64,000 nucleotides of DNA from Maribacter luteus (GTDB lineage Bacteria > Bacteroidota > Bacteroidia > Flavobacteriales > Flavobacteriaceae), in assembly GCF_009674825.1 (NCBI RefSeq), contig NZ_WKJH01000005.1, positions 124,001 through 188,000 of the forward strand, given 5' to 3'. The first letter of the stretch is position 1. The number at the start of each line of letters is the position of its first letter. Below are positions 1-64,000 of this stretch, in pieces. Below the pieces are notes generated by a model. The model saw only the letters and a list, made by a program, of their open reading frames with translations. It was not told the origin of the DNA and searched no databases. A program made the translations under genes and the position numbers.

Positions 1-125
1 ACTTTCTTCCAACTTTTGAACGTAAACGGTAGGCTCAATGCGGTCAAGAACAGAATGTGGTCATAGGCCGAAAAGTCGAGAACATGATTAAGGCCCAGTT
101 CAATATAAAACCAAAAATTCTCCAT
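1..125 (-). CDS. HupE/UreJ family membrane protein (N-terminal fragment)
   Basis: Translating the minus strand from the ATG at 125-123 gives an open frame to the window edge, so only about the first 41 residues are present. It begins MENFWFYIELGLNHVLDFSA and continues YDHILFLTALSLPF. The GLNHVLDxxAYDHILFL pattern is typical of flavobacterial HupE/UreJ-type proteins, integral membrane proteins related to nickel/hydrogenase accessory permeases. The substrate in this lineage is not established. It lies 13 bases downstream of the TerB/J-domain gene on the same strand and may be cotranscribed with it. Family assignment rests on a short stretch. Confidence 0.6.
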   Translation of the reverse strand, partial: MENFWFYIELGLNHVLDFSAYDHILFLTALSLPFTFKSWKK

Positions 126-137
126 GTTTAAAGCTAT

Positions 138-872
138 TTAAATAATACCTCTTTCCTGTTGTAGTTGCTCATAGGCCTTCTGAACCTCTTTGAATTTCTC
201 TTCAGCCCCTTTTTTTATGGCTTCATTTTCCGTATTCACCCTATCCGGATGGTATTTTTTCGCCATAGTCCTATATGCCTTTTTAATTTCATCGTTAGTG
301 GCCGTTTTATCTATTTCCAGAATTTTATATGCATCATCACCCGATTTTACGAACATCGCCATAATACTTTCAAAATCGCGCATCGAAACCATCAAATAAC
401 CTGATATTTCACGTATTTTATTTACTTCGGGGGTTCTTATTGAGCCATCTGCCTGGGCAATACCGAACAAAAAATGCAATAGCTGCAATCTCACTTCATA
501 ACGGGTCCTTTGGTTTAAAAAAGTGCAAATACGTTGTGCCGATATTTCATGTTTTTTATTGATATCGTTGAATGTCCTGAAAATGGCATTCGCCTTATCC
601 TTACCATAAGTCGCAACAAAATATTGGCGCACATAATCAAGCTCCCTTTGGTTAACCGAACCATCGGCCTTAATAACAATGGAACAAAGTGAAAGTAGGT
701 TCAATTCAAAATCAGCAGGAGAAACTTTTTGACGGGTCATATCCTTAAAAACGGTGTTGGACCTGCCACTACCGCTAAGGCTATCGATAAAACTGCCAAA
801 TAAAAAACCTAAAATTGCTCCAGAAAAACCTCGAATGGCAAAACCGACTACGGCCGCTAACCATTTAATCAT
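138..872 (-). CDS. Membrane-anchored TerB / J-domain (DjlA-like) protein
   Basis: About 244 residues. A hydrophobic N-terminal segment (about residues 3-27, glycine rich) looks like a membrane anchor. A TerB-like helical domain follows (about 45-170, with two acidic KADGSVN / QADGSIR repeats), then a C-terminal J domain (about 180-244) with the HPD motif at about 208-210. This is the DjlA arrangement: a membrane-tethered DnaK cochaperone. The open frame extends 14 codons upstream to 914, but a consensus promoter lies inside that extension (TATCTTTG reading leftward at 898-891). I therefore chose the ATG at 872, which also gives a cleaner anchor. It is divergent from the bacilliredoxin gene. 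DnaK partnership is inferred from the J domain. Confidence 0.85.
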
Positions 873-890
873 AGTACATAATAATTTTTG

Positions 891-919
891 CAAAGATATA
901 ATAATACCGACCAATACAA
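891..919 (-). promoter_or_regulatory. Promoter of the TerB/J-domain gene
   Basis: On the minus strand, TTG (919-917), an 18-nt gap and TATCTTTG (898-891) match the Bacteroidota housekeeping consensus TTG-N17-19-TAnnTTTG. Transcription should begin about 5 nt further on, about a dozen bases before the ATG at 872. This argues against the upstream TTG start at 914. Confidence 0.65.
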
Positions 920-965
920 CTTGTAACGAAAAGTTAAGTAATCAGGTGTACTACGACAAATTGGT

Positions 966-973
966 TATATTTG
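966..973 (+). promoter_or_regulatory. -7 element of bacilliredoxin promoter
   Basis: TATATTTG matches TAnnTTTG, 30 bases before the ATG at 1004. No good TTG lies at the expected upstream spacing, so only the -7 element is supported. Confidence 0.45.
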
Positions 974-1003
974 ACCACTTTATAAATCGATAAAAAACAG
1001 ATT

Positions 1004-1414
1004 ATGTATCCAGCAGAATTGGTAAAACCTATGAGAGACGACTTGGCTAATGCCGGGTTTGAAGAATTGTTTACGGCAGATGCAGTAGAAAACGCCATTA
1101 AGAAAGAAGGTACAACGTTGGTTGTTGTAAATTCTGTTTGTGGGTGTGCCGCGGCAAATGCTAGGCCTGCTGCCAAAATAAGTTTAATGAACGCCAAGAA
1201 ACCCGACCATTGCGTTACGGTATTTGCAGGTGTTGATACTGAAGCAGTGAATGCAGCAAGAAATCTTATGATTCCTTTTCCACCCTCATCGCCAAGTATA
1301 GCTTTGTTCAAGGATGGGGAATTGGTTCATATGGTCGAGCGCCATCATATTGAAGGCCGACCTGCAGAACTTATTGCAGAGAATTTAACCGAAGCCTACA
1401 ACGAATTTTGCTAA
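1004..1414 (+). CDS. brxA: Bacilliredoxin, BrxA/BrxB (YphP/YqiW) family
   Basis: 136 residues, the usual family length. The thioredoxin-like domain fills the protein. The redox motif is Cys-Gly-Cys (C46-G-C48 in NSVCGCAAANARP), the signature of BrxA/BrxB, which remove bacillithiol or similar low-molecular-weight thiols from oxidised proteins. A further Cys is the last residue (C136). It stands alone behind its own -7 element, divergent from the J-domain gene, and is followed by a hairpin terminator. Which thiol it serves in this organism cannot be told from the window, and the BrxA versus BrxB label is interchangeable here. Confidence 0.85.
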   Translation: MYPAELVKPMRDDLANAGFEELFTADAVENAIKKEGTTLVVVNSVCGCAAANARPAAKISLMNAKKPDHCVTVFAGVDTEAVNAARNLMIPFPPSSPSIALFKDGELVHMVERHHIEGRPAELIAENLTEAYNEFC

Positions 1415-1471
1415 GCCTCCTTCCCTTTAATTAGGATCGAAATAGCATAAACGCAAGAATAAATTGCAAAA

Positions 1472-1516
1472 AGACCTCTCAAGTTTTGAAAACATGGGAG
1501 GTCTCGTTTATTTTTG
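1472..1516 (+). terminator. Intrinsic terminator after bacilliredoxin gene
   Basis: AGACCTC (1472-1478) pairs perfectly with GAGGTCT (1498-1504) around a 19-nt loop that itself contains a short GTTTT/AAAAC hairpin. A T-rich tract follows at 1507-1515. The same T-rich tract contains the -7 element of plsC, so terminator and promoter overlap. Confidence 0.7.
1509..1516 (+). promoter_or_regulatory. -7 element of plsC promoter, immediately before the ATG
   Basis: TATTTTTG matches TAnnTTTG and its last base is only 5 nt before the chosen ATG at 1521. Transcription would start at or next to the start codon, giving a leaderless or nearly leaderless mRNA. Confidence 0.5.
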
Positions 1517-1520
1517 TCTT

Positions 1521-2258
1521 ATGCAAAAGATCTTGGCATATCCGCTTACCGTTGTTTATTTCCTGTTTTTTGGATTGGCCCTTGCCATATTCCATCCCAT
1601 TCAATGGCTGTGTTTTAACCTCTTTGGTTACAATGCCCACAAAGCCAGTGTGAGCATCCTTAACCTATGTCTTTTACGTTGCACACATTTCTTAGGCACT
1701 ACCTATAAATTCAATAATCCATACAAATTGCCAACAGATCGGCCCTTGATCATCGTTTCTAACCATCAGAGTATGAACGATATTCCCCCGATTATCTGGT
1801 TTATGCGAAAATATCACCCTAAATTCGTTAGTAAGATCGAATTAGGGAAAGGTATCCCCAGCGTTTCTTACAACCTTAGACATGGAGGTTCCGTTTTAAT
1901 AGATAGGAAAGACAGCAAACAGGCCTTGGTACAGATTGCTAAATTGGGTAAATACATCGAGAAGCATAATCGAAGTGCCGTAATATTCCCTGAAGGAACA
2001 AGGAGTAGGAACGGTCATCCAAAGAGTTTTCAGCCTACCGGACTTAAAATATTGATGAAAAATGCGCCATCGGCTTTGATCGTTCCCATAAGCATCAACA
2101 ATTCGTGGAAAATGCTCAGATATGGCAAATTCCCATATGGTATAGGCAACCATATCACTTTTGATATTCAAAAACCGATCGAGAACAAAGGCGAATTCAA
2201 TACATTGTTCGAACAAGTTGAAGAAAGTATAAAATCAGGTATACATTCCCCACAATGA
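1521..2258 (+). CDS. plsC: 1-acyl-sn-glycerol-3-phosphate acyltransferase
   Basis: About 245 residues. It transfers a fatty acyl group to lysophosphatidic acid, the second acylation step of phospholipid synthesis at the inner membrane. A hydrophobic N-terminus (residues about 5-35) is followed by the acyltransferase motifs NHxxxxD (H82, D87) and FPEGTRS (about 156-162). The open frame reaches back to 1464, but that stretch lies in the terminator hairpin of the upstream gene and is poorly protein-like. The ATG at 1521 (MQKILAYPLT) is preferred. The stop overlaps the next start by 4 nt (ATGA), so it is translationally coupled to the HD hydrolase gene. Confidence 0.88.
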   Translation: MQKILAYPLTVVYFLFFGLALAIFHPIQWLCFNLFGYNAHKASVSILNLCLLRCTHFLGTTYKFNNPYKLPTDRPLIIVSNHQSMNDIPPIIWFMRKYHPKFVSKIELGKGIPSVSYNLRHGGSVLIDRKDSKQALVQIAKLGKYIEKHNRSAVIFPEGTRSRNGHPKSFQPTGLKILMKNAPSALIVPISINNSWKMLRYGKFPYGIGNHITFDIQKPIENKGEFNTLFEQVEESIKSGIHSPQ

Positions 2259-2917
2259 AAGATTCTGAAATTATTTCAAAAACCATCGCTTTTGTAAAAG
2301 AAACCCTTAAAGAAGCAGAAGGAGGCCACGATTGGTTTCATATTGAGAGGGTATATTTAAACGCCCAGCGAATAGCCCAGGACCAAGAAGTTGATTTGCT
2401 TGTTGTTTCCCTTGGGGCCCTGCTTCATGATATTGCAGATGCAAAATTTCATGATGGGGATGAATCCATAGGCCCGAGAATTGCACAAGATTTTTTAAAA
2501 TCGATTGGTGTTGCTGAAAAAACCATTTGTCATGTGGTGAACATCATCAACAACATATCCTTTAAGAACAGTTTAGAAAAAAAAGTCGAGGCCCAGTTCC
2601 TCTCAACGGAATTAATGATTATCCAAGACGCTGATCGTCTTGATGCCTTAGGAGCCATAGGAATTGCCCGAGCCTTTAATTATGGCGGATTCAAAAACCG
2701 GGAATTGTACAATCCCGATATTGCCCCCAATTTGAATATGACCAAGGAAGAGTACAAAAAATCAAATGCCCCAACCATTAATCATTTTTACGAAAAGCTA
2801 CTCTTACTAAAGGATAAAATGAATACCCCTATGGGCACTAAAATGGCTGAAGAGAGACATGGTTTTATGCTCAACTACCTAGAACAATTTTATAATGAAT
2901 GGAAAGGAACTTTATAA
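2255..2917 (+). CDS. HD-domain phosphohydrolase (YedJ-like)
   Basis: 220 residues of a single HD domain. Metal ligands are visible as H25 in GGHDWFHIERV, the paired H58-D59 in LLHDIADAK, and D125 in QDADRLDALGA. This fits the YedJ/YpgQ-type cytosolic metal-dependent phosphohydrolases; several are nucleotide pyrophosphatases, but the substrate is not settled. It overlaps plsC by 4 nt and is the last gene of that two-gene operon. The downstream radical SAM gene is convergent, 22 bases away. Confidence 0.85.
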   Translation: MKDSEIISKTIAFVKETLKEAEGGHDWFHIERVYLNAQRIAQDQEVDLLVVSLGALLHDIADAKFHDGDESIGPRIAQDFLKSIGVAEKTICHVVNIINNISFKNSLEKKVEAQFLSTELMIIQDADRLDALGAIGIARAFNYGGFKNRELYNPDIAPNLNMTKEEYKKSNAPTINHFYEKLLLLKDKMNTPMGTKMAEERHGFMLNYLEQFYNEWKGTL

Positions 2918-2939
2918 CCTTTTAGGCTTTTCTGAACCA

Positions 2940-4013
2940 TCAAAACAATTTTAATTGACCGTTTTTGAACTGTACATGCAGTCCTTTATTTAATTTAGGC
3001 AATTCATTTTCTTTAAAATAGGTATTCCGTGCCAATCGTAAAAGACTATGTATATGCTCCGCTATTTTACCTTCGCCCTTACTACGCACTCCAAAACGAC
3101 TATCATTTAAGGTGCCACCATGACAAGATTTAATCTGGGCCAATACTTTATCGGCTTTATTGGGTAAGGCCTTCTTGATCCAATCGGAGAAAATATGGCC
3201 TATGGCCCCGTTCAAACGAACTATAGTATACCCAAAAGATAATGCACCATTTTCTGAAAAAGCCTTCGCCAAATCCATTATTTCATGACTGTTTATCCCC
3301 GGGATTATAGGTGCTAACATCGCATTTACCGGTATACCGTTTTCTGATAAAATACGAATGGTTTCCAATCGTTTCTTGATTGTAGCGGTGCGTGGCTCCA
3401 AAATACTGCGCGTTTCTTCCGAAAGTGAGGTAATGGATACATTTACCATTACCAAACTGTTATTCGACAATTCCCTTAAAATATCCAAATCGCGCAAGAT
3501 CAACGCATTTTTGGTTATGATTCCCACGGGATGTCTGTATTTCAGAAACACCTTAAGGCATTCCCTAGTCAATTCAAACTTTCTCTCCGCAGGTTGGTAG
3601 CAGTCCGTGTTCCCGGAGAGAACAATAGTCTCGGCTTTCCAAACCTTACTTTTCAATTTTTGCTCCAGCAACCAAGGAGCATCTTTTTTAACTAAAATTC
3701 GTTGTTCAAAATCCAATCCGGCCCCATAACCCCAATATTCATGGGAATTTCGAGCATAACAGTAAATACAACCATGTTCACAACCTTGATACGGATTTAA
3801 TGAGTAACCTATACCTACATCCGGACTCGTAACCTTATTCACAATGGTTTTGGGAAAAATGGGGATATAGCTGGTTTTTCTTTGATGTGCATCTTCCCCC
3901 TCAATACGACAGAACTCCAAGAATTCATCTCGGGATTCATGTACATATTGCAAAAATTTGTTGGGTACATATGCCTGTGCGCCTCTTCCTTTGCGATAGT
4001 TTAAATCTTTCAA
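2940..4013 (-). CDS. PA0069-family radical SAM protein
   Basis: 357 residues. The radical SAM cluster motif is C78-x3-C82-x2-C85 within GCEHGCIYCYARN, and the family signature GxGAQ is near the N-terminus (KGRGAQAY). These proteins resemble the DNA-repair lyase SplB and the family called PA0069 or Rv2578c. They bind a 4Fe-4S cluster and SAM, but the reaction is unknown. The start is a TTG at 4013: upstream in frame there is no ATG before a stop, and the N-terminus lines up with the family. It sits alone, convergent with the HD gene. Confidence 0.85.
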   Translation of the reverse strand: MKDLNYRKGRGAQAYVPNKFLQYVHESRDEFLEFCRIEGEDAHQRKTSYIPIFPKTIVNKVTSPDVGIGYSLNPYQGCEHGCIYCYARNSHEYWGYGAGLDFEQRILVKKDAPWLLEQKLKSKVWKAETIVLSGNTDCYQPAERKFELTRECLKVFLKYRHPVGIITKNALILRDLDILRELSNNSLVMVNVSITSLSEETRSILEPRTATIKKRLETIRILSENGIPVNAMLAPIIPGINSHEIMDLAKAFSENGALSFGYTIVRLNGAIGHIFSDWIKKALPNKADKVLAQIKSCHGGTLNDSRFGVRSKGEGKIAEHIHSLLRLARNTYFKENELPKLNKGLHVQFKNGQLKLF

Positions 4014-4207
4014 ATTAGGATTTATTCCAAATTTATGGATTATTTCCTATTTTGGATTGATATGAACGTTAAATATTTTATACTGAAACAATTCATTACA
4101 ACCATTATTTCGTAAAAATGGCAACCAAAAAGGATTCACGGAAAAGAAACTAAATATATGGTAATCGAATGGAAACAGTACACTGCCTGATGATTACTAC
4201 ATATTGA
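4014..4207. other. Intergenic, no gene recognised
   Basis: 194 AT-rich bases between two minus-strand genes. The only open frame is a 10-codon one at 4119, too short to credit. I see no hairpin terminator or clear promoter. Confidence 0.4.
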
Positions 4208-5764
4208 CTACTGGATAAGTACCCTGACCAATTGCTTTTTGCTTCCTCTTTTGGCGTAGAATACTACCTCGTTGTTATGTACATTGAACAATGGCTTTGA
4301 GACCATTAAGGGTAATCGGGCTTCCTTATCATCAATCAGCTTTTTATAACTGATATGTCCTTGTGCATCAAGTTTAATGACAAATACATTCCTATTTCTA
4401 CTTAATCCCTGTTTAAAGAGTAAACGATCACCGGGAAGTAATTGAGGATTTTCGGCAGCCGTACTTATGAAAAAGTAAGTATTGTCATCTTTCGTATAGG
4501 AGCAATATGAGGCATAGGCACCATCGCCTTGGGTAACCTCTGCTTTGTTGATATTCCTTGCCCATAACATATCACCGTCCGCGCTAAGCTTTGCACTAAC
4601 AATATCATTATGGTGATACCTTGTGACCTTTAATCGCCCACCACTAGAATTCGCCTGCACGCTTGAGGTTATAAAATATTCCTCAGCATTAAAGTGGATC
4701 GAACCATCGTTGGAAACATTGACGTTCTTGAACACCAAATCTTTAATATCCTTATCCTCTTCACGGCCAAATTTATCCATCATAAACTGTTCAGAAAACG
4801 GACTATACTTCTTGGTATTCAATTCTAAGGTATTTGGATCAATATTGAAATAAGCCAAACCATTGTACCTGTTATCCTTCCTGTTTGCATAAAAGCCAAC
4901 ACAAAGGAGTTCATTTCCATTTACGATGGGTATCAAGGCTTCAGAAAATTTACCAGGACCGTCAAAAGTCTGTGTCTGTGCCCCGCTTCTTGAAACCTTT
5001 ATCAACTCGTACTGGAATTTTCGCTCATTGGCCAAAAACCTTTTTTTCTTAAAATAGGCCTTACCAATTATATAAGCTTCCTGTAAATCCTTGGAGAAAG
5101 CAACATTCTCGAAGGCATAGTTTTTCTCTTCAACTTCATCTGAAAAATCATGCTCAACCACTTTTTGCAAACCGGAATTGAACAGATAGATAAAATGTTT
5201 ATTCGTCTTGCCCTTCTTAAAATGAGTGCTGATCACAAAAGCATTCTTTTTATCATTGAAAAGTACCGAAGTGGTGAAACCAGAAGAAAAGTTTCGATTA
5301 TAATAATTTTTATCCAACGGATTGTTCACCTCTTTAGAAGCCACTGTCAATAAAGTTTCCTTTGTGAAATTCATATCTGAAAGTGGACTCCGATGTACTG
5401 AATACTCATAGGCCAGAGCATCGTAATCATAATCAAGGAAAATAAGGTAAATCTGTCCATTGGCTACATACCCATCAACAAGATTTGCATTCTTGAGTTT
5501 ATAATTATACTCATTGATCAACTGCATATTGGCATCATAATGCTCGATCATATATCCTTTAGGCTTTAGGATAACCCCCGTATAATAAGACCTTACTAAA
5601 AAAGTCCCTCCTTTGCCATCATTGGAAATGGTCAAAAGATTGGAGTATTTATACCTATCATTATATTTTTCCCCGATTGAGAAGTCAAGGGGAATATCCT
5701 GAGCGGAAACCATACAGGTAACAAACAGGACAAAGAACATGGAGATATATCTTCGCAGATTCAT
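4208..5764 (-). CDS. Exported protein of unknown function
   Basis: 518 residues with a signal peptide (MNLRRYISMFFVLFVTCMVSAQ, cleavage likely after Ala21 or nearby). The mature part is rich in short beta-strand patterns (YLIFLDYDYD, AYIIGKAYF, ELLCVGFYANRK, VFVIKLDAQG), which suggests a beta-propeller-like fold. I do not recognise a named domain or catalytic motif. It lies 18 bases downstream of the crotonase gene on the same strand, so it may be the last gene of the sensor kinase - crotonase - exported protein operon. Localisation is inferred to be periplasm or outer surface. Confidence 0.75.
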   Translation of the reverse strand: MNLRRYISMFFVLFVTCMVSAQDIPLDFSIGEKYNDRYKYSNLLTISNDGKGGTFLVRSYYTGVILKPKGYMIEHYDANMQLINEYNYKLKNANLVDGYVANGQIYLIFLDYDYDALAYEYSVHRSPLSDMNFTKETLLTVASKEVNNPLDKNYYNRNFSSGFTTSVLFNDKKNAFVISTHFKKGKTNKHFIYLFNSGLQKVVEHDFSDEVEEKNYAFENVAFSKDLQEAYIIGKAYFKKKRFLANERKFQYELIKVSRSGAQTQTFDGPGKFSEALIPIVNGNELLCVGFYANRKDNRYNGLAYFNIDPNTLELNTKKYSPFSEQFMMDKFGREEDKDIKDLVFKNVNVSNDGSIHFNAEEYFITSSVQANSSGGRLKVTRYHHNDIVSAKLSADGDMLWARNINKAEVTQGDGAYASYCSYTKDDNTYFFISTAAENPQLLPGDRLLFKQGLSRNRNVFVIKLDAQGHISYKKLIDDKEARLPLMVSKPLFNVHNNEVVFYAKRGSKKQLVRVLIQ

Positions 5765-5782
5765 ATGAAGGAATTTTGGGTT

Positions 5783-6565
5783 TTATTTGCCTGGAAAATC
5801 AGCTTTTCTCTTTTCAAGAAATGCACTGGTACCTTCCTTAAAGTCAGCAGTACCAAAACATTTGCCAAAGGCATCTATTTCTGTGGCAAACCCGTTTACA
5901 TTAGTGTTAAAACAATCATTTATGGCTTTTATTGCATAACCAATGGCAACAGGGGAATTATTCGATATCTTACCTGCCAATTGGGAGCAAAGGTCCGTCA
6001 ATCCCTCTTGGGGAACAACATAATTGACCAATCCATAGTCCAGCGCCTTTTGAGCATCGATCATCCCGGCCGTCATGATCATTTCCATGGCCCTTCCCTT
6101 ACCGACCAACCGCGGCAAACGCTGGGTTCCGCCATATCCGGGAATAACCCCTAGCGAAACTTCGGGCAGCCCCATTTTAGCATTCTCACTGGCTACCCTA
6201 AAATGACAGGCCATCGCCAATTCCAATCCACCTCCCAAGGCAAAACCGTTCACTGCAGCGATAACCGGCTTAGAAAGGTTCTCAACAAAATCAAATAGTA
6301 TTTCTTGCCCTTTGGCCGCCAATTTCTTGCCCTGTTTCTCTGAAAACCCAGCAAACTCAGCAATATCGGCCCCGGCAACGAACGCCTTTTCCCCGCTACC
6401 GGTAAGAATGATCACTAATACACCTTTATCCTTTTCCAATTTTGAGAATACCTCATGCAACTCCTTTATCGTATCCTTATTTAAGGCATTCAATTTGTTC
6501 GGACGGTTTATGGTAATCCATGCGGTTCTATCCTCTTTTTCTACTAAAATGTTCTTATATTTCAT
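5783..6565 (-). CDS. Enoyl-CoA hydratase / isomerase (crotonase family)
   Basis: 260 residues, normal for a monofunctional crotonase. The oxyanion-hole segment is AGADIAEF (about 65-71). Both catalytic glutamates of true hydratases are present: E115 in [10 protein letters not shown] and E135 in [19 protein letters not shown]. It should add water to short-chain 2-enoyl-CoA in beta-oxidation or a related pathway. The start overlaps the stop of the sensor kinase gene by 4 nt, so the two are translationally coupled. The exact substrate range cannot be read from sequence. Confidence 0.88.
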
Positions 6566-8043
6566 GTAATTGCTTTTTTAGTATCTTCATCGGGTTGATT
6601 CTTAGGGAAAATTACCGTAAAAACGGTTCCTTTTCCCGGTTGGGACGTAACATTGATGCTCCCGTTATACGTTTCGACCATATTTTTTACCATACCCAGA
6701 CCAAGTCCCATGCCGCTGGATTTTGTTGTGAATTTAGGTTCAAAGATCTTTTCGGTGAATTCATCTGCAATACCGATACCATTATCGGCAACGGAAATCT
6801 TAACGTTATCACCTTCTGAAGCCACTGTTACCAAAATCCTAGGGGACGGTTGATCGATCATCGCCTGAGTGGCATTTTTTACCAAATTGGTAACTACTCT
6901 TATAAGTTGAGTCCTATCCCATTTTGCAATAATCTCATCTTCATCACTGATAAAATGTATATAGGGTTCATTGAAAATATCCAAAGCCAAACGTACGATC
7001 TTAACCACATCCAAGGTCTCATTTTGCTGGGCAGGCATTTTGGCGAAATTGGAAAATGCCGAGGCTATACTGCTCATCGTATCAATTTGCTGAATCAAGG
7101 TGTTCGAATATTCATCAACTTTTTTCTTAATATCAGGGTCTGTGGGATCGAACCTACGTTGAAAACTTTGAACGCTCAATCGCATGGGTGTCAAGGGATT
7201 TTTGATTTCATGTGCCACTTGTTTGGCCATCTCACGCCATGCCTGTTCCCGTTCACTGCGAGCCAATTTTACCGCACTTTGTTCCAATTCATCGATCATT
7301 GCGTTATAGGCCGCTACCAATTTACCTATTTCGGTATCCAGGTCATCAATAATGATTTTCTTGTTACGCTTGGTAAGATCGGTTTTGAACATCATATCAG
7401 AAACCGTATGCAACGATCGTGTAATATACTTGGTGATGAAGTACGCCAATCCTATGGCTATCAATAACATTAAAAAGTAAACCCACCCCAATTGCATCAA
7501 TGATTGCCTTAATTCCATATCATTAAGGGCATTGTTCTCATAATAGGGCAAATTCAATATACCAATTGGTTTAAATTTTTTGTCATTGATATAGGTGTAC
7601 GAAGCTTGGTATTTATCACCGGCCGTAGAAGTCTTCTCCAAGTACCGTCTGGTAACGCTCATTGCCAAATTATTGAGCACCTCGGTATCCAAACAATTGG
7701 ATTGTGGATCAATTTCAAAACGAGGTCTTGAGCTTTTGATTAATTGCCCTTCTAGATCATAAATGTTGAAAGGGGCATTCAGTACATCGGCAATTTCATA
7801 AATATCATCCTTAAAAATAAGATGAAGGTTTTCGGTAGTTAAAGCATAAGTGGTGTTTTTTAGGGTATTCTGAACACTTTGCTTTACCTGTTCTTCTTTA
7901 CGTTCCAAGCGATGCGCATGATAATCCTTTAAGGTTTCACGGTATTGATAGATGGTTACCCCCGAAATCAATATCGATGCAATGAGCACCAATAAGATCA
8001 TGGTGGCGAATATCCTTGAACGTAGCGAAATATTTCTGACCAA
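6562..8043 (-). CDS. HAMP-domain sensor histidine kinase (NtrY-like)
   Basis: 493 residues: TM1 about 12-31, an extracytoplasmic sensor region about 32-186, TM2 about 187-206, HAMP about 207-260, and HisKA with phospho-acceptor H278 in EMAKQVAHEIKNPLTPM. The HATPase domain shows the N box NLVKNATQAM, G1 DNGIGIAD and G2 GLGLGMV. No response regulator gene is adjacent; the partner must lie elsewhere. The start is TTG at 8043 because an in-frame stop lies just upstream and the N-terminus from this codon (MVRNISLRSR) is a good cytoplasmic lead into TM1. It is coupled by a 4-nt overlap to the crotonase gene, an unusual pairing. Confidence 0.88.
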   Translation of the reverse strand: MVRNISLRSRIFATMILLVLIASILISGVTIYQYRETLKDYHAHRLERKEEQVKQSVQNTLKNTTYALTTENLHLIFKDDIYEIADVLNAPFNIYDLEGQLIKSSRPRFEIDPQSNCLDTEVLNNLAMSVTRRYLEKTSTAGDKYQASYTYINDKKFKPIGILNLPYYENNALNDMELRQSLMQLGWVYFLMLLIAIGLAYFITKYITRSLHTVSDMMFKTDLTKRNKKIIIDDLDTEIGKLVAAYNAMIDELEQSAVKLARSEREQAWREMAKQVAHEIKNPLTPMRLSVQSFQRRFDPTDPDIKKKVDEYSNTLIQQIDTMSSIASAFSNFAKMPAQQNETLDVVKIVRLALDIFNEPYIHFISDEDEIIAKWDRTQLIRVVTNLVKNATQAMIDQPSPRILVTVASEGDNVKISVADNGIGIADEFTEKIFEPKFTTKSSGMGLGLGMVKNMVETYNGSINVTSQPGKGTVFTVIFPKNQPDEDTKKAIT

Positions 8044-8175
8044 GTAGCTTTAATTTGAACATAAAGATAGCAAATATCAGGCCATTATCGATTACCTATA
8101 CAGTTTCAATTAGAAGCAAGTAGGCACCATTTTAAATGGTAAACACAGGTTTCCGACTTTTTTTGGACTAAAGCC

Positions 8176-8724
8176 CTATGCTTCCGGATTCTTACGCTGA
8201 ATACTTCTGTAGAGCTTAATACCCAACATAAGTAATATCCCTAATAAAATAATCCCGATTACACCGAAAATCCAATTAAAGGCACTCTTTAGAATTACCA
8301 AAAAAACCACAGCGAATAAAATTAACGTAGCACCTTCATTCCAGATGCGCATAAACCGTGAGGTATATTTTATCTCATCACGCTGTAATTGTTTAAAGAT
8401 CTGGTGGCATTTTAAATGATAAATAAACAAAAGCACTACAAACAGCAATTTTACGTGCATCCATGGTTGTTGCAGCCATACCGGCTGCAATAGTAGCAAC
8501 CAAACAGCAAAAATGGTACATAAAATGGCCGAAGGCCATGTAATGATCTTCCATAATCGTTTGGTCATCAACTTCAATTGCGTGGTCAGGATTTCTTTAT
8601 CCGGTGACGGTTTTTCAGATGCTTCAATATGGTAAATGAACAATCTGGGTATATAAAAGAGTCCGGCAAACCATGTTACGACAAAAATCAGGTGTAACGA
8701 TTTTATATAGTTGTAATATTCCAT
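8176..8724 (-). CDS. hemJ: Protoporphyrinogen IX oxidase, HemJ type
   Basis: 182 residues with about four to five membrane segments. The HemJ pattern is visible: KSLHLIFVVTWFAGLFYIPRL with H11, then W88 and K92 in WMHVKLLFV, then a late IWNEG segment. HemJ oxidises protoporphyrinogen IX to protoporphyrin IX at the inner membrane, just before ferrochelatase. Its ATG directly abuts the stop of the upstream sortilin-like gene, so it may be read from that transcript. Annotation pipelines sometimes label this family CopD. The presence of seven heme genes in the window without hemG or hemY supports HemJ. Confidence 0.82.
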   Translation of the reverse strand: MEYYNYIKSLHLIFVVTWFAGLFYIPRLFIYHIEASEKPSPDKEILTTQLKLMTKRLWKIITWPSAILCTIFAVWLLLLQPVWLQQPWMHVKLLFVVLLFIYHLKCHQIFKQLQRDEIKYTSRFMRIWNEGATLILFAVVFLVILKSAFNWIFGVIGIILLGILLMLGIKLYRSIQRKNPEA

Positions 8725-11700
8725 TTATTCTTCTATTTGAAGCGCTCCTATTCCCTCTTCCCAAAGTTTTTTATTGAATTCCGGTATACTGGTTTTCAAA
8801 AACATTTCGGCCTCCTTTTCCAATACATTCCATTGTGCATCGAGCTCGACTTTACGATCTTTTGAGGCTTGGTTTACCTTTGGAATGCTACTATTGGTGG
8901 CATCGATCAAAAATAAGTACTCCGCTGTAAATTTATTGGGAAAATTCTCAACATCATCATAAGCCTTGGACTTTCTTTGAACCATCTTCTTGTCCCAAGT
9001 ATCCAATGCATCGAGCAACTTTTGCCCTTCAGTCTTCAAAGTTTCGTTTTTAAGGCCTTTTATGACCGCCTTCAATTGTTGTTGGGTTTTGTATAAAGCA
9101 TTCAATTTATTGTGCATAACCGTCAGTTTCCGTTCCATTTCGGTCATGATTTCATCATACTCCTTATACTGACCCTCTTTTGTTTCATAAGTGGGCATTT
9201 CTATGATATTTCCAGCGGTGGAGACGACCTCATCGCCCATTTTCAGCTTTAAGGTGTACTTTCCTGGTGATGCCTTATGCCCCCTAAATCCGGCCTCAAT
9301 ATAAACGCCCGGTATTCCGGGAAGTGAAGGGTATTGCATATTCCATACAAATCGGTTCAAGCCTTCGTTTTTATCCAAAAGAGGATCTACTGAAGGTCCG
9401 CCCCCATTATAGGTAATGGCATCTTTATCCTTTTTGGAAGTAAAAGTACGTACCAATCTATTCTGACTATCTAATATATCCAAAGAAATATGGGTGCTAT
9501 CCGCAAGCTTGGGAAGCTCATAATAAATGACCATACCGTTGGCAGGATTTACGCCGTCATAAGCATCGGTTCCTTTGAATTTAGTGGTATTACGACTCAT
9601 TGGACTTCTCCAAGAACCGTTTAAGGCATCGCTAGGTTGAAGCAATTTCAATCCGTTTTTAGAAGATTGATGTTGTTGTAAAACGGTTAAATCATCCAAG
9701 ATCCAAAAAGCACGTCCGGAGGTCGCCACGATTAGGCTACCTTGATGTACCTTCAAGTCCGTAATAGGTGTTTTCGGTAGATTCAGTTGTAAGGGTTCCC
9801 ACGATTTACCATCATTCCAAGAAATGTACATTCCTTTTTCCGTTCCCGCATAAAGTAAGCCTTTACGAACCTCGTCTTCCCGAACAACCCTTGTGAAAGC
9901 CCCATAAGGTATGCCTGTACTTATATTTGTCCAACTTTTACCGTAATCAGTTGTTTTATAAATAGCCGGAGTATAATCATTGAATTTATACCGAGTGGTA
10001 GCAACATATGCGGTAGCAGGATCGTGAGGGGATACTTCAATCGCATTGACCAAGCACTCTTTTAATCCTTTTGGAGTCACATTCTGCCAAGTAATGCCAT
10101 TATCCCTCGTTAGTTGCACAAACCCGTCATCGCTCCCTGTCCAAAACACTCCCTTTTCATGGGGAGATTCTATCATATAGGCTATGGTTCCGTAATTTTC
10201 GGCACCTACGGCCTCATTGGTATACGGTCCGCCACCATTCCCTTGTTTATCATCCATATTACGCGTTAAATCGGGAGACATTTCTTCCCAAGTAACTCCC
10301 ATGTCCCGAGTACGAAGTACTAACTGTGCGCAATGATAAAAGGTATTCGGTTCATGTTGTGATCGAATGATAGGTGCGTTCCAATTATAAAGATATTTCA
10401 TATTCCTGGCTTCCCTTCCTAGATACTGTATGGGAGCTGCCATGATTTGGGTAGAAGCCTTGGATTCCATATCCAACGCCTCAATGGTACCCAAATAACT
10501 TCCTCCTAGAACATATCGGGGATTATTAGGGTCAAAGGCCAAAAACGCACTCTCCCCACCTGCAGCATAAGTCCAATCCTGTTCGGTGATTCCACTTCTT
10601 CCCAAGGAAAGACTGGCAATTTTTACCGAGGTATTATCTTGCTGTCCGGCATAAATATTATACGGGAACAGATTATCGACACTGATTCTGTAAAACTGGG
10701 CCGTTGGCATAATATCCTGTGTTGACCAAGTCTTGCCAAAATTAAAACTAATAGCGGCACCCCCATCATTGGCAATGACCATGTTATTCGAATTATTGGG
10801 ATTGACCCATAGGTCATGGTAATCACCATGCGTACCCGATAAAGTCTCCCAAGATTTTCCGCCATCTATGGAACGTAATGCAGGGGCACTCATGACATAA
10901 ACCGTGTTTTCATCATTAGGGTCGGTAAATACTTCAGTATAATACCAGGCCCGCTGTGTTAATCGATTATCACCACTGACCATGCTCCAGCTATCACCGC
11001 CATTATTGGAGACGAACAACCCGCCTTTATCTTTATTGGAATCACTTTCGATAAGGGCATATACCTTATCGGAGTTTGCCGGACTAACCGATATCGCCAT
11101 TTTCCCTTTTTCCTCAGGAAGGCCTTTTTCTATCTTGAACCAAGTTTCCCCACCATCGATAGATTTATAAACCCCACTGCCTTCGCCACCACTGATAACG
11201 ATATTGGGTTTACGTTGATGATGCCACATCGTGGCGTACATGATTTCCGGATAGTTGGCATCCATGGACAACTCTGAGCATCCAGTTAATTCATTAACGA
11301 ACAAGGTGTTTTTCCAGGTCTTTCCCCCGTCAACTGACTTATAAATACCACGATGCTTATTAGGGCCATAAAGTGCACCTTGTGCAGCTACATAAACGAT
11401 ATCAGGATTTGTAGGATGAATTACGACCCTAGCAATATGTTGGGTAGCTTCCAACCCGATTTTTTTCCAGGTCTTTCCTGCATCCGTTGATTTATACACC
11501 CCATCTCCATAGGAAGTCATTACCCCTCTTGGAGCATGTTCTCCCATACCGCAATAAACGATATTTGGATTGGAAGCTGACACGGCTACCGCACCTACCG
11601 AACCCATTTCAAAAAAACCGTCGGAAATATTTTCCCAACGTTGTCCGGCATCAGAGGTTTTCCAAAGGCCTCCGCCGGTCGTACCCATATAATACGTTAA

Positions 11701-11853
11701 GGGATCACCCACAACACCCGTTGCAGTAACTGACCGACCGCCACGAAAAGGACCAATGTTCCGATATTTTAGAGGTTTGAAATAGTCTCCTACTTTTTGG
11801 GAGAAACCCTCAGTTGTTACTAAAACCAGTAGTATTAAAATAATTTTTCTCAT
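8725..11853 (-). CDS. Exported sortilin/VPS10-like BNR-repeat protein 1
   Basis: 1042 residues. A signal peptide ([19 protein letters not shown]) precedes an opening motif [17 protein letters not shown] and a long series of BNR/Asp-box repeats ([53 protein letters not shown]). These predict one or two multi-bladed beta-propellers over about residues 30-680. The C-terminal 300 residues include a beta-rich part and a charged helical part near 900-1000. Such proteins are often called glycosyl hydrolase or VPS10-like, but no catalytic residues are evident and function is unknown. It is 63 bases downstream of a paralogue and directly upstream of hemJ. Confidence 0.85.
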
Positions 11854-11916
11854 CTATATGATATGTTGTTCGTTTTATGCTCAATATTCGCTCAATAGGT
11901 CAAATTCCATCACTCC

Positions 11917-14900
11917 CTATTCTTCTTCAATAAAAAGATAATTTAACTTCAGTTCATTAAAGGCCGCATTAAACTCTTTAAGTTCTTTATCGACCACGGC
12001 GTCAAAGGCCTTAAGCTGTTCATTGATCTGTGCTGTCAATTCATTTTTCACTGCAATATCCTGATCCGTTGGTGGAAAATCGTCAATAGCCACCAGACTG
12101 TTCAAATGTCCTAATTTATTGTTCAATCTAATAGGAAAATTCAAAGGATCTTGACCACTTCTATTTTTGGTTTGATAAAGGGCTTTTTCAACGGTTCCCA
12201 AACTTTCCTTCATCTTTCTGGCTTTCTCTATCAATTCTTTTGTGGCATCATTGTCTTTATACTGATTGGTAAAAGCATCCAGTTGCTTTGTAATGTTCCT
12301 TATTTTTTCAATGGATTGATGCGCTTTTTCGATTGTCGTATTGATATCCGTAATAAAATCGAACTGCTTTTGCATATCGGCTACCGAAACCTCTGCCCTT
12401 GGATCGGGAAGTATCTTAAAGGTTTCGGTAGTAGATACACCATTCACGTTCAAATTCACTTTATAATCCCCCGGTACGGCTTTGGCCCCATCCAAACTGG
12501 CCCACCAAAGGATCATACCTTCCAATTTCTTGGCTCCCTTACCTCGGGTATCCCAAACAAACGTATTGCCCCCTTTCTTGACCTCGAGCTTTTTATCTTT
12601 CTCCTTGGCGGTATTGCTGTAATTTGCCAACGTATCCCCGGACATTGTTGTAAAAGTGAGGTTGATACTATCTTTCTCGGACAGATCTTTCAAATAAAAA
12701 TGGGTAATAACCCCATTAGGGTGGTTGGTCCCTGCGGTTTTTGAAGGGGTTTTTAACGTTCCACCTTTTGTACGGTAAGAATCCTTGGGTTTATACAAGA
12801 TTGAGGATGCAGACTTTTTACTCGAATCCAATTGATGCAATACCGTTAAGTCATCAATGATCCACAAACTTCGACCTTGTGTGGCCACTATCAAATTGTC
12901 ATCCTTAATGGTTAAATCGGTAATCGGTACAATGGGTAAATTTAATTGGAAAGGATTCCAATGTGCTCCATCATCAAAGGAAATATACATGCCGGTTTCA
13001 GTGCCCGCATACAACAACCCCTTACGTTTAGGGTCTTCACGGACCACTCTGGTAAAATGCTCCTGATTTATCCCATTCGTTATTTTTGACCAGTTCTTAC
13101 CGTAGTCCGTGGTTTTATAGAGATAGGGTTGAAAATCGCCCAATTTATATCGCGTTGCAGCTACGTAACACGTACCCTCATCAAAGGCGGAGGGTTCAAT
13201 GCTATTGATCATGTTCCATTCGGGCATATTAGATGGGGTAACATTCTCCCAATTAACACCACTGTCCTTGGAAACATGAACGAGTCCATCATCACTGCCT
13301 ACCCATAACAAACCTTCTTTTAAGGGGCTTTCATTCGCTGCGAAAATAGTACAGTAATATTCAACACTGGTATTGTCTTGGGTAATAGGACCTCCGCTTG
13401 AAACCAATTTGGTAGGATCATTTCTTGTAAGATCACCGCTTAACAATTTCCAACTTTGGCCTTCATTTTCAGTAACATGTACATGGTTCGAAAAGGCATA
13501 TAATTTTTTCGGATTGTGCTTACTGAACATAATCGGAAAATTCCATTGAAAACGGTATTTCATTCCTTCGGCACCATGACCCATAGGATTGTCTGGCCAA
13601 ACATTGATGCCCCGTGCTGTTTTCCTTGCATGGTTCACACGGGTTAAAAAACCATCATAACTACCGCCATAAACAATATCGTTGTTCAAAGGGTCCACTG
13701 CGATATGGGCCGACTCACCTCCAGCGGTCGATTCCCAATCCCCGTCGCCAATACTTCGGCTATCACTACGATGCTTGATCCGTACGGTGGAATTATCCTG
13801 TTGGGCGGCATAGATACGGTAAGGAAAAGAATTATCAGTCGTAACCCTATAAAATTGGGCGGTAGGTTGATTGTAATACGTGCTCCAGGTTTGACCCCCA
13901 TCATAAGAGATTTGTGCACCCCCATCATCACCAATGATCATTCGCTGGCCATTCTCGGGCGCTATCCATAGGTCGTGGTGATCCCCATGGGGAGCATTAA
14001 AAGTTTTAAAGGTCTTACCTCCATCGGTCGATTTATGGTAATTTACATTGAGCACATATACTACATCGGCATCTTCGGTATCGGCATAAACACGTGTATA
14101 ATACCATGCACGTTGGCGTAATTTTCGTTCACTATTGACCTGTGTCCATTTGTTACCTCCATCATCAGATCGGTATAACCCACCTTTTTCCTTATTCTCC
14201 ACTATGGCCCAAACCCGATCGGAATTTTTGGGAGAGACCGTTACGCCTATAATTCCCAAGGTATCTTTTGGGAAACCTTCATTTTTAGAGATTTCTTTCC
14301 AAGTTTCGCCACTATCGGTACTTTTCCATAGGGCAGAACCATCACCACCACTACTTAAACTATATGGGGTACGTTTGGCCCGCCAAGTAGAGGCATACAA
14401 AATACGTGGATTGTTGGGATCAAAGGTCAGATCAACAGCTCCTGCTTGGTCGTTGACAAATAACTTTTTCTCCCAGGTCTTGCCTCCATCGGTACTTTTA
14501 TAAATTCCTCGGTCTTGGGTTGGTGTATAGATATTCCCTAGAACAGCGGCGTATACCGTATTATAATCCGTAGGATGTATTCGTATTCTGGGCACATGCC
14601 GACTATTTTTCAATCCGGCCGAAGTCCATGTTTTACCGGCGTCTACGGTTTTCCAAACACCGTAACCGGAAGACACATTACCCCGTAAGGTTTTTTCTCC
14701 CCCACCTACATAAATGACATTGGGGTCACTTTTGGCCACTTCCACGGCACCTATACTTCCCCCAAAATAGCCATCGGAGATATTGCTCCAGCTACGACCG
14801 CCATCCGTGGTTTTCCAGACACCACCTCCAGTGGCCCCAAAATAGAAAAGGTTGGGTTCTCCCGGTACACCTGTTACGGCAGCGGAACGCCCTCCTCGGA

Positions 14901-15057
14901 ATGGTCCGATCAAACGGTAGTTCAAACTGGAATAGAGTTCTTCAGGATATTCTGGAGTTGTGGTAGGCGACTTTTTTTTTCTTTGGGCAAGACTTGTTGA
15001 TGGAAATAGGAAAAAGGCCAGCATAACGATGCTCGCCCAAGCGTAGAAAGTTTTCAT
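11917..15057 (-). CDS. Exported sortilin/VPS10-like BNR-repeat protein 2
   Basis: About 1046 residues, a paralogue of the neighbouring gene. It has a signal peptide (MKTFYAWASIVMLAFFLFPSTSLAQ region), then a basic RKKKS stretch, the family opening [15 protein letters not shown] and repeated Asp boxes (TTDGGRSW, TVDAGKTW, STDGGKTWEK, STDSGETWK, SDDGGNKW, SYDGGQTW, TTDYGKNW). The C-terminal third has a long helical charged region (about 900-1000). The open frame runs back to 15126, but the ATG at 15057 gives a proper signal peptide. No enzymatic motif is evident. It is the first gene of the tandem pair and could share a transcript with the lactonase-like gene upstream. Confidence 0.85.
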   Translation of the reverse strand: MKTFYAWASIVMLAFFLFPSTSLAQRKKKSPTTTPEYPEELYSSLNYRLIGPFRGGRSAAVTGVPGEPNLFYFGATGGGVWKTTDGGRSWSNISDGYFGGSIGAVEVAKSDPNVIYVGGGEKTLRGNVSSGYGVWKTVDAGKTWTSAGLKNSRHVPRIRIHPTDYNTVYAAVLGNIYTPTQDRGIYKSTDGGKTWEKKLFVNDQAGAVDLTFDPNNPRILYASTWRAKRTPYSLSSGGDGSALWKSTDSGETWKEISKNEGFPKDTLGIIGVTVSPKNSDRVWAIVENKEKGGLYRSDDGGNKWTQVNSERKLRQRAWYYTRVYADTEDADVVYVLNVNYHKSTDGGKTFKTFNAPHGDHHDLWIAPENGQRMIIGDDGGAQISYDGGQTWSTYYNQPTAQFYRVTTDNSFPYRIYAAQQDNSTVRIKHRSDSRSIGDGDWESTAGGESAHIAVDPLNNDIVYGGSYDGFLTRVNHARKTARGINVWPDNPMGHGAEGMKYRFQWNFPIMFSKHNPKKLYAFSNHVHVTENEGQSWKLLSGDLTRNDPTKLVSSGGPITQDNTSVEYYCTIFAANESPLKEGLLWVGSDDGLVHVSKDSGVNWENVTPSNMPEWNMINSIEPSAFDEGTCYVAATRYKLGDFQPYLYKTTDYGKNWSKITNGINQEHFTRVVREDPKRKGLLYAGTETGMYISFDDGAHWNPFQLNLPIVPITDLTIKDDNLIVATQGRSLWIIDDLTVLHQLDSSKKSASSILYKPKDSYRTKGGTLKTPSKTAGTNHPNGVITHFYLKDLSEKDSINLTFTTMSGDTLANYSNTAKEKDKKLEVKKGGNTFVWDTRGKGAKKLEGMILWWASLDGAKAVPGDYKVNLNVNGVSTTETFKILPDPRAEVSVADMQKQFDFITDINTTIEKAHQSIEKIRNITKQLDAFTNQYKDNDATKELIEKARKMKESLGTVEKALYQTKNRSGQDPLNFPIRLNNKLGHLNSLVAIDDFPPTDQDIAVKNELTAQINEQLKAFDAVVDKELKEFNAAFNELKLNYLFIEEE

Positions 15058-15160
15058 ATTTTGAAGGTTCTGATTAGTCAAGACTAAAAGTAAGGAATAA
15101 ATAAAACTCCTTTGAGGATTCATCAATCAAATTAGCCTTTTGATCGCATTAAATCCTATT

Positions 15161-16264
15161 CTACTCCAAAAACTCCAAACAAACCGGACTTGGTAATGCT
15201 ATTTCATTAAGAAATTGCAATGTACCTTCTGTTTTATCCCGTTTGAACACAACGATATTGTTACTGCGTTGGTTGGCCACCAAAAGAAAATCACCGCTGG
15301 GGTCCAGCGCGAAATTACGGGGCCAATCGCCCTTTACGCTTTCTCGCCCGACCAAACTCAATTTACCCGAGGATGGGTCCACCTTAAAAATCACGATCGT
15401 ATTCTCCCCCCGATTGGAACCATAAAGGAATTTGCCATCTTGGGAAAGATGGATATCGGCACAAAAGCTTTCCCCTGTAAAATCCTTGGCCAAAGTTGAA
15501 AGGGATTCAACCTCTTGATACGTACTATCCTCGTTTCTTTGTAGTGTGGTAATGGTCGAATTCAGCTCATTGATGACATATAGGTATTGCCCGCCCTGCC
15601 CAAAGGTAAAATGTCTTGGACCCGCACCTGAGGCCATATCCAATGAGGGCTGTGCTGCAAGAACAAATTCATTACCTACCCATTGGTATCTTTTAACGGC
15701 ATCGAGTCCTAAATCGGCAACAAAGAGTCCGTCTTCCGTAAATTGGGCAGAATGTACATGGGAAGTTTTAACAGTATCCAATACCTTATGGTTCATGAAT
15801 TGGGGGCTGGGATGTAGTTCACCACCATCACCTAAATCAAACAGGGTTAGACTCCCACCTGTATAGCTTGAAGCGGCCAAAAATCGCCCATCTTCAGACA
15901 ATCCTATATGGCAAGGGTGTGCCCCAACCGTGGCATTGGAATTGATTTTCACCAAGCTATCCCCATCAATACGAAAAGCGGCCACGCCTCCGCTGGAGTT
16001 TTCATACCTATCGGTTTCTTCTACGGCATATAAATATTTTTTATCCGGTGAGACCTTTACAAAGGATGGGTTCCCTATTTCAGCAGCCAATTTCTTATGG
16101 CCAAAATCCCCTGTTTTGGGATTGAAATGATAACTATAGATACCTTCGCTACCATTCTCGGTATAGGTGCCCACAAAAAGAGTATGTGTTTTTTGGATTT
16201 GTTCGTTTTTACATCCGATGACGAATAGAAAAATGCTTAAAAGCAAAACGTGGTACTTCTTCAT
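15161..16264 (-). CDS. Lactonase-family beta-propeller lipoprotein (Pgl-like)
   Basis: About 367 residues. The N-terminus MKKYHVLLLSIFLFVIGC ends in a lipobox with C18, predicting a lipoprotein. The rest is a seven-bladed propeller of the 6-phosphogluconolactonase (YbhE) type: LFVGTYTENGSEGIYSYHF at the start, KYLYAVEE, GAHPCHIGLSEDGRFL, GAGPRHFTFGQGGQYLYVINE, DGKFLYGSNRGENTI, WPRNFALDPSGDFLLVANQ. Cytosolic members hydrolyse 6-phosphogluconolactone; a lipid-anchored exported copy cannot do that in its usual place, so the substrate is open. The chosen ATG at 16264 starts the signal peptide; the frame extends to 16297. Confidence 0.82.
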   Translation of the reverse strand: MKKYHVLLLSIFLFVIGCKNEQIQKTHTLFVGTYTENGSEGIYSYHFNPKTGDFGHKKLAAEIGNPSFVKVSPDKKYLYAVEETDRYENSSGGVAAFRIDGDSLVKINSNATVGAHPCHIGLSEDGRFLAASSYTGGSLTLFDLGDGGELHPSPQFMNHKVLDTVKTSHVHSAQFTEDGLFVADLGLDAVKRYQWVGNEFVLAAQPSLDMASGAGPRHFTFGQGGQYLYVINELNSTITTLQRNEDSTYQEVESLSTLAKDFTGESFCADIHLSQDGKFLYGSNRGENTIVIFKVDPSSGKLSLVGRESVKGDWPRNFALDPSGDFLLVANQRSNNIVVFKRDKTEGTLQFLNEIALPSPVCLEFLE

Positions 16265-16316
16265 GGGTAGGAATGGTTTAGACCTTAAAAGTAACAACTT
16301 AATTTGAGAATGACCC

Positions 16317-17696
16317 TTATCTATCCAAATCCCTCTTTACTTCCCTACGTAAATAAAAACCTGTGACCAATGTGGCAAGGACATCGGATATCGGAAAGGC
16401 AATCCATACCCCAAATTCACCTAAATAATTAGGTAATATCAATATTAACGGAATAAAAAAGAATCCTTGTCGGGTCAATGTCAACAATAAAGCCGGTACC
16501 GCCTTGCCAATGGCCTGGAAATAGGCCGCACCGATCAATTGCAGGGCAATAATCGGGGTAGCTGCAAAGACCAATCGCATGGCCGAGGGCGCATGTTCCA
16601 AAACAAAGGCATTGGTGGCCAGTTCAAAAGCGGACATATCGGGTTTATTACTCAAAAACAAGGAAGCTATCTCGGCTGGAAAAACCATAAGTCCCACAAA
16701 AACCAATGTTGCCATAAGGGCCGCGTATTTAATGGCCGTAAATATCGATTCCTTGACACGTTCATACTTATGGGCTCCATAATTATAACCTGCAATGGGT
16801 AAAAAGCCTTGGGTAACCCCAAAGACCGGAAAAAGTGCAAACATGAGCATGCGACCAATGATGGCATAGACCGCTACCATAGCCTCACCACCCAAATCGA
16901 ACAGAATATTGTTCATTAACAGGTAAATGACACTCACTACGGCCTGTCTTGATAGGGTAACAAAGCCCAAAGAGCTAATTTCCTTAAGGATATGCGATTT
17001 CAACCTAAAATGATGCCAAACCACTTTTAGTTCTGAATTTTTAGAAACAAAAAAGTACAGGACATATGCAAAACAAAGGACATACCCTATGGTCGTGGCC
17101 CAAGCGGCACCTTCCATTCCCCAATCAAAGACATTGATAAAAAAATAGTCCATCACCAAATTCCCAACAGAAGGTATGATCATGGCGATCATGGCGAATT
17201 TAGGTTTTCCCTCGGCACGGATTACGGTATTGCCCATCATACATAGGGCCAAAAAAGGCACTCCACAAACAACGATGATATAATAAATTTTCGCAGGATC
17301 AAAAATGGCGCCCTTACCCCCAAAAGCGGGAATCAATCCATCAACATAAAACAATCCCAGCGAAACCATTACAGTGGTAACCAAAAGGGTCAGGGTAATC
17401 TGGTTCCCAAAGGTCTGTAGGGCTTTTTCTTTGTCATCGGCCCCCAAGGCCCTAGAAATAATACTCGATCCCCCGATACCAATCGCCATCCCCAAAGCAC
17501 CAATAAAAAAAGATACGGGTAAAACCACATTGATCGCGGCAATTGCAATGGAACCGATCCAATTACCCACAAAAATGGAATCGACCAAAACGTTCAGGGA
17601 CATGACCAAAATACCAATAGAAGCAGGTACAGCTTGTCGCACAAGGAGTTTTCCTATGGGTTCGGTACCGAGTTGGTCTGATGTTACTTTTGCCAT
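16317..17696 (-). CDS. MATE-family multidrug efflux transporter
   Basis: About 459 residues with 12 predicted membrane helices in two similar halves. The N-terminal signature EPIGKLLVRQAVPASIGILVMSL and NVLVDSIFVGNWIG is typical of the DinF/NorM-like MATE group. It exports cationic drugs or metabolites using a Na+ or H+ gradient. I chose the ATG at 17696; a GTG three codons upstream is possible. An inverted repeat lies 16 bases upstream of the start and may control it. It follows hemH on the same strand after about 150 bases. Confidence 0.87.
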   Translation of the reverse strand: MAKVTSDQLGTEPIGKLLVRQAVPASIGILVMSLNVLVDSIFVGNWIGSIAIAAINVVLPVSFFIGALGMAIGIGGSSIISRALGADDKEKALQTFGNQITLTLLVTTVMVSLGLFYVDGLIPAFGGKGAIFDPAKIYYIIVVCGVPFLALCMMGNTVIRAEGKPKFAMIAMIIPSVGNLVMDYFFINVFDWGMEGAAWATTIGYVLCFAYVLYFFVSKNSELKVVWHHFRLKSHILKEISSLGFVTLSRQAVVSVIYLLMNNILFDLGGEAMVAVYAIIGRMLMFALFPVFGVTQGFLPIAGYNYGAHKYERVKESIFTAIKYAALMATLVFVGLMVFPAEIASLFLSNKPDMSAFELATNAFVLEHAPSAMRLVFAATPIIALQLIGAAYFQAIGKAVPALLLTLTRQGFFFIPLILILPNYLGEFGVWIAFPISDVLATLVTGFYLRREVKRDLDR

Positions 17697-17711
17697 TTTA
17701 AACACCGTTAA

Positions 17712-17751
17712 GACCTACAAAAAAACACGAAGTGCGCATTCCTTGTAGGTC
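17712..17751 (-). promoter_or_regulatory. Inverted repeat in the leader of the MATE gene
   Basis: GACCTACAA (17712-17720) and TTGTAGGTC (17743-17751) form a perfect 9-bp stem around 22 nt. On the minus strand no T tract follows, so it is not a standard terminator for hemH. It sits just before the efflux gene and could be an operator or an RNA control element. Confidence 0.45.
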
Positions 17752-17846
17752 CCAAATCTTAAAATTATTTAATCCTGAACTAGTATTTTTTATTAAACCT
17801 TAGAGAACCTACCACCACAATCATAGGAAACCTCGCAAGTAAATCC

Positions 17847-18878
17847 CTATGCCGGTAAAGCCTCTGTATTTTGCCAAGCTTCAATCCAACCGGCCATGAC
17901 CTTTACCCAATCATCACTATCGTTCAAACATCCTATATGCTTATAAGATTCCCCACCAGCCTCTTCAAATTGATTCTTTCCTTCCATGGCAATCTCTTCT
18001 AAAGTTTCGAGACAGTCGGCAACAAAAGCCGGAGTTACAACGGCCAACCGTTTTTTACCTTCTTTGGCCAAACGTTCAAATTCGAAATCGGTAAAGGGCT
18101 TTAACCATGGGTCATTAGGCAATCTTGATTGAAATGATACACTGAATTTATCCTGATCCAATCCTAAATATTCAGTAACCCGCCTCGTGGTATCATAACA
18201 TTGATGCCGATAACAGGTATTATGGGCTACGGAATTGGTGGTACAACACTTACCATCGATCTTACAATGGAATTTGGTAGGATCCGATTTTCGGATATGC
18301 CTTTCCGGTATGCCATGGTACGAGAACAATACATGGTCGTACTCAAAACCTTTTAAACCTTCAGCTATACTCTCGGAGAGCACCTTGATGTATTCTTCAT
18401 TCTTGTAAAATGCTGGCAAGGTGGTCAAATGCATATTCGGAAAATACTTTTCTTGTTCCTCCATGGTTTTTACCACAACGGTCTCAAAGGAAGACATGGC
18501 GTATTGCGGGTACAATGGCACCAATAATACCTCATCGACACCTTTATCGTTCAATTCCTGAAGGGCATTTTTTATGGTCATGCTCCCATAACGCATACCC
18601 AAGGCCACAGGTATTTCAATCTGCTTACCCACCTTTTCGGAAAAGCGTTCGGAAATTACAATCAACGGGGAACCATCTTCCCACCATATTTTTTGATAGG
18701 CCTCGGCTGATTTTTTGGGTCTTGTCTGCAAGATGATTCCACGTACGATAATGTTCCGCAACCAATTGGGAACGTCAATGACACGTGGGTCCATCAAAAA
18801 TTCATCCAAATAAGGTTTTACATCCTTTGCCGTGGGGCTATCCGGGGAACCTAGATTTACCAATAAAACTCCTTTCAT
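17847..18878 (-). CDS. hemH: Ferrochelatase
   Basis: 343 residues. It inserts Fe2+ into protoporphyrin IX, the last step of protoheme synthesis. N-terminal KGVLLVNLGSPDSP and the active-site region FSYHGIPERH (His and Glu) are characteristic. The segment after it is rich in cysteine (CKIDGKCC, then CYRHQC), a pattern seen in ferrochelatases that bind an accessory metal or iron-sulfur centre, although whether this one does is inference. It is encoded alone, away from the hemA operon, and upstream of the MATE gene. Confidence 0.93.
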   Translation of the reverse strand: MKGVLLVNLGSPDSPTAKDVKPYLDEFLMDPRVIDVPNWLRNIIVRGIILQTRPKKSAEAYQKIWWEDGSPLIVISERFSEKVGKQIEIPVALGMRYGSMTIKNALQELNDKGVDEVLLVPLYPQYAMSSFETVVVKTMEEQEKYFPNMHLTTLPAFYKNEEYIKVLSESIAEGLKGFEYDHVLFSYHGIPERHIRKSDPTKFHCKIDGKCCTTNSVAHNTCYRHQCYDTTRRVTEYLGLDQDKFSVSFQSRLPNDPWLKPFTDFEFERLAKEGKKRLAVVTPAFVADCLETLEEIAMEGKNQFEEAGGESYKHIGCLNDSDDWVKVMAGWIEAWQNTEALPA

Positions 18879-19160
18879 ACTCTGTTGATTTTATGATTTT
18901 TAGCGGACATAAGTCCCCATTTCCTCATTACATCTTACCAATATCCCTGAAATTCCGAATGGCTTGGACCCTTTCATGAATATAATTTAATGATAATGGC
19001 AATGAACACGACAAAAATAGGTGTTGTAAAAAAACTAAACCCATTCTACGCCTATAACTTTCTTATGCTGCTATGGGGAAAATCTATTTTTCACATGGTT
19101 TTAACACCTTTTATATCCATTTTTTTTAAGTTCCTACAAGTAACCAAAAAACACTGGATA

Positions 19161-20234
19161 ATGTTAGATTCATTTTTGAAAAATACAGCCAACCCATCAC
19201 TGCTTTATGTGATTATTGCTTTTATTCTAATTCTCGCAGTATATTTCACTACGGTTCAACTTCTGCGAAGGTTTGGCAAAAACCCGGATTATATTATTCC
19301 AAGGCACGCCTTTAAAAAGGTAACCTTTCCATTATTCATTATTTTATTTTCATTCCTTGTTCGTATGGAATCACTTCGTGATGTACTCGGACTGCATGAT
19401 TACGCCTATGTATTTAGGAAAACAAGTACGTTAATGTTCATTTTCGGTGCGACTTGGTTAATATTGAACGTCATAAAAATCATTAAGAATAGGGTTGTTG
19501 AAAAATATGACATACATACTTCAGACAATCTAAAGGCCCGTAAAATAAGAACGCAGTTCAATATTTTGGAACGAATCGTGGTTTTTGTCATTATCATCCT
19601 CGCCATAGGCATCGCGTTAATGAGTTTTGAGAGCATCCGAGAAATCGGGGTGAGCATCTTTGCCTCGGCAGGGGTTGCAGGAATTATCATTGGTTTTTCT
19701 GCCCAAAAAATGATCGGTACCATTTTGGCCGGGATACAGATAGCCATTACACAACCCATTAAAATCGATGATGTAGTTATCGTTGATGGTGAATGGGGCC
19801 GTATTGAGGAAATTACCTTAACCTATGTCGTTGTCAAAATTTGGGACAAACGAAGATTGGTGGTGCCTTCGACCTTTTTTATAGAGAATTCCTTTCAAAA
19901 CTGGACCAAAACCTCAGCGGATATCCTTGGAACCGTTTTTCTTTATACCGATTACAATGTTCCTGTTGATGCCATCCGTAAAGAATTGACTCGAATCCTG
20001 GAATCGACCGATCTATGGGACGGGGAAGCCAACAATGTGCAGGTTACCGACACTAAAGCCAATTACGTAGAACTTAGGGCCATGATGAGTGCAAAGGATT
20101 CTTCGCTGGCCTGGGAACTCCGGGTACTCGTTCGTGAAAAATTGATAGCTTTTCTACAACAAAATTACCCTGAGAGCCTTGCACGCACCCGAGTTTATAT
20201 GAACCAGACGGAAGCCTTGGAAAAAGCGGATTAA
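19161..20234 (+). CDS. Small-conductance mechanosensitive channel (MscS family)
   Basis: About 357 residues from the ATG at 19161. There are three to four N-terminal membrane segments (about 12-30, 50-68, 88-105, 130-150). The MscS pore-lining helix and beta domain follow: FASAGVAGIIIGFSAQKMIG, TILAGIQIAITQPIKIDDVV, then a DGEWGRIEEITLTYV segment. It opens under membrane tension to release solutes. The frame extends to 18990, adding 57 residues with an extra hydrophobic stretch. I prefer 19161 (MLDSFLKN) because the family normally starts just before the first helix, but the longer form cannot be excluded. Confidence 0.8.
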   Translation: MLDSFLKNTANPSLLYVIIAFILILAVYFTTVQLLRRFGKNPDYIIPRHAFKKVTFPLFIILFSFLVRMESLRDVLGLHDYAYVFRKTSTLMFIFGATWLILNVIKIIKNRVVEKYDIHTSDNLKARKIRTQFNILERIVVFVIIILAIGIALMSFESIREIGVSIFASAGVAGIIIGFSAQKMIGTILAGIQIAITQPIKIDDVVIVDGEWGRIEEITLTYVVVKIWDKRRLVVPSTFFIENSFQNWTKTSADILGTVFLYTDYNVPVDAIRKELTRILESTDLWDGEANNVQVTDTKANYVELRAMMSAKDSSLAWELRVLVREKLIAFLQQNYPESLARTRVYMNQTEALEKAD

Positions 20235-20249
20235 TGGCACCCTTTTTGT

Positions 20250-20257
20250 TATTTTTG
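20250..20257 (+). promoter_or_regulatory. -7 element before the DUF1460 gene
   Basis: TATTTTTG matches TAnnTTTG 18 nt before the ATG at 20276. No clear TTG lies at the expected spacing. Confidence 0.4.
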
Positions 20258-20275
20258 TATACTAACGAATAGAAA

Positions 20276-21121
20276 ATGCAAAATCACATATATTACTTTT
20301 TACTCCTTTCCCTATCTATGGTCACCAATGGGCTAGCCCAACAAATCACATGTTCGCCCCAGGACAAGGAGGCTTTTGAGGATAAGATCATTGAAATCGA
20401 TGGCCTATTAGAAAAAGATTTAGGACAAACCATAGTAGCAGTAGGTAAAACCTTCATCGGAACGCCTTACGTAGCCAAAACCTTGGAAATTGGAGAAACC
20501 GAGACCCTTGTTGTAAACCTTCATGGACTCGATTGTACGACCTTCGTTGAAAACGTGCTTGCCTTTTCGTTGTTATTGAAAGAAGAAAAGACCGATTTTG
20601 ATTCTTTTACCAATAAATTAAAAACCATTCGGTATAAAGATGGAAGACTAGATGGTTACGCCTCTCGGCTTCATTATTTTTCCGAATGGATCGCCAATAA
20701 TGAGAAGAAGGGTTTAATACAGGATATTACCGCTGTAATAGGTGGTAGGGAAATAACCAAGGAAATCAATTTTATGAGCGGGCACCGAGATTTATATCCT
20801 TTCTTGAAGGATGATACTAATTTCGAAAAAATAAAAGCTTCGGAAAACTTCTTGAACGATCAAGCTATCTGCATTTTACCGCAAGAAGAAATCGAGGCCA
20901 ATGAACCGATGATACAATCGGGCGACATTATCGCTTTGACCACATCCATAAAAGGACTTGATATTACCCATACCGGAATTGCGACTATGGAGGCAGATGG
21001 CCGAATTCATCTTTTACACGCTTCCTCTTCTGGGGAGGTAAAAGTTTCCGAACTACCGCTAGTCGATTACCTGAAAAAGATAAGCAAGAATACAGGTATT
21101 ATGGTGGCCAGGGTCAATTGA
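20276..21121 (+). CDS. DUF1460 (N-acetylmuramoyl-L-alanine amidase-like) exported protein
   Basis: 281 residues with a signal peptide (MQNHIYYFLLLSLSMVTNGLAQ). The DUF1460 fold is related to NlpC/P60 cysteine peptidases; structurally studied relatives act as cell-wall amidases. Key patterns are GTPYVAKTLE, the nucleophile Cys in HGLDCTTFVENVLAF, RLHYFSEWI, and the His segment GLDITHTGIATM. It probably cleaves a bond in peptidoglycan or muropeptides in the periplasm. It sits alone between the MscS gene and the AraC regulator. Confidence 0.87.
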   Translation: MQNHIYYFLLLSLSMVTNGLAQQITCSPQDKEAFEDKIIEIDGLLEKDLGQTIVAVGKTFIGTPYVAKTLEIGETETLVVNLHGLDCTTFVENVLAFSLLLKEEKTDFDSFTNKLKTIRYKDGRLDGYASRLHYFSEWIANNEKKGLIQDITAVIGGREITKEINFMSGHRDLYPFLKDDTNFEKIKASENFLNDQAICILPQEEIEANEPMIQSGDIIALTTSIKGLDITHTGIATMEADGRIHLLHASSSGEVKVSELPLVDYLKKISKNTGIMVARVN

Positions 21122-21147
21122 ACCAACAATCAATACCTTAAGAAACA

Positions 21148-21284
21148 AACCCATCGGTCTGTTCATCAAACACGAAATGGCCAAAAAGCATTGAACTTTG
21201 CAATTCAACGATATTTTTAAAAAGCTCGCCTATACCAGTATATCAAAATAGCTTGTAAAAATAAGCTCTACCGACCGATCGGTC
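21148..21284 (-). repeat. Non-coding element bounded by GACC-N4-GGTC palindromes, copy 1
   Basis: One end carries a perfect palindrome GACCGATCGGTC (21273-21284). The other end has AACC-CATC-GGTC (21148-21159), one base off GACC-N4-GGTC. The ends lie 113 nt apart. Read on the minus strand, the palindrome is followed by GGT, 12 more bases and TTACAAGC, which lines up without gaps to copy 2 at 37077 (see finding). The boxes resemble TetR-family operators such as the NemR box (GACC-N4-GGTC). The element lies between the convergent DUF1460 and AraC genes and contains no ORF. Confidence 0.5.
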
Positions 21285-21330
21285 TAAAACCTTGAAAAGG
21301 CCAATCAGCCAAAAACCACTTCAATCTTAG

Positions 21331-22221
21331 CTACGATTTAGATAAGGACATGACATATTTCTTGGGAGTTGTGCCGTATTTTTTCTTAAAGGCCGCAATA
21401 AAATGACTTGATGTACTGTAACCAACCCTAATGCCTACCTCATTCACATTATTCTGACCAGTTTCCAATAATCGCCTGGCGTACTCCATTTTATAATCGA
21501 AAAGAAAACTGTATACCGAATCCCCATAAATTTGTTTAAAGCCTTCTTTCAATTTTTTAAGGCTCAGCCCGATCTGTTTGGCCAATTCCGGTAAGGAAGG
21601 AGGTTCGGCCATATGGGCGATCATGATTTCCTTCGCCTGTCGAATACGTTTTACATTATCCTCATCGACCAAAAACGGACATTGTTCCAAATCGGCATCG
21701 GTACTTTTATTGAAATAGAGCGAAATCAATTCATAAACCTTCCCCATGATATACAATTCCTTAATCGATGGATGTAGGTTATAATTCATGATCTGGCTCA
21801 ACACCACGGCAATGGCCGGGGAAACTTCTTCTTGGGCATAATACTTTTTCTCTTTGTTCTCATTACTTAAAAACGGAATATAATCTGCCTCATTTGAAAA
21901 TAGGGAGTGAAACTTGCGAATGGTCATGACAACGGATACGATCCAGGAATTAGGGGCCATTTCCATATTCATCGGCAGATCAACCTGCGTATTATACAAC
22001 AATAATGAATTTTCCTCGGAGACCTCCAAGGCATACATACCCTCATTGAAAATGAACTTTGCATGACCTTTTAAGCAAAAATGAAATTGTATGAAAGTAC
22101 TATCGATTTCACGAATAACCCTTTGTTTTACAAGGGAATCGTTCTGAACTTTCAATACATAAAACCCGTCTTCGATCAATACTTCGGTATAGGATCCTTG
22201 AGCGACATTTTCTTTTTCCAT
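21331..22221 (-). CDS. AraC-family transcriptional regulator
   Basis: About 296 residues. The N-terminal 180 residues form a cupin-like sensor region (FIQFHFCLKGHAKFIF). The C-terminal 100 residues carry the two AraC helix-turn-helix motifs: PPSLPELAKQIGLSLKKLKEGFKQIYG, and the second in EVGIRVGYSTSSHFIAAFKKKYGTTPKKY. The start at 22221 (ATG) is preferred to the TTG at 22230. It is divergent from hemA with a 200-bp shared upstream region, so control of the heme operon is a reasonable inference but not shown by sequence. Confidence 0.87.
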   Translation of the reverse strand: MEKENVAQGSYTEVLIEDGFYVLKVQNDSLVKQRVIREIDSTFIQFHFCLKGHAKFIFNEGMYALEVSEENSLLLYNTQVDLPMNMEMAPNSWIVSVVMTIRKFHSLFSNEADYIPFLSNENKEKKYYAQEEVSPAIAVVLSQIMNYNLHPSIKELYIMGKVYELISLYFNKSTDADLEQCPFLVDEDNVKRIRQAKEIMIAHMAEPPSLPELAKQIGLSLKKLKEGFKQIYGDSVYSFLFDYKMEYARRLLETGQNNVNEVGIRVGYSTSSHFIAAFKKKYGTTPKKYVMSLSKS

Positions 22222-22394
22222 ATGAATCAAATAATTCGTTTTTATTTATATTCATTCTAAATAAATTTAGTGATTTCTTCACAAACCACCTATAAAAACG
22301 AGGTTTAACGGCAATTTACGACGAAATAATATTAAAATCCCGAAATTCGATACTATTTGTTCCTCTAGCGTTATATTTATTTAAATGTTGCCTT

Positions 22395-22402
22395 TACTTT
22401 TG
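22395..22402 (+). promoter_or_regulatory. -7 element of hemA operon promoter
   Basis: TACTTTTG matches TAnnTTTG, ending 19 nt before the hemA ATG at 22422. The -33 element is not evident at the usual spacing, which could mean that an activator, perhaps the divergent AraC protein, is needed. Confidence 0.5.
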
Positions 22403-22421
22403 TGCCCGTTCGATCAGTTTT

Positions 22422-23678
22422 ATGAAAGCGTACAACATTTCCAAACATAGTTCATTCTATACCATTGGCCTTAATTATAAAAAGGCAGATGCGCATATAC
22501 GAGGTAAATTCAGCCTTGATGATACCGCCATGGAAAACCTTTTAGTGCAAGCCAAAAGCCAAGATCTTGATGGCCTATTGGTTACCTCTACCTGTAACCG
22601 AACGGAATTGCACGGTTTCGCCCAACATCCTTTTCAGTTGATAAAGTTGTTGTGCGACAATACCCAGGGTACGATTGAAGAATTTCAAGATGTGGCGTAT
22701 GTTTACAAAAACAACGATGCTATTTCACACTTGTTTCGCGTAGGGACCGGTCTGGACAGCCAGATTTTGGGTGATTTTGAAATCATTAGCCAATTACGGC
22801 AAAGTTTCAACCGTTCCAAGAAGCTTGATATCGCCAATCCGTTTATTGAAAGACTTACCAATTCAGTGATTCAGGCCAGTAAGCGCATTAAAAATGAAAC
22901 GGAGCTCTCCTCAGGAGCTACCTCCGTAGCATTCGCATCGGTCCAATATATACTTCAGAACGTTGACGATATTTCCAATAAAAGTGTTTTGCTTTTCGGC
23001 ACTGGTAAAATTGGAAGGAACACCTGTGAAAATCTGATTAAGCACACACAGAATTCAAAAATAACCTTGATCAACCGAACAAAGACTAAGGCCGAAAAAA
23101 TTGCCGGCAAATTTAATCTTGTGGTTAAGGATCATGGCGATTTACAGACCGAAATACGGAATACCGATGTTTTGGTCGTTGCAACTGGGGCCCAATCCCC
23201 AACTATCTCCAAAGAATTGATTCACAACAAGAAACCATTATTGATCTTGGACCTGTCCATTCCAAAGAATGTTTCTGACAATGTTTCCGAATTAGAGCAT
23301 GTTACAGTGATCCATTTGGATCATTTATCCCAGATTACCGATAAGACCTTGGAACGCAGAAAAGAGTTTATTCCACAAGCTGAACATATTATCGAAGAAA
23401 TTAAGAGGGATTTCGTAAAATGGCTGGAAACACGAAAATTCGCTCCTGTAATCAAGGCCTTAAAAAAGAGATTGAACACCATGAAAGAAGAGGAGTTGGA
23501 TTATCAGTCCAAAAAAATATCCGACTTCAATACCGAGCAGGCCGATGTTATTTCCGATCGTATCATTCAAAAAATAACCAAACAGTTTGCCAATCATCTT
23601 AAAGATGCAAATGGGGATGCCGACGATAGTCTTGAGCTGATCCAAAAAGTTTTTCAGCTAGAAATAAATTCCCAATGA
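22422..23678 (+). CDS. hemA: Glutamyl-tRNA reductase
   Basis: 418 residues. It reduces glutamyl-tRNA to glutamate-1-semialdehyde with NADPH, the committed step of the C5 heme pathway. The catalytic Cys is C58 in LLVTSTCNRTELHGF. The Rossmann motif is LLFGTGKIGRNTCENL (about 190-205), and a helical dimerisation tail covers about 320-418. It is the first gene of the hem operon and overlaps the hemC-hemD fusion by 4 nt (ATGA). The next pathway enzyme, HemL, is not encoded in the window. Confidence 0.94.
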   Translation: MKAYNISKHSSFYTIGLNYKKADAHIRGKFSLDDTAMENLLVQAKSQDLDGLLVTSTCNRTELHGFAQHPFQLIKLLCDNTQGTIEEFQDVAYVYKNNDAISHLFRVGTGLDSQILGDFEIISQLRQSFNRSKKLDIANPFIERLTNSVIQASKRIKNETELSSGATSVAFASVQYILQNVDDISNKSVLLFGTGKIGRNTCENLIKHTQNSKITLINRTKTKAEKIAGKFNLVVKDHGDLQTEIRNTDVLVVATGAQSPTISKELIHNKKPLLILDLSIPKNVSDNVSELEHVTVIHLDHLSQITDKTLERRKEFIPQAEHIIEEIKRDFVKWLETRKFAPVIKALKKRLNTMKEEELDYQSKKISDFNTEQADVISDRIIQKITKQFANHLKDANGDADDSLELIQKVFQLEINSQ

Positions 23679-25255
23679 GCAAAATCATAAGAATAGGTAC
23701 CCGCGATAGTGAATTGGCATTATGGCAGGCAAATACCGTTAAGGACAAATTAGAAGAATTAGGCTACCAAACCGCACTTGTACCTGTTAAATCCACAGGC
23801 GACCTAGTACTGAACAAGCCCCTTTATGAAATGGGGATTACGGGCATTTTCACCAAGACCCTTGATGTGGCCATGCTTAACGGTGACATAGATATTGCGG
23901 TACATTCGATGAAAGATGTACCGACAGCCTTACCTAAAGGCATTGTACAAGCCGCAGTATTGAAAAGGGCCAATTATCTTGATATCCTTGCCTTTAAAGA
24001 CAATGAGGAATTTCTTGGAAGTAGGGATGCCGTAATAGCCACCGGTAGTCTAAGAAGAAAAGCACAATGGCTGAATAGATATCCGACACATACCGTCGTG
24101 GATATACGTGGCAACGTGAACAGTCGCATGCAAAAGTTGAACGATAATGATTGGAACGGGGCGATTTTCGCCGCAGCCGGTTTAGATCGGATTGGACTGG
24201 AACATGAGCATACGATCGGCCTTACTTGGATGCTACCTGCACCGGCACAGGGTGCAATCATGGTGGTTGCTTTGGAAGATGACGACTTTGTGCGTGAAGC
24301 TTGTGCGGAATTAAACCATGAACCCACTGCAACTTGTACCCAACTGGAGCGGGAGTTCCTTAGATTATTGGAAGGTGGATGTAGTGCCCCGATAGGAGCC
24401 TTGGCATATATCAACAATGAGGACGAGGTTACTATGAAAGGTGTATTATTGGCCATTGACGGAACCAAGAAGTTAGAAGCTGAATTTTCGGCACCTCTTG
24501 GGCAACATGAAAACCTAGGGCGGGATTGCGCCAATAGTATTTTAAGTAGGGGCGGTAAAAACCTGATGGGTGAAATACAACGGGATTCAGCGAGTATCGA
24601 GATTTTCTCTACAAAAAAACTGACCCAAGATCAGCGTTTCTTATTTAAAAATGAACTTCAAGTAGATTCGGAGGATTTCGTTAAAACGAGTCCAAACCGC
24701 ATTCCGGCCAAGGTATTGAAGGCCAAAATGCAAAATGTCATCATTACAAGTCAAAATGCCGTTGAAGCCTTGTTGACCAATGTAAGCGCACAGGAACTTC
24801 AATTCGAAAATATATATTGTGTGGGCAGACGAACCAGACGATTGATCGAAGACCGTATAGGCAAAGTGAAACATTTTGAAAAAAATGCTAAAAAACTGGC
24901 CGAACATATGGTGGACCATTTGGAAGGGACCGAAGTGACCTTTTTCTGCAGTAATATGCGTATGGACGATGTGCCGGATATTTTAACCAATAGCGGAATC
25001 ACTGTCAACGAAATAGAAGCTTACAAAACCAAATTCACTCCTGTAGCGGTTCCTGAAAATGTAAAAGCCGTGCTGTTTTTCAGTCCGTCTACCATAGAAA
25101 GCTATCTAGAACTGAACACACCCGACAAACAAGCCTATTGCATTGGGGAAAGTACCGCAAAAGAGGCTAGAAAACATTTTTCTCAGGTACTGGTAGCCAA
25201 AATACCGAGTGTTGAAAGTGTTGTTGATTTGGTAAATGACAATTATAAAAATTAG
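23675..25255 (+). CDS. hemC: Fused hydroxymethylbilane synthase and uroporphyrinogen-III synthase
   Basis: 526 residues. Residues 1 to about 300 are HemC: IRIGTRDSELALWQA, IAVHSMKDVPT, ATGSLRRKAQW and LEGGCSAPIGA, where C236 should carry the dipyrromethane cofactor. Residues about 325-526 resemble HemD, the uroporphyrinogen-III synthase: VIITSQNAVEALL, ENIYCVGRRTRRLIE, VLFFSPSTIESYLE and AYCIGESTAKEA. One chain would thus polymerise porphobilinogen to hydroxymethylbilane and close the ring. HemD sequences are weakly conserved, so the second half rests on fold-typical motifs and on the absence of another hemD. It is coupled to hemA by overlap; hemE follows after 36 bases. Confidence 0.9.
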   Translation: MSKIIRIGTRDSELALWQANTVKDKLEELGYQTALVPVKSTGDLVLNKPLYEMGITGIFTKTLDVAMLNGDIDIAVHSMKDVPTALPKGIVQAAVLKRANYLDILAFKDNEEFLGSRDAVIATGSLRRKAQWLNRYPTHTVVDIRGNVNSRMQKLNDNDWNGAIFAAAGLDRIGLEHEHTIGLTWMLPAPAQGAIMVVALEDDDFVREACAELNHEPTATCTQLEREFLRLLEGGCSAPIGALAYINNEDEVTMKGVLLAIDGTKKLEAEFSAPLGQHENLGRDCANSILSRGGKNLMGEIQRDSASIEIFSTKKLTQDQRFLFKNELQVDSEDFVKTSPNRIPAKVLKAKMQNVIITSQNAVEALLTNVSAQELQFENIYCVGRRTRRLIEDRIGKVKHFEKNAKKLAEHMVDHLEGTEVTFFCSNMRMDDVPDILTNSGITVNEIEAYKTKFTPVAVPENVKAVLFFSPSTIESYLELNTPDKQAYCIGESTAKEARKHFSQVLVAKIPSVESVVDLVNDNYKN

Positions 25256-25291
25256 CATTCCTATTTTTACTGGAATCCCAAAAGAACAGAT

Positions 25292-26323
25292 ATGTTGAAA
25301 AACGACCTATTCCTTAGAGCTTTAAAAGGCGAAACCGTTGACAGACCACCGGTATGGATGATGCGCCAAGCAGGGCGTTATTTACCCGAATTTATCGAGA
25401 TTCGAAAGAAATACGATTTCTTCACTCGCTGTCAAACCCCTGAACTAGCCTCGGAAATAACGGTTCAACCCATTCGCAGGTACGGAATGGATGCCGCAAT
25501 ATTGTTCAGCGATATTCTGGTCATTCCGCAGGCCATGAACATTGAAGTGCAGATGAAACCCAATTTCGGACCTTATTTACCCAACCCTATACAATCCCAA
25601 GAGGCCGTTGATAACGTGATTGTCCCTGATGTGGCTATTGAACTTGACTATGTAATGCAAGCCATTACCATGACCAAGGAAAAATTGAACAATGAGGTAC
25701 CTTTAATCGGGTTCGCTGGTTCCCCATGGACCATACTTTGTTATTGTGTTCAAGGACAAGGCAGTAAAACTTTTGATAAGGCCAAGGAATTCTGTTTTAC
25801 ACAACCCCTTGCCGCCCATCAGCTTCTGCAAAAAATAACCGATACGACCATCGCCTATCTGAAGGCAAAGGTGAAAGCCGGTGTTAACGCGGTTCAGGTT
25901 TTCGATTCTTGGGGAGGCATGCTTTCACCTACCGATTACCAAGAGTTCTCATGGAAATACATTCAACAGATTATCGATGCCCTGAAAGATGAAGCACCGG
26001 TTATCGTATTTGGTAAAGGATGTTGGTTTGCACTAGGGGATATGGCAAAATCAGGAGCTGCAGCCTTAGGTGTTGATTGGACATGCTCTCCGAAAAATGC
26101 ACGTTATCTGACTGGAGGGAACATCACCCTTCAAGGAAATTTTGATCCGGCAAGATTATTATCACCTCCTTCCGAAATCAAAAAAATGGTAACCCAAATG
26201 ATCAATGAATTTGGCAAGGACAGGTACATTGCCAATCTTGGACATGGCATTCTACCCAACATACCTTTGGAAAATGCCAAGGCCTTTATCGACGCGGTAA
26301 AGGAATATAAAAGTCCTGTATAA
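25292..26323 (+). CDS. hemE: Uroporphyrinogen decarboxylase
   Basis: 343 residues, a full-length TIM-barrel enzyme that converts uroporphyrinogen III to coproporphyrinogen III. Signature segments are [17 protein letters not shown] near the N-terminus, [15 protein letters not shown] with the catalytic Asp, [22 protein letters not shown] and [11 protein letters not shown]. It lies between the hemC-hemD fusion and an acetyltransferase gene in the hem operon. Confidence 0.95.
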
Positions 26324-26344
26324 CAAAATATACTATTTGGTTTA

Positions 26345-26890
26345 ATGCTTTTTGATTTTGGCAATTATTACATAGAACCCATAGCTGCTAATGATGCTTG
26401 GAAGCTCTGTGACTTTGTTGTTTCCAATGCCGAACGACTAAAAAGATATTTCCCTAAAACCCTTGAACAAAATCTAAACCCGACCCTTTCCCAGGTTTTC
26501 GTGGATAAGAAAATAAAGCAATATTCGGGCAAGGAAGAATTCCTGTTCAAACTAAAGGAAAAGGAAAATCGTACAATCATAGGACTGGTTTACATTAAAG
26601 AAACCGATTGGAATAATAAACGGGCCGAATTAGCTTATTGTATTGGATATCAACACGAAGGAAAAGGTTATATTACACAATCCATCAAGGCACTTTCAGC
26701 CTACGCTTTTGAACATTTAGGCTTATTGAGCTTGCAAATCATCGCTCATAAAACTAACTTGGGAAGTGTAAAAGTTGCTAGGAACAACGGTTATACATGG
26801 CAAAAAACATTGCCAAAAGAACATACCCCACCCGGTGAAGAGGCATTGGACATGGAACTATATGTATTATCAAAGCAAAAAACCAGATAA
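26345..26890 (+). CDS. GNAT-family N-acetyltransferase (RimJ/RimL-like)
   Basis: 181 residues. The GNAT acetyl-CoA site is visible as ELAYCIGYQHEGKGYITQSI followed by HKTNLGSVKVARNNGY. The overall pattern (YIEPIAANDAWKLCDFV) matches the RimJ/RimL subgroup that acetylates protein N-termini or small amines. It lies 21 bases after hemE and 4 bases before the sulfurtransferase gene, so it is part of the hem transcript. The substrate is unknown and a direct role in heme synthesis is unlikely. Confidence 0.85.
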   Translation: MLFDFGNYYIEPIAANDAWKLCDFVVSNAERLKRYFPKTLEQNLNPTLSQVFVDKKIKQYSGKEEFLFKLKEKENRTIIGLVYIKETDWNNKRAELAYCIGYQHEGKGYITQSIKALSAYAFEHLGLLSLQIIAHKTNLGSVKVARNNGYTWQKTLPKEHTPPGEEALDMELYVLSKQKTR

Positions 26891-26894
26891 GTTT

Positions 26895-27746
26895 ATGAAA
26901 AATATCGTCCCCATTATTCAGGTTGAAGAGGCCCTACCTTTGGTCAAATCCAAAAGTGTACTATTGATCGACGCTACCAATGGGCCAAATGCAAAATCGA
27001 ATTACATTAAAGAACATATAAAAGGTGCCCTACATATTGACTTAAATTCCCAACTGTCCCATATAGAAGAGGATGTAGCCAAAGGAGGAAGGCATCCATT
27101 ACCTAAAATAGAGGATTTTTCAAAAACATTGTCCGAAATGGGTATTTCTCCCCAAAGTCATGTTATTGTCTATGATAATAACAAATGCGCCAATTCCGCC
27201 TCCCGTTTTTGGTGGATGATGAAATCAATGGGCCATGATAAGATACAAGTCCTTAACGGAGGGATTCAAGAGGCCAAAAAAATAAATTTTCCAATGGCCT
27301 CAGGTTTTGAAAAAACAGAACCGGTTAAGGTATACCCTGTTGAAGATTGGAAACTGCCCATAGCAACAATGGAAGAGGTTGAAAAAGCAACTGAAAACAA
27401 AGATTACCTGATTATTGATGTTCGGGAACCGGCCCGTTATCTAGGGGAATATGAACCTATTGATTTAATTGCCGGACATATTCCCGGGGCCTTGAACATA
27501 CCCCTTACCACCAATCTGGATGCAAACGGCTCTTTCCTTCCTCCAGTGAAATTACGCGAGAAATATATAAAAGCTTTGGGAAATACCGATCAGGAACATA
27601 CCATAGTACATTGCGGTTCCGGTGTTACGGCCTGTCATACCCTATTGGCCATCAGCTATGCAGGATTACCGATTCCCAAACTTTATGTGGGATCATGGAG
27701 TGAATGGAGCCGAAATGACAAACCGATAAAGACCAATGAAAGATAA
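26895..27746 (+). CDS. sseA: 3-mercaptopyruvate / thiosulfate sulfurtransferase
   Basis: 283 residues with two rhodanese domains (about 8-130 and 160-280). The active-site loop is C240-GSGVTA. The CGSGVT form is typical of 3-mercaptopyruvate sulfurtransferases. The inactive first domain keeps the substrate region KGGRHPLP. The open frame extends to 26775, but that part overlaps the acetyltransferase gene in another frame; the ATG at 26895 (MKNIVPIIQ) is 4 bases after its stop and fits the family. It overlaps hemF by 11 nt. MST versus thiosulfate preference is inferred from the loop. Confidence 0.85.
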   Translation: MKNIVPIIQVEEALPLVKSKSVLLIDATNGPNAKSNYIKEHIKGALHIDLNSQLSHIEEDVAKGGRHPLPKIEDFSKTLSEMGISPQSHVIVYDNNKCANSASRFWWMMKSMGHDKIQVLNGGIQEAKKINFPMASGFEKTEPVKVYPVEDWKLPIATMEEVEKATENKDYLIIDVREPARYLGEYEPIDLIAGHIPGALNIPLTTNLDANGSFLPPVKLREKYIKALGNTDQEHTIVHCGSGVTACHTLLAISYAGLPIPKLYVGSWSEWSRNDKPIKTNER

Positions 27747-28638
27747 ATTCTACAAATACATACTTCAACTCCAGGATACCATCACCTCAAAATTGGAGGA
27801 CATTGATGGGGTCGCGAAATTTCAGGAAGATCTATGGAACCGCCCTGAAGGAGGTGGCGGACGTACCCGTGTCATCGAAAATGGTGCTGTTTTTGAAAAA
27901 GGAGGCGTTAATATATCCGCTGTCCATGGCGCACTACCAGAGAGCATGCAAAACTATTTCGGGGTAAAAGATGCCGATTTTTTCGCCTGCGGCCTGAGTT
28001 TGGTCCTTCATCCCAAAAGCCCCATGGTACCGACCGTGCACGCTAATTGGCGCTATTTTGAAATGTATGATAAAAATGGGAAGATCGTGGATCAATGGTT
28101 TGGTGGTGGCCAAGATCTTACTCCATATTATCTATTTGAAGAAGATGCCACCCATTTTCATTCGGTATGTAAAAAAGCTTGTGATCAACACAATCCAGAG
28201 TTTTATCCAAGGTATAAAAAGAAATGCGATGATTACTTTTGGAATACCCATAGGAAAGAAGCCCGTGGTATTGGCGGACTCTTTTTCGATTATTGTAAAG
28301 CAGATGGGGACATGGGCATGAACGATTGGTATAATTTTGTTTCAGAGGTAGGTGACAGCTTTCTAGATGCTTATATACCTATCGTTACAAAAAGAAAAGA
28401 CCTAGATTACAGTAAGGCACAACGAGATTGGCAGGAAATTCGACGGGGACGCTATGTAGAATTCAATTTGGTACATGACAAAGGCACTCTTTTTGGCTTA
28501 AAGACCAACGGGCGAATTGAAAGTATACTGATGAGCTTACCTCCTCATGTACAATGGCGATACGACCATCACCCTGAGAAAGGTAGTGATGAAGAAAGGT
28601 TAATCTACGTTTTACAACACCCGAAAGAATGGGTCTAA
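27736..28638 (+). CDS. hemF: Oxygen-dependent coproporphyrinogen-III oxidase
   Basis: 300 residues, typical of HemF. It decarboxylates two propionates of coproporphyrinogen III to give protoporphyrinogen IX using O2. Signatures include GGGRTRVIENG near residue 38, a VHANWRYFEM segment, WFGGGQDLTPYY, KEARGIGGLFFDY, and RRGRYVEFNLVHDKGTLFGL. It overlaps the sulfurtransferase gene by 11 nt. The reliance on O2 points to an aerobic lifestyle. Confidence 0.95.
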   Translation: MKDKFYKYILQLQDTITSKLEDIDGVAKFQEDLWNRPEGGGGRTRVIENGAVFEKGGVNISAVHGALPESMQNYFGVKDADFFACGLSLVLHPKSPMVPTVHANWRYFEMYDKNGKIVDQWFGGGQDLTPYYLFEEDATHFHSVCKKACDQHNPEFYPRYKKKCDDYFWNTHRKEARGIGGLFFDYCKADGDMGMNDWYNFVSEVGDSFLDAYIPIVTKRKDLDYSKAQRDWQEIRRGRYVEFNLVHDKGTLFGLKTNGRIESILMSLPPHVQWRYDHHPEKGSDEERLIYVLQHPKEWV

Positions 28639-28647
28639 AACATTGGT

Positions 28648-28806
28648 ATGGCAAAAAAAGGAAAAGAGAAAAATACAGTAAATAAGGCTAAACATACCAA
28701 GCTTTTGAATAGAAAAAAGAACAAGCTTAAAAAAGAGAAAGAGACTCGTAAAGAAAGATTAAAGGCAATTGTTAAATTATATCAAGAAAGTAAAAAGTCA
28801 GACTAA
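28648..28806 (+). CDS. Small lysine-rich protein, 52 residues
   Basis: An ATG 9 bases after the hemF stop opens a 52-codon frame, too short for ordinary ORF lists. The product begins MAKKGKEKNTVNKAKHTKLL and ends KLYQESKKSD. Nearly half the residues are Lys or Arg, with a helical amphipathic KKEKETRKERLK segment and no Cys. It resembles small basic nucleic-acid or ribosome-binding proteins in composition, but I recognise no family. Tight spacing on both sides (9 nt from hemF, 1 nt to the next start) supports translation as part of the hem operon. Confidence 0.65.
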   Translation: MAKKGKEKNTVNKAKHTKLLNRKKNKLKKEKETRKERLKAIVKLYQESKKSD

Positions 28807-28807
28807 T

Positions 28808-29407
28808 TTGAACAAATATTATCCCATCATAATAAGTTTACTATTTACCTGTTCTGCCTGTAACAACAAGAAGAACACAAAAAGCGATATAGACATCGAA
28901 TTCACCCAAGACACATTGGAAGTAGGATACACCTATTGGTGGCCGGAATCAGGGCCTTTTGTTGGACAGTGTGGAGAAGAACTGGCATTGGTTTTCAGTG
29001 GCACCATTACAGATATTTTACCTACTACGGATGAGGCCGGACCTCTATATAATTCACAAAAAGGATACATCCAAATTAACCAAGTCTATAAAATAAAAGA
29101 CTTGGCACATAACACCTATGCCAATCAACAATTCTTTGTTTCCGATTGTTTCGATGGATTAGATTTAAAGAAAGATGACCAAGTACTTGTTATCTGTTAC
29201 GATTATGAAAATGACCTAAGTATTCCCGGAGACAAATCAATTTTAAAAATTGATTCATTTGACGACCCTCTAATAAGTTCTATTAAAAAATACATTGATG
29301 CTGATCAAAACGCATTAAAACTGACAAAGGACCTACAACTTTGGGAAAAAGTCGGCTTGGATGAAAACCTGAGCCAAATTATTGAATGTGCCAAAGAATC
29401 AAAATAG
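28808..29407 (+). CDS. Lipoprotein of unknown function, TTG start
   Basis: About 199 residues. The best start is TTG at 28808, one base after the stop of the small basic gene. It gives a clean lipoprotein signal, MNKYYPIIISLLFTCSAC, with lipobox Cys18. The mature protein has further Cys residues (GPFVGQCGEEL, VSDCFDG, VICYDYEN, IIECAKE) that could form disulfides, and is mainly beta plus a C-terminal helix. I recognise no domain. The frame can be opened earlier at a TTG at 28769, but that would overlap the basic gene and destroy the signal sequence. It is in line with the hem operon. Confidence 0.7.
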   Translation: MNKYYPIIISLLFTCSACNNKKNTKSDIDIEFTQDTLEVGYTYWWPESGPFVGQCGEELALVFSGTITDILPTTDEAGPLYNSQKGYIQINQVYKIKDLAHNTYANQQFFVSDCFDGLDLKKDDQVLVICYDYENDLSIPGDKSILKIDSFDDPLISSIKKYIDADQNALKLTKDLQLWEKVGLDENLSQIIECAKESK

Positions 29408-29446
29408 CATAAATAATAGTATTTTTAGTTTATAAACACCTCAACT

Positions 29447-30235
29447 ATGAAACTAAAAATGTATCAGATTGACGCCTTTGCTGAGCGCGTATTTTCGGGC
29501 AACCCCGCTGCTGTTTGTGTTCTTGATTTCTGGTTAAAGGATGCGGTAATGCAACAAATAGCCGCTGAGAACAATCTAGCTGAGACCGCATTTGTCGTAA
29601 AAAATAACAATCAGTATGATATTCGATGGTTTACCCCAGAGATTGAAGTAGATCTTTGCGGGCACGCAACCTTGGCCACTGCCTTTGTTTTATTCACTTA
29701 TTATATCCCCAACGAAAAAAATATAGCGTTCTTTTCCTCCCGAAGTGGTTCTTTATGGGTCGAGAAAGAAGATGAAGGGTATCTTACCTTGAACTTTCCG
29801 GTCGATGATTTGGCACTTTGCAACCCAATGCCAAAATTATATGAAGCACTGGGCTCAACCCCTGAACATATCTTTAAAGGAAAAACCGATTACCTATTGG
29901 TTTATAAAAATCAAGATGAAATTATACAAATTAGTCCCAATTTCTTCTTATTGAACCAAGTAGAAGCTAGAGGCATAATCGTTACGGCAAAAGGTGAGGA
30001 TGTAGATTTCGTATCACGCTTTTTTGCTCCCCAAGCGGGAATCAATGAAGATCCGGTCACGGGATCGGCCCATACGAGCCTTACCCCCTATTGGTCAAAA
30101 ATTTTAGGCAAGGACAGATTAACTGCCAAACAATTATCTAAAAGAGGGGGAGAACTTATATGTGAAAACCTTGGGGAACGTATAAAAATAAAGGGAAAAG
30201 CAGTTTCTTATTTAATAGGGGAAATCGAAGTTTAA
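29447..30235 (+). CDS. PhzF-family isomerase-like protein
   Basis: 262 residues, a PhzF fold with two similar halves. Family patterns are QIDAFAERVFSGNPAAVC at the N-terminus, AAENNLAETAFV with the conserved Glu, RWFTPEIEVDLCGHATLAT, RFFAPQAGINEDPVTGSAHTSL and KQLSKRGGEL. Members isomerise or epimerise small acids; most outside phenazine producers have no known substrate, and no phenazine genes are present. It lies 39 bases after the lipoprotein gene and overlaps the convergent helicase gene by 4 nt. Confidence 0.88.
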   Translation: MKLKMYQIDAFAERVFSGNPAAVCVLDFWLKDAVMQQIAAENNLAETAFVVKNNNQYDIRWFTPEIEVDLCGHATLATAFVLFTYYIPNEKNIAFFSSRSGSLWVEKEDEGYLTLNFPVDDLALCNPMPKLYEALGSTPEHIFKGKTDYLLVYKNQDEIIQISPNFFLLNQVEARGIIVTAKGEDVDFVSRFFAPQAGINEDPVTGSAHTSLTPYWSKILGKDRLTAKQLSKRGGELICENLGERIKIKGKAVSYLIGEIEV

Positions 30236-32869
30236 TTCCATACCACCCTTTTTTTCGTCCTTTCTTCATCCGTATTGGAGACATGAAACATACGTGCCTT
30301 TAGCAGGGCTTTTCTGCCTACTAAATGTCTAGTGTAAAGCAATTTAGCATTCCCAACATTGTTTTTCCAGTGTTTTAAGAATATCAAGGCGTGTTTCTTG
30401 TTTTCCCCGAAACGATCAGGGACCACCAAATAGCGTTGTACCCCAATCAATTTCCTGAACCATTCTTTTCTCAATAGTAAATAACGAGGGTTTTCTACGG
30501 GTGCGATAATCTGTTCCAATGCATTGATGAAAACGGTACTTTCATAATTTGACAAACCCTTAGGTACACAAGAAACGGTTCCCCTTCCATCAATAGAAAC
30601 AACAATATCCATATCGGTCATGTTACCACCTAAAAACCCAAGGTCCTTCATGGTGTAAAGGACTGTCCATCCCATTTTTTGAACATCTTTATGTAAACGA
30701 CCATGGTTAACGTATAATTTAAACACTTTAAAGGACTTAACACCAAAACCGAATACCAAGGCGGAAATAAATAAATACATAAAATTTACCCATCCACCTT
30801 GTAGTAAGATATTCAGGTTCTTTAAGATGAATTCCGGCACAAAATAGGCTAAAACCATTGACAACTCTATACATCCGAACAAGACCATATCACGATAATG
30901 CAATCTTTTTTGTGCTTGATACGGAATATGTCCTTGGTAAAATGATTTTAGTTCTTTAACCAATCCAGTTCCTCCGCCGATTGCCTTTTTCCAGTTCTCC
31001 CTTATGCTGACCCTATTCTTAGCGCCATCAGCACTTTCCTGATTTATTTTTTCGACTTCCGTATTATTCGTTGGAATAGTTATACGCAACCGATCCATAC
31101 CATTTTCTATTCGCAATGGCTCTGCATTGGTAATACCCATAAAGGCGGAAAATCTTCTGTTTAAAGTTTCAAGGTCTTTTCCTCCCCCTTCATCCGTGGG
31201 ATCCAAACAAACCAAATGCCAGATAACGGCCGTTTTATCCGGGTTTGGCGCAAAACTTCTTATTGCCCTTCCCCGCATCTGGTTTGAGGTTACAAATGAC
31301 CCAACTGCAGACGCTAGAACCAAGGTATTGATTGCCGGGGCGTCCCAACCTTCCCCTAAAAGGGATTTCGTACCTATCAATGTTCGAATGGTACCATTTT
31401 GAAAACAATCGGTAATGACCTCAACCAATGAAGGTGATATTCTATTCTTAGTTTTTAACACTACAAAATCTGTAGCCGAAGGAATGTCTTCATATGTAAA
31501 ATTAGTGGCACCGAATTTATCACAAACCAAATCATACACTGCAACATTTACAATAACCAAACTACCTGTAAGAACCGCAAGTGAGGAAGAATCTTGAAGA
31601 GTGGTCCTTAATCGATGAAATATGGGCAGAACACCTAATTTGCCAATCCCTGAGATCTTGTTGTCCGGAGTGTCGAGATACTCTTTCCGGATGTAATCGG
31701 TTAATACCACTGCCCGTAATTGCTTCTCCAATTCTATTTCGGCAGCGGTTAAAACCTGTACAATACTATTTAACTTGCCAGGGCTGTTCGAAAGCGTTCG
31801 ATAAAAAGAATCATTACCGATAAGATCTACCCGATGGGTTTTTAGAACACCTATTTTTCTCAGTCTCTTTTCAAATATTTTAACCTCCGTTTCACTTGTG
31901 ATTAATTGATCCCGTCCCTCGAATAGCATATGGTTTAAAAGTACCGTTGCCCAATCATGGGTGAAAGACGGGAATTCAATCCTATCCCTCTTATCAAAAC
32001 CCAATACTTCCAATTTTTCCCTTGGGATTTTAATATCACAGGCATTTAAGAATATCAATAAAGCCGAAAAAAATGAAGGGTGTTGGTATATTTCTTCCAA
32101 AGAAGTTTCTGTCTCTGTATAAAACCGATGGTTCCTAAGCAAATCAATAAACCAGATATCGCTTTTCAAATTTCGAATCAATTCGGCAACCTTGAGCCTA
32201 AAGGCTACGATATGATCAATGGTCAGCTGATCGGGAAGTGAAAAGTGCACAAAATCTTGATGGGGGCATAAATCGCCTTCCTTAACTAAATTGGGAATAG
32301 CTATTTCATCATCTACTTCTCCACAAAGGTCGAAATATCTTTTTACCTCGGCCTTGCTACTATCAAAAGGAGGTGTGGCCGTTAATGCCACAACGGTAAG
32401 CTCTTGCTCTTGTTTTAGGGCGAACAAACATTTCCACCATTCATTTTTTAGGTGATGCGCTTCATCAAGCACAATGGTCTTGATTCCGTTATTTTTAAAA
32501 AAAAACTAGAAATTCCGATTCAGAGGTTTGTCGTTTATAAAAAGCGTGCAACCCTTGATAGGTACTTAATGTAATGTCCGAGGGATTGTCAATTGCAAAT
32601 GATATTTTTCCGAAGTTCATGTTTTCGGTAAAATATTGCTGCAGTCTTTCTTCCCACTGGTTTCTAATGGTCAGTGTCGGTGCCAAAACCAAGGTTTTAT
32701 TACCAATCTGCCTTAAAATCTCCAATCCCAATAGGGTTTTACCCGATCCAGGTGGGGCAATCACATGAAGGTGGTTGTCGGCCATATGAACGGGAAGATT
32801 CACTAAGAAACGTCCTTGATAACTCCGCCAGGGAAACCTGAATTTTAAATTGCTGAAACTTGTTACCAA
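30232..32869 (-). pseudogene. DEAD/DEAH-box helicase with C-terminal membrane segments, frameshifted
   Basis: Two adjacent frames make one SF2 helicase. The first (32869-32495) carries Walker A APPGSGKT (38-45) and stops at TAA after ...SEFLVFF. The second resumes at KNNGIKTIVLDEAHH and continues with TATPP, GTKSLLGEGWDAP and SNQMRGRAIRS. The break is in a run of nine T on the minus strand (32498-32506); eight would restore a frame of about 878 residues. It may be a true mutation, a phase switch, transcriptional slippage or a sequence error. After the helicase core, two hydrophobic segments (about 661-683 and 691-712) and a 160-residue tail follow, which is unusual for a helicase. Function is unknown. 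Confidence 0.75.
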
Positions 32870-33049
32870 ATAACCGGGATATTAATTTTGATAAAGGTAA
32901 TAATTCAACGTGGAAGCATTTATTTTATTGGAGTAAGGGCGTTTTCTAAAACACATTTTCTTTACTTTGTATAATATTTAGGCCATATAGTTACAAATGG
33001 CCTCATTCGCAATACACTATTCGATTAATTTTATTTCAAAAAACTGATT

Positions 33050-34039
33050 ATGTATCCTATTATTAGAAATAGAAGACTGCGCGCATCGGAATCTATCAGA
33101 AGATTGGTTCGTGAAACGATAATTACCCCTGATGATTTTCTGGTTCCTTTATTCGTGGTCGAGGGTAAGAACGTAAAAGAGGAAATTCCTTCTATGCCCA
33201 ATTACTTTCGTTATAGTTTGGACAATCTTGAAAAGGAAGTAAAAGAACTTTGGAAAATGGGACTGTGCTCGGTGCTACTTTTCGTTAAGGTCCCCGATAA
33301 TTTAAAGGATAATAAAGGGACTGAGGCCATAAATCCTGAAGGACTGATGCAACGTGCGATAAAAACCATCAAAAATGCCGTACCCGAAATGTTGGTTATG
33401 ACCGATGTGGCCCTTGACCCCTATTCCTCCTATGGTCATGATGGAGTGGTTACGGACGGACAGATTTTGAACGACGAAAGTGTGGAGATTTTGACCGAGA
33501 TGGGTCTATCCCATGCCCAGGCCGGTGCGGATTTCCTCGCCCCTAGTGATATGATGGACGGCCGTATTCTTTCTATGCGGGAAGCATTGGAAGATGAAGG
33601 CTTTTTCAATACTGGGATCATGAGTTACAGTGCCAAATATGCCAGTGCTTTTTATGGTCCGTTCAGAGATGCTTTGGATTCTGCTCCTGTAGACATAAAA
33701 GACGTGCCCAAGGACAAAAAAACATATCAGATGGACTTCGCCAATAGGTTTGAGGCCATTCGTGAAACCCAACTGGATATTGATGAGGGTGCCGATATCG
33801 TAATGGTAAAACCGGGACTCGCTTATTTGGATATTGTACGTGAAATACGAAATGAAGTTGAAGTGCCCGTGGCCGTGTATCAAGTTTCCGGTGAATATGC
33901 CATGGTAAAAGCAGCCGCTGAAAAAGGTTGGTTAGACCATGATGCGGTAATGATGGAACAACTTTTGGCCATAAAAAGGGCGGGGGCCAATATCATTGCC
34001 AGTTATTTTGCCAAAGATGTCATTAGGCTGATCAATTAG
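33050..34039 (+). CDS. hemB: Porphobilinogen synthase (delta-aminolevulinate dehydratase)
   Basis: 329 residues. It condenses two 5-aminolevulinate molecules to porphobilinogen. Schiff-base lysines lie in SYSAKYASAFYGPFRDA and MVKPGLAYLDIV. The metal site reads DVALDPYSSYGHDGVV, with Asp where zinc enzymes have Cys, indicating the magnesium/potassium-type enzyme. FLAPSDMMDGR is the allosteric/active-site loop. It is monocistronic, separate from the hemA operon, with about 180 bases upstream. Confidence 0.95.
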   Translation: MYPIIRNRRLRASESIRRLVRETIITPDDFLVPLFVVEGKNVKEEIPSMPNYFRYSLDNLEKEVKELWKMGLCSVLLFVKVPDNLKDNKGTEAINPEGLMQRAIKTIKNAVPEMLVMTDVALDPYSSYGHDGVVTDGQILNDESVEILTEMGLSHAQAGADFLAPSDMMDGRILSMREALEDEGFFNTGIMSYSAKYASAFYGPFRDALDSAPVDIKDVPKDKKTYQMDFANRFEAIRETQLDIDEGADIVMVKPGLAYLDIVREIRNEVEVPVAVYQVSGEYAMVKAAAEKGWLDHDAVMMEQLLAIKRAGANIIASYFAKDVIRLIN

Positions 34040-34105
34040 CCCCTTAATTTCCTGTAATATGTATTAAAAATAAATACCTTAATAATAGATTTGATTTAAA
34101 ACCCA

Positions 34106-35434
34106 GTGAAAAAGTCCATATTTATATTAATTGGTTTATTCATTGCCATTACCCAAGCACAAGAGGGTTCGGACGTTCCTTTGCGCATAAATATTGAAAA
34201 AGGACTGCCTCAAAGACCCATTAATGAAATGGGAATGGATTCGGCCTTTGTTTACCCGAGAATCGATTCAATAATAACAAACGGTATAAAAAATAATGCC
34301 TTTCCAGGGGCACAAGTATTGGTGGCCAAAAACGGTAATATCGTATTTCATGAGGCCTATGGTTTTCACACCTACGACAGTATTCAACCCGTTTCAAAAA
34401 ATGACATCTATGATCTGGCTTCGGTAACCAAAATCACGGGGCCTTTACCTGCCATAATGAAATTGGTAGATGAAGGTAAACTTGATTTGGATATTCCTTT
34501 TAGTACCTATTGGACCAATTGGAAACATAGAAAGGACAAAAAGGACCTTACCCTTAGGGAAATATTGACCCACCAGGCCGGACTAACACCTTATATTGTT
34601 TTTCTAGGGAAAGTGATAAAGAAAAATGGTCATTTGAAAAAACGATTCATCCATACCGAATCAAATTCAAGGTTCAACGAGCAAGCCTTTGACGGTTTAT
34701 ACGTAAAAAATCGTTTTAATCGCAAAATATATCGCATAATCAAGAGGTCAAAGGTCAGTAATGAAAAAAAATATAAATATTCCGGTCTTACCTTTCTGAT
34801 TTTTCCAGAACTCATAAAACGATTGACCGGTAAAACCTATGAGGAATATGTAACCGATGAATTTTACCGGCCTTTGGGGACAACTACTTTGGGCTTTAAA
34901 CCCAAAACAAAGCATTTTCCAAATAAAATCGTACCTACTGAAATGGATACGATCTTTAGGCATGCCCTTACCCAAGGTTGGGTACATGACGAGAATGCTT
35001 CTCTTTTAGGCGGAATTTCAGGCAATGCAGGATTGTTCGGTACGGCCACCGACTTAGCCATTCTAATGCAGATGTATCAAAACTACGGCATGCTGAATGG
35101 CCATAGATACATCTCTGAAAAAACGATAAGGGAATTTACCCAAGTACAATATCCGGATAATGATAACCGTCGTGGTTTAGGCTTTGACAAACCATTGCTA
35201 GGAAATGACACCTTGGACATAGCAGCCGCATACCCCGCCCCTGAAGTTAGTCCAAAAAGTTTCGGACATGCGGGATTTACAGGCACTTTCGTGTGGGCAG
35301 ATCCTGAAAACCAATTGGTATTTATTTTTATGAGTAACCGTGTTTTTCCAACAAGGGAAAATAGGAATCTATACACCTTAAATATCAGGGGCGCCTTGCA
35401 AGAAGTGTTTTATCAATCGATTATGTCCGATTAA
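34106..35434 (+). CDS. Exported class C beta-lactamase-like serine hydrolase
   Basis: 442 residues starting with GTG at 34106. The signal peptide is MKKSIFILIGLFIAITQAQ. The serine hydrolase motifs are S106-V-T-K109 in LASVTKITG, Tyr in YKYSGLTF (about 227) and the third motif HAGFTGT near the C-terminus. This is the AmpC / penicillin-binding-protein / esterase fold. Homologues in Bacteroidota are often fused to or near beta-N-acetylglucosaminidases, but here it stands alone. It is likely periplasmic; whether it acts on peptidoglycan, D-peptides or esters cannot be told. Confidence 0.87.
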   Translation: MKKSIFILIGLFIAITQAQEGSDVPLRINIEKGLPQRPINEMGMDSAFVYPRIDSIITNGIKNNAFPGAQVLVAKNGNIVFHEAYGFHTYDSIQPVSKNDIYDLASVTKITGPLPAIMKLVDEGKLDLDIPFSTYWTNWKHRKDKKDLTLREILTHQAGLTPYIVFLGKVIKKNGHLKKRFIHTESNSRFNEQAFDGLYVKNRFNRKIYRIIKRSKVSNEKKYKYSGLTFLIFPELIKRLTGKTYEEYVTDEFYRPLGTTTLGFKPKTKHFPNKIVPTEMDTIFRHALTQGWVHDENASLLGGISGNAGLFGTATDLAILMQMYQNYGMLNGHRYISEKTIREFTQVQYPDNDNRRGLGFDKPLLGNDTLDIAAAYPAPEVSPKSFGHAGFTGTFVWADPENQLVFIFMSNRVFPTRENRNLYTLNIRGALQEVFYQSIMSD

Positions 35435-35473
35435 CATACAATTATTACTATTTTAGTCAGATAAACAAAACCT

Positions 35474-36595
35474 ATGGGATTACTGATATTTTACGCTTTT
35501 GTATCTATTTTCTTCTCCTTTCTCTGCTCTATACTCGAGGCGGTATTGTTGAGTATTACACCAACATTCATCAATCTTAAGAAAAAAGAGGGTAAGTCGT
35601 ATGCCGAAACCTTGGAAACCCTTAAAAAGGATGTGGATAAGCCATTGATCGCGATACTAACCCTAAATACGATTGCCCATACGGTAGGGGCAATATTGGT
35701 GGGTGTGCAGGCAAAAGTCGCCTATTCTGAACTTTACGGGAGCACACAACGGTCCATTCTGGGAATTGAATTTACCGAAGACCTTATGGTCGGCGTCGTT
35801 TCGACCATTATGACCATATTAATATTGGTTGCCTCGGAGATTATACCGAAGACCATCGGTGCCACCTATTGGAAGAAATTATCAAATTTTACGGCCAAAG
35901 CCCTTAATATAATGGTCTTGGCATTAAAGTGGACCGGGTTATTATGGATTCTTCAACTTTTCACCAAATTGGTTGGGGGTAAAGGGCATCATGGCAGTGT
36001 ACTTAGCAGGGAAGATTTTACGGCCATGGCGGATATTGCCCATGAAGAAGGCGTTTTTCAGGAGTCGGAATCCATCGTAATCAAAAACCTATTGAAATTC
36101 GATGAGATTCTTGCCAAGGATGTGATGACCCCAAGAACGGTCATGAAAATCGCCCCGGAGAATAAAACGATCAAGGAGTTTTTTGATGAAAACCCCAAAC
36201 TTCGTTTTTCACGGATTCCGATATATAAAGATAAGGTCGATAATATCACTGGCTTTGTTCTGAAGGATACCGTACTCGAAGAAATGATCAATGAAAACGG
36301 GGATTGTCCTTTATCGACCATAAAGAGGGAAATTCTAGTAGTAAATCGCGACAAACCGATACCTGATCTCTTTGAAACATTCATATCTAAAAAACAACAT
36401 ATTGCCCTTGTCGTAGATGAATATGGCTCTGTTAGTGGTTTGGTTTCGATGGAAGATGTTATTGAAACCCTTCTAGGGCTCGAAATAATGGATGAAAGCG
36501 ATAATGTGGACGATCTTCAACACTTGGCCCGAGAAAATTGGAAAGTACGGGCAAAACGCCTTGGATTGATCGATGATAATGTCCCATTTGAATAA
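35474..36595 (+). CDS. CNNM-domain / CBS-pair membrane protein (hemolysin-C family)
   Basis: 373 residues. The CNNM/DUF21 transmembrane domain covers about 1-170 (LLSITPTFINLKKKEG, SEIIPKTIGATYW). A CBS pair follows, about 195-345 (DVMTPRTVMKIAP and HIALVVDEYGSVSGLVSMEDVIETLLG). The usual C-terminal CorC/HlyC domain is absent: the protein ends about 40 residues after the CBS pair. Members are linked to Mg2+ or Co2+ efflux. The stop shares one base with the ogt start, so the two genes are coupled. Confidence 0.87.
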   Translation: MGLLIFYAFVSIFFSFLCSILEAVLLSITPTFINLKKKEGKSYAETLETLKKDVDKPLIAILTLNTIAHTVGAILVGVQAKVAYSELYGSTQRSILGIEFTEDLMVGVVSTIMTILILVASEIIPKTIGATYWKKLSNFTAKALNIMVLALKWTGLLWILQLFTKLVGGKGHHGSVLSREDFTAMADIAHEEGVFQESESIVIKNLLKFDEILAKDVMTPRTVMKIAPENKTIKEFFDENPKLRFSRIPIYKDKVDNITGFVLKDTVLEEMINENGDCPLSTIKREILVVNRDKPIPDLFETFISKKQHIALVVDEYGSVSGLVSMEDVIETLLGLEIMDESDNVDDLQHLARENWKVRAKRLGLIDDNVPFE

Positions 36596-37068
36596 TGGAA
36601 TCGGCGTTTCTACATACTCCCTTGGGCATTGCAAAACTGGAAGGTGATGAAAATGGTGTTTCCTCTATCACGGTTATTGATGGGGATATTCCACCAAGTG
36701 ATGTGATTCCCGAAGTACTTGATGATGCCGTTTATCAGCTACAAGAATATTTTGAAGGAAAACGGCAAGCTTTCAGTTTAACGTTGAACCCTGAAGGAAC
36801 CGATTTTCAGAAAAAAGTCTGGGATGCGTTATTGCAGATCCCCTTTGGAAAAACCATTTCTTATTTACAATTGTCGAAAACATTGGGGGATCCCAAAGCC
36901 ATAAGGGCGGTAGCCTCCGCCAATGGAAAAAATCCGTTATGGATCGTAATCCCTTGTCATAGGGTTATCGGGAGTGATGGTTCCTTAACAGGCTATGCGG
37001 GCGGAATCCATCGTAAAAAATGGTTGTTAGCCCATGAGAGCCCGGCAAAACAACAATCTTTATTTTGA
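36595..37068 (+). CDS. ogt: Methylated-DNA-protein-cysteine methyltransferase
   Basis: 157 residues. It removes O6-alkyl groups from guanine by transferring them to its own C121 in WIVIPCHRVIGSDGSLTGYAGG. The helix-turn-helix segment QIPFGKTISYLQLSKTLG precedes it. No Ada regulatory domain is present, so it is the stand-alone Ogt/MGMT type. It overlaps the CNNM gene by one base. Confidence 0.93.
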   Translation: MESAFLHTPLGIAKLEGDENGVSSITVIDGDIPPSDVIPEVLDDAVYQLQEYFEGKRQAFSLTLNPEGTDFQKKVWDALLQIPFGKTISYLQLSKTLGDPKAIRAVASANGKNPLWIVIPCHRVIGSDGSLTGYAGGIHRKKWLLAHESPAKQQSLF

Positions 37069-37076
37069 ACATTACC

Positions 37077-37217
37077 GACCAACCGGTCTGTTATACTTTT
37101 TTTTACAAGCGAATCTTGGCAATTTGTGCATTTCATCGAACTATCTACGCCTTAAATGTGATTAAAGCGCTTCACAGGGCCTTAAAATGCCCCCAATCAC
37201 AAACTGATCGGTCGGTT
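37077..37217 (+). repeat. Non-coding element bounded by GACC-N4-GGTC palindromes, copy 2
   Basis: GACC-AACC-GGTC (37077-37088) and GATC-GGTC-GGTT (37206-37217, two bases off GACC-N4-GGTC) enclose 117 nt. The 34 nt from the first box to ACAAGC align without gaps to the minus strand of copy 1 (21148-21284). The interior has a GGGC/GCCC hairpin near 37178-37191 and no ORF. It lies between ogt and the exonuclease gene, both on the plus strand, so the first box could act on readthrough or on a promoter for the exonuclease. Confidence 0.5.
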
Positions 37218-37317
37218 CTTGACTAATCTACCTTTTTCTTCTTATATCCAAGGATTTTACCACAATCAATGCGTTTACATCAAAATCCATATTCCATTTT
37301 GTTCGTATATTTAGTTT

Positions 37318-38031
37318 ATGCTTTACAAACTCCATTTAGAAAACATCCTTTTTTTGGATATAGAAACGGTTCCCGAAGCAGCCGATTACGAGGAATTGGA
37401 TGATGTGACCAAAGAACTCTGGGAACATAAAACGCAGTACCAGCGTAAAGATGAAATTACGGCAGAGGAATTTTATGACCGGGCGGGCATCTGGGCCGAA
37501 TTCGGGAAGATCATATGTATTTCCGTAGGGTATTTTCACACAAAAGGGGATATAAGGGAATTTCGGGTCACCAGTTTTTATGGTGAGGAACCTAAATTGC
37601 TCAAAGATTTCAAAACCTTATTGAACACGCATTTTAAATACCCAAAGAATTTACTTTGTGCCCACAATGGAAAAGAATTCGATTTCCCCTATATAGCAAG
37701 GCGTATGATTATCAATGGGATAAGCTTACCTTATAAATTGGACCTTTTTGGGAAAAAACCTTGGGAAGTACCTCATTTGGATACTTTGGAACTTTGGAAA
37801 TTCGGGGATTACAAACATTACACTTCCTTAAAACTTATGTCCCATATTCTAGGCATTCCTTCTCCTAAAGAGGATATAGACGGCAGTATGGTTCGTGACG
37901 TATATTATAAGGAAGGGAATTTAGACCGTATCGTGACCTATTGTGAATTGGATGTGGTCACCACTGCGCAAGTACTTCTTCGACTGCGTAATGACGATCT
38001 ATTACAAAATAACGAGATCAAGAAGGTTTAA
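37318..38031 (+). CDS. Predicted 3'-5' exonuclease (PolB-like DEDD family)
   Basis: 237 residues. Exonuclease I motif LFLDIETVP (D14, E16), motif II CAHNGKEFDFPYIARRM with the catalytic Asp, and motif III YCELDVVTTAQVLLRLR with the late Asp match the DEDDy-type PolB-like exonuclease domain found as a stand-alone protein in many Bacteroidota. It probably trims DNA or RNA 3' ends. It is convergent with the endonuclease/exonuclease/phosphatase gene and overlaps its end by 4 nt. Confidence 0.85.
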   Translation: MLYKLHLENILFLDIETVPEAADYEELDDVTKELWEHKTQYQRKDEITAEEFYDRAGIWAEFGKIICISVGYFHTKGDIREFRVTSFYGEEPKLLKDFKTLLNTHFKYPKNLLCAHNGKEFDFPYIARRMIINGISLPYKLDLFGKKPWEVPHLDTLELWKFGDYKHYTSLKLMSHILGIPSPKEDIDGSMVRDVYYKEGNLDRIVTYCELDVVTTAQVLLRLRNDDLLQNNEIKKV

Positions 38032-39002
38032 TCAATATACTTCAATTGTATATATACGGGAAAGTGATCGCTATATCCCCCGACATACTTTCGGCCCAAA
38101 TAAGTTCTATAAGGTGTGCCCTTATATTTTCCCTTCCATTCGGTCAATAAATGCGCATCAAATATATTGGCATGTGCGAAACTATGCGTCCCTTTTTCAT
38201 AATTAAAGAAGTTATGGGAAACAATGATCTGGTCGAACATACTCCAGCTTCTCCTGTAATTGGCACTTCCCCTTTGGGGGGACCTCAATTTTTCCATAGG
38301 ATTATACAAACCGGAATCATTGATTAAGCTTTGAATACTTTTGGAATCGGGGTTGTCATTAAAATCGCCCATTATAATGTAATTGGGGTCATGGTATTCC
38401 TTTTCGATCTCGGCCATTTTTAACCTTATGGTCTTGGCTGCCTCTATCCTCTTATAATCGGTTTTAACTTCCCCGTCCCTACGCGACGGCCAATGATTAA
38501 CAAAAACATGAACAGTTTCTCCGTTAAGTTTTCCGTATACATATAAAATATCCCTCGTTGTATCCCTGATTCCTTCTTCGTTATAAACCAATAAAGGTAT
38601 AGGTTCGGAAAAAAGAACCTCGAAAAACTCCTTTTGGTACAATAATCCGGTATCTATTCCCCGCTCATCAGGGGAATCGTAATGCACATAACCATAATCG
38701 GTATCTTTTAAAGGGTCTGCATTTATCAGGTCCTCTATTACCGAGGCATTTTCCACTTCTGCAATACCTACAAGTGCAGGGGCACGTTCGGCAGATTCAA
38801 GACCGATCTTAGAGATGGTGTTCGCCAGTTTAAAGATTTTCTTCTTATATCGCTTTGGGGTCCATTTTTTGAAACCTTTAGGTGTAAAATCATCATCCAA
38901 GGTGTCTGGATCATCAACGGTATCAAAAAGATTCTCAAGATTGTAGAAGGCAATTGTGTGAAGACTTTTTTTCTTTTTTTTCTTGAAAAATGAAAATACC
39001 AT
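38028..39002 (-). CDS. Endonuclease/exonuclease/phosphatase-family protein
   Basis: 324 residues. The EEP fold is shown by IAFYNLENLFDTVDD with Asn, LVGIAEVENASV with the metal Glu, VNHWPSRRDGE with His, IMGDFNDNPDSKS with Asp/Asn and GGYSDHFPVYIQL with the catalytic Asp-His pair. A lysine-rich N-terminus (FFKKKKKKS) but no signal peptide suggests a cytosolic or nucleic-acid-associated protein. The substrate may be DNA, RNA or a phosphoester lipid; sequence does not decide. Confidence 0.87.
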   Translation of the reverse strand: MVFSFFKKKKKKSLHTIAFYNLENLFDTVDDPDTLDDDFTPKGFKKWTPKRYKKKIFKLANTISKIGLESAERAPALVGIAEVENASVIEDLINADPLKDTDYGYVHYDSPDERGIDTGLLYQKEFFEVLFSEPIPLLVYNEEGIRDTTRDILYVYGKLNGETVHVFVNHWPSRRDGEVKTDYKRIEAAKTIRLKMAEIEKEYHDPNYIIMGDFNDNPDSKSIQSLINDSGLYNPMEKLRSPQRGSANYRRSWSMFDQIIVSHNFFNYEKGTHSFAHANIFDAHLLTEWKGKYKGTPYRTYLGRKYVGGYSDHFPVYIQLKYID

Positions 39003-39055
39003 GTAATTAGTTTAGAAGGATACAAATTTACAAAAATAGCTTGGCCAGTATTGTG

Positions 39056-39063
39056 TAAATTTG
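39056..39063 (+). promoter_or_regulatory. -7 element of hflX promoter
   Basis: TAAATTTG matches TAnnTTTG 16 nt before the hflX ATG. The nearest TTG upstream (39041) is only 12 nt away, shorter than usual. Confidence 0.4.
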
Positions 39064-39079
39064 CATATTAAACAAGACT

Positions 39080-40291
39080 ATGTTAGAAAAGAAAGCCATA
39101 GAATACGAAAAAGTCGTCCTAATTGGTGTTATCAATAAGGAACAGGATCAGGAAAAGGTGAACGAATACCTTGATGAACTGGAGTTTCTGACCTACACCG
39201 CAGGTGGTGAAGTGGTAAAACGTTTCGTACAGCGTGTAGATGTACCCAACCCTAAAACCTTGATCGGCAGTGGAAAGATGCAAGAGGTAGAAAGTTTTGT
39301 GGAAGAACACGAGGTCGGGTCGGTTATCTTCGATGATGAGCTTTCCCCAGGACAACAACGTAACATTGAAAAACAATTGCGATGTAAGATTTTGGACCGA
39401 ACGAGTCTTATCCTCGATATATTCGCCCAACGTGCACAGACCAGTTATTCCCGAACCCAAGTGGAATTGGCCCAGTACGAATATCTTCTACCCAGGCTTA
39501 CAGGGTTATGGACACACTTAGAGCGACAAAAAGGGGGTATTGGTATGCGCGGACCCGGTGAAACCGAGATTGAAACCGATAGACGTATCGTGCGTGACCG
39601 TATTTCATTGTTGAAGAAAAAACTTTTGAAGATAGATCGGCAAATGGAAACCCAAAGAGGAAATAGGGGAGCACTTGTGCGGGTAGCACTCGTAGGATAC
39701 ACCAATGTTGGGAAGTCAACCCTGATGAATGTCATCAGTAAAAGTGATGTCTTCGCAGAAAACAAGCTTTTCGCTACCCTTGACACAACCGTTCGCAAAG
39801 TCGTAATAGGAAACCTTCCTTTTTTACTCAGTGATACCGTAGGTTTCATTCGTAAACTACCTACACAATTGGTAGAGAGCTTTAAAAGCACACTAGATGA
39901 AGTTCGTGAAGCAGACCTATTATTGCATGTAGTTGATATTTCCCATCCTAATTTTGAAGAGCATATAGCATCGGTCAACAAAATATTGGATGAAATAGAC
40001 AGTGCCGATAAGAAAACGATCATGGTTTTCAATAAAATAGACCAATACCACCATCAAACCATTGATGAAGACGACTTGGTTACCGAAAGATCTTCGATAC
40101 ATTTTACCATCGAAGATTGGAAACGCACCTGGATGCAACGGATGGGCGAAAATGCCTTGTTCATATCCGCATTGAACAAAGAAAACCTTGATGAATTCCG
40201 TAAAAGGGTCTATGATGTTGTCAGAGATATACATGTAACCCGTTTTCCTTATAACAACTTCCTGTATCCTGAACATTTAGACCAATATTAA
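39080..40291 (+). CDS. hflX: Ribosome-rescue GTPase HflX
   Basis: 403 residues. An N-terminal HflX domain (about 1-195, with NPKTLIGSGKMQEV and GMRGPGETEIETDRR) precedes the G domain: G1 GYTNVGKST (206-214), G3 DTVGFIRKLP and G4 NKID. HflX binds the 50S subunit and splits stalled ribosomes under stress. The stop codon lies inside a perfect 11-bp hairpin (40276-40301). The downstream region is the small-transcript array. Confidence 0.93.
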   Translation: MLEKKAIEYEKVVLIGVINKEQDQEKVNEYLDELEFLTYTAGGEVVKRFVQRVDVPNPKTLIGSGKMQEVESFVEEHEVGSVIFDDELSPGQQRNIEKQLRCKILDRTSLILDIFAQRAQTSYSRTQVELAQYEYLLPRLTGLWTHLERQKGGIGMRGPGETEIETDRRIVRDRISLLKKKLLKIDRQMETQRGNRGALVRVALVGYTNVGKSTLMNVISKSDVFAENKLFATLDTTVRKVVIGNLPFLLSDTVGFIRKLPTQLVESFKSTLDEVREADLLLHVVDISHPNFEEHIASVNKILDEIDSADKKTIMVFNKIDQYHHQTIDEDDLVTERSSIHFTIEDWKRTWMQRMGENALFISALNKENLDEFRKRVYDVVRDIHVTRFPYNNFLYPEHLDQY

Positions 40292-40301
40292 TTGGTCTAA
40301 A
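40276..40301 (+). terminator. Perfect hairpin spanning the hflX stop codon
   Basis: TTTAGACCAAT (40276-40286) pairs perfectly with ATTGGTCTAAA (40291-40301) around a 4-nt ATTA loop. The TAA stop is at 40289-40291. No T tract follows, so it may protect the mRNA 3' end or act as a DNA palindrome rather than terminate by itself. Confidence 0.5.
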
Positions 40302-40371
40302 ACAGGAAGAAAATGTGCCGTTCATCGGGAAAACCATACCGTTAATTTTTTCACCACAATTAAGGATGCGT

Positions 40372-40389
40372 TCACAACATATTTTGTGA
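40372..40389 (+). promoter_or_regulatory. 18-bp palindromic operator, copy 1
   Basis: TCACAA-CATATT-TTGTGA is a perfect 6-6-6 inverted repeat. It overlaps the expected -33 region (TTG at 40384-40386) of the small-transcript promoter. It looks like a binding site for a dimeric regulator; the regulator is unknown. Confidence 0.6.
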
Positions 40390-40408
40390 TCTTTCCTCTG
40401 GTACAACT

Positions 40409-40416
40409 TATCTTTA
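40409..40416 (+). promoter_or_regulatory. Promoter -7 element of small transcript 1
   Basis: TATCTTTA, one base from TAnnTTTG, lies 22 nt after TTG inside the palindrome. It is conserved in the second copy at the same distance. Predicted transcription start is near 40421. Confidence 0.5.
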
Positions 40417-40420
40417 CCTT

Positions 40421-40594
40421 GTAATTAAGTGATCGTATTGACCCCAAATCAATTCATGAACTTGACCAAAAAAACTAAAGGTTTCCCCAAAACCTTTACT
40501 TAACCAAATAATGCTATCCGAATTCTTTTCGGACCAAATTTTACAAAACCTACTGAACTAAAAAACGCTCTTTTTTCAAAGGGCGTTTTTTATT
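40421..40594 (+). ncRNA. Candidate small RNA 1 of tandem array
   Basis: Predicted from promoter to terminator, about 170 nt. After a leader shared with copy 2 come hairpin H1 (40476-40484 with 40490-40498, 9 bp, loop CCCCA), hairpin H2 (TCCGAA 40517-40522 with TTCGGA 40528-40533) and the terminator. A 15-codon frame starts at the ATG at 40456 (MNLTKKTKGFPKTFT). It is short, shares only its first four residues with copy 2, and the degraded third copy has no ATG. A structured RNA is therefore favoured over a peptide. H2 shows compensatory changes against copy 2. It may belong to a known flavobacterial RNA motif such as Flavo-1; I cannot test that here. Confidence 0.6.
40561..40592 (+). terminator. 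Intrinsic terminator of small transcript 1
   Basis: AAAAACGCTC (40561-40570) pairs with GGGCGTTTTT (40581-40590) with one G-T pair and a 10-nt loop, ending in a T tract. Confidence 0.85.
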
Positions 40595-40689
40595 TTCCTA
40601 TATCGTTCAGAACCCTTCAGCCGATATAAAGTATGCCGTTCATCGGGAAAATCGTACCGTTAATTTTTACACCACAATTAAGGATGGGT

Positions 40690-40707
40690 TCACAACATAT
40701 TTTGTGA
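40690..40707 (+). promoter_or_regulatory. 18-bp palindromic operator, copy 2
   Basis: TCACAA-CATATT-TTGTGA, identical to copy 1 including the spacer, and again 37 nt before the -7 element (start to start). Confidence 0.6.
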
Positions 40708-40726
40708 CCTTTCCTCTGTTCCACCT

Positions 40727-40734
40727 TATCTTTA
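40727..40734 (+). promoter_or_regulatory. Promoter -7 element of small transcript 2
   Basis: TATCTTTA at the same position relative to the palindrome as in copy 1. Predicted transcription start is near 40739. Confidence 0.5.
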
Positions 40735-40738
40735 CATT

Positions 40739-40902
40739 GTAATTAAGTGATCGTATAGACCCCAAATCTTATCATGAACTTAACCTATAATAGTGCAAGC
40801 CCCAAACGAGCACTAAACCTATAAAAAGCTACCTGAATTTTATCAGGACTGTAATTTAAACCTACTTAAAAAAAGGCCCTTTCCCAAAAGGGCCTTTTTT
40901 AA
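40739..40902 (+). ncRNA. Candidate small RNA 2 of tandem array
   Basis: About 160 nt. The conserved leader is followed by H1 (TAGTGC 40791-40796 with GCACTA 40810-40815, loop containing CCCCAAA as in copy 1), H2 (CCTGA 40832-40836 with TCAGG 40843-40847) and a 14-bp terminator. H2 lines up with H2 of copy 1, where a G-C pair has become T-A and an A-T pair has become G-C. A 16-codon frame from the ATG at 40774 (MNLTYNSASPKRALNL) is unlike that of copy 1 after four residues. A regulated structured RNA is the best reading; a leader peptide is the alternative. Confidence 0.6.
40869..40902 (+). terminator. Intrinsic terminator of small transcript 2
   Basis: A perfect 14-bp stem (40869-40882 with 40887-40900), CCCA loop, GGCCC core and a six-T tail. 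It is also followed by little T on the other strand, so it is oriented to the plus strand. Confidence 0.9.
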
Positions 40903-40966
40903 TGACCTATACCGAACTTTAATAAAAGAAGAGGTTCGTAACATCCCTATATTTTTTTACCATTTA

Positions 40967-41193
40967 CACCACAAAAAGTCTGTTATACACAACAAATATT
41001 TACAATTTATGCTGCCTAAGATTACCTTAGTCCTGTATTTATGATTTAGTATTGAATCCCAAAAGAATCATAAATTAACCTACGGATAAGTATTTGGAAT
41101 TACTCAGTTCAAAATTGAAAACTTGGACACAATACATAACTGACTAATTCAATAAATAAAAAAGCCCTGGCATGACTGACAGGGCTTTTTTTT
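40967..41193 (+). ncRNA. Degraded third copy of the small-transcript unit
   Basis: TTTACACCACAA (40964-40975) matches copy 2 of the repeat exactly, followed by ACACAACAAATATTT where the palindrome should be. At 41049-41080, GTATTGAATCCCAAAAGAATC followed by ATAAATTAACC aligns to the leader GTATTGACCCCAAATC, AATTCATGAACTTGACC of copy 1. The palindrome is broken, the ATG is replaced (CATAAA), and the -7 element is unclear. It ends in a strong terminator. It may be a decayed or diverged member of the array; expression is doubtful. Confidence 0.35.
41158..41193. terminator. Bidirectional terminator between small-transcript array and DUF3078 gene
   Basis: A 12-bp stem (41158-41169 with 41180-41191; GCCCTG/CAGGGC core, A-run on one side and T-run on the other). 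It can stop the third small unit on the plus strand and the DUF3078 gene, whose stop is at 41209, on the minus strand. Confidence 0.85.
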
Positions 41194-41208
41194 ATAATTA
41201 AAATTGGT

Positions 41209-42138
41209 TTAGAAGGCATAGTTAAGGCCAAATAACCAATAGGTCTGTAAATCATTGTCAATATTATCGAAAGTGGCGGTGGCATCAGGTGTTGGTCCGT
41301 TCAACGCGTAATTAAGCGCTTCTTGCTTATTATCCCTTAAACCAAATTCAAAGCCAAGCCCAATACCTTTCCAGATCGTATATCCAAAAGAGTTGATCCA
41401 TGTCCAATTCGACAGGTCTGAAGATTTATAACTTTGGAACATCGAAAGGTTGGTCTTAAAATTAACCTTACCGATTTTACGGGTATAATCGGCTACGATC
41501 TTTGCACCCATTGAGGATTCAAAAATATCATCCTCACTACTGAAAACAAAGTTATAGTTCAAAGGGTGGATGACTACAACCAAATCTGTAATTGGTGTCC
41601 ATGTGGCACCAATACCTAAATCCAAATAACCTGGATCGTTGAAGTTGCTCAATATCGTAGTCCTATATTCCCCTAAGGCAGATATAGCGAACTTCTCACT
41701 TATTTTACGCCCATAAAGCGATGAAATGGAGAAAACATCCGTAGCCTGTTGAAAGCTATCGTCATCTGTTGGATCATCCTTGTCATCGAACTTTACCCAA
41801 CCAAGGTTGATGTTTCCCGAGTTTCTCCAGAAAAACTTTTCTTGATTAAGGTTGGCAAATCCATTTACAGTAACCCCAATATTACCTGCACTGGAATTAG
41901 CTGCATCTTTTGAATACCAATTATCGAAACCGGATAAGTTGGCCCCAATGGTACCGAACGCCCCTTTCTTCCATCCTGGAAGGGCATCAATTTGTGCTTG
42001 TAGGGCATCTACCCTACCTTGAATGGCCGCAATCGAATCTTTCTTAGGACCTTGTAAGGCCTTCAATTCATCCGCGGTCTGTGCGTATGTAGCTGATAGT
42101 GCCAAAAACGCAGTAACTGTTAAAACTAAATTTCTCAT
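41209..42138 (-). CDS. DUF3078 outer-membrane beta-barrel protein
   Basis: 309 residues. Signal peptide (MRNLVLTVTAFLALSATYAQ), a short helical segment (KDSIAAIQGRVDALQAQIDAL, about 32-52), then a beta-barrel ending in an aromatic C-terminal Phe (WLFGLNYAF), which fits an outer-membrane protein. The SGFDNWYSKDAANS and NLNQEKFFWRNSG segments are typical of flavobacterial DUF3078. Function is unknown. It has a consensus promoter and a strong terminator, and is separate from the suf operon. Confidence 0.87.
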   Translation of the reverse strand: MRNLVLTVTAFLALSATYAQTADELKALQGPKKDSIAAIQGRVDALQAQIDALPGWKKGAFGTIGANLSGFDNWYSKDAANSSAGNIGVTVNGFANLNQEKFFWRNSGNINLGWVKFDDKDDPTDDDSFQQATDVFSISSLYGRKISEKFAISALGEYRTTILSNFNDPGYLDLGIGATWTPITDLVVVIHPLNYNFVFSSEDDIFESSMGAKIVADYTRKIGKVNFKTNLSMFQSYKSSDLSNWTWINSFGYTIWKGIGLGFEFGLRDNKQEALNYALNGPTPDATATFDNIDNDLQTYWLFGLNYAF

Positions 42139-42170
42139 AATGTTAGTGTTTAAATTTTGTTATGAAGTGC

Positions 42171-42199
42171 AAAAGTAAGTATTGTTAACTATAAACAAT
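42171..42199 (-). promoter_or_regulatory. Consensus promoter of the DUF3078 gene
   Basis: On the minus strand, TTG (42199-42197), exactly 18 nt and TACTTTTG (42178-42171). This is one of the best matches to the Bacteroidota consensus in the window. The 5' leader would be about 30 nt. Confidence 0.75.
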
Positions 42200-42214
42200 T
42201 ACAGTTATCAACAA

Positions 42215-42721
42215 TTATACTTTTTTGTATAATGGCACGGAGGAGCATGCTTCGCCGTACATTACGCTCTTTGCGACGGGCAACAATTTGATAGTTATCC
42301 ACAAATATGCATTTTGCGGAACGGGTTTGTTACCGCATCCTTTGATTATAACAGGTTTATCCTTAAACTCTGAAACGTCAAGGTCTTCTATAATGGATTG
42401 ATAGAGTGAAGTCTCCATAACCTCCATATTACCCTGAACCACTTTTTTGGCATAAGGCTGTAATTTAGTACTAATAAGCATGAAGGCCCATCCTGGGATG
42501 ATGGCATCCGTTGTACAATCGACTGCTACATATTTATCTTGATATTGACTCCAATCATGCGCTGCTATGGTTGTCCTGAATTCCTTTTCCCTAAGAACAA
42601 AACCTTCAAAAAGCCAATCTTTGATATCCAAGAAAACACGCTCCCCGTTAGGATAAAAATCTTCCAAATCAATGGTTTTCAATTGACTTTGGGCTACACG
42701 GTTTATGATTTCGTTTTGCAT
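42215..42721 (-). CDS. DUF2480-family protein
   Basis: 168 residues. The pattern IINRVAQSQLKTIDLEDFYP, FLDIKDWLFEGFVLREKEFR and VAVDCTTDAIIPGWAFMLI matches DUF2480, a Bacteroidota-specific cytosolic family with no known role. In this phylum it regularly follows suf genes, as here, which hints at a link to iron-sulfur metabolism. It lies 97 bases downstream of the DUF59 gene and could be the end of the suf operon. Confidence 0.85.
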   Translation of the reverse strand: MQNEIINRVAQSQLKTIDLEDFYPNGERVFLDIKDWLFEGFVLREKEFRTTIAAHDWSQYQDKYVAVDCTTDAIIPGWAFMLISTKLQPYAKKVVQGNMEVMETSLYQSIIEDLDVSEFKDKPVIIKGCGNKPVPQNAYLWITIKLLPVAKSVMYGEACSSVPLYKKV

Positions 42722-42818
42722 AAAGTAAAAGATATCTGATTAAATGTAAATGGATAATCGCCGTTGACCTATTTACTATGAGGGTTCATAAAAGCTAGGG
42801 AATAACATCATTGAACAG

Positions 42819-43145
42819 CTAAAGCATGCCCAATTCCAGTTTTGCCTCCTCACTCATTAGATCTTGCGTCCAAGGTGGGTCAAAAGTGATTTCTACGATG
42901 GCATCTTTAACGGCGTTCAAAGATTTCACCTTCTCTTCTACCTCAACCGGTAGGGTTTCCGCAACAGGGCAATTAGGAGATGTTAGGGTCATTAAAATCT
43001 TCACATCCCTTACTTCATTGACAAAAACATCATAGATCAATCCCAGTTCATAGATATCTACAGGAATCTCAGGATCATATATCGTCTTTAGGACCTGTAC
43101 TATCTTTTCGCCTAATTCTTGCGTATTTATAACTTCTTCACTCAT
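42819..43145 (-). CDS. SufT-like DUF59 iron-sulfur assembly protein
   Basis: 108 residues. The DUF59/MIP18 domain covers the protein: TIYDPEIPVDIYELGLIYDV and LTSPNCPVAETLPVEVEEKV, with the conserved Cys in SPNCP. SufT-type proteins help mature iron-sulfur proteins. It follows sufE by 11 bases in the suf operon. Confidence 0.87.
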   Translation of the reverse strand: MSEEVINTQELGEKIVQVLKTIYDPEIPVDIYELGLIYDVFVNEVRDVKILMTLTSPNCPVAETLPVEVEEKVKSLNAVKDAIVEITFDPPWTQDLMSEEAKLELGML

Positions 43146-43156
43146 TTTTCTTAGCT

Positions 43157-43579
43157 TTAGTTCAATTGTGTCTGGTATGCAATAGCATACATCTTCAATT
43201 GTTTCACCATACTTACCAAACCATTGGCCCGGGTCGGCGACAAATGTTCCTTTAACCCGATCTCATCTATAAAATCGGTATCCGCATCAATAATATCCTG
43301 GGGTTTCTGGTTGCTGAACGTACGAATTAAAATAGCAATGATCCCTTTAGTGATTATGGCATCACTGTCTGCCGTAAATACCAATTTATCCCCATCTAAT
43401 TCAGCATGTACCCATACTTTACTTTGGCAACCTTTTATGATGTTATCATCGGTTTTGTACTTCTCATCTATTAACGGAAGTGATTTACCCAACTCTATCA
43501 TATATTCATAACGTTGCATCCAATCCTCGAACATTGAGAACTCATCAACGATTTCCTCCTGAATCTCTTTTATTCCCAT
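43157..43579 (-). CDS. sufE: SufE sulfur acceptor
   Basis: 140 residues. The acceptor cysteine is C51 in IIKGCQSKVWVHAE. SufE takes persulfide from SufS and passes it to the SufBCD scaffold. GLKEHLSPTRANGLVSMVKQL near the C-terminus is characteristic. It lies 70 bases downstream of sufS. Confidence 0.92.
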   Translation of the reverse strand: MGIKEIQEEIVDEFSMFEDWMQRYEYMIELGKSLPLIDEKYKTDDNIIKGCQSKVWVHAELDGDKLVFTADSDAIITKGIIAILIRTFSNQKPQDIIDADTDFIDEIGLKEHLSPTRANGLVSMVKQLKMYAIAYQTQLN

Positions 43580-43649
43580 AAACTCATTTTATACAAAAAT
43601 ACAATAAGTATCATAGGTTTTCAATTTATTGGATTTGGGGTTGAAAAGC

Positions 43650-44876
43650 TCAAAGAAGCATTGCTTTGGCCTTTTCTACACCTTCCACCAAAATATCGAT
43701 TTCCTCCTTGGTATTGTAAAAACTAAAACTGGCTCTTACCGTTCCGGGAATCTTATAGAAGTCCATGATCGGTTGGGCACAATGGTGACCTGTACGTACG
43801 GCTATTCCCAATTTATCGAGGATAGAACCCATATCATAAGGGTGGACCCCCTCTATATTAAAGGAAATAACGGATGTTTTATTTTCCGAGGTGCCATAAA
43901 TACGTAACCCCTCTATGGCCAACAATCTTTCGGTTGCATATTCAAGAAGCTCATTTTCATAAGCTGCAATTTCATCAAAACCTATGGCATTCATATAATC
44001 CAAGGCAGCACCAAAAGCTATTCCACCACAAATATTCGGTGTTCCTGCCTCAAACTTATGCGGTAAATCAGCATATGTGGTTTTTTCAAAAGTAACTTCG
44101 GCGATCATTTCACCTCCACCTTGATAGGGTGGCAATATGTTCAGCCATTCTTCCTTGCCGTATAACATGCCTACTCCAGTAGGGCCACACATTTTATGTG
44201 CAGAAACCGTATAAAAGTCAACATTCAATTCTTGTACATCCGCTTTTATATGTGGGGCAGCTTGAGCCCCGTCTATCAATACCGCAGCCCCTACTTTATG
44301 CGCAGCATCGATTATCGTTTTAACCGGGTTTACCGTTCCCAAAGCGTTGGACACATGGTTACAGAACACCAATTTTGTCTTATCGGATAATAATTCCAGG
44401 TATTCTTCCAAAATCAATTCCCCTTCCTCATTCATAGGGATAACCTTTAAGGTTGCCCCGGTACGCTCGCACAACATTTGCCAGGGCACAATGTTGGAAT
44501 GATGTTCCATGGCCGAAACTATAAGTTCATCACCAGCCTTTAAAATAGATGTGAAACCATTAGCCACAAGATTTATACTATGGGTTGTCCCAGAAGTGAA
44601 AATGATCTCGTGGGACTTTGCTGCATTAAAATGCTTTTGGATCTTTATACGAGCCTGCTCATATTTATCGGTTGCCTCTTGTGAAAGTGTATGAACACCA
44701 CGATGTATATTGGCATTATAATTACTGTAATAATCTACTATGACATCTATAACTTGCCGTGGTGTCTGCGAAGTAGCGGCATTATCGAAATAGACCAATG
44801 GCTTACCATTGACCTCACGATTGAGTATTGGAAAATCTTTTCGGATAACTGTTGGATTGAAGGTAGTTTTCTCCAT
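43650..44876 (-). CDS. sufS: Cysteine desulfurase SufS
   Basis: About 408 residues. A PLP enzyme that takes sulfur from cysteine. The PLP lysine lies in TVSAHKMCGPTGVGMLYGK, and the active-site Cys in RTGHHCAQPIMDFY. FDNAATSQTP at the N-terminus is typical. The frame extends to 44906, but the ATG at 44876 (MEKTTFNP) follows the sufD stop by one base and fits the family start. Confidence 0.93.
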   Translation of the reverse strand: MEKTTFNPTVIRKDFPILNREVNGKPLVYFDNAATSQTPRQVIDVIVDYYSNYNANIHRGVHTLSQEATDKYEQARIKIQKHFNAAKSHEIIFTSGTTHSINLVANGFTSILKAGDELIVSAMEHHSNIVPWQMLCERTGATLKVIPMNEEGELILEEYLELLSDKTKLVFCNHVSNALGTVNPVKTIIDAAHKVGAAVLIDGAQAAPHIKADVQELNVDFYTVSAHKMCGPTGVGMLYGKEEWLNILPPYQGGGEMIAEVTFEKTTYADLPHKFEAGTPNICGGIAFGAALDYMNAIGFDEIAAYENELLEYATERLLAIEGLRIYGTSENKTSVISFNIEGVHPYDMGSILDKLGIAVRTGHHCAQPIMDFYKIPGTVRASFSFYNTKEEIDILVEGVEKAKAMLL

Positions 44877-44877
44877 T

Positions 44878-46194
44878 TTAAAGATCAAAACCCAAACGAA
44901 CCCCAAGCTTTTCCGCTATAAGACGGTTTATGCTTGTTTTCAATTCGGAAATTCGAACACTTTCCAAAACATTATTGGCAAAAGCATACATCAACAAAGC
45001 CCGGGCTTCTTTTTTAGGAATACCCCGTGATTGAAGATAAAACAATGCATCTTCATCCAATTGACCAATGGTACAGCCATGGGAACACTTAACATCATCA
45101 GCAAAAATCTCCAATTGCGGTTTAGTGTTTATAGTTGCCTTATCACTGATCAGGATATTATTGTTCTGTTGAAAGGCATTGGTCTTCTGCGCGATCTTTT
45201 CTACAATGATCTTACCATTGAACACCCCTGTTGAATTCTCCCCATAAATGCCTTTATAATCCTGGTGGCTTTCACAATTAGGTTCAATATGGTGAACCAA
45301 AGTATGATGGTCTACATGTTGTTTATCGCCTAAAATGGTGACCCCTTTCATCGTAGAGTCTATATATTCTCCATTTTGGTAGAAATTCAAGTTATTCCTT
45401 ATAAGTTTTCCGCCGAATGAAAAGGTATGGACCTTAACCACACTTTTGCTTTTTTGATTGATGTAGGTATTGTCGATCAAAGAAGCGGTTTTCTCATCAT
45501 TTTGAATTTTATAATAATCTACAATGGCACTTTCAGCGGCAAATATCTCGGTCACCACATTGGTCAGAACCTCATGTGAGGTTAAACTTTGATGCCTTTC
45601 TATAACCTGAAGCTCGGCATTTTCCTCCGCCACGATAAGGTTTCTAGGCTGCAACATCAAGGATGCCTCATTCCCAGTGGAAAAATGTACTATTTCTACC
45701 GGTTTTTTGGGCATTTTGTTCTTTGGGATATAAATAAAGGCCCCTTCCCTACTGAATGCAGTGTTCAAAGTGGTCAAAGAATCATCCTTGGAAGCCACTT
45801 TATTAAAATATACATCTATATACTGTTTGTACATGGGTTTGGTCAAAGCCGCGCTCATTAAACAAATATCTACCCCATCATGGGTGGTTTCAGAAAGAAA
45901 TGAAGAATAAATACCATCGACAAAGACAATTTTGTACGTATCTATTTCCTGTAAAAAATATTTCTTTACCTGTTTGTTTTCCAGGGCATCTACCTCTTTT
46001 GGAAAAATACTGAAATCGATCTTCTGAAGAGCCTTCAATGAAGTATATTTCCAAGCTTCCTCTTTCTTGGTAGGAAACCCTTTTTCCTCAAAATTCTTAA
46101 AGGCCTCTGAACGAATATCATGTACCGGATGTTCGACATCGATTTTGTTCTCGAATGCCATGAAAGAAGAAATCAATTTATCTTTTAAATCCAT
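44878..46194 (-). CDS. sufD: Iron-sulfur scaffold protein SufD
   Basis: About 438 residues. The SufBD core (HVDHHTLVHHIEPNCESHQDYKG in parts, DDVKCSHGCTIGQLDEDALFY, YLQSRGIPKKEARALLMYAF) identifies SufD. It forms the SufBC2D scaffold. The N-terminus KGFPTKKEEAWKYTSL is also characteristic. The start ATG at 46194 (MDLKDKL) is preferred over an upstream codon at 46215. Confidence 0.92.
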   Translation of the reverse strand: MDLKDKLISSFMAFENKIDVEHPVHDIRSEAFKNFEEKGFPTKKEEAWKYTSLKALQKIDFSIFPKEVDALENKQVKKYFLQEIDTYKIVFVDGIYSSFLSETTHDGVDICLMSAALTKPMYKQYIDVYFNKVASKDDSLTTLNTAFSREGAFIYIPKNKMPKKPVEIVHFSTGNEASLMLQPRNLIVAEENAELQVIERHQSLTSHEVLTNVVTEIFAAESAIVDYYKIQNDEKTASLIDNTYINQKSKSVVKVHTFSFGGKLIRNNLNFYQNGEYIDSTMKGVTILGDKQHVDHHTLVHHIEPNCESHQDYKGIYGENSTGVFNGKIIVEKIAQKTNAFQQNNNILISDKATINTKPQLEIFADDVKCSHGCTIGQLDEDALFYLQSRGIPKKEARALLMYAFANNVLESVRISELKTSINRLIAEKLGVRLGFDL

Positions 46195-46265
46195 ATTAAT
46201 TCTGTTGGTAGTCAACAGTTTTCAGTTGGCAATTTTTACTGCCCAACCGCTACTGTTCACTGTAT

Positions 46266-47018
46266 TTATATCGCCGTTTCTTGCTTGATCCAATCGTAGC
46301 CCTTGTCCTCTAGTTCGTGGGCCAATTCCTTGGTACCGGATTTCACGATTTTCCCTTGATGCAATACATGTACAAAATCAGGAACTATATAATCAAGTAA
46401 ACGCTGATAGTGGGTAATTACGATAACCGCATTATCCTTACTCTTTAATTTATTCACCCCATTGGCCACGATACGAAGTGCATCAATATCCAAACCAGAA
46501 TCGGTTTCATCCAAAATAGCCAATTTAGGCTCTAACATTGCCATTTGAAAAATCTCGTTCCTTTTCTTTTCACCACCTGAAAAACCTTCATTCAGGGAAC
46601 GCGATAAAAACTTACGGTCAATTTCCAATAACTCGGCTTTTTCCCGTATCAATTTCAACATATCCTTGGCCGGCATATCCTCAAGACCTCTGGCTTTTCG
46701 CCCTTCATTAATGGCTGTTTTCATGAAATTGGTAACAGATACCCCGGGAATTTCAACGGGATATTGAAAAGAAAGGAAGATACCCTTGTGGGCCCTTTCT
46801 TCAGGTGCGGCATCTTCTAGGTCCTCACCATCGAGAACCACACTGCCTTCCGTTACCTCATATTCCTCTTTACCTGCAATAACAGAGGCCAAGGTACTCT
46901 TACCAGATCCATTTGGACCCATAATGGCATGTACTTCACCAGCTTTTACCTCAAGATTTATTCCTTTGAGTATTTCGTTATTTTCTATACCTGCATGCAG
47001 GTTGCTAATTTTTAACAT
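46266..47018 (-). CDS. sufC: SufC ATPase of the SufBCD complex
   Basis: 250 residues, ABC-type ATPase. Walker A GPNGSGKST (34-42), signature FSGGEKKRNE, Walker B LAILDETDSGLDIDAL, and the SufC-specific DLEDAAPEERAHKGIFLSFQYP region. It drives remodelling of the scaffold during cluster assembly. It lies 18 bases downstream of sufB. Confidence 0.95.
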   Translation of the reverse strand: MLKISNLHAGIENNEILKGINLEVKAGEVHAIMGPNGSGKSTLASVIAGKEEYEVTEGSVVLDGEDLEDAAPEERAHKGIFLSFQYPVEIPGVSVTNFMKTAINEGRKARGLEDMPAKDMLKLIREKAELLEIDRKFLSRSLNEGFSGGEKKRNEIFQMAMLEPKLAILDETDSGLDIDALRIVANGVNKLKSKDNAVIVITHYQRLLDYIVPDFVHVLHQGKIVKSGTKELAHELEDKGYDWIKQETAI

Positions 47019-47036
47019 CTTATGTTTTTTAAAATA

Positions 47037-48482
47037 TTATCCGACTGAGCCTTCAAGGCTTATTTCCAATAGTTTTTGTGCTTCTACGGCAAATTCCATA
47101 GGCAATTTGTTCAATACCTCTTTACTGAATCCGTTTACGATTAAAGCAATCGCCTTTTCTGTATCGATACCTCGTTGATTACAGTAAAAAATCTGATCTT
47201 CACCAATTTTACTGGTAGTAGCCTCGTGCTCAATTTGAGCCGATTTATTCTTGGCTTCGATATACGGAAATGTATGTGCCCCACATTCGTTCCCCATTAA
47301 CAAAGAATCGCATTGTGAAAAGTTCCTGGCATTCTCGGCCCTACTGTTCACCTGTACCAGTCCGCGATAACTATTCTGCGATTTACCGGCAGAGATCCCT
47401 TTTGATATGATGGTACTTCTGGTGTTTTTACCAATATGGACCATTTTAGTCCCGGTATCGGCCTGTTGGTAATTGTTGGTTACGGCTATGGAATAAAACT
47501 CGCCGATAGAGTTATCCCCTTTTAAAATACAGGAAGGGTATTTCCAGGTAACGGCGGATCCAGTCTCAACCTGTGTCCATGATATTTTTGAATTCTTGTG
47601 GCAAATCCCCCTTTTGGTAACGAAGTTGAAAACCCCGCCTTTACCTTCTTTATCACCAGGGAACCAATTTTGTACCGTTGAGTATTTTATCTCGGCATCA
47701 TCCAAAGCAATAAGCTCTACTACCGCTGCATGAAGCTGGTTCTCATCCCTTGAAGGGGCCGTACAACCTTCCAAATAACTAACATAACTACCCTCGTCCG
47801 CAATGACCAATGTTCTTTCGAACTGACCTGTACCTGCTTGGTTTATCCTAAAATAGGTTGACAATTCCATGGGGCAGCGAACGCCTTTTGGAATATAGCA
47901 GAAAGAGCCATCGGAAAAAACGGCAGAATTCAAAGCTGCATAAAAGTTATCTTTTTGCGGAACAACAGTGCCAATATACTTTCGTACCAATTCAGGATGT
48001 TCTTTAATCGCTTCTGAAATGGAACAGAAAATGATTCCTTTTTCGGCCAACGTCTTTTTAAAGGTCGTCGCCACCGAAACAGAGTCCATAACAATATCCA
48101 CGGCAACACCTGCCAATTTCTTTTGTTCATCCAAGGATATTCCCAGTTTTTTGAAGGTATCCAACAATTCTGGGTCAACTTCATCCAAACTATCGTATTT
48201 GGGCTTACTGTTCGGTGCCGAATAATAGGATATTGCCTGAAAATCAGGCTTCTTATAGGTTATATTGGCCCAATCTGGCTCCTCCATTTGTTTCCAAGCT
48301 TTAAAAGCCTCCAAACGCCATTCGGTCATCCAAGCCGGTTCTTCTTTCTTTTTGGAAATTGCAATAACGATTTCCTCATTCAATCCGACAGGGAAGGTAT
48401 CCGATTCAATATCCGTATAGAACCCGTACTCATACTCCTTGTTCTCAAGTTCCTTTTTTAATTCCTCTTCGGTATATGCCAT
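47037..48482 (-). CDS. sufB: Iron-sulfur scaffold protein SufB
   Basis: 481 residues, full length. SufB patterns: [58 protein letters not shown] (partly), [17 protein letters not shown] and [18 protein letters not shown]. It is the site of nascent cluster formation with SufC and SufD. Between it and sufA lies an inserted four-helix bundle gene. Confidence 0.95.
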
Positions 48483-48558
48483 ACTACTTGGTTAATTAGT
48501 TAAAAAGAAAAAAGGTAAGGTTGGAAATTCAAATGAATACCCAAAACCAAAGCATAAT

Positions 48559-48927
48559 TCAACTTCTCTTTTTAACATATTTAATATAATTCGAAAGCTG
48601 TTTTGAAATAATTACTACATCATTCTTTAACTCACTATACTTCTCAGCTTCAATCAACTTTACAGCTTCCAATACGTTTAATATATTTCTCACCTCTCCT
48701 GCAGAACCTTTTGAAAAATATAAGAAACGTAATAACTCATTGTCCGTTTCCCTTTCAAAACCTTCAGCAATATTATTAGAAATTGAGAGAGTTGCCCTTT
48801 TTAACTGATCTGCAAAGGCAAATTCCCTACTCAATTGTGCTTCATTCAATAATCTAAAAATCTTTATAGTAAAACTTAAGGTTAATTTATAGACTTCCAA
48901 ATCTTCAAATGAAGTGAATTTGCCCAT
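48559..48927 (-). CDS. Four-helix bundle protein (23S rRNA intervening-sequence type)
   Basis: 122 residues. The pattern FEDLEVYKLTLSFTIKIF, LKRATLSISNNIAEGFERETDNELLRFL and AKGS-like FSKGSAGEVRNIL matches the S23/IVP four-helix bundle family. Members occur inside 23S rRNA intervening sequences, but also as scattered single genes, and their role is unclear. Here it sits between sufA and sufB on the same strand, with 57 and 76 flanking bases. It looks like an insertion into a normally tight operon. Confidence 0.87.
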   Translation of the reverse strand: MGKFTSFEDLEVYKLTLSFTIKIFRLLNEAQLSREFAFADQLKRATLSISNNIAEGFERETDNELLRFLYFSKGSAGEVRNILNVLEAVKLIEAEKYSELKNDVVIISKQLSNYIKYVKKRS

Positions 48928-48984
48928 TTTTGCTTAACCCTTTTCTTTTTTACTTTTTAGCTTTTTTTCGCAACCCCAATTCCC

Positions 48985-49314
48985 TTATAGTGAAAAGCTC
49001 TCACCGCACCCACAGGTACGTTGGGCATTTGGATTGTTAAAAACAAATCCTTTGCCGTTCAATCCGCCGGAATACTCCAAAATTGTTCCTGCGAGATATA
49101 AAAAACTTTTTTTATCCACTATAATCCGTACTCCATTATCTTCAAAAACCTTATCGGTATCCCCAATTGAATTGTCAAATTTCAATTCATATGACAAACC
49201 ACTGCATCCTCCGCTCGTGACACCAACACGTACATAGTCTTTGGTAGCGTCATAGCCTTCCTCTGTCATTAATCCAATGACTCTTTGTTTAGCTGTATCT
49301 GAAACCTGTATCAT
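48985..49314 (-). CDS. sufA: A-type iron-sulfur carrier SufA/IscA
   Basis: 109 residues. The three conserved cysteines are C37 (GGCSGLSYELKF), C101 and C103 (RTCGCGESFSL). It carries clusters from the SufBCD scaffold to target proteins. It is the first gene of the suf operon, behind a consensus promoter. Confidence 0.92.
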   Translation of the reverse strand: MIQVSDTAKQRVIGLMTEEGYDATKDYVRVGVTSGGCSGLSYELKFDNSIGDTDKVFEDNGVRIIVDKKSFLYLAGTILEYSGGLNGKGFVFNNPNAQRTCGCGESFSL

Positions 49315-49340
49315 TATTTGTTTTGATTCTAAATAGTTTA

Positions 49341-49370
49341 CAAATATAAGTTATATGTAGGGTTCTACAA
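49341..49370 (-). promoter_or_regulatory. Consensus promoter of the suf operon
   Basis: On the minus strand, TTG (49370-49368), 19 nt and TATATTTG (49348-49341), 27 nt before the sufA ATG. No obvious IscR- or Fur-type operator is visible next to it. Confidence 0.75.
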
Positions 49371-49404
49371 TAAAACCTAACATTATTATAACGTATAAGT
49401 ATAT

Positions 49405-49444
49405 AAGGGTAATCTATCACGACAAAAAGTGACAGGTTACCCTT
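49405..49444 (-). terminator. Hairpin between phosphorylase and suf genes
   Basis: AAGGGTAA (49405-49412) pairs with TTACCCTT (49437-49444), extended by CT/AG and CAC/GTG pairs further in, with a loop of about 8 nt. It lies 80 bases after the phosphorylase stop and before the suf promoter, so it probably ends the phosphorylase transcript, although the T tract is weak. Confidence 0.6.
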
Positions 49445-49522
49445 TTACCAAATTGAATGATTAAAGAAGAAATTCATTTCGGCCAAAAATCCGATCTGGC
49501 CTAGATAAACATAACCAAGAAC

Positions 49523-51166
49523 CTACTTATAGAGTTCTTCATAATATTGTTTGGCCATTCGATTACTACCGAATTGAGGCAGAACATCATCAATACTGTT
49601 GAATACAATTTCTTGCCATTTTTTAGGCTTGTCGTAATACGTGGGCAATACCTTGTTCTCCAAAATGTCATATAAGTTCTCACAGTCGATTTTATCTTGG
49701 TCCCAAGTTGGTAAATTTTGGTCTATTACCGGGAAAACAAATGAATTTTTGCCATCTTTTGCAAATTCGGGCATCCACCCGTCATTTGAAGATACGTTGA
49801 CCGAACCGTTCATAGCAGCGGTCATACCACTGGTTCCAGAGGCCTCCCTAGTAATTCTTGGAGTATTAAGCCAAATATCGGAACCACATTTCAGTTCGCG
49901 TGATAATTCTATTTCATAGCCCACCAATACCGCTAAATTGGATTTTTGCTTGGAGTAATGTACCAAGTGATTGAAAATATCAATGGCATAAAAATCATAT
50001 GGATAAGGTTTACCTGCCCAAATTATCTGAACGGGATATTTTTCATTGTTGATCAACTTTTCAAAACGCTCAAGATCCTGAAGCAAGAGATCGGCCCTTT
50101 TATAACCGGCAAAACGCCTGGCCCAAACAATGGTCAATGTATTGGGGTCAAAAAGTTTATTGGTTTGGTTCAGAACCACATCGAACAATTCTTTTTTCAG
50201 CTCAATCTTTCTCTTTCTATATAATTTAGCATCCTTGGCCAAGTGTGCCTCCTCGATAACCTCATCTTGCCAAAATTTCTGGTTCTGTGCATTTGTAATC
50301 GGGATTATCTTACTTATTCCCGGATAATCTTTCCACATATCCTGTGATACCTTTGCATGTAATTTTGATACGGCATTCGATACTTTGGCCATTCTCAAAG
50401 CAGAAACGGTATAGTTGAGCATTCCTCCATTTACCACTTCTTTTTGCAATTCTGGCTCTGAAAGATAACGCCCAAAAAAGCCACATCTGTTCAAATGCTG
50501 GGCATCTCGCTCCTCGTTACCTGCCTTTTCAGGGGTATGTGTCGTAAATACCATTTGGTTTTTTTTGACACCTTGATCCCGCAAGTAATAGAATGCGGGC
50601 AATGCATGGCCTTCGTTAAGATGATACATTTCGGCACCTCCAAGGGCTTCGACTATTTTTGCACCACCTATCCCCAATACGATACTTTGGGAAATTCGGG
50701 TTAAATAATTGGAATCATATAAATGGTTGGTGATGGTTTTGGATAGGTAATCGTTGCCTTCAACATCGGTTGTCAATAAATACATAGGAACGGTTCCGAA
50801 AATCTCAGGTTTCAAAACCATGGCCCTAACCTTTACGGATGGATTATCGTGCAACTTTACCTCTACTTCCAAACCGGAATCTTCCAAGAAGGTATAATTC
50901 TTTTCAATAAAATTGGTTTTCATGGTCTGATCCCCATTTCTTCCTTGGTCGTAATAACCATATTTCCAGAGCATACCAATACCGATCATGTTCTGTTTGA
51001 GTTCATAACCGGAACGCATGTGGGATCCAGCCAAAAAACCAAGTCCACCAGAATATATCTTCAGTGCTTGGTGAATACCGAATTCCATGCTGAAATAGGC
51101 AACTTTTTTATTGAATTCTTTGGCCGGTTCATATGGCATATGCCATTTATTATATTCTGAAGTCAT
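49523..51166 (-). CDS. glgP: Alpha-glucan phosphorylase family protein, PLP lysine replaced
   Basis: 547 residues, shorter than classical GlgP (about 800) and like the short GT35 group. Family blocks: AYFSMEFGIHQALKIYSGGLGFLAGSH, HLNEGHALPAFYYLRD, FTTHTPEKAGNEERD, VWARRFAGYKRADLLLQDLERF, IWAGKPYPYD and EASGTSGMTAAMNGSVN. In phosphorylases the last block carries the PLP-binding Lys (SGTSxMKxxxNG); here T449 takes its place. It may be inactive, act without PLP, or be a lineage variant. It lies upstream of suf but has its own transcript. Confidence 0.85.
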   Translation of the reverse strand: MTSEYNKWHMPYEPAKEFNKKVAYFSMEFGIHQALKIYSGGLGFLAGSHMRSGYELKQNMIGIGMLWKYGYYDQGRNGDQTMKTNFIEKNYTFLEDSGLEVEVKLHDNPSVKVRAMVLKPEIFGTVPMYLLTTDVEGNDYLSKTITNHLYDSNYLTRISQSIVLGIGGAKIVEALGGAEMYHLNEGHALPAFYYLRDQGVKKNQMVFTTHTPEKAGNEERDAQHLNRCGFFGRYLSEPELQKEVVNGGMLNYTVSALRMAKVSNAVSKLHAKVSQDMWKDYPGISKIIPITNAQNQKFWQDEVIEEAHLAKDAKLYRKRKIELKKELFDVVLNQTNKLFDPNTLTIVWARRFAGYKRADLLLQDLERFEKLINNEKYPVQIIWAGKPYPYDFYAIDIFNHLVHYSKQKSNLAVLVGYEIELSRELKCGSDIWLNTPRITREASGTSGMTAAMNGSVNVSSNDGWMPEFAKDGKNSFVFPVIDQNLPTWDQDKIDCENLYDILENKVLPTYYDKPKKWQEIVFNSIDDVLPQFGSNRMAKQYYEELYK

Positions 51167-51186
51167 AGTATTTTCGTTTTTTCTTT

Positions 51187-51194
51187 CAAAAGTA
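51187..51194 (-). promoter_or_regulatory. -7 element of glucan phosphorylase promoter
   Basis: TACTTTTG on the minus strand, 20 nt before the ATG. A -33 element at proper spacing is not clear. Confidence 0.4.
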
Positions 51195-51388
51195 ATAATT
51201 ATGCAAAACCACAGGATTCATCACCTAAAAAATGTCTAAGAATTATCAAGTTGACACCTTTTTACGCGCAATCTTGCCAACTCTTTCGTTATAGCTTCCA
51301 AAAAAATTGAATTAATCAGTTCTTGAAAGGGTAATACATTGATTTTATTTCTTTTACCCCAAAATAAAGATTAAAAGAATATCCTTCT

Positions 51389-51396
51389 TATTTTTG
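51389..51396 (+). promoter_or_regulatory. -7 element of thiL promoter, immediately before the ATG
   Basis: TATTTTTG ends 5 nt before the ATG at 51401, the same arrangement as at plsC. It predicts a leaderless or nearly leaderless mRNA. Confidence 0.5.
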
Positions 51397-51400
51397 CAAA

Positions 51401-52450
51401 ATGCTGGAGAATAAGAATCAAGATAAAACAGATTTAGAATCGTTAGGGGAATTCGGACTGATAGACCACCTGACCAAACACTTCCCCTTAAACCAAAAAT
51501 CAACGATTAAAGGCATCGGAGATGATGCTGCCGTACTCGATTTTAAAGATAAAAAGACCGTTGTTTCTACCGATCTTTTGGTAGAGGGAGTTCATTTTGA
51601 CCTCAGTTATATGCCCTTGAAACATTTAGGCTACAAGGCCGTAATGGTGAACCTTTCGGATATCTATGCCATGAATGCAAAGGCTACCCAAATAACCGTA
51701 TCCTTAGCGGTTTCTAACCGATTTCCACTGGAAGCCTTGGAAGAACTATACGCGGGAATAGCATTAGCAACAAAAATATACAACGTTGACTTGGTCGGCG
51801 GCGACACCACCTCATCCCAAACCGGATTAATCATAAGTATCACCGCAATCGGTGAGGCAATAGCGGAAGATATAGTTTACAGATCGGGAGCCAAAGAAAA
51901 TGATCTTTTGGTCGTAACCGGTGATCTCGGAGGGGCTTACATGGGACTGCAAGTTTTAGAACGAGAAAAGGAAGTCTATAAAGTCAACCCGAACAGTCAA
52001 CCCGATTTGGAACCTTATTCTTATATCGTAGAACGTCAATTGAAACCAGAGGCACGAAAGGATATTTTTGAATTATTCAAAAAATTGGAGGCACACCCTA
52101 CCGCCATGATAGATATCAGTGACGGACTTTCATCTGAAATTCTTCACCTATGCAAAAACAGCAAAGTGGGTTGTAATTTGTATGAAGAAAAGATTCCGTT
52201 AGATCCTACCGTCATTTCAGCTTGTGAGGAATTTAAGATAGATAGTACTTTGGTAGCACTTAGTGGTGGGGAGGATTATGAGTTGTTGTTCACCTTGGAC
52301 CAAAAAGAATTCCCGAAAATAAAGGGCAATCCTAATCTAACAGTCGTGGGGCACATGACTGCTGATAACGAAGGTGCGCACTTAGTTTCCAGGAATAATT
52401 CTAAAATTCCATTGACCGCTCAGGGCTGGAATTCATTTGCCAAAACATAA
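51401..52450 (+). CDS. thiL: Thiamine-monophosphate kinase
   Basis: 349 residues. It phosphorylates thiamine monophosphate to the active diphosphate. Patterns are GIGDDAAVLDFKDKKTVVSTDLLVEGVHFD, KAVMVNLSDIYAMNAKATQI, VGGDTTSSQTGLIISITAIGE, MIDISDGLSSEILHLC and LVALSGGEDYELLFT. It is monocistronic, divergent from the phosphorylase gene and convergent with a small CxxC protein gene. Confidence 0.94.
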   Translation: MLENKNQDKTDLESLGEFGLIDHLTKHFPLNQKSTIKGIGDDAAVLDFKDKKTVVSTDLLVEGVHFDLSYMPLKHLGYKAVMVNLSDIYAMNAKATQITVSLAVSNRFPLEALEELYAGIALATKIYNVDLVGGDTTSSQTGLIISITAIGEAIAEDIVYRSGAKENDLLVVTGDLGGAYMGLQVLEREKEVYKVNPNSQPDLEPYSYIVERQLKPEARKDIFELFKKLEAHPTAMIDISDGLSSEILHLCKNSKVGCNLYEEKIPLDPTVISACEEFKIDSTLVALSGGEDYELLFTLDQKEFPKIKGNPNLTVVGHMTADNEGAHLVSRNNSKIPLTAQGWNSFAKT

Positions 52451-52669
52451 TTAGGCTGCGTGATCCGCAGTACAATGTCTTCTTTGGTATATTGTTTTCA
52501 AGGTATCATTGATCTCTTGTCTTTCCGGGGTAAGGGCTGAAAGATCACCGGTTTCATTAGTGGTCACTTCTTTACCACAATGAATGCATTGATACTCCTT
52601 GATGTGGTGGGTAACTTTTTTTGAGACAGCATAGTGATGTCCGAAAATCTGGCAGATTACTTTTTTCAT
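52451..52669 (-). CDS. Small CxxC protein of unknown function
   Basis: 72 residues from the ATG at 52669 (MKKVICQIFGHHYAVSKKVT). A C28-I-H-C31 pair and several His suggest a zinc site. It is similar in outline to small DUF1660-like proteins with GHxxxxxKK near the N-terminus. The upstream extension to 52696 adds nothing recognisable. It directly abuts the thiL stop on the opposite strand. Function is unknown. Confidence 0.7.
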   Translation of the reverse strand: MKKVICQIFGHHYAVSKKVTHHIKEYQCIHCGKEVTTNETGDLSALTPERQEINDTLKTIYQRRHCTADHAA

Positions 52670-52908
52670 GATGTAGGTTTTTAGGCAAGCATTCATCCAT
52701 TTTGAGGACCTGGATCAATGCTAAATACTTAATTTGGTCTTGTTTAAAAAAGTGGTTCATGAAACACTTTATTGAATAACGCACGAACTCTGTTTTTTAT
52801 TGGGATAATCCAAAAAAAATGTGTGCAAATTCGATGAAATGCAGAATAATCGGTAAACTATGCTTTTTAATCGATGAAATTAAGTGATTTTATGCACCGT
52901 ATTTACAG

Positions 52909-52916
52909 TATCTTTG
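52909..52916 (+). promoter_or_regulatory. -7 element of brnQ promoter
   Basis: TATCTTTG matches TAnnTTTG exactly, 18 nt before the ATG at 52935. It lies inside the longer open frame from 52884, which argues for the later start. No clear TTG is present at -33. Confidence 0.5.
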
Positions 52917-52934
52917 CGCCCGAAATTATCACCA

Positions 52935-54206
52935 ATGAATAAGATCAAGGAAACCCTTGTCACGGCTTTTGCCCTTTTCTCACTTTTCTTCGGAGCAGGA
53001 AATTTAATATTACCTCCATTACTTGGTTTCAAGGCCGGTGATTTTTGGTGGCTCGTTACCTTAGGGTTTTGCATTTCTGCCATATGCATCCCTATCATGG
53101 GTATTTTTGCCCATGCGCGCTTGCAAGGCACCCTTTACGACTTTGGTAAAAAAGTATCCCCTAAATTTGCTCTTGTATTTTCACTGATTATCTATGCCAT
53201 TGCTGTAGGACTACCATCACCCCGTACGGCCTCAGTGACCCATGAAATAGCCATTCAACCTTATTTTGACACCCCATATATCTTAACGAGCATCATTTAT
53301 TTTTCCCTCGTCTTTGTTTTTGTAATGAACCGTTCCAAAATACTGGATATTCTCGGAAAGTTCTTGACACCGGCCATTATTGTTATTCTATTATTGATTA
53401 TTGGCATTACCCTTTTTTCATATCCGATGGACTTTGGTGAGACCGTTTTCCCAAATCCTTTTTCGGCAGGGATTTTGGAAGGGTACCAAACCTTTGACGC
53501 CATAGGTGCAGTGGTCGTGGGTGGCGTTATTATCGTCTCGATCAACCTGAAAAACAAGGGAGACTCCTTTGCAGAAAAAAGGGCTCTTGTACGAAGGGCT
53601 GGTTGGATTGCAGGATTCGCATTGCTATTGATCTATGCCGGACTCATTTTTACAGGAACGTTAATGCACAAAGAGTTTGATACCGATATTTCACGCACCG
53701 CTCTTTTAAACGGCATAAGTATTAAAACCCTGGGTAATACCGCCAACCTATTTTTAGGAATCTTGGTGAGTTTGGCCTGTTTCACCACCGCGGTCGGTAT
53801 TGTAACCGGTACGGCAGATTTTATAAAATCACGGTATAACGATTCACAAAAAGCTTTTACCATAACGGCGATTATCGGTTGCGTCCTAGGGGTTGGTATG
53901 GGACAGTTCAATGTTGATTATATTATCGACGTTGCCCTACCCACTCTCATGTTCATTTATCCCATAACAATCATCTTGATCGTATTGAACGTATTGCCTG
54001 AAAAATATACTACCCCTGTAGTATTTAAAGCGGTGGTTGTCACTACGATTCTGTTCAGTGTACCAGATTTTATGGGGAGTATCGGATTAGGTGATACTAT
54101 CTCCCCTATTACCGAAGTTATTCCATTAAGTGGTTTTAGCATGGGTTGGGTATTACCAGCCTTCATAGCTTTTTTAACGAGTAATATGACAGCTAAAAAA
54201 GTTTGA
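52935..54206 (+). CDS. brnQ: Branched-chain amino acid carrier, LIVCS (BrnQ) family
   Basis: About 423 residues with 12 predicted membrane helices. The N-terminus KETLVTAFALFSLFFGAGNLILPPLLG is the family signature, followed by GLPSPRTASVTHEIA and VGIVTGTADFIKS. It takes up leucine, isoleucine and valine with Na+ or H+. The start was chosen at 52935 because the longer version would include the promoter. It is followed by a Na+/solute symporter gene 99 bases later. Confidence 0.9.
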   Translation: MNKIKETLVTAFALFSLFFGAGNLILPPLLGFKAGDFWWLVTLGFCISAICIPIMGIFAHARLQGTLYDFGKKVSPKFALVFSLIIYAIAVGLPSPRTASVTHEIAIQPYFDTPYILTSIIYFSLVFVFVMNRSKILDILGKFLTPAIIVILLLIIGITLFSYPMDFGETVFPNPFSAGILEGYQTFDAIGAVVVGGVIIVSINLKNKGDSFAEKRALVRRAGWIAGFALLLIYAGLIFTGTLMHKEFDTDISRTALLNGISIKTLGNTANLFLGILVSLACFTTAVGIVTGTADFIKSRYNDSQKAFTITAIIGCVLGVGMGQFNVDYIIDVALPTLMFIYPITIILIVLNVLPEKYTTPVVFKAVVVTTILFSVPDFMGSIGLGDTISPITEVIPLSGFSMGWVLPAFIAFLTSNMTAKKV

Positions 54207-54275
54207 TAATTCCGTATTGACTTAAAAACGTTGCCTAACAACATACCTTTCCCATGGTAAATTGAAGGGAATGAT

Positions 54276-54283
54276 TATTTTTG
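54276..54283 (+). promoter_or_regulatory. -7 element of the sodium:solute symporter gene
   Basis: TATTTTTG matches TAnnTTTG 22 nt before the ATG at 54306. Confidence 0.4.
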
Positions 54284-54305
54284 GGATCTAAGCAACCCGA
54301 CCTAT

Positions 54306-55757
54306 ATGCCAAGTACCACTATCACCATTCTTTTACTTTCATTATATCTTTTGGCCCTTATTGTCATCGGCATATGGAACAGAAAGAGTGAAAGCAGTGA
54401 GGATTTTTTCTTGGCTTCACGAAAATTACCGGCTTGGTTGTTGGCCGTGACCTTTGTGGCATCGTGGTGGGGAGGAGGATCCGCCATTGACTTAGTTGAC
54501 CATGCACATAAAAACGGACTTAGTTCCTTCTGGATTTATGGGGTACCTGTACTTTTGGCAACAGCGCTCATGTTCCTATTTGCCAAAGGAATCCGTAATG
54601 TAGGTTCCATATCCCAACCCCAACTTATGGAGCAACGTTATAATAATAAGGTTTCACTATTGCTTACCATCTTCATTATTATCTTTATGGTCATCGGCTC
54701 CACGGTTCAGATTATAGTGGTCGGAAAGTTTTTTCATGCCTTTTTTGATATTTCCTATGAGCAAGGGGCCATTTTGGGAACTTTGATCGTATTGACCTAT
54801 TCTTTGTTCGGTGGTTTCAAAGGGGTGGTACTAACCGATCTACTGCAATTTGTATTCTTTCTACTGACAGGGGTACTTTTATTTTATATGACCTACGATC
54901 AATCAGGTGGAATCGAAGCGGTAAAGGTCACGGCAATTACAAACCAAAAAGAAGGTTATATATCATTCTTTACCAATGTATCCGACAACTTGGCCTATGT
55001 AATTACATTTGGCACCTCATGGATGATCCAAGCCAATATCTGGCAACGCATTTCAGCGGCAAAAAAGGCCGTGGACGCTAAAAAAATGATGATTATTAGT
55101 TTCATCGCTTTTATACCTCTCTATCTTATGGTTACCTATACGGGAATGTTCGCATCGGTACTATATGAAACCGTTCCGAAAAGTGGAATAGTTCCCGATT
55201 TGATCAGCAATATTCCCAATCCCATAATCAGTGCCGTTCTATTTGTGGGATTGAGTGCCGCTATCATGTCTACGATGGATTCCCTTATCAATACAGGGGC
55301 ACTTTCTTTAACGGTTGATGTGTACCAACGACATATAAACCCGAATGCGAGTCCGTCCCATAATGTTATGATAGGTAGAATATCGACCTTTCTCCTGGGT
55401 GCCTTGGCGCTACTTATTGCCTTGAAGATACAGTCGGTTTTAAGAATCTCATGGATTGGTTCCGATTTTCTTACCAGCGGTGCGTTTATACCGTTGGTGT
55501 TGGGGTTTTTATGGGTAAGGGGCACCTCAAAAGCCGCCATTATCTCCATGCTGTTCGGATTGTTCTTTTCAACCTACAATCTTTTGGTAGCCTTAGGGTT
55601 GGATTTGCCCGTAGCATGGGAAACAGCATCGACCGAACAAGCGTTGATCGGTATCTCTATTTCGTTCTTCTTATATGTTATCTTTAGTTTTCTAACGGAA
55701 GGTGATATGGAAAAAAGCAAAAAATTCATTGCCAAAGCCAATATCTTGAACCGATAG
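54306..55757 (+). CDS. Sodium:solute symporter (SSS family)
   Basis: 483 residues with about 13 membrane helices. SSS hallmarks are SSEDFFLASRKLPAWLLAVTF, WGGGSAIDLVDHAHKNGLSSF and a VGLSAAIMSTMDSLINTGALSLTVD block containing the Na+-site Ser/Thr residues. It is in the same superfamily as PutP and SGLT. The substrate is not predictable. It is convergent with the SulP gene, 13 bases away. Confidence 0.88.
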   Translation: MPSTTITILLLSLYLLALIVIGIWNRKSESSEDFFLASRKLPAWLLAVTFVASWWGGGSAIDLVDHAHKNGLSSFWIYGVPVLLATALMFLFAKGIRNVGSISQPQLMEQRYNNKVSLLLTIFIIIFMVIGSTVQIIVVGKFFHAFFDISYEQGAILGTLIVLTYSLFGGFKGVVLTDLLQFVFFLLTGVLLFYMTYDQSGGIEAVKVTAITNQKEGYISFFTNVSDNLAYVITFGTSWMIQANIWQRISAAKKAVDAKKMMIISFIAFIPLYLMVTYTGMFASVLYETVPKSGIVPDLISNIPNPIISAVLFVGLSAAIMSTMDSLINTGALSLTVDVYQRHINPNASPSHNVMIGRISTFLLGALALLIALKIQSVLRISWIGSDFLTSGAFIPLVLGFLWVRGTSKAAIISMLFGLFFSTYNLLVALGLDLPVAWETASTEQALIGISISFFLYVIFSFLTEGDMEKSKKFIAKANILNR

Positions 55758-55770
55758 AAATCAACTTTGG

Positions 55771-57429
55771 TTATTCTCTTTTTTTTGATGGATGACTTAA
55801 CAACTCAAATGCTTTTTGGGTAGCTTTATTAAAACTGTCGAAAATATGATCTTCCTGGATCAAGTCGTTCAATTGGTATTTTTCGAATTTTGTTTTGACC
55901 TGAGGATTCAATCCTGAAAGAAGTATAGTAATGTTCTTATTTTTCAAAATCTTGATGGTATCCTTCAGGTTGTGCAACCCCGTTTGATCAATGAAAGAAA
56001 CATGTCGCATTCTAATAATTAGGACCTCACATTTTAACCCGATTTCCTCAATAGCCTCTGAATATCTTCTTGCAGATGCAAAGAACAAGGGTCCACTGAT
56101 CTCATAAATATTTAGACCGGCAGGTAGTTCAGAATAATTCTCGATTACATCCGTATCTATAAAATCATCGATACGTTTTTCGCTAAAATCCGCCATCCTT
56201 TTCATAAACAGAATGGCCGACAATACCACCCCTACCTCAATGGCCAAGGTTAAATCGAAAAATACCGTAATGAAAAAAGTGGTCAATAATATAAGGATAT
56301 CGAAATAAGACCCTTTGAGGATAGATACAAAAGACCTCCATTCACTCATGTTATAAGCGACCACGATTAATATACCCGCCAAACAAGACATAGGTATCAA
56401 CTTCGCCCATTGGCCCAAGAACAACATGATCAGCAATAAGGTCATTGCGTGTACCATTCCTGAAATGGGTGTTCTACCCCCGTTTTTCACGTTAGTGGCG
56501 GTACGGGCTATAGCTCCTGTGGCAGGAATTCCTCCAAAAAATGGTGTTATGATATTTGCAATCCCTTGGGCGATCAGTTCGGTGTTTGAACGGTGTTTTC
56601 CCCCAATCATACCATCGGAAACAACTGCTGAAAGTAAGGATTCAATACCTCCCAACAAAGCTATGGTCATTGCAGGAGCTACATAATTTTGTAATTGGTT
56701 CCATTGAATTTCGGGAATGGTTATCTGAAAATTATTCGGAATCGTGCCAAAAAAACTCTCGATGGTAGGCACATCAATTTTCAACAGGTATACCAAAGGT
56801 GTTATTAGTATAATAGCAATGAAGGAACCTGGAATTTTCGTTGTTATTTTTTTTGAGAAAACCGTAATCAAAATTGTTATGGCAGTTAATGTAAATGCCT
56901 CCCAATTAATATGATCCAAGTTCGAAAAATAGACCAACCATTTTTCATGGAATTCGGAAGGTACCTTATCTATTGGTAAACCCAAGGCATCCTTGATCTG
57001 TGTGGAAAATATTACGATTGCAATACCACTTGTGAACCCTACGACCAATGATAAAGGAAAATATTTGAGTAAGGTACCCAACTTCAACAATCCAAAGATA
57101 ATCAATAACATGCCGGCTAATATGGTAGAAATAATCAATCCATCTATACCATATTTCTCCACGATACCATAGACGATAACAATGAAGGCACCTGTTGGCC
57201 CACCGATCTGCACACGACTACCTCCCAGTAATGAAATCAAAAAACCCGCAACTATGGCCGTTATAAGTCCTTTTTCCGGGGATACTCCCGAGGCTACGGC
57301 AAAGGCTATGGCCAAAGGTAAGGCCACAATGCCTACTACAATGCCCGATAAAACATCATTGGATAGTTGTTTCTTATCCAATCCTGATTTTAAAACTGTG
57401 AAGAATTTAGGTTTAAAAATAGTATTCAT
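55771..57429 (-). CDS. SulP-family inorganic anion transporter
   Basis: 552 residues. The N-terminal membrane domain has the SulP features VALPLAIAFAVASGVSPEKGLITAIVAGFL, GPTGAFIVIVYGIVEKYG and ATGAIARTATNVKNGGRTPISG. The C-terminal STAS domain (about 435-545) contains RMRHVSFIDQTGLHNLKD. Substrates in the family include sulfate, bicarbonate and other anions; no carbonic anhydrase or sulfate-assimilation gene is adjacent to settle it. Confidence 0.9.
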   Translation of the reverse strand: MNTIFKPKFFTVLKSGLDKKQLSNDVLSGIVVGIVALPLAIAFAVASGVSPEKGLITAIVAGFLISLLGGSRVQIGGPTGAFIVIVYGIVEKYGIDGLIISTILAGMLLIIFGLLKLGTLLKYFPLSLVVGFTSGIAIVIFSTQIKDALGLPIDKVPSEFHEKWLVYFSNLDHINWEAFTLTAITILITVFSKKITTKIPGSFIAIILITPLVYLLKIDVPTIESFFGTIPNNFQITIPEIQWNQLQNYVAPAMTIALLGGIESLLSAVVSDGMIGGKHRSNTELIAQGIANIITPFFGGIPATGAIARTATNVKNGGRTPISGMVHAMTLLLIMLFLGQWAKLIPMSCLAGILIVVAYNMSEWRSFVSILKGSYFDILILLTTFFITVFFDLTLAIEVGVVLSAILFMKRMADFSEKRIDDFIDTDVIENYSELPAGLNIYEISGPLFFASARRYSEAIEEIGLKCEVLIIRMRHVSFIDQTGLHNLKDTIKILKNKNITILLSGLNPQVKTKFEKYQLNDLIQEDHIFDSFNKATQKAFELLSHPSKKRE

Positions 57430-57561
57430 AATAATATTTCTCCTTTAAAATTTATTCGAACAAAATCCAAATTATTACCCATGTACTTCTATTGGATTAT
57501 CGATGTTCCTTTGATATTAGTGGTGTTTTACGAATTAACCCGTTTACGGATCAAATGAATT

Positions 57562-58641
57562 TCATTCTGTGTTAAATTCGTGTATTGCAGGTAAAGCTTT
57601 ATTGTTAAAATCGAACAATGCTTGGTTTTCCCAAGGCGATGCTTCCGTTGATTCGCTCCCCTTCCATGAAATAAGCTCAGCTCCCCAATAACAAAAGCCT
57701 AATCCGTTTTCTACTTGATTCATTATTGTTCTAATTTGCGCTATAAAGTTCTGTTGCCCTTCGCGAGTCGCAGGGTAATCCGGCAGTATCAATTGATTAT
57801 TCGATCCAACGATATTATCCGTCCAATCATCCCAATCCAATGTAAAGGGATAGGCCGTTTCTGCTATGAGCACATCCTTGGAGTACGTATTACCCAAACT
57901 TTGTATGGTGGTTTGGAGGTCATTTAACGATTTTCCGTGCCATAAGGGATAATATGACAACCCTATGATGTCATAATCCAAGGTATGTACTTGATTGAAA
58001 AACCAATCGGAACCCTCCATACCCGCAAAATGCAAAATAATCTTTGTCTCTTCTGAAACAGCTCTCACTGCGGTAATTCCCTCATTCACCAACATCTTAA
58101 AATTATCCGGATTCTTTGAAATATCCCCATAAGGATGAAGTAAGCCAGAATTGATTTCATTCCCGATTTGAATGTAATCGGGTTGAAGTTCGGTCATAAC
58201 CCTTTTGGTATAGTTAAAGACACTGTCTTTTATGCGGGAAAAATCCAAACCTTGCCATTGCATTGGTATTTCCTGGTGGGCAGGATCGGCCCATGTATCG
58301 GAATAATGAAGCGTCAACCAAGTTTTAAATCCCTGGGTCTTAAGTGTTCTGGAAAATGTTTTCACTTCGTTGAATCCCGAATGTTCTCCTTCCGGATTTA
58401 CCCATAAACGCAAGCGAATGGTATTGACTCGGTTTGACTTTAGTATGTCCAGAAAATTGCTCTCTTTGCCTTCAAGGTCATAGAAAATGGGATTTGATTC
58501 CGATATTTCAGGATAGCTCGAAATGTCAATCGCTGCAATGATCTTTGAATCTGTATACGATGTGTCGGCTACATGTACCTCGTCCTTGGCGCAAGAAATA
58601 ACAACCAAAAAAGGTAAAACAAATTGAATAATTCTATTCAT
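57562..58641 (-). CDS. GH53 endo-beta-1,4-galactanase lipoprotein
   Basis: 359 residues. Lipoprotein signal MNRIIQFVLPFLVVISC (C17). GH53 catalytic residues: acid/base E162 in QIGNEINSG and nucleophile E261 in VLIAETAYPFTLDW. The LRLWVNPEGEHSGF, LTLHYSDTWADP and GLSYYPLWHGK segments are diagnostic. It should cut beta-1,4-galactan or arabinogalactan side chains at the cell surface. No SusC/D pair, sulfatase or other glycoside hydrolase is nearby, so it is not in a polysaccharide utilisation locus here. Confidence 0.92.
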   Translation of the reverse strand: MNRIIQFVLPFLVVISCAKDEVHVADTSYTDSKIIAAIDISSYPEISESNPIFYDLEGKESNFLDILKSNRVNTIRLRLWVNPEGEHSGFNEVKTFSRTLKTQGFKTWLTLHYSDTWADPAHQEIPMQWQGLDFSRIKDSVFNYTKRVMTELQPDYIQIGNEINSGLLHPYGDISKNPDNFKMLVNEGITAVRAVSEETKIILHFAGMEGSDWFFNQVHTLDYDIIGLSYYPLWHGKSLNDLQTTIQSLGNTYSKDVLIAETAYPFTLDWDDWTDNIVGSNNQLILPDYPATREGQQNFIAQIRTIMNQVENGLGFCYWGAELISWKGSESTEASPWENQALFDFNNKALPAIHEFNTE

Positions 58642-58814
58642 TGCCTATGTAACATTAAGCAGTCAGGTCCCAAAACTTGGAAACAAATAATCAGTGTTAG
58701 TATATAATACTATCGAAGAGATGTACAACAACTTAAATACAACCCAATATTCCCCCGAATTTTAGATTATGGAATTTAATAAAAGGGAATGTAAAATCAC
58801 ATTGATAGCGAAGA

Positions 58815-60107
58815 CTAGGCCTTCATCAATTCCTCTATCTCTTCTACTTCAATGGGTATATTGGCCATAAGGTTGAAAGGCTCCCCTTTTTCTTGGATTA
58901 CCACATCATCCTCAATTCGAATACCCATATTCTCTTCCGGAATGTAAATGCCCGGTTCAACGGTAAAGACCATATTTGCCTTCATAGGGGATTTTAAAGG
59001 CCCGTAATCATGCGTATCCAATCCGATATGATGACTGGTACCGTGCATAAAATACTTTTTATAGGCAGGCCAGTTTTTGTCCTCATTTTGTACATCGGCC
59101 TTGTCTAACAAGCCTAAGCTCAACAGTTCCGAAGTCATGATATTCCCTACTTCCTTATGATACTCTGCCCAGTCGGTACCGGGTACCAACATTTTCGTAG
59201 CTTCGTTTTTCACTCTTAATACCGATTGGTATACTGCTTTTTGACGTTCGGTAAACCTTCCATTCACAGGAATGGTCCTTGTGAGGTCACTGGAATAATT
59301 GGCATATTCAGCAGCAACATCCATCAACAACATATCCCCATCCTTACACTGCTGATTGTTCACGATATAATGCAGCACATTGGCATTGGCACCGGATGCT
59401 ATAATCGGGGTATAGGCAAAACCTTTAGAGCGGTTTCGGATAAACTCATGTAAAAGTTCGGCTTCGATCTCATATTCCCATACACCCGGTTTTACAAAGT
59501 CCAATAATCTTCTAAAACCTTTTTCTGTAATATTACAGGCCGTTTGCATCAAGTCGATTTCTTCAGGCTCCTTAACGCCTCTTATTTCCTGTAAAATAGG
59601 ATTGCTTTTGGCGACCTTATGCCCTGGGAATTTTAGTTTACAATCCCGGATAAAACGATCTTCACGGGTTTGGGTCTCCACGGACTGTCTGTAATGTTCA
59701 TTGGTATTGAAATATATCGTATCGGCTTCGGTCATTAAATTAAAAAAGACCTTGTCAAACTCGCTCAACCAATAAATAGTTTCGATTCCGGATATTTCCG
59801 TTGCCTTTTCCTTTGTCAATTTTTCACCTTCCCAAACGGCAATATGATCATTGGTCTCACGTACAAAAAGGACCTCACGAAGTTTCTTGTCATGGGCATC
59901 CGGAAAAAGCAATAAAATACTTTCTTCCTGATCGGCTCCACTTAAATAAAAAATATCGCGATGTTGCTCAAATGGCAAAGTACTGTCCGCACTTACGGGA
60001 TAGATATCGTTGGAATTAAACACTGCAATACTCGAAGGCTCCATTTTAGACATGAATTTCCTGCGATTCTTAATAAAAAGTTCACTGCTGATCTGTTCGT
60101 ATTTCAT
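58815..60107 (-). CDS. pepP: Xaa-Pro aminopeptidase (aminopeptidase P family)
   Basis: 430 residues. An N-terminal domain (about 1-165, SVSADST and FYLSGADQEESILLLFP) precedes a pita-bread metallopeptidase domain. Two-metal ligands are visible as Asp residues in MLLMDVAAEYANYSSDLTR, His in FMHGTSHHIGLDTHD, Glu in FTVEPGIYIPEE and Glu in GIRIEDDVVI. It removes N-terminal residues preceding proline. It is divergent from the third sortilin-like gene. Confidence 0.92.
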   Translation of the reverse strand: MKYEQISSELFIKNRRKFMSKMEPSSIAVFNSNDIYPVSADSTLPFEQHRDIFYLSGADQEESILLLFPDAHDKKLREVLFVRETNDHIAVWEGEKLTKEKATEISGIETIYWLSEFDKVFFNLMTEADTIYFNTNEHYRQSVETQTREDRFIRDCKLKFPGHKVAKSNPILQEIRGVKEPEEIDLMQTACNITEKGFRRLLDFVKPGVWEYEIEAELLHEFIRNRSKGFAYTPIIASGANANVLHYIVNNQQCKDGDMLLMDVAAEYANYSSDLTRTIPVNGRFTERQKAVYQSVLRVKNEATKMLVPGTDWAEYHKEVGNIMTSELLSLGLLDKADVQNEDKNWPAYKKYFMHGTSHHIGLDTHDYGPLKSPMKANMVFTVEPGIYIPEENMGIRIEDDVVIQEKGEPFNLMANIPIEVEEIEELMKA

Positions 60108-60126
60108 GTGGAATGTATTTGGACCA

Positions 60127-60134
60127 CAAAATTA
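60127..60134 (-). promoter_or_regulatory. -7 element of pepP promoter
   Basis: TAATTTTG on the minus strand matches TAnnTTTG, 19 nt before the pepP ATG. A TTG lies 22 nt further upstream (60159-60157), a little longer than the usual spacing. Confidence 0.4.
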
Positions 60135-60165
60135 ATAATTCCGATATGTAAAGGGTCAATTTCTA

Positions 60166-60198
60166 AATTTAATTATCTTAGTAAGGATAAATTAAATT
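60166..60198. repeat. AT-rich palindrome between pepP and third sortilin-like gene
   Basis: AATTTAATTATC (60166-60177) and GATAAATTAAATT (60186-60198) are complementary with one bulged base, with CTTA-G-TAAG pairing in the middle. A regulator site or a structure in either leader is possible. Confidence 0.4.
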
Positions 60199-60271
60199 AC
60201 GGCATCCCTATATTTTCAAACTCGTTGGAGATTTTTTCTGTTTAAGGGATTCTTCCAATCGTCCATTTCAT

Positions 60272-63200
60272 ATGAGTTCAAGATTTTTTGTAGTTTTTCT
60301 ATTATTTATTTCATTCTACGGCAATGCACAGACTGATGCAGAGGTATTCAAAAACTTGAAATTCCGATTTATAGGTCCTGAAGGTAACCGGACCATTGCC
60401 ATTGCCGGCGTTCCAGGAAATCCTATGATCAATTATATCGGCGCGGCCTCAGGAGGTTTATGGAAAACAACGGATGGCGGGGTAACTTGGAAATCGATTT
60501 TCGATGATCAGGATGTTTCTTCCATCGGTTCTTTAGCTATAGCCCCTACAAATCCCGATGTTATTTGGGTGGGTACAGGAGAAACCTTTGTGATAAGGCC
60601 TGCCCATGCCATGGGGGACGGTATTTACAAGTCAGAAGATGCTGGTAAGACCTGGAAGAACATGGGCCTTGAAAAAACAGGCCGAATAGGCCGCATCGTT
60701 GTTCACCCTACCAATCCCGATATCGTTTATGCCGCTGCCTTGGGTCATACCTATGGACCCCAGCAGGAGCGCGGTGTGTACAAGACCATTGATGGTGGTA
60801 AAAGTTGGAAACAAATCCTATTCATAGACGAAAATACGGGCGCTGCGGATATTGCCTTGGATCCTAAAAATCCAGATAGGTTATTGGTCGGCATGTGGTC
60901 CATACATATAAATACATGGGGTTTGAACAGTGGTGGTCCCGGTGGCGGTATATACCGATCCCTTGATGGGGGTGATACATGGCAAGCGCTCACAGAAAAA
61001 GGATTACCGGGAGGAAAAAACAATCCCGTTGGAAAAACGGGTGTCGCCATTTCCCATTCAAACCCCAATACAGTCTATGCCCTTTTTGAGATTGATAGTC
61101 CGGCCCTCTATAAATCGAATGACTTTGGTGAAACATGGACACTCCAAACCCGCAACCACGATATCAATGAGCGTGCACCCTATTATACCCGCATGGCCGT
61201 ATCGACCAATGACCCCAATGAGATCTATTTTGCGAATGTAAAGTTCAGCACTTCAAAAGATGGTGGCAAAACCCTAAAAGGTGGTTACAAGGCAGGTGGC
61301 GATAATCATGATATATGGATAGACCCAACCAATGCCGACCGTATCATGGTCGCACATGATGGAGGAGCGAGTATTAGTCTTAATCATGGGGAAACTTTTC
61401 AAAGGGTGGTACTGCCCATCGCCCAAATGTACCATGTGGCCGTAGACGACCAAATACCTTATAACGTCTATGGAAACCGTCAAGATGGCTACTCTTATAA
61501 AGGTCCCAGCAATAGCCTGCAAGGATATATACCCATTGGTTTATGGAAAGGAGTGGGCGGATGTGAAAGTGGATTTGCGCAACCAGACCCCTTTGACAAC
61601 GATATAGTCTGGTCTGGTTGTTATGATGGTGGATTGGAAAGGTACAATGCAAAAACAGGACATTCACAAGATGTTCGCGTATGGCCTGAAGCGGGTTACG
61701 GCTGGGCCCCTGCCGAATTGAAATACCGATGGCATTGGAATTTCCCACTTGCCTTTTCTCCCCATGTAAAACACAGGGTTTATCTAGGCAGTCAATATGT
61801 GCATAAAAGTGATGATAACGGTCAAAGTTGGCAGGTAATCAGTCCAGACCTTACCCTAAACGATAAATCGCACCAACAAAGTTCAGGGGGTATTGCCAAA
61901 GACAACCTTATGACCTTTGACGGTTCTACCTTATTTGCGATACAGGAATCAAAAATAGAAGCCGGGGTAATATGGACAGGTAGTAATGATGGTCAAGTAC
62001 AATTCACTCGAAACGGAGGTGAAAGTTGGACGAACGTGACCCGAAACATCCCCAACCTACCAAAATGGGGTACTATATCCAATATAGAAACCTCTCGGTA
62101 TAAAAAAGGCACTGCGTACATCAGTGTGGACCTTCATCAAATGGGTGATTTTAATCCTTATATCTACAAAACAGAGGATTATGGCAAAAGTTGGAAATTG
62201 ATAAGTGGCAAAATTCCAAAGTCGGTTCACAGCTTCGTTCATGTCATCAAAGAAGATCCCAAAAGGGAAGGTATGCTTTACGCCGGGGTTGATAATGGTT
62301 TGTACATCAGTCACGACGACGGCGCCCATTGGATGCGCCTGCGAAATAACCTACCCCCTGCACCGGTATATTGGCTAGAAATTCAGGAGCGTTTTGATGA
62401 TTTGGTGGTCGGTACCTACGGCAGGGGCTATTACATTCTTGATAATGTTTCTCCCCTACGTGAATTCGATTGGTACGCCAAAAACGAAGAAGCCCATTTG
62501 TTTAGCTTACGACAAGCCTATCGCTTTCAACAAAAAGAAAGTATAAAGACCGATGGTCCCAGTAACAACTCTGGCCGAAACCCAAAGTACGGGGCAGATA
62601 TCAACTATTACTTAAAAGATAGTACAGATCAAAAAGTAGAAATACAAATATTGGATGCCAACAATGATATAATACGTACGTTAAAAGGTGAAAATGACAA
62701 AGGCATTCATAGAACCGTATGGAATTTACGATACGAACCCACCTACAAGCCCAAATTAAAGTCGACCCCACCAGGAAGACCTTGGGTACAGCTCAACGGG
62801 GAAGGTTGGCGCCCATTGGTTACATGGGATTTGGATCTATGGCGTGGACAATTCGGGCCACGGGTAATACCCGATACCTATAAAGTAAAACTCATTATTG
62901 GCAAAGACGAATATGTTCGTGAGTTGACCGTTCTTAAAGACCCCGCATCTGAAGGCACATTGGAAAGTATTAAGGAACAAGTAGCTTTTTCGCTGGAACT
63001 AAGGGATGCCATAAACATTGCGGTCACCCTGATCAACGATTTGGAAACCCTACGGGCCGAATTGAATGAAGTTATCCCCAGCTTAAAACGTGAAAACGAT
63101 ATTCAACGTGCGACAGAGCTCCGAAAAATGGCCGAATCCATATCAAGTTCTTTATATGACATTCATTTGACTGGAGCACGGGAAGATGCCTTTCGATCAC

Positions 63201-63430
63201 CCATGAAACTTTATGGTAGATTAAGTGCCTTGGCCAGCGATATTGGGGCGAATGGAGCAGATTTTAAACCAACCGACCAACAACGTGAGGTTTATGCCAT
63301 TTTCAACAAGCGTTTGGAAAACGTAAATGAAAAGTTTAAAAAGTTCATGAAGGTCGATGTAAAACAATTGAACTCCCAACTGAAAAAGAGCAAATATCAA
63401 ATTCTACTCGATAGAAAAATTAAATCTTAG
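60272..63430 (+). CDS. Exported sortilin/VPS10-like BNR-repeat protein 3
   Basis: 1052 residues. Signal peptide (MSSRFFVVFLLFISFYGNAQ), then FRFIGPEGNRTIAIAGVPGN and repeated Asp boxes (TTDGGVTWK, SEDAGKTWKN, TIDGGKSWKQ, SLDGGDTW, SNDFGETW, TEDYGKSWK). It differs from the two tandem paralogues in the opening motif (EGNR instead of FRGGR). The C-terminal region has the same helical, charged segment near 920-1000. Function is unknown; no catalytic residue is evident. It is separated from the other two by 45 kb. Confidence 0.85.
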   Translation: MSSRFFVVFLLFISFYGNAQTDAEVFKNLKFRFIGPEGNRTIAIAGVPGNPMINYIGAASGGLWKTTDGGVTWKSIFDDQDVSSIGSLAIAPTNPDVIWVGTGETFVIRPAHAMGDGIYKSEDAGKTWKNMGLEKTGRIGRIVVHPTNPDIVYAAALGHTYGPQQERGVYKTIDGGKSWKQILFIDENTGAADIALDPKNPDRLLVGMWSIHINTWGLNSGGPGGGIYRSLDGGDTWQALTEKGLPGGKNNPVGKTGVAISHSNPNTVYALFEIDSPALYKSNDFGETWTLQTRNHDINERAPYYTRMAVSTNDPNEIYFANVKFSTSKDGGKTLKGGYKAGGDNHDIWIDPTNADRIMVAHDGGASISLNHGETFQRVVLPIAQMYHVAVDDQIPYNVYGNRQDGYSYKGPSNSLQGYIPIGLWKGVGGCESGFAQPDPFDNDIVWSGCYDGGLERYNAKTGHSQDVRVWPEAGYGWAPAELKYRWHWNFPLAFSPHVKHRVYLGSQYVHKSDDNGQSWQVISPDLTLNDKSHQQSSGGIAKDNLMTFDGSTLFAIQESKIEAGVIWTGSNDGQVQFTRNGGESWTNVTRNIPNLPKWGTISNIETSRYKKGTAYISVDLHQMGDFNPYIYKTEDYGKSWKLISGKIPKSVHSFVHVIKEDPKREGMLYAGVDNGLYISHDDGAHWMRLRNNLPPAPVYWLEIQERFDDLVVGTYGRGYYILDNVSPLREFDWYAKNEEAHLFSLRQAYRFQQKESIKTDGPSNNSGRNPKYGADINYYLKDSTDQKVEIQILDANNDIIRTLKGENDKGIHRTVWNLRYEPTYKPKLKSTPPGRPWVQLNGEGWRPLVTWDLDLWRGQFGPRVIPDTYKVKLIIGKDEYVRELTVLKDPASEGTLESIKEQVAFSLELRDAINIAVTLINDLETLRAELNEVIPSLKRENDIQRATELRKMAESISSSLYDIHLTGAREDAFRSPMKLYGRLSALASDIGANGADFKPTDQQREVYAIFNKRLENVNEKFKKFMKVDVKQLNSQLKKSKYQILLDRKIKS

Positions 63431-63441
63431 ACCGTAATATA

Positions 63442-64000
63442 TTATTTATTGACGGCTAAGGCCTTCAATTCTTCAGCATTCATTTTTATGATATTAACGT
63501 CCAAAGATATTGGTGTTAAAGGCTGGTCTATGGAATCCCTTGGGCTGTTCACAATGGCATCAACGACGTCCATTCCCTTGATTACTTTTCCGAATACGGT
63601 ATAATCCCCGTCCAATCGGTGTACCCCTTTTTTGTTTTGAACAATATAAAATTGACATCGGGCCGATAGTTTACCAGGGTTATCATCCCTTCCGGCACCT
63701 ACCGCGCCATATTCATGTGACAATTTATCGTTGAATTCCGGTGCTAAAAGATATTCGGGATCATTAAAACCTTCAGGAGTATCAGGACAACCACCTTGGG
63801 CCACAAAATCGGGGATTACCCTATTGAATGTAAGAGAATCCCAGTACCCGTTTTTAGCCAATTGTAAAAAACTTTGTTTGTGATTTGGTGTTTCATCATA
63901 CAACCAAATCAAAATTTCCCCTTTTGGGGTTTTAATTTGCCCTACTTCAAGCTTTGTCTGGTTACCACAAGTGGATAATAAGAACAAAACCGGTAAAAAT
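63442..64000 (-). CDS. Cyclophilin-type peptidyl-prolyl isomerase lipoprotein (5' end cut)
   Basis: At least 186 residues; the frame continues past the right edge, so the start is missing. The visible end of the signal (FLPVLFLLSTCG) has a lipobox Cys, predicting a lipoprotein. Cyclophilin patterns are GYWDSLTFNRVIPDFVAQGGCPD, SARCQFYIVQNKKGVHRLDGDYTVFGKVIKGMDVVDAI (in parts). It speeds prolyl isomerisation in the periplasm. A TTG at 63987 is possible as a start but would cut the signal. Confidence 0.88.
   Translation of the reverse strand, partial: FLPVLFLLSTCGNQTKLEVGQIKTPKGEILIWLYDETPNHKQSFLQLAKNGYWDSLTFNRVIPDFVAQGGCPDTPEGFNDPEYLLAPEFNDKLSHEYGAVGAGRDDNPGKLSARCQFYIVQNKKGVHRLDGDYTVFGKVIKGMDVVDAIVNSPRDSIDQPLTPISLDVNIIKMNAEELKALAVNK

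Follow-up and report, generated by a model that had tools for sequence, protein, structure and literature searches.

Sponges, RNAs that titrate a regulatory small RNA (sRNA), are the described systems closest to the locus reported here. CrfA of Caulobacter crescentus is a sponge of the sibling sRNAs SisA–D (αR8), pairing through one stem-loop (G49–C63) with a 10-nt core, and the CrfA/SisA system is Hfq-dependent; in Vibrio, QrrX is a sponge of the multi-copy Qrr sRNAs (both as presented in PMC12559287). Other titrated sRNAs include GcvB (by SroC or AgvB) and RybB (by RbsZ), and 3′ETS-leuZ acts in the same way; for the most part, such sponges are phage-borne or arise by processing of other transcripts, according to the account in PMC8383071. 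In Bacteroides thetaiotaomicron the multi-copy sRNAs FopS and GibS share a seed that acts near start codons and are antagonised by a protein, RbpB; the structure of FopS is stated in the same report to be deposited in Rfam (PMC11697453). Finally, Rfp18 of Flavobacterium psychrophilum is conserved in its genus and affects the levels of two metalloprotease mRNAs, with its third stem-loop as the pairing region (as described in PMC9723704).

A tandem array of predicted small RNA genes

The window analysed here is a stretch of 64,000 nucleotides from Maribacter luteus (RefSeq assembly GCF_009674825.1, contig NZ_WKJH01000005.1, positions 124,001 to 188,000 of the forward strand), numbered from its first nucleotide. 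Between a gene that we take to be hflX, a name that goes beyond its Pfam domain matches, and a convergent DUF3078 gene lies an array that appears to hold two intact copies (S1 and S2) and one decayed copy (S3) of a small RNA gene, S. The features are listed below with their support in brackets; R1 is a sequence-only model of the S leader, A4 is an alignment of S RNAs and RNA A is a second small RNA, the last two being described in later sections.

39080–40291, + strand: hflX (HflX-type GTPase), upstream neighbour (Pfam GTP-bdg_N, GTP-bdg_M, MMR_HSR1)
40320–40333, + strand: S1 distal upstream motif GTTCATCGGGAAAA (family motif TTYRTCKA..AAA)
40350–40379, + strand: S1 direct repeat TTCACCACA / TTCACAACA, 21 bp apart
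40372–40389, no strand: 18-bp palindrome TCACAACATATTTTGTGA, 16/18 symmetric, with a second copy at 40690
40409–40416, + strand: S1 −7 promoter element TATCTTTA
40421–40592, + strand: S1 small RNA gene, predicted transcript of about 172 nt with predicted ends (R1, predicted structure)
40442–40467, + strand: S1 module 1, CCCCAAATC-N7-GAACTTGACC, complement of RNA A (duplex of −40.3 kcal/mol)
40477–40506, + strand: S1 module 2, CCCCA in a hairpin loop, then ACTTAACC (sequence, fold, family test)
40533–40554, + strand: S1 module 3, ACCAAATTTTACAAAACCTACT (sequence, alignment A4)
40560–40592, + strand: S1 intrinsic terminator (inverted repeat I4)
40638–40651, + strand: S2 distal upstream motif (sequence, family motif)
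40668–40697, + strand: S2 direct repeat TACACCACA / TTCACAACA, 21 bp apart (sequence, family element)
40727–40734, + strand: S2 −7 element TATCTTTA (sequence, leader alignment)
40739–40901, + strand: S2 small RNA gene, predicted transcript of about 163 nt with predicted ends (R1, predicted structure)
40760–40787, + strand: S2 module 1, 28 nt that match the reverse complement of RNA A save for one G·U
40792–40823, + strand: S2 module 2, CCCCAAA in a hairpin loop, then AAACCTATA (sequence, fold, family test)
40851–40867, + strand: S2 module 3, GTAATTTAAACCTACTT (sequence, alignment)
40869–40901, + strand: S2 intrinsic terminator (inverted repeat I6, 100% complementary)
41034–41195, + strand: S3, diverged third copy (R1 match, duplex with RNA A)
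41209–42138, − strand: DUF3078 gene, convergent neighbour (Pfam DUF3078, 7.8e-17)

The original prediction described two ungapped 152-bp repeats (40316–40467 and 40634–40785) spaced 318 bp apart with 14 differences, which a recount confirms; on extension the pair reaches 163 bp at 89% identity. It also held that both repeats carry the 18-mer palindrome (at 40372 and 40690) and the −7 element, that each copy ends in a terminator hairpin and that only short frames are present, and these points stand: there is no long ORF within the array. A promoter-type box and a terminator hairpin would make S a transcription unit of its own, and the proposal of tandem stand-alone small RNA genes with a conserved control region is in this respect supported by sequence. 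What did not survive is the description of the two bodies as unrelated. Their ungapped identity is 21%; aligned with gaps they score 69.5, compared with 41.2 ± 5.7 in shuffles, none of 500 shuffles being as good, and 38 S RNAs align over their full length. S1 and S2 are dissimilar in their stems and spacers. The earlier description also missed RNA A and the third, diverged copy (about 41034–41195, downstream of the two repeats). The R1 score is 74 bits for S1 and 70.7 bits for S2, and S3 is matched over 41034–41082 with 7.4 bits (E 0.004, 1051 bases searched). The S3 terminator (about 41157–41195) lies immediately next to the 3′ end of the DUF3078 gene, which runs towards it, and may be shared by the two genes. 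A comparable diverged copy adjoining a DUF3078 gene was noted by eye at another locus (L253).

The S family beyond the window

The R1 model gave 94 matches over 58 sources, of which 84 in 57 sources were kept after nine partial low scorers and one match at a contig end had been dropped. The array is thus neither a product of chance nor an assembly duplication, a concern raised alongside the original prediction. Among the 56 S stretches outside the window, 45 adjoin hflX and/or DUF3078 (32 both, 11 neither), so recurrence beside these genes, for which a check had been proposed, is observed, and it suggests that the window site is the ancestral one.

The S RNAs have a common plan (84 units; alignment of 38), namely a 5′ arm AATTAAGTGATAG, three modules and a terminator. 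Module 1 of the family is CCCCAAATC-N7-GAACTTAACC, its 7-nt linker being variable among relatives; module 2 places (C)CCCAAA in a hairpin loop, followed by ACTTGACCTA or AACCTA; module 3 is CCAAATTTTACA-AACCTACTT, ahead of the terminator. The 38 selected S RNAs can be aligned end to end (alignment A4: 37 units chosen by eye from a list of 58, which excluded near-duplicates and 19 units set aside by hand, plus S1 of the window). Stems and spacers are the most variable parts of this alignment, and the A-pairing segments, the 5′ arm and the terminator are the best kept. In addition, a TAnnTTTA box is invariant across 26 aligned S leaders.

In the folding predictions CCCCAAA/CCCAAAT is 0.86 unpaired (135 sites in 84 S RNAs) and ACCTAC 0.79, against a background of 0.54, and CTTRACC, at 0.50, is not notably accessible. 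With the C-rich core forced unpaired, and with shuffles compared by energy only, the second CCC(C)AAA core lies inside a predicted hairpin in 61/65 units (mean −4.3 kcal/mol versus −1.2 kcal/mol with shuffled flanks) and the leader core in 49/50 (−6.0 versus −2.2 kcal/mol); the energy ranks among the best five of 100 flank shuffles for 31/65 and 26/50 units, respectively. Because AACTTAA is the predicted pairing partner of the 5′ arm, module 1 would likewise form a hairpin with its C-rich word in the loop. The RNAalifold consensus on A4 retains the terminator alone, and the S hairpins therefore rest on single-sequence folds and flank shuffles rather than on covariation.

Two readings can be judged at this point. 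In both window copies ATGAACTTRACC starts a frame of 15–16 codons (MNLT...), from which one could suppose that S codes for a short peptide; this is barely credible, since an ATG occupies that position in 10 of the 84 units (43 are scorable, with TTG in 13, AAG in five and others; 41 are unscorable by the pattern) and the median length of the longest complete frame in a transcript is 21 codons. As for the palindrome, to which control of the transcripts had been assigned, it overlaps the second direct repeat of S1 and is not conserved family-wide: with at most one mismatch it occurs in 5/84 units, two being those of the window. What is conserved upstream of S is instead the direct repeat, a pair of TTCACAACA-like words (at most one mismatch) 21 bp apart in 69/84 units.

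RNA A and its complementarity to S

Searched against its own genome, the array finds, beyond itself, five matches of 27–28 nt that form a tandem array on another contig. These correspond to RNA A, predicted as five tandem RNA genes of about 70 nt between a purF-like gene (presumably purF; Pfam gives glutamine amidotransferase domains) and a superoxide dismutase gene. The core is CCATAGCATAAGTAGGTTAAGTTCATGGTAAGATTTGGGG, with two changes in the fifth copy, and each copy is preceded at a short distance by a −7-like box and followed by a terminator. Column frequencies over 224 units show that most have a TAnnTTTG-like box ahead of the core, at −13 to −6; these units were gathered by a near-A pattern, so the conservation of their core comes partly from selection, and the search with a model of A (R2) tests spread, not invariance. 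RNA A is predicted to fold into two stem-loops, leaving its G-rich tail GAUUUGGGG 0.96 unpaired and a second segment within the 5′ hairpin, AAGUAGGUUAAGUUC, 0.49 unpaired. Among 94 A loci examined for synteny, 66 have both neighbours, 24 have one and four have neither; A copies lie between the purF-like and sod genes in 66/66 loci holding both.

Module 1 of S2 is complementary to four of the five own-genome A copies at 96% over 28 nt and to the fifth at 93% over 27 nt. The predicted S2/A duplex has 29 consecutive pairs (−51.0 kcal/mol), and that of S1/A has 9 + 14 pairs around a 3×3 internal loop, with more beyond a long bulge (−40.3 kcal/mol). The complementarity of S3 to A is equalled by 6/500 shuffles. 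Allowing at most three mismatches, CCCCAAATC-N7-GAACTTAACC has nine matches in the own genome (five A, two S and two others; one in the reversed-pattern control), and CCCAAATCN{2,30}ACCTAC has ten, five of them A (control two). One of the two other module matches lies in a coding sequence resembling, presumably, a leucine-rich-repeat protein.

Pairing across the family was scored on 64 of the 84 S units, near-identical bodies having been removed (S1 of the window dropped out as a near-copy of L058:3288) and a fixed RNA length being used wherever the automatic terminator call came too early. S leaders pair with A within the best 5% of shuffles in 58/64 units (mean z −4.8); the leader is part of the model by which S was collected, so this is not independent evidence, whereas complementarity of the bodies is. 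The bodies, which repeat A-complementary half-sites, do so in 56/64 units (mean z −3.2; eight fall outside the best 5%), and in 54/64 when A is shuffled instead. The predicted complementarity of S to the A seed thus exceeds chance.

These results bear on the original view of S as sibling sRNAs under palindrome control, with variable bodies directed at different mRNAs. Paralogues in tandem that share a conserved promoter region, and the unlikeness of S1 and S2 in stems and spacers, are what such a family would show, but the palindrome is rare among the units and the bodies align and retain the same A complementarity, so that those 56 non-redundant bodies pair with one partner; we regard this reading as unlikely.

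Using R2 (E ≤ 0.001), A is found in 321/397 Flavobacteriaceae genomes, with up to seven copies per genome. An order-level sample has A in 38/246 genomes, of which 37 are Flavobacteriaceae; the sole match outside the family there is weak (E 2.2e-4). Genera with A among the matches listed include Maribacter, Zobellia, Arenibacter, Flagellimonas, Winogradskyella, Aquimarina and Formosa, and, among the matches listed for CCCCAAATCN{6,7}GAACTTAACC in named genomes, 132/132 exact matches are A (from 80 of at least 118 stretches). The nearest named A loci include some from Maribacter and Zobellia. By comparison, S (R1, E ≤ 2e-5) is present in 48/397 Flavobacteriaceae genomes, and among 196 genomes outside the family there is just one 21-bit partial match. 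At least three A copies occur in 48/48 genomes with S and in 71/349 without S (the lists of S-bearing genomes and of genomes with at least three A were transferred by hand); as the genomes are phylogenetically clustered, a p-value for this co-occurrence overstates independence. Viral contigs gave five loose-module matches, none of which, by eye, extends into an A or S unit.

The system was first reported as unrecognised, and this view holds at the gathering thresholds of Rfam 15, where neither the window nor ten S/A loci have a match. Flavo-1 (RF01705), which had been singled out for checking, is absent from the Rfam matches, including the sub-threshold ones. When E values up to 10 were admitted there were 69 sub-threshold matches, none near its cut-off, which we take to be chance; the GibS covariance model reached 21.5 bits at the third copy against a cut-off of 115. 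Within the open-access literature searched, we recognised no paper describing S or A.

Start-codon sites on mRNAs and the proposed sponge

Without a start codon, the bipartite pattern CCAAATN{4,12}ACCTACTT is hardly above its control. Its recurring matches led to mRNA 5′ leaders whose bipartite site runs right up to the start codon; an example is CCAAATCTAAATTTACCTACTT-ATG, which precedes what we take to be a CAP-domain lipoprotein gene (the CAP domain being a Pfam match). A start codon was then added. The resulting pattern, CCAAATN{2,14}CCTACTTN{0,5}ATGA, has 118 matches in 299 genomes, compared with 20 for the reversed control (both counted by hand), and 97/299 genomes are matched. Of 30 target loci fetched, 19 start an ORF of at least 60 codons and 11 do not, as raw counts. 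One of the 19 (L294) appears to lie within a longer frame. By eye, many of the predicted target proteins carry lipoprotein or secretion signals.

One predicted target gene, P0001, whose protein has no Pfam family, is present in 22/22 S-bearing genomes tested and in 0/4 without S. With at most one mismatch its leader contains CCCAAATC in 20/22 genomes, RACCTACTT in 12/22 and both in 10/22, and it pairs with A within the best 5% of shuffles in 16/22. In several genera a hairpin-like insert, recognised by eye, separates the two half-sites. In the genus of the window the second half-site is lost in 8/9 genomes, the own genome included, where the P0001 orthologue (L360), the best candidate target there, keeps the CCCAAATC half-site alone. 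The own genome has no exact CCTACTT..ATGA target, and a looser search of six genomes of the genus (CCAAAN{3,18}ACCTACTN{0,8}ATG), in which many rows were A copies, gave no convincing own-genome target. It thus appears from these sites that A-type seed sites are used on mRNAs across the family; within the window's own genome the target evidence is weak.

The regions upstream of S, A and the targets were also compared. GTTCATCGANNAAA (at most two mismatches) is found in 64/84 S upstream regions, 88–90 nt ahead of the −7 box (shuffles give 0.55), and in 8/224 A units (0.4 expected). The word TTYRTCKA occurs upstream of S in 50/83 cases, of A in 107/214 (mostly at −50 and −70), of the P0001 gene in 21/21 and of other targets in 14/22, for which mononucleotide shuffles predict 1.6, 8.2, 0.7 and 0.7, respectively; on the opposite strand the counts are 14, 45, 0 and 8. 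A longer form with AAA is found in 61/83, 43/214, 18/21 and 12/22. Since TTYRTCKA is common to A, S and many targets, one regulator may act on all three, and these upstream sequences suggest such a common regulator.

The pairing of S and A is symmetric, and upstream of the S copies there is an elaborate region that is conserved, so one may wonder whether S is the active regulator of mRNAs and the A copies neutralise it. We consider this quite unlikely: A is found in 321 of the 397 genomes and S in 48, so that most A-bearing genomes are without detected S; the start-codon sites match the complement of A, so that the mRNAs look like S, not like A; and the A-pairing parts are among the best conserved of S, besides the 5′ arm and terminator. 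It is very improbable, moreover, that the common 28-bp word works at the level of double-stranded DNA, as an operator or some other element, with no RNA–RNA pairing at all. Reverse-complementary copies would indeed be equivalent as DNA sites, but both predicted transcription units contain the word (near +20 in S, beginning near +10 in A), the mRNAs have it immediately ahead of the AUG, its orientation is opposite in A, and S splits it into half-sites in predicted hairpin loops and linkers. Some P0001 leaders have their halves parted by an insert, which a DNA-binding protein is unlikely to tolerate.

We therefore favour, as the likely reading, that A is an sRNA that pairs at start codons and that S is a dedicated multi-site sponge, or target mimic, for it. 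RNA A would present two seeds, the free G-rich tail GAUUUGGGG and AAGUAGGUUAAGUUC in the 5′ hairpin, and in its targets the bipartite counterpart of these seeds, CCAAAU ... ACCUACUU, would immediately precede the start codon, a position at which A should block translation initiation. In S, two consecutive hairpins would each expose CCCCAAAUC in the loop and hold the complement of the second seed of A in their 3′ arm and the linker behind it, and a third A site would sit before the terminator. In the simplest reading of this arrangement, the A tail would dock on a C-rich S loop, which serves as a toehold, after which invasion of the stem by the second seed would produce an A/S duplex of up to about 28 bp. 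With duplexes at three sites, one S may titrate up to three A. Given that the two half-sites of S also precede the AUG in mRNA leaders, we would expect A to repress translation and S to lift that repression: the S transcripts probably soak up A, which would free its mRNA targets.

A wider picture can be sketched, although we hold it only tentatively and rather doubt it as a whole: a post-transcriptional switch of Flavobacteriaceae in which one DNA-binding regulator, acting through TTYRTCKA sites that often occur twice about 20 bp apart, would turn on the sibling sRNAs that block start codons, the mRNAs they target, of which many by eye encode lipoproteins and secreted proteins, and, in one large genus group, a three-site sponge opened by toehold strand invasion. 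If this is true, the A:S ratio would set a threshold for making envelope proteins. To our knowledge, post-transcriptional control in Bacteroidota beyond Bacteroides is little charted; here a very widespread flavobacterial sRNA, its putative dedicated sponge and a readable rule for its mRNA targets are proposed from sequence. The proposal is also relevant to the question of why a single sRNA should be retained in multiple copies, all sponge-bearing genomes sampled having at least three A.

How, then, do S and A compare with the known systems? The direction and effect proposed here have precedents in CrfA/SisA–D and QrrX/Qrr, within what is presented in PMC12559287. As is proposed for S, CrfA is an independent sRNA that pairs with the conserved core of a sibling sRNA family, and the way SisA pairs with a target mRNA, ahead of its start codon, matches what is proposed for A. 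In contrast to the single stem-loop and short core of CrfA, S has three bipartite modules with predicted duplexes of up to about 28 bp, is tandem and belongs to another phylum; the SisA–D promoters are described there as having no common motif, whereas the A and S upstream regions share one (PMC12559287). QrrX, compared here by its description, is, as S would be, a sponge of multi-copy sRNAs but comes from an unrelated phylum (PMC12559287). FopS and GibS are, like A, multi-copy Bacteroidota sRNAs with a shared seed near start codons, yet their antagonist is a protein and that proposed for A is an RNA; the S/A loci have no gathering-level Rfam match, and we assume from the statement in the report that FopS has an entry there (PMC11697453). 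Rfp18, again compared by description, is a flavobacterial sRNA that pairs through its third stem-loop, whereas A is predicted to have two (PMC9723704). SroC, AgvB, 3′ETS-leuZ and RbsZ share with the proposed S the titration of an sRNA by another RNA, and among these sponges, as PMC8383071 describes them, none has the tandem multi-site form of S. Functionally, S would thus stand closest to the sponges of sibling sRNAs, from which its predicted architecture differs in being tandem, three-module and bipartite.

RNA A and its array

The predicted small RNA A (about 70 nt) belongs to a family that is present in 321 of 397 Flavobacteriaceae genomes, and none of the loci tested has an Rfam 15 match at gathering level. 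On another contig of the Maribacter luteus genome it forms an array:

G000:C8:646138-647072 (L039:2638-3570): RNA A in five copies, arranged in tandem and flanked by a purF-like gene and a superoxide dismutase gene

A-like sites before start codons

An A-like site, resembling the complement of A, precedes the start codon of a membrane regulator gene at three loci (L291, L299 and L308). Its product carries 7TMR-DISM_7TM and a LuxR-type helix-turn-helix, the latter slightly below the cut-off (Pfam; L291 tested), and is a candidate for feedback onto the regulator itself. Immediately 3′ of the A-like site in L288 and L296 lies a 40-codon frame (MKN.KRIVL...FFASKVLSSDF...), kept across two genera, which is possibly an unannotated small membrane protein. 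In several genera, the short leader of a CAP-domain lipoprotein gene (PF00188; one member tested against Pfam) ends in CCAAATCTAAATTTACCTACTT, with the ATG immediately next:

L285, L289, L290, L304 and L274-L279: CAP-domain lipoprotein gene, leader with CCAAATCTAAATTTACCTACTT abutting the ATG

Tandem modules in genera without S

No S, the predicted small RNA of the hflX/DUF3078 array, was found in the four genera of L270-L273. An ORF there starts, by eye, with MNTAPNLPKPTFFENK, and several tandem CCCCAAATC...ACTTATG modules lie upstream of it and overlap it. These modules resemble the complement of A and may constitute an mRNA-borne sponge.

The P0001 family

The protein of one candidate A target has no Pfam match:

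L350-L371: P0001 family, 147 aa, MTCLEC...

The family occurs in all 22 S-bearing genomes tested, compared with none of four genomes without S.
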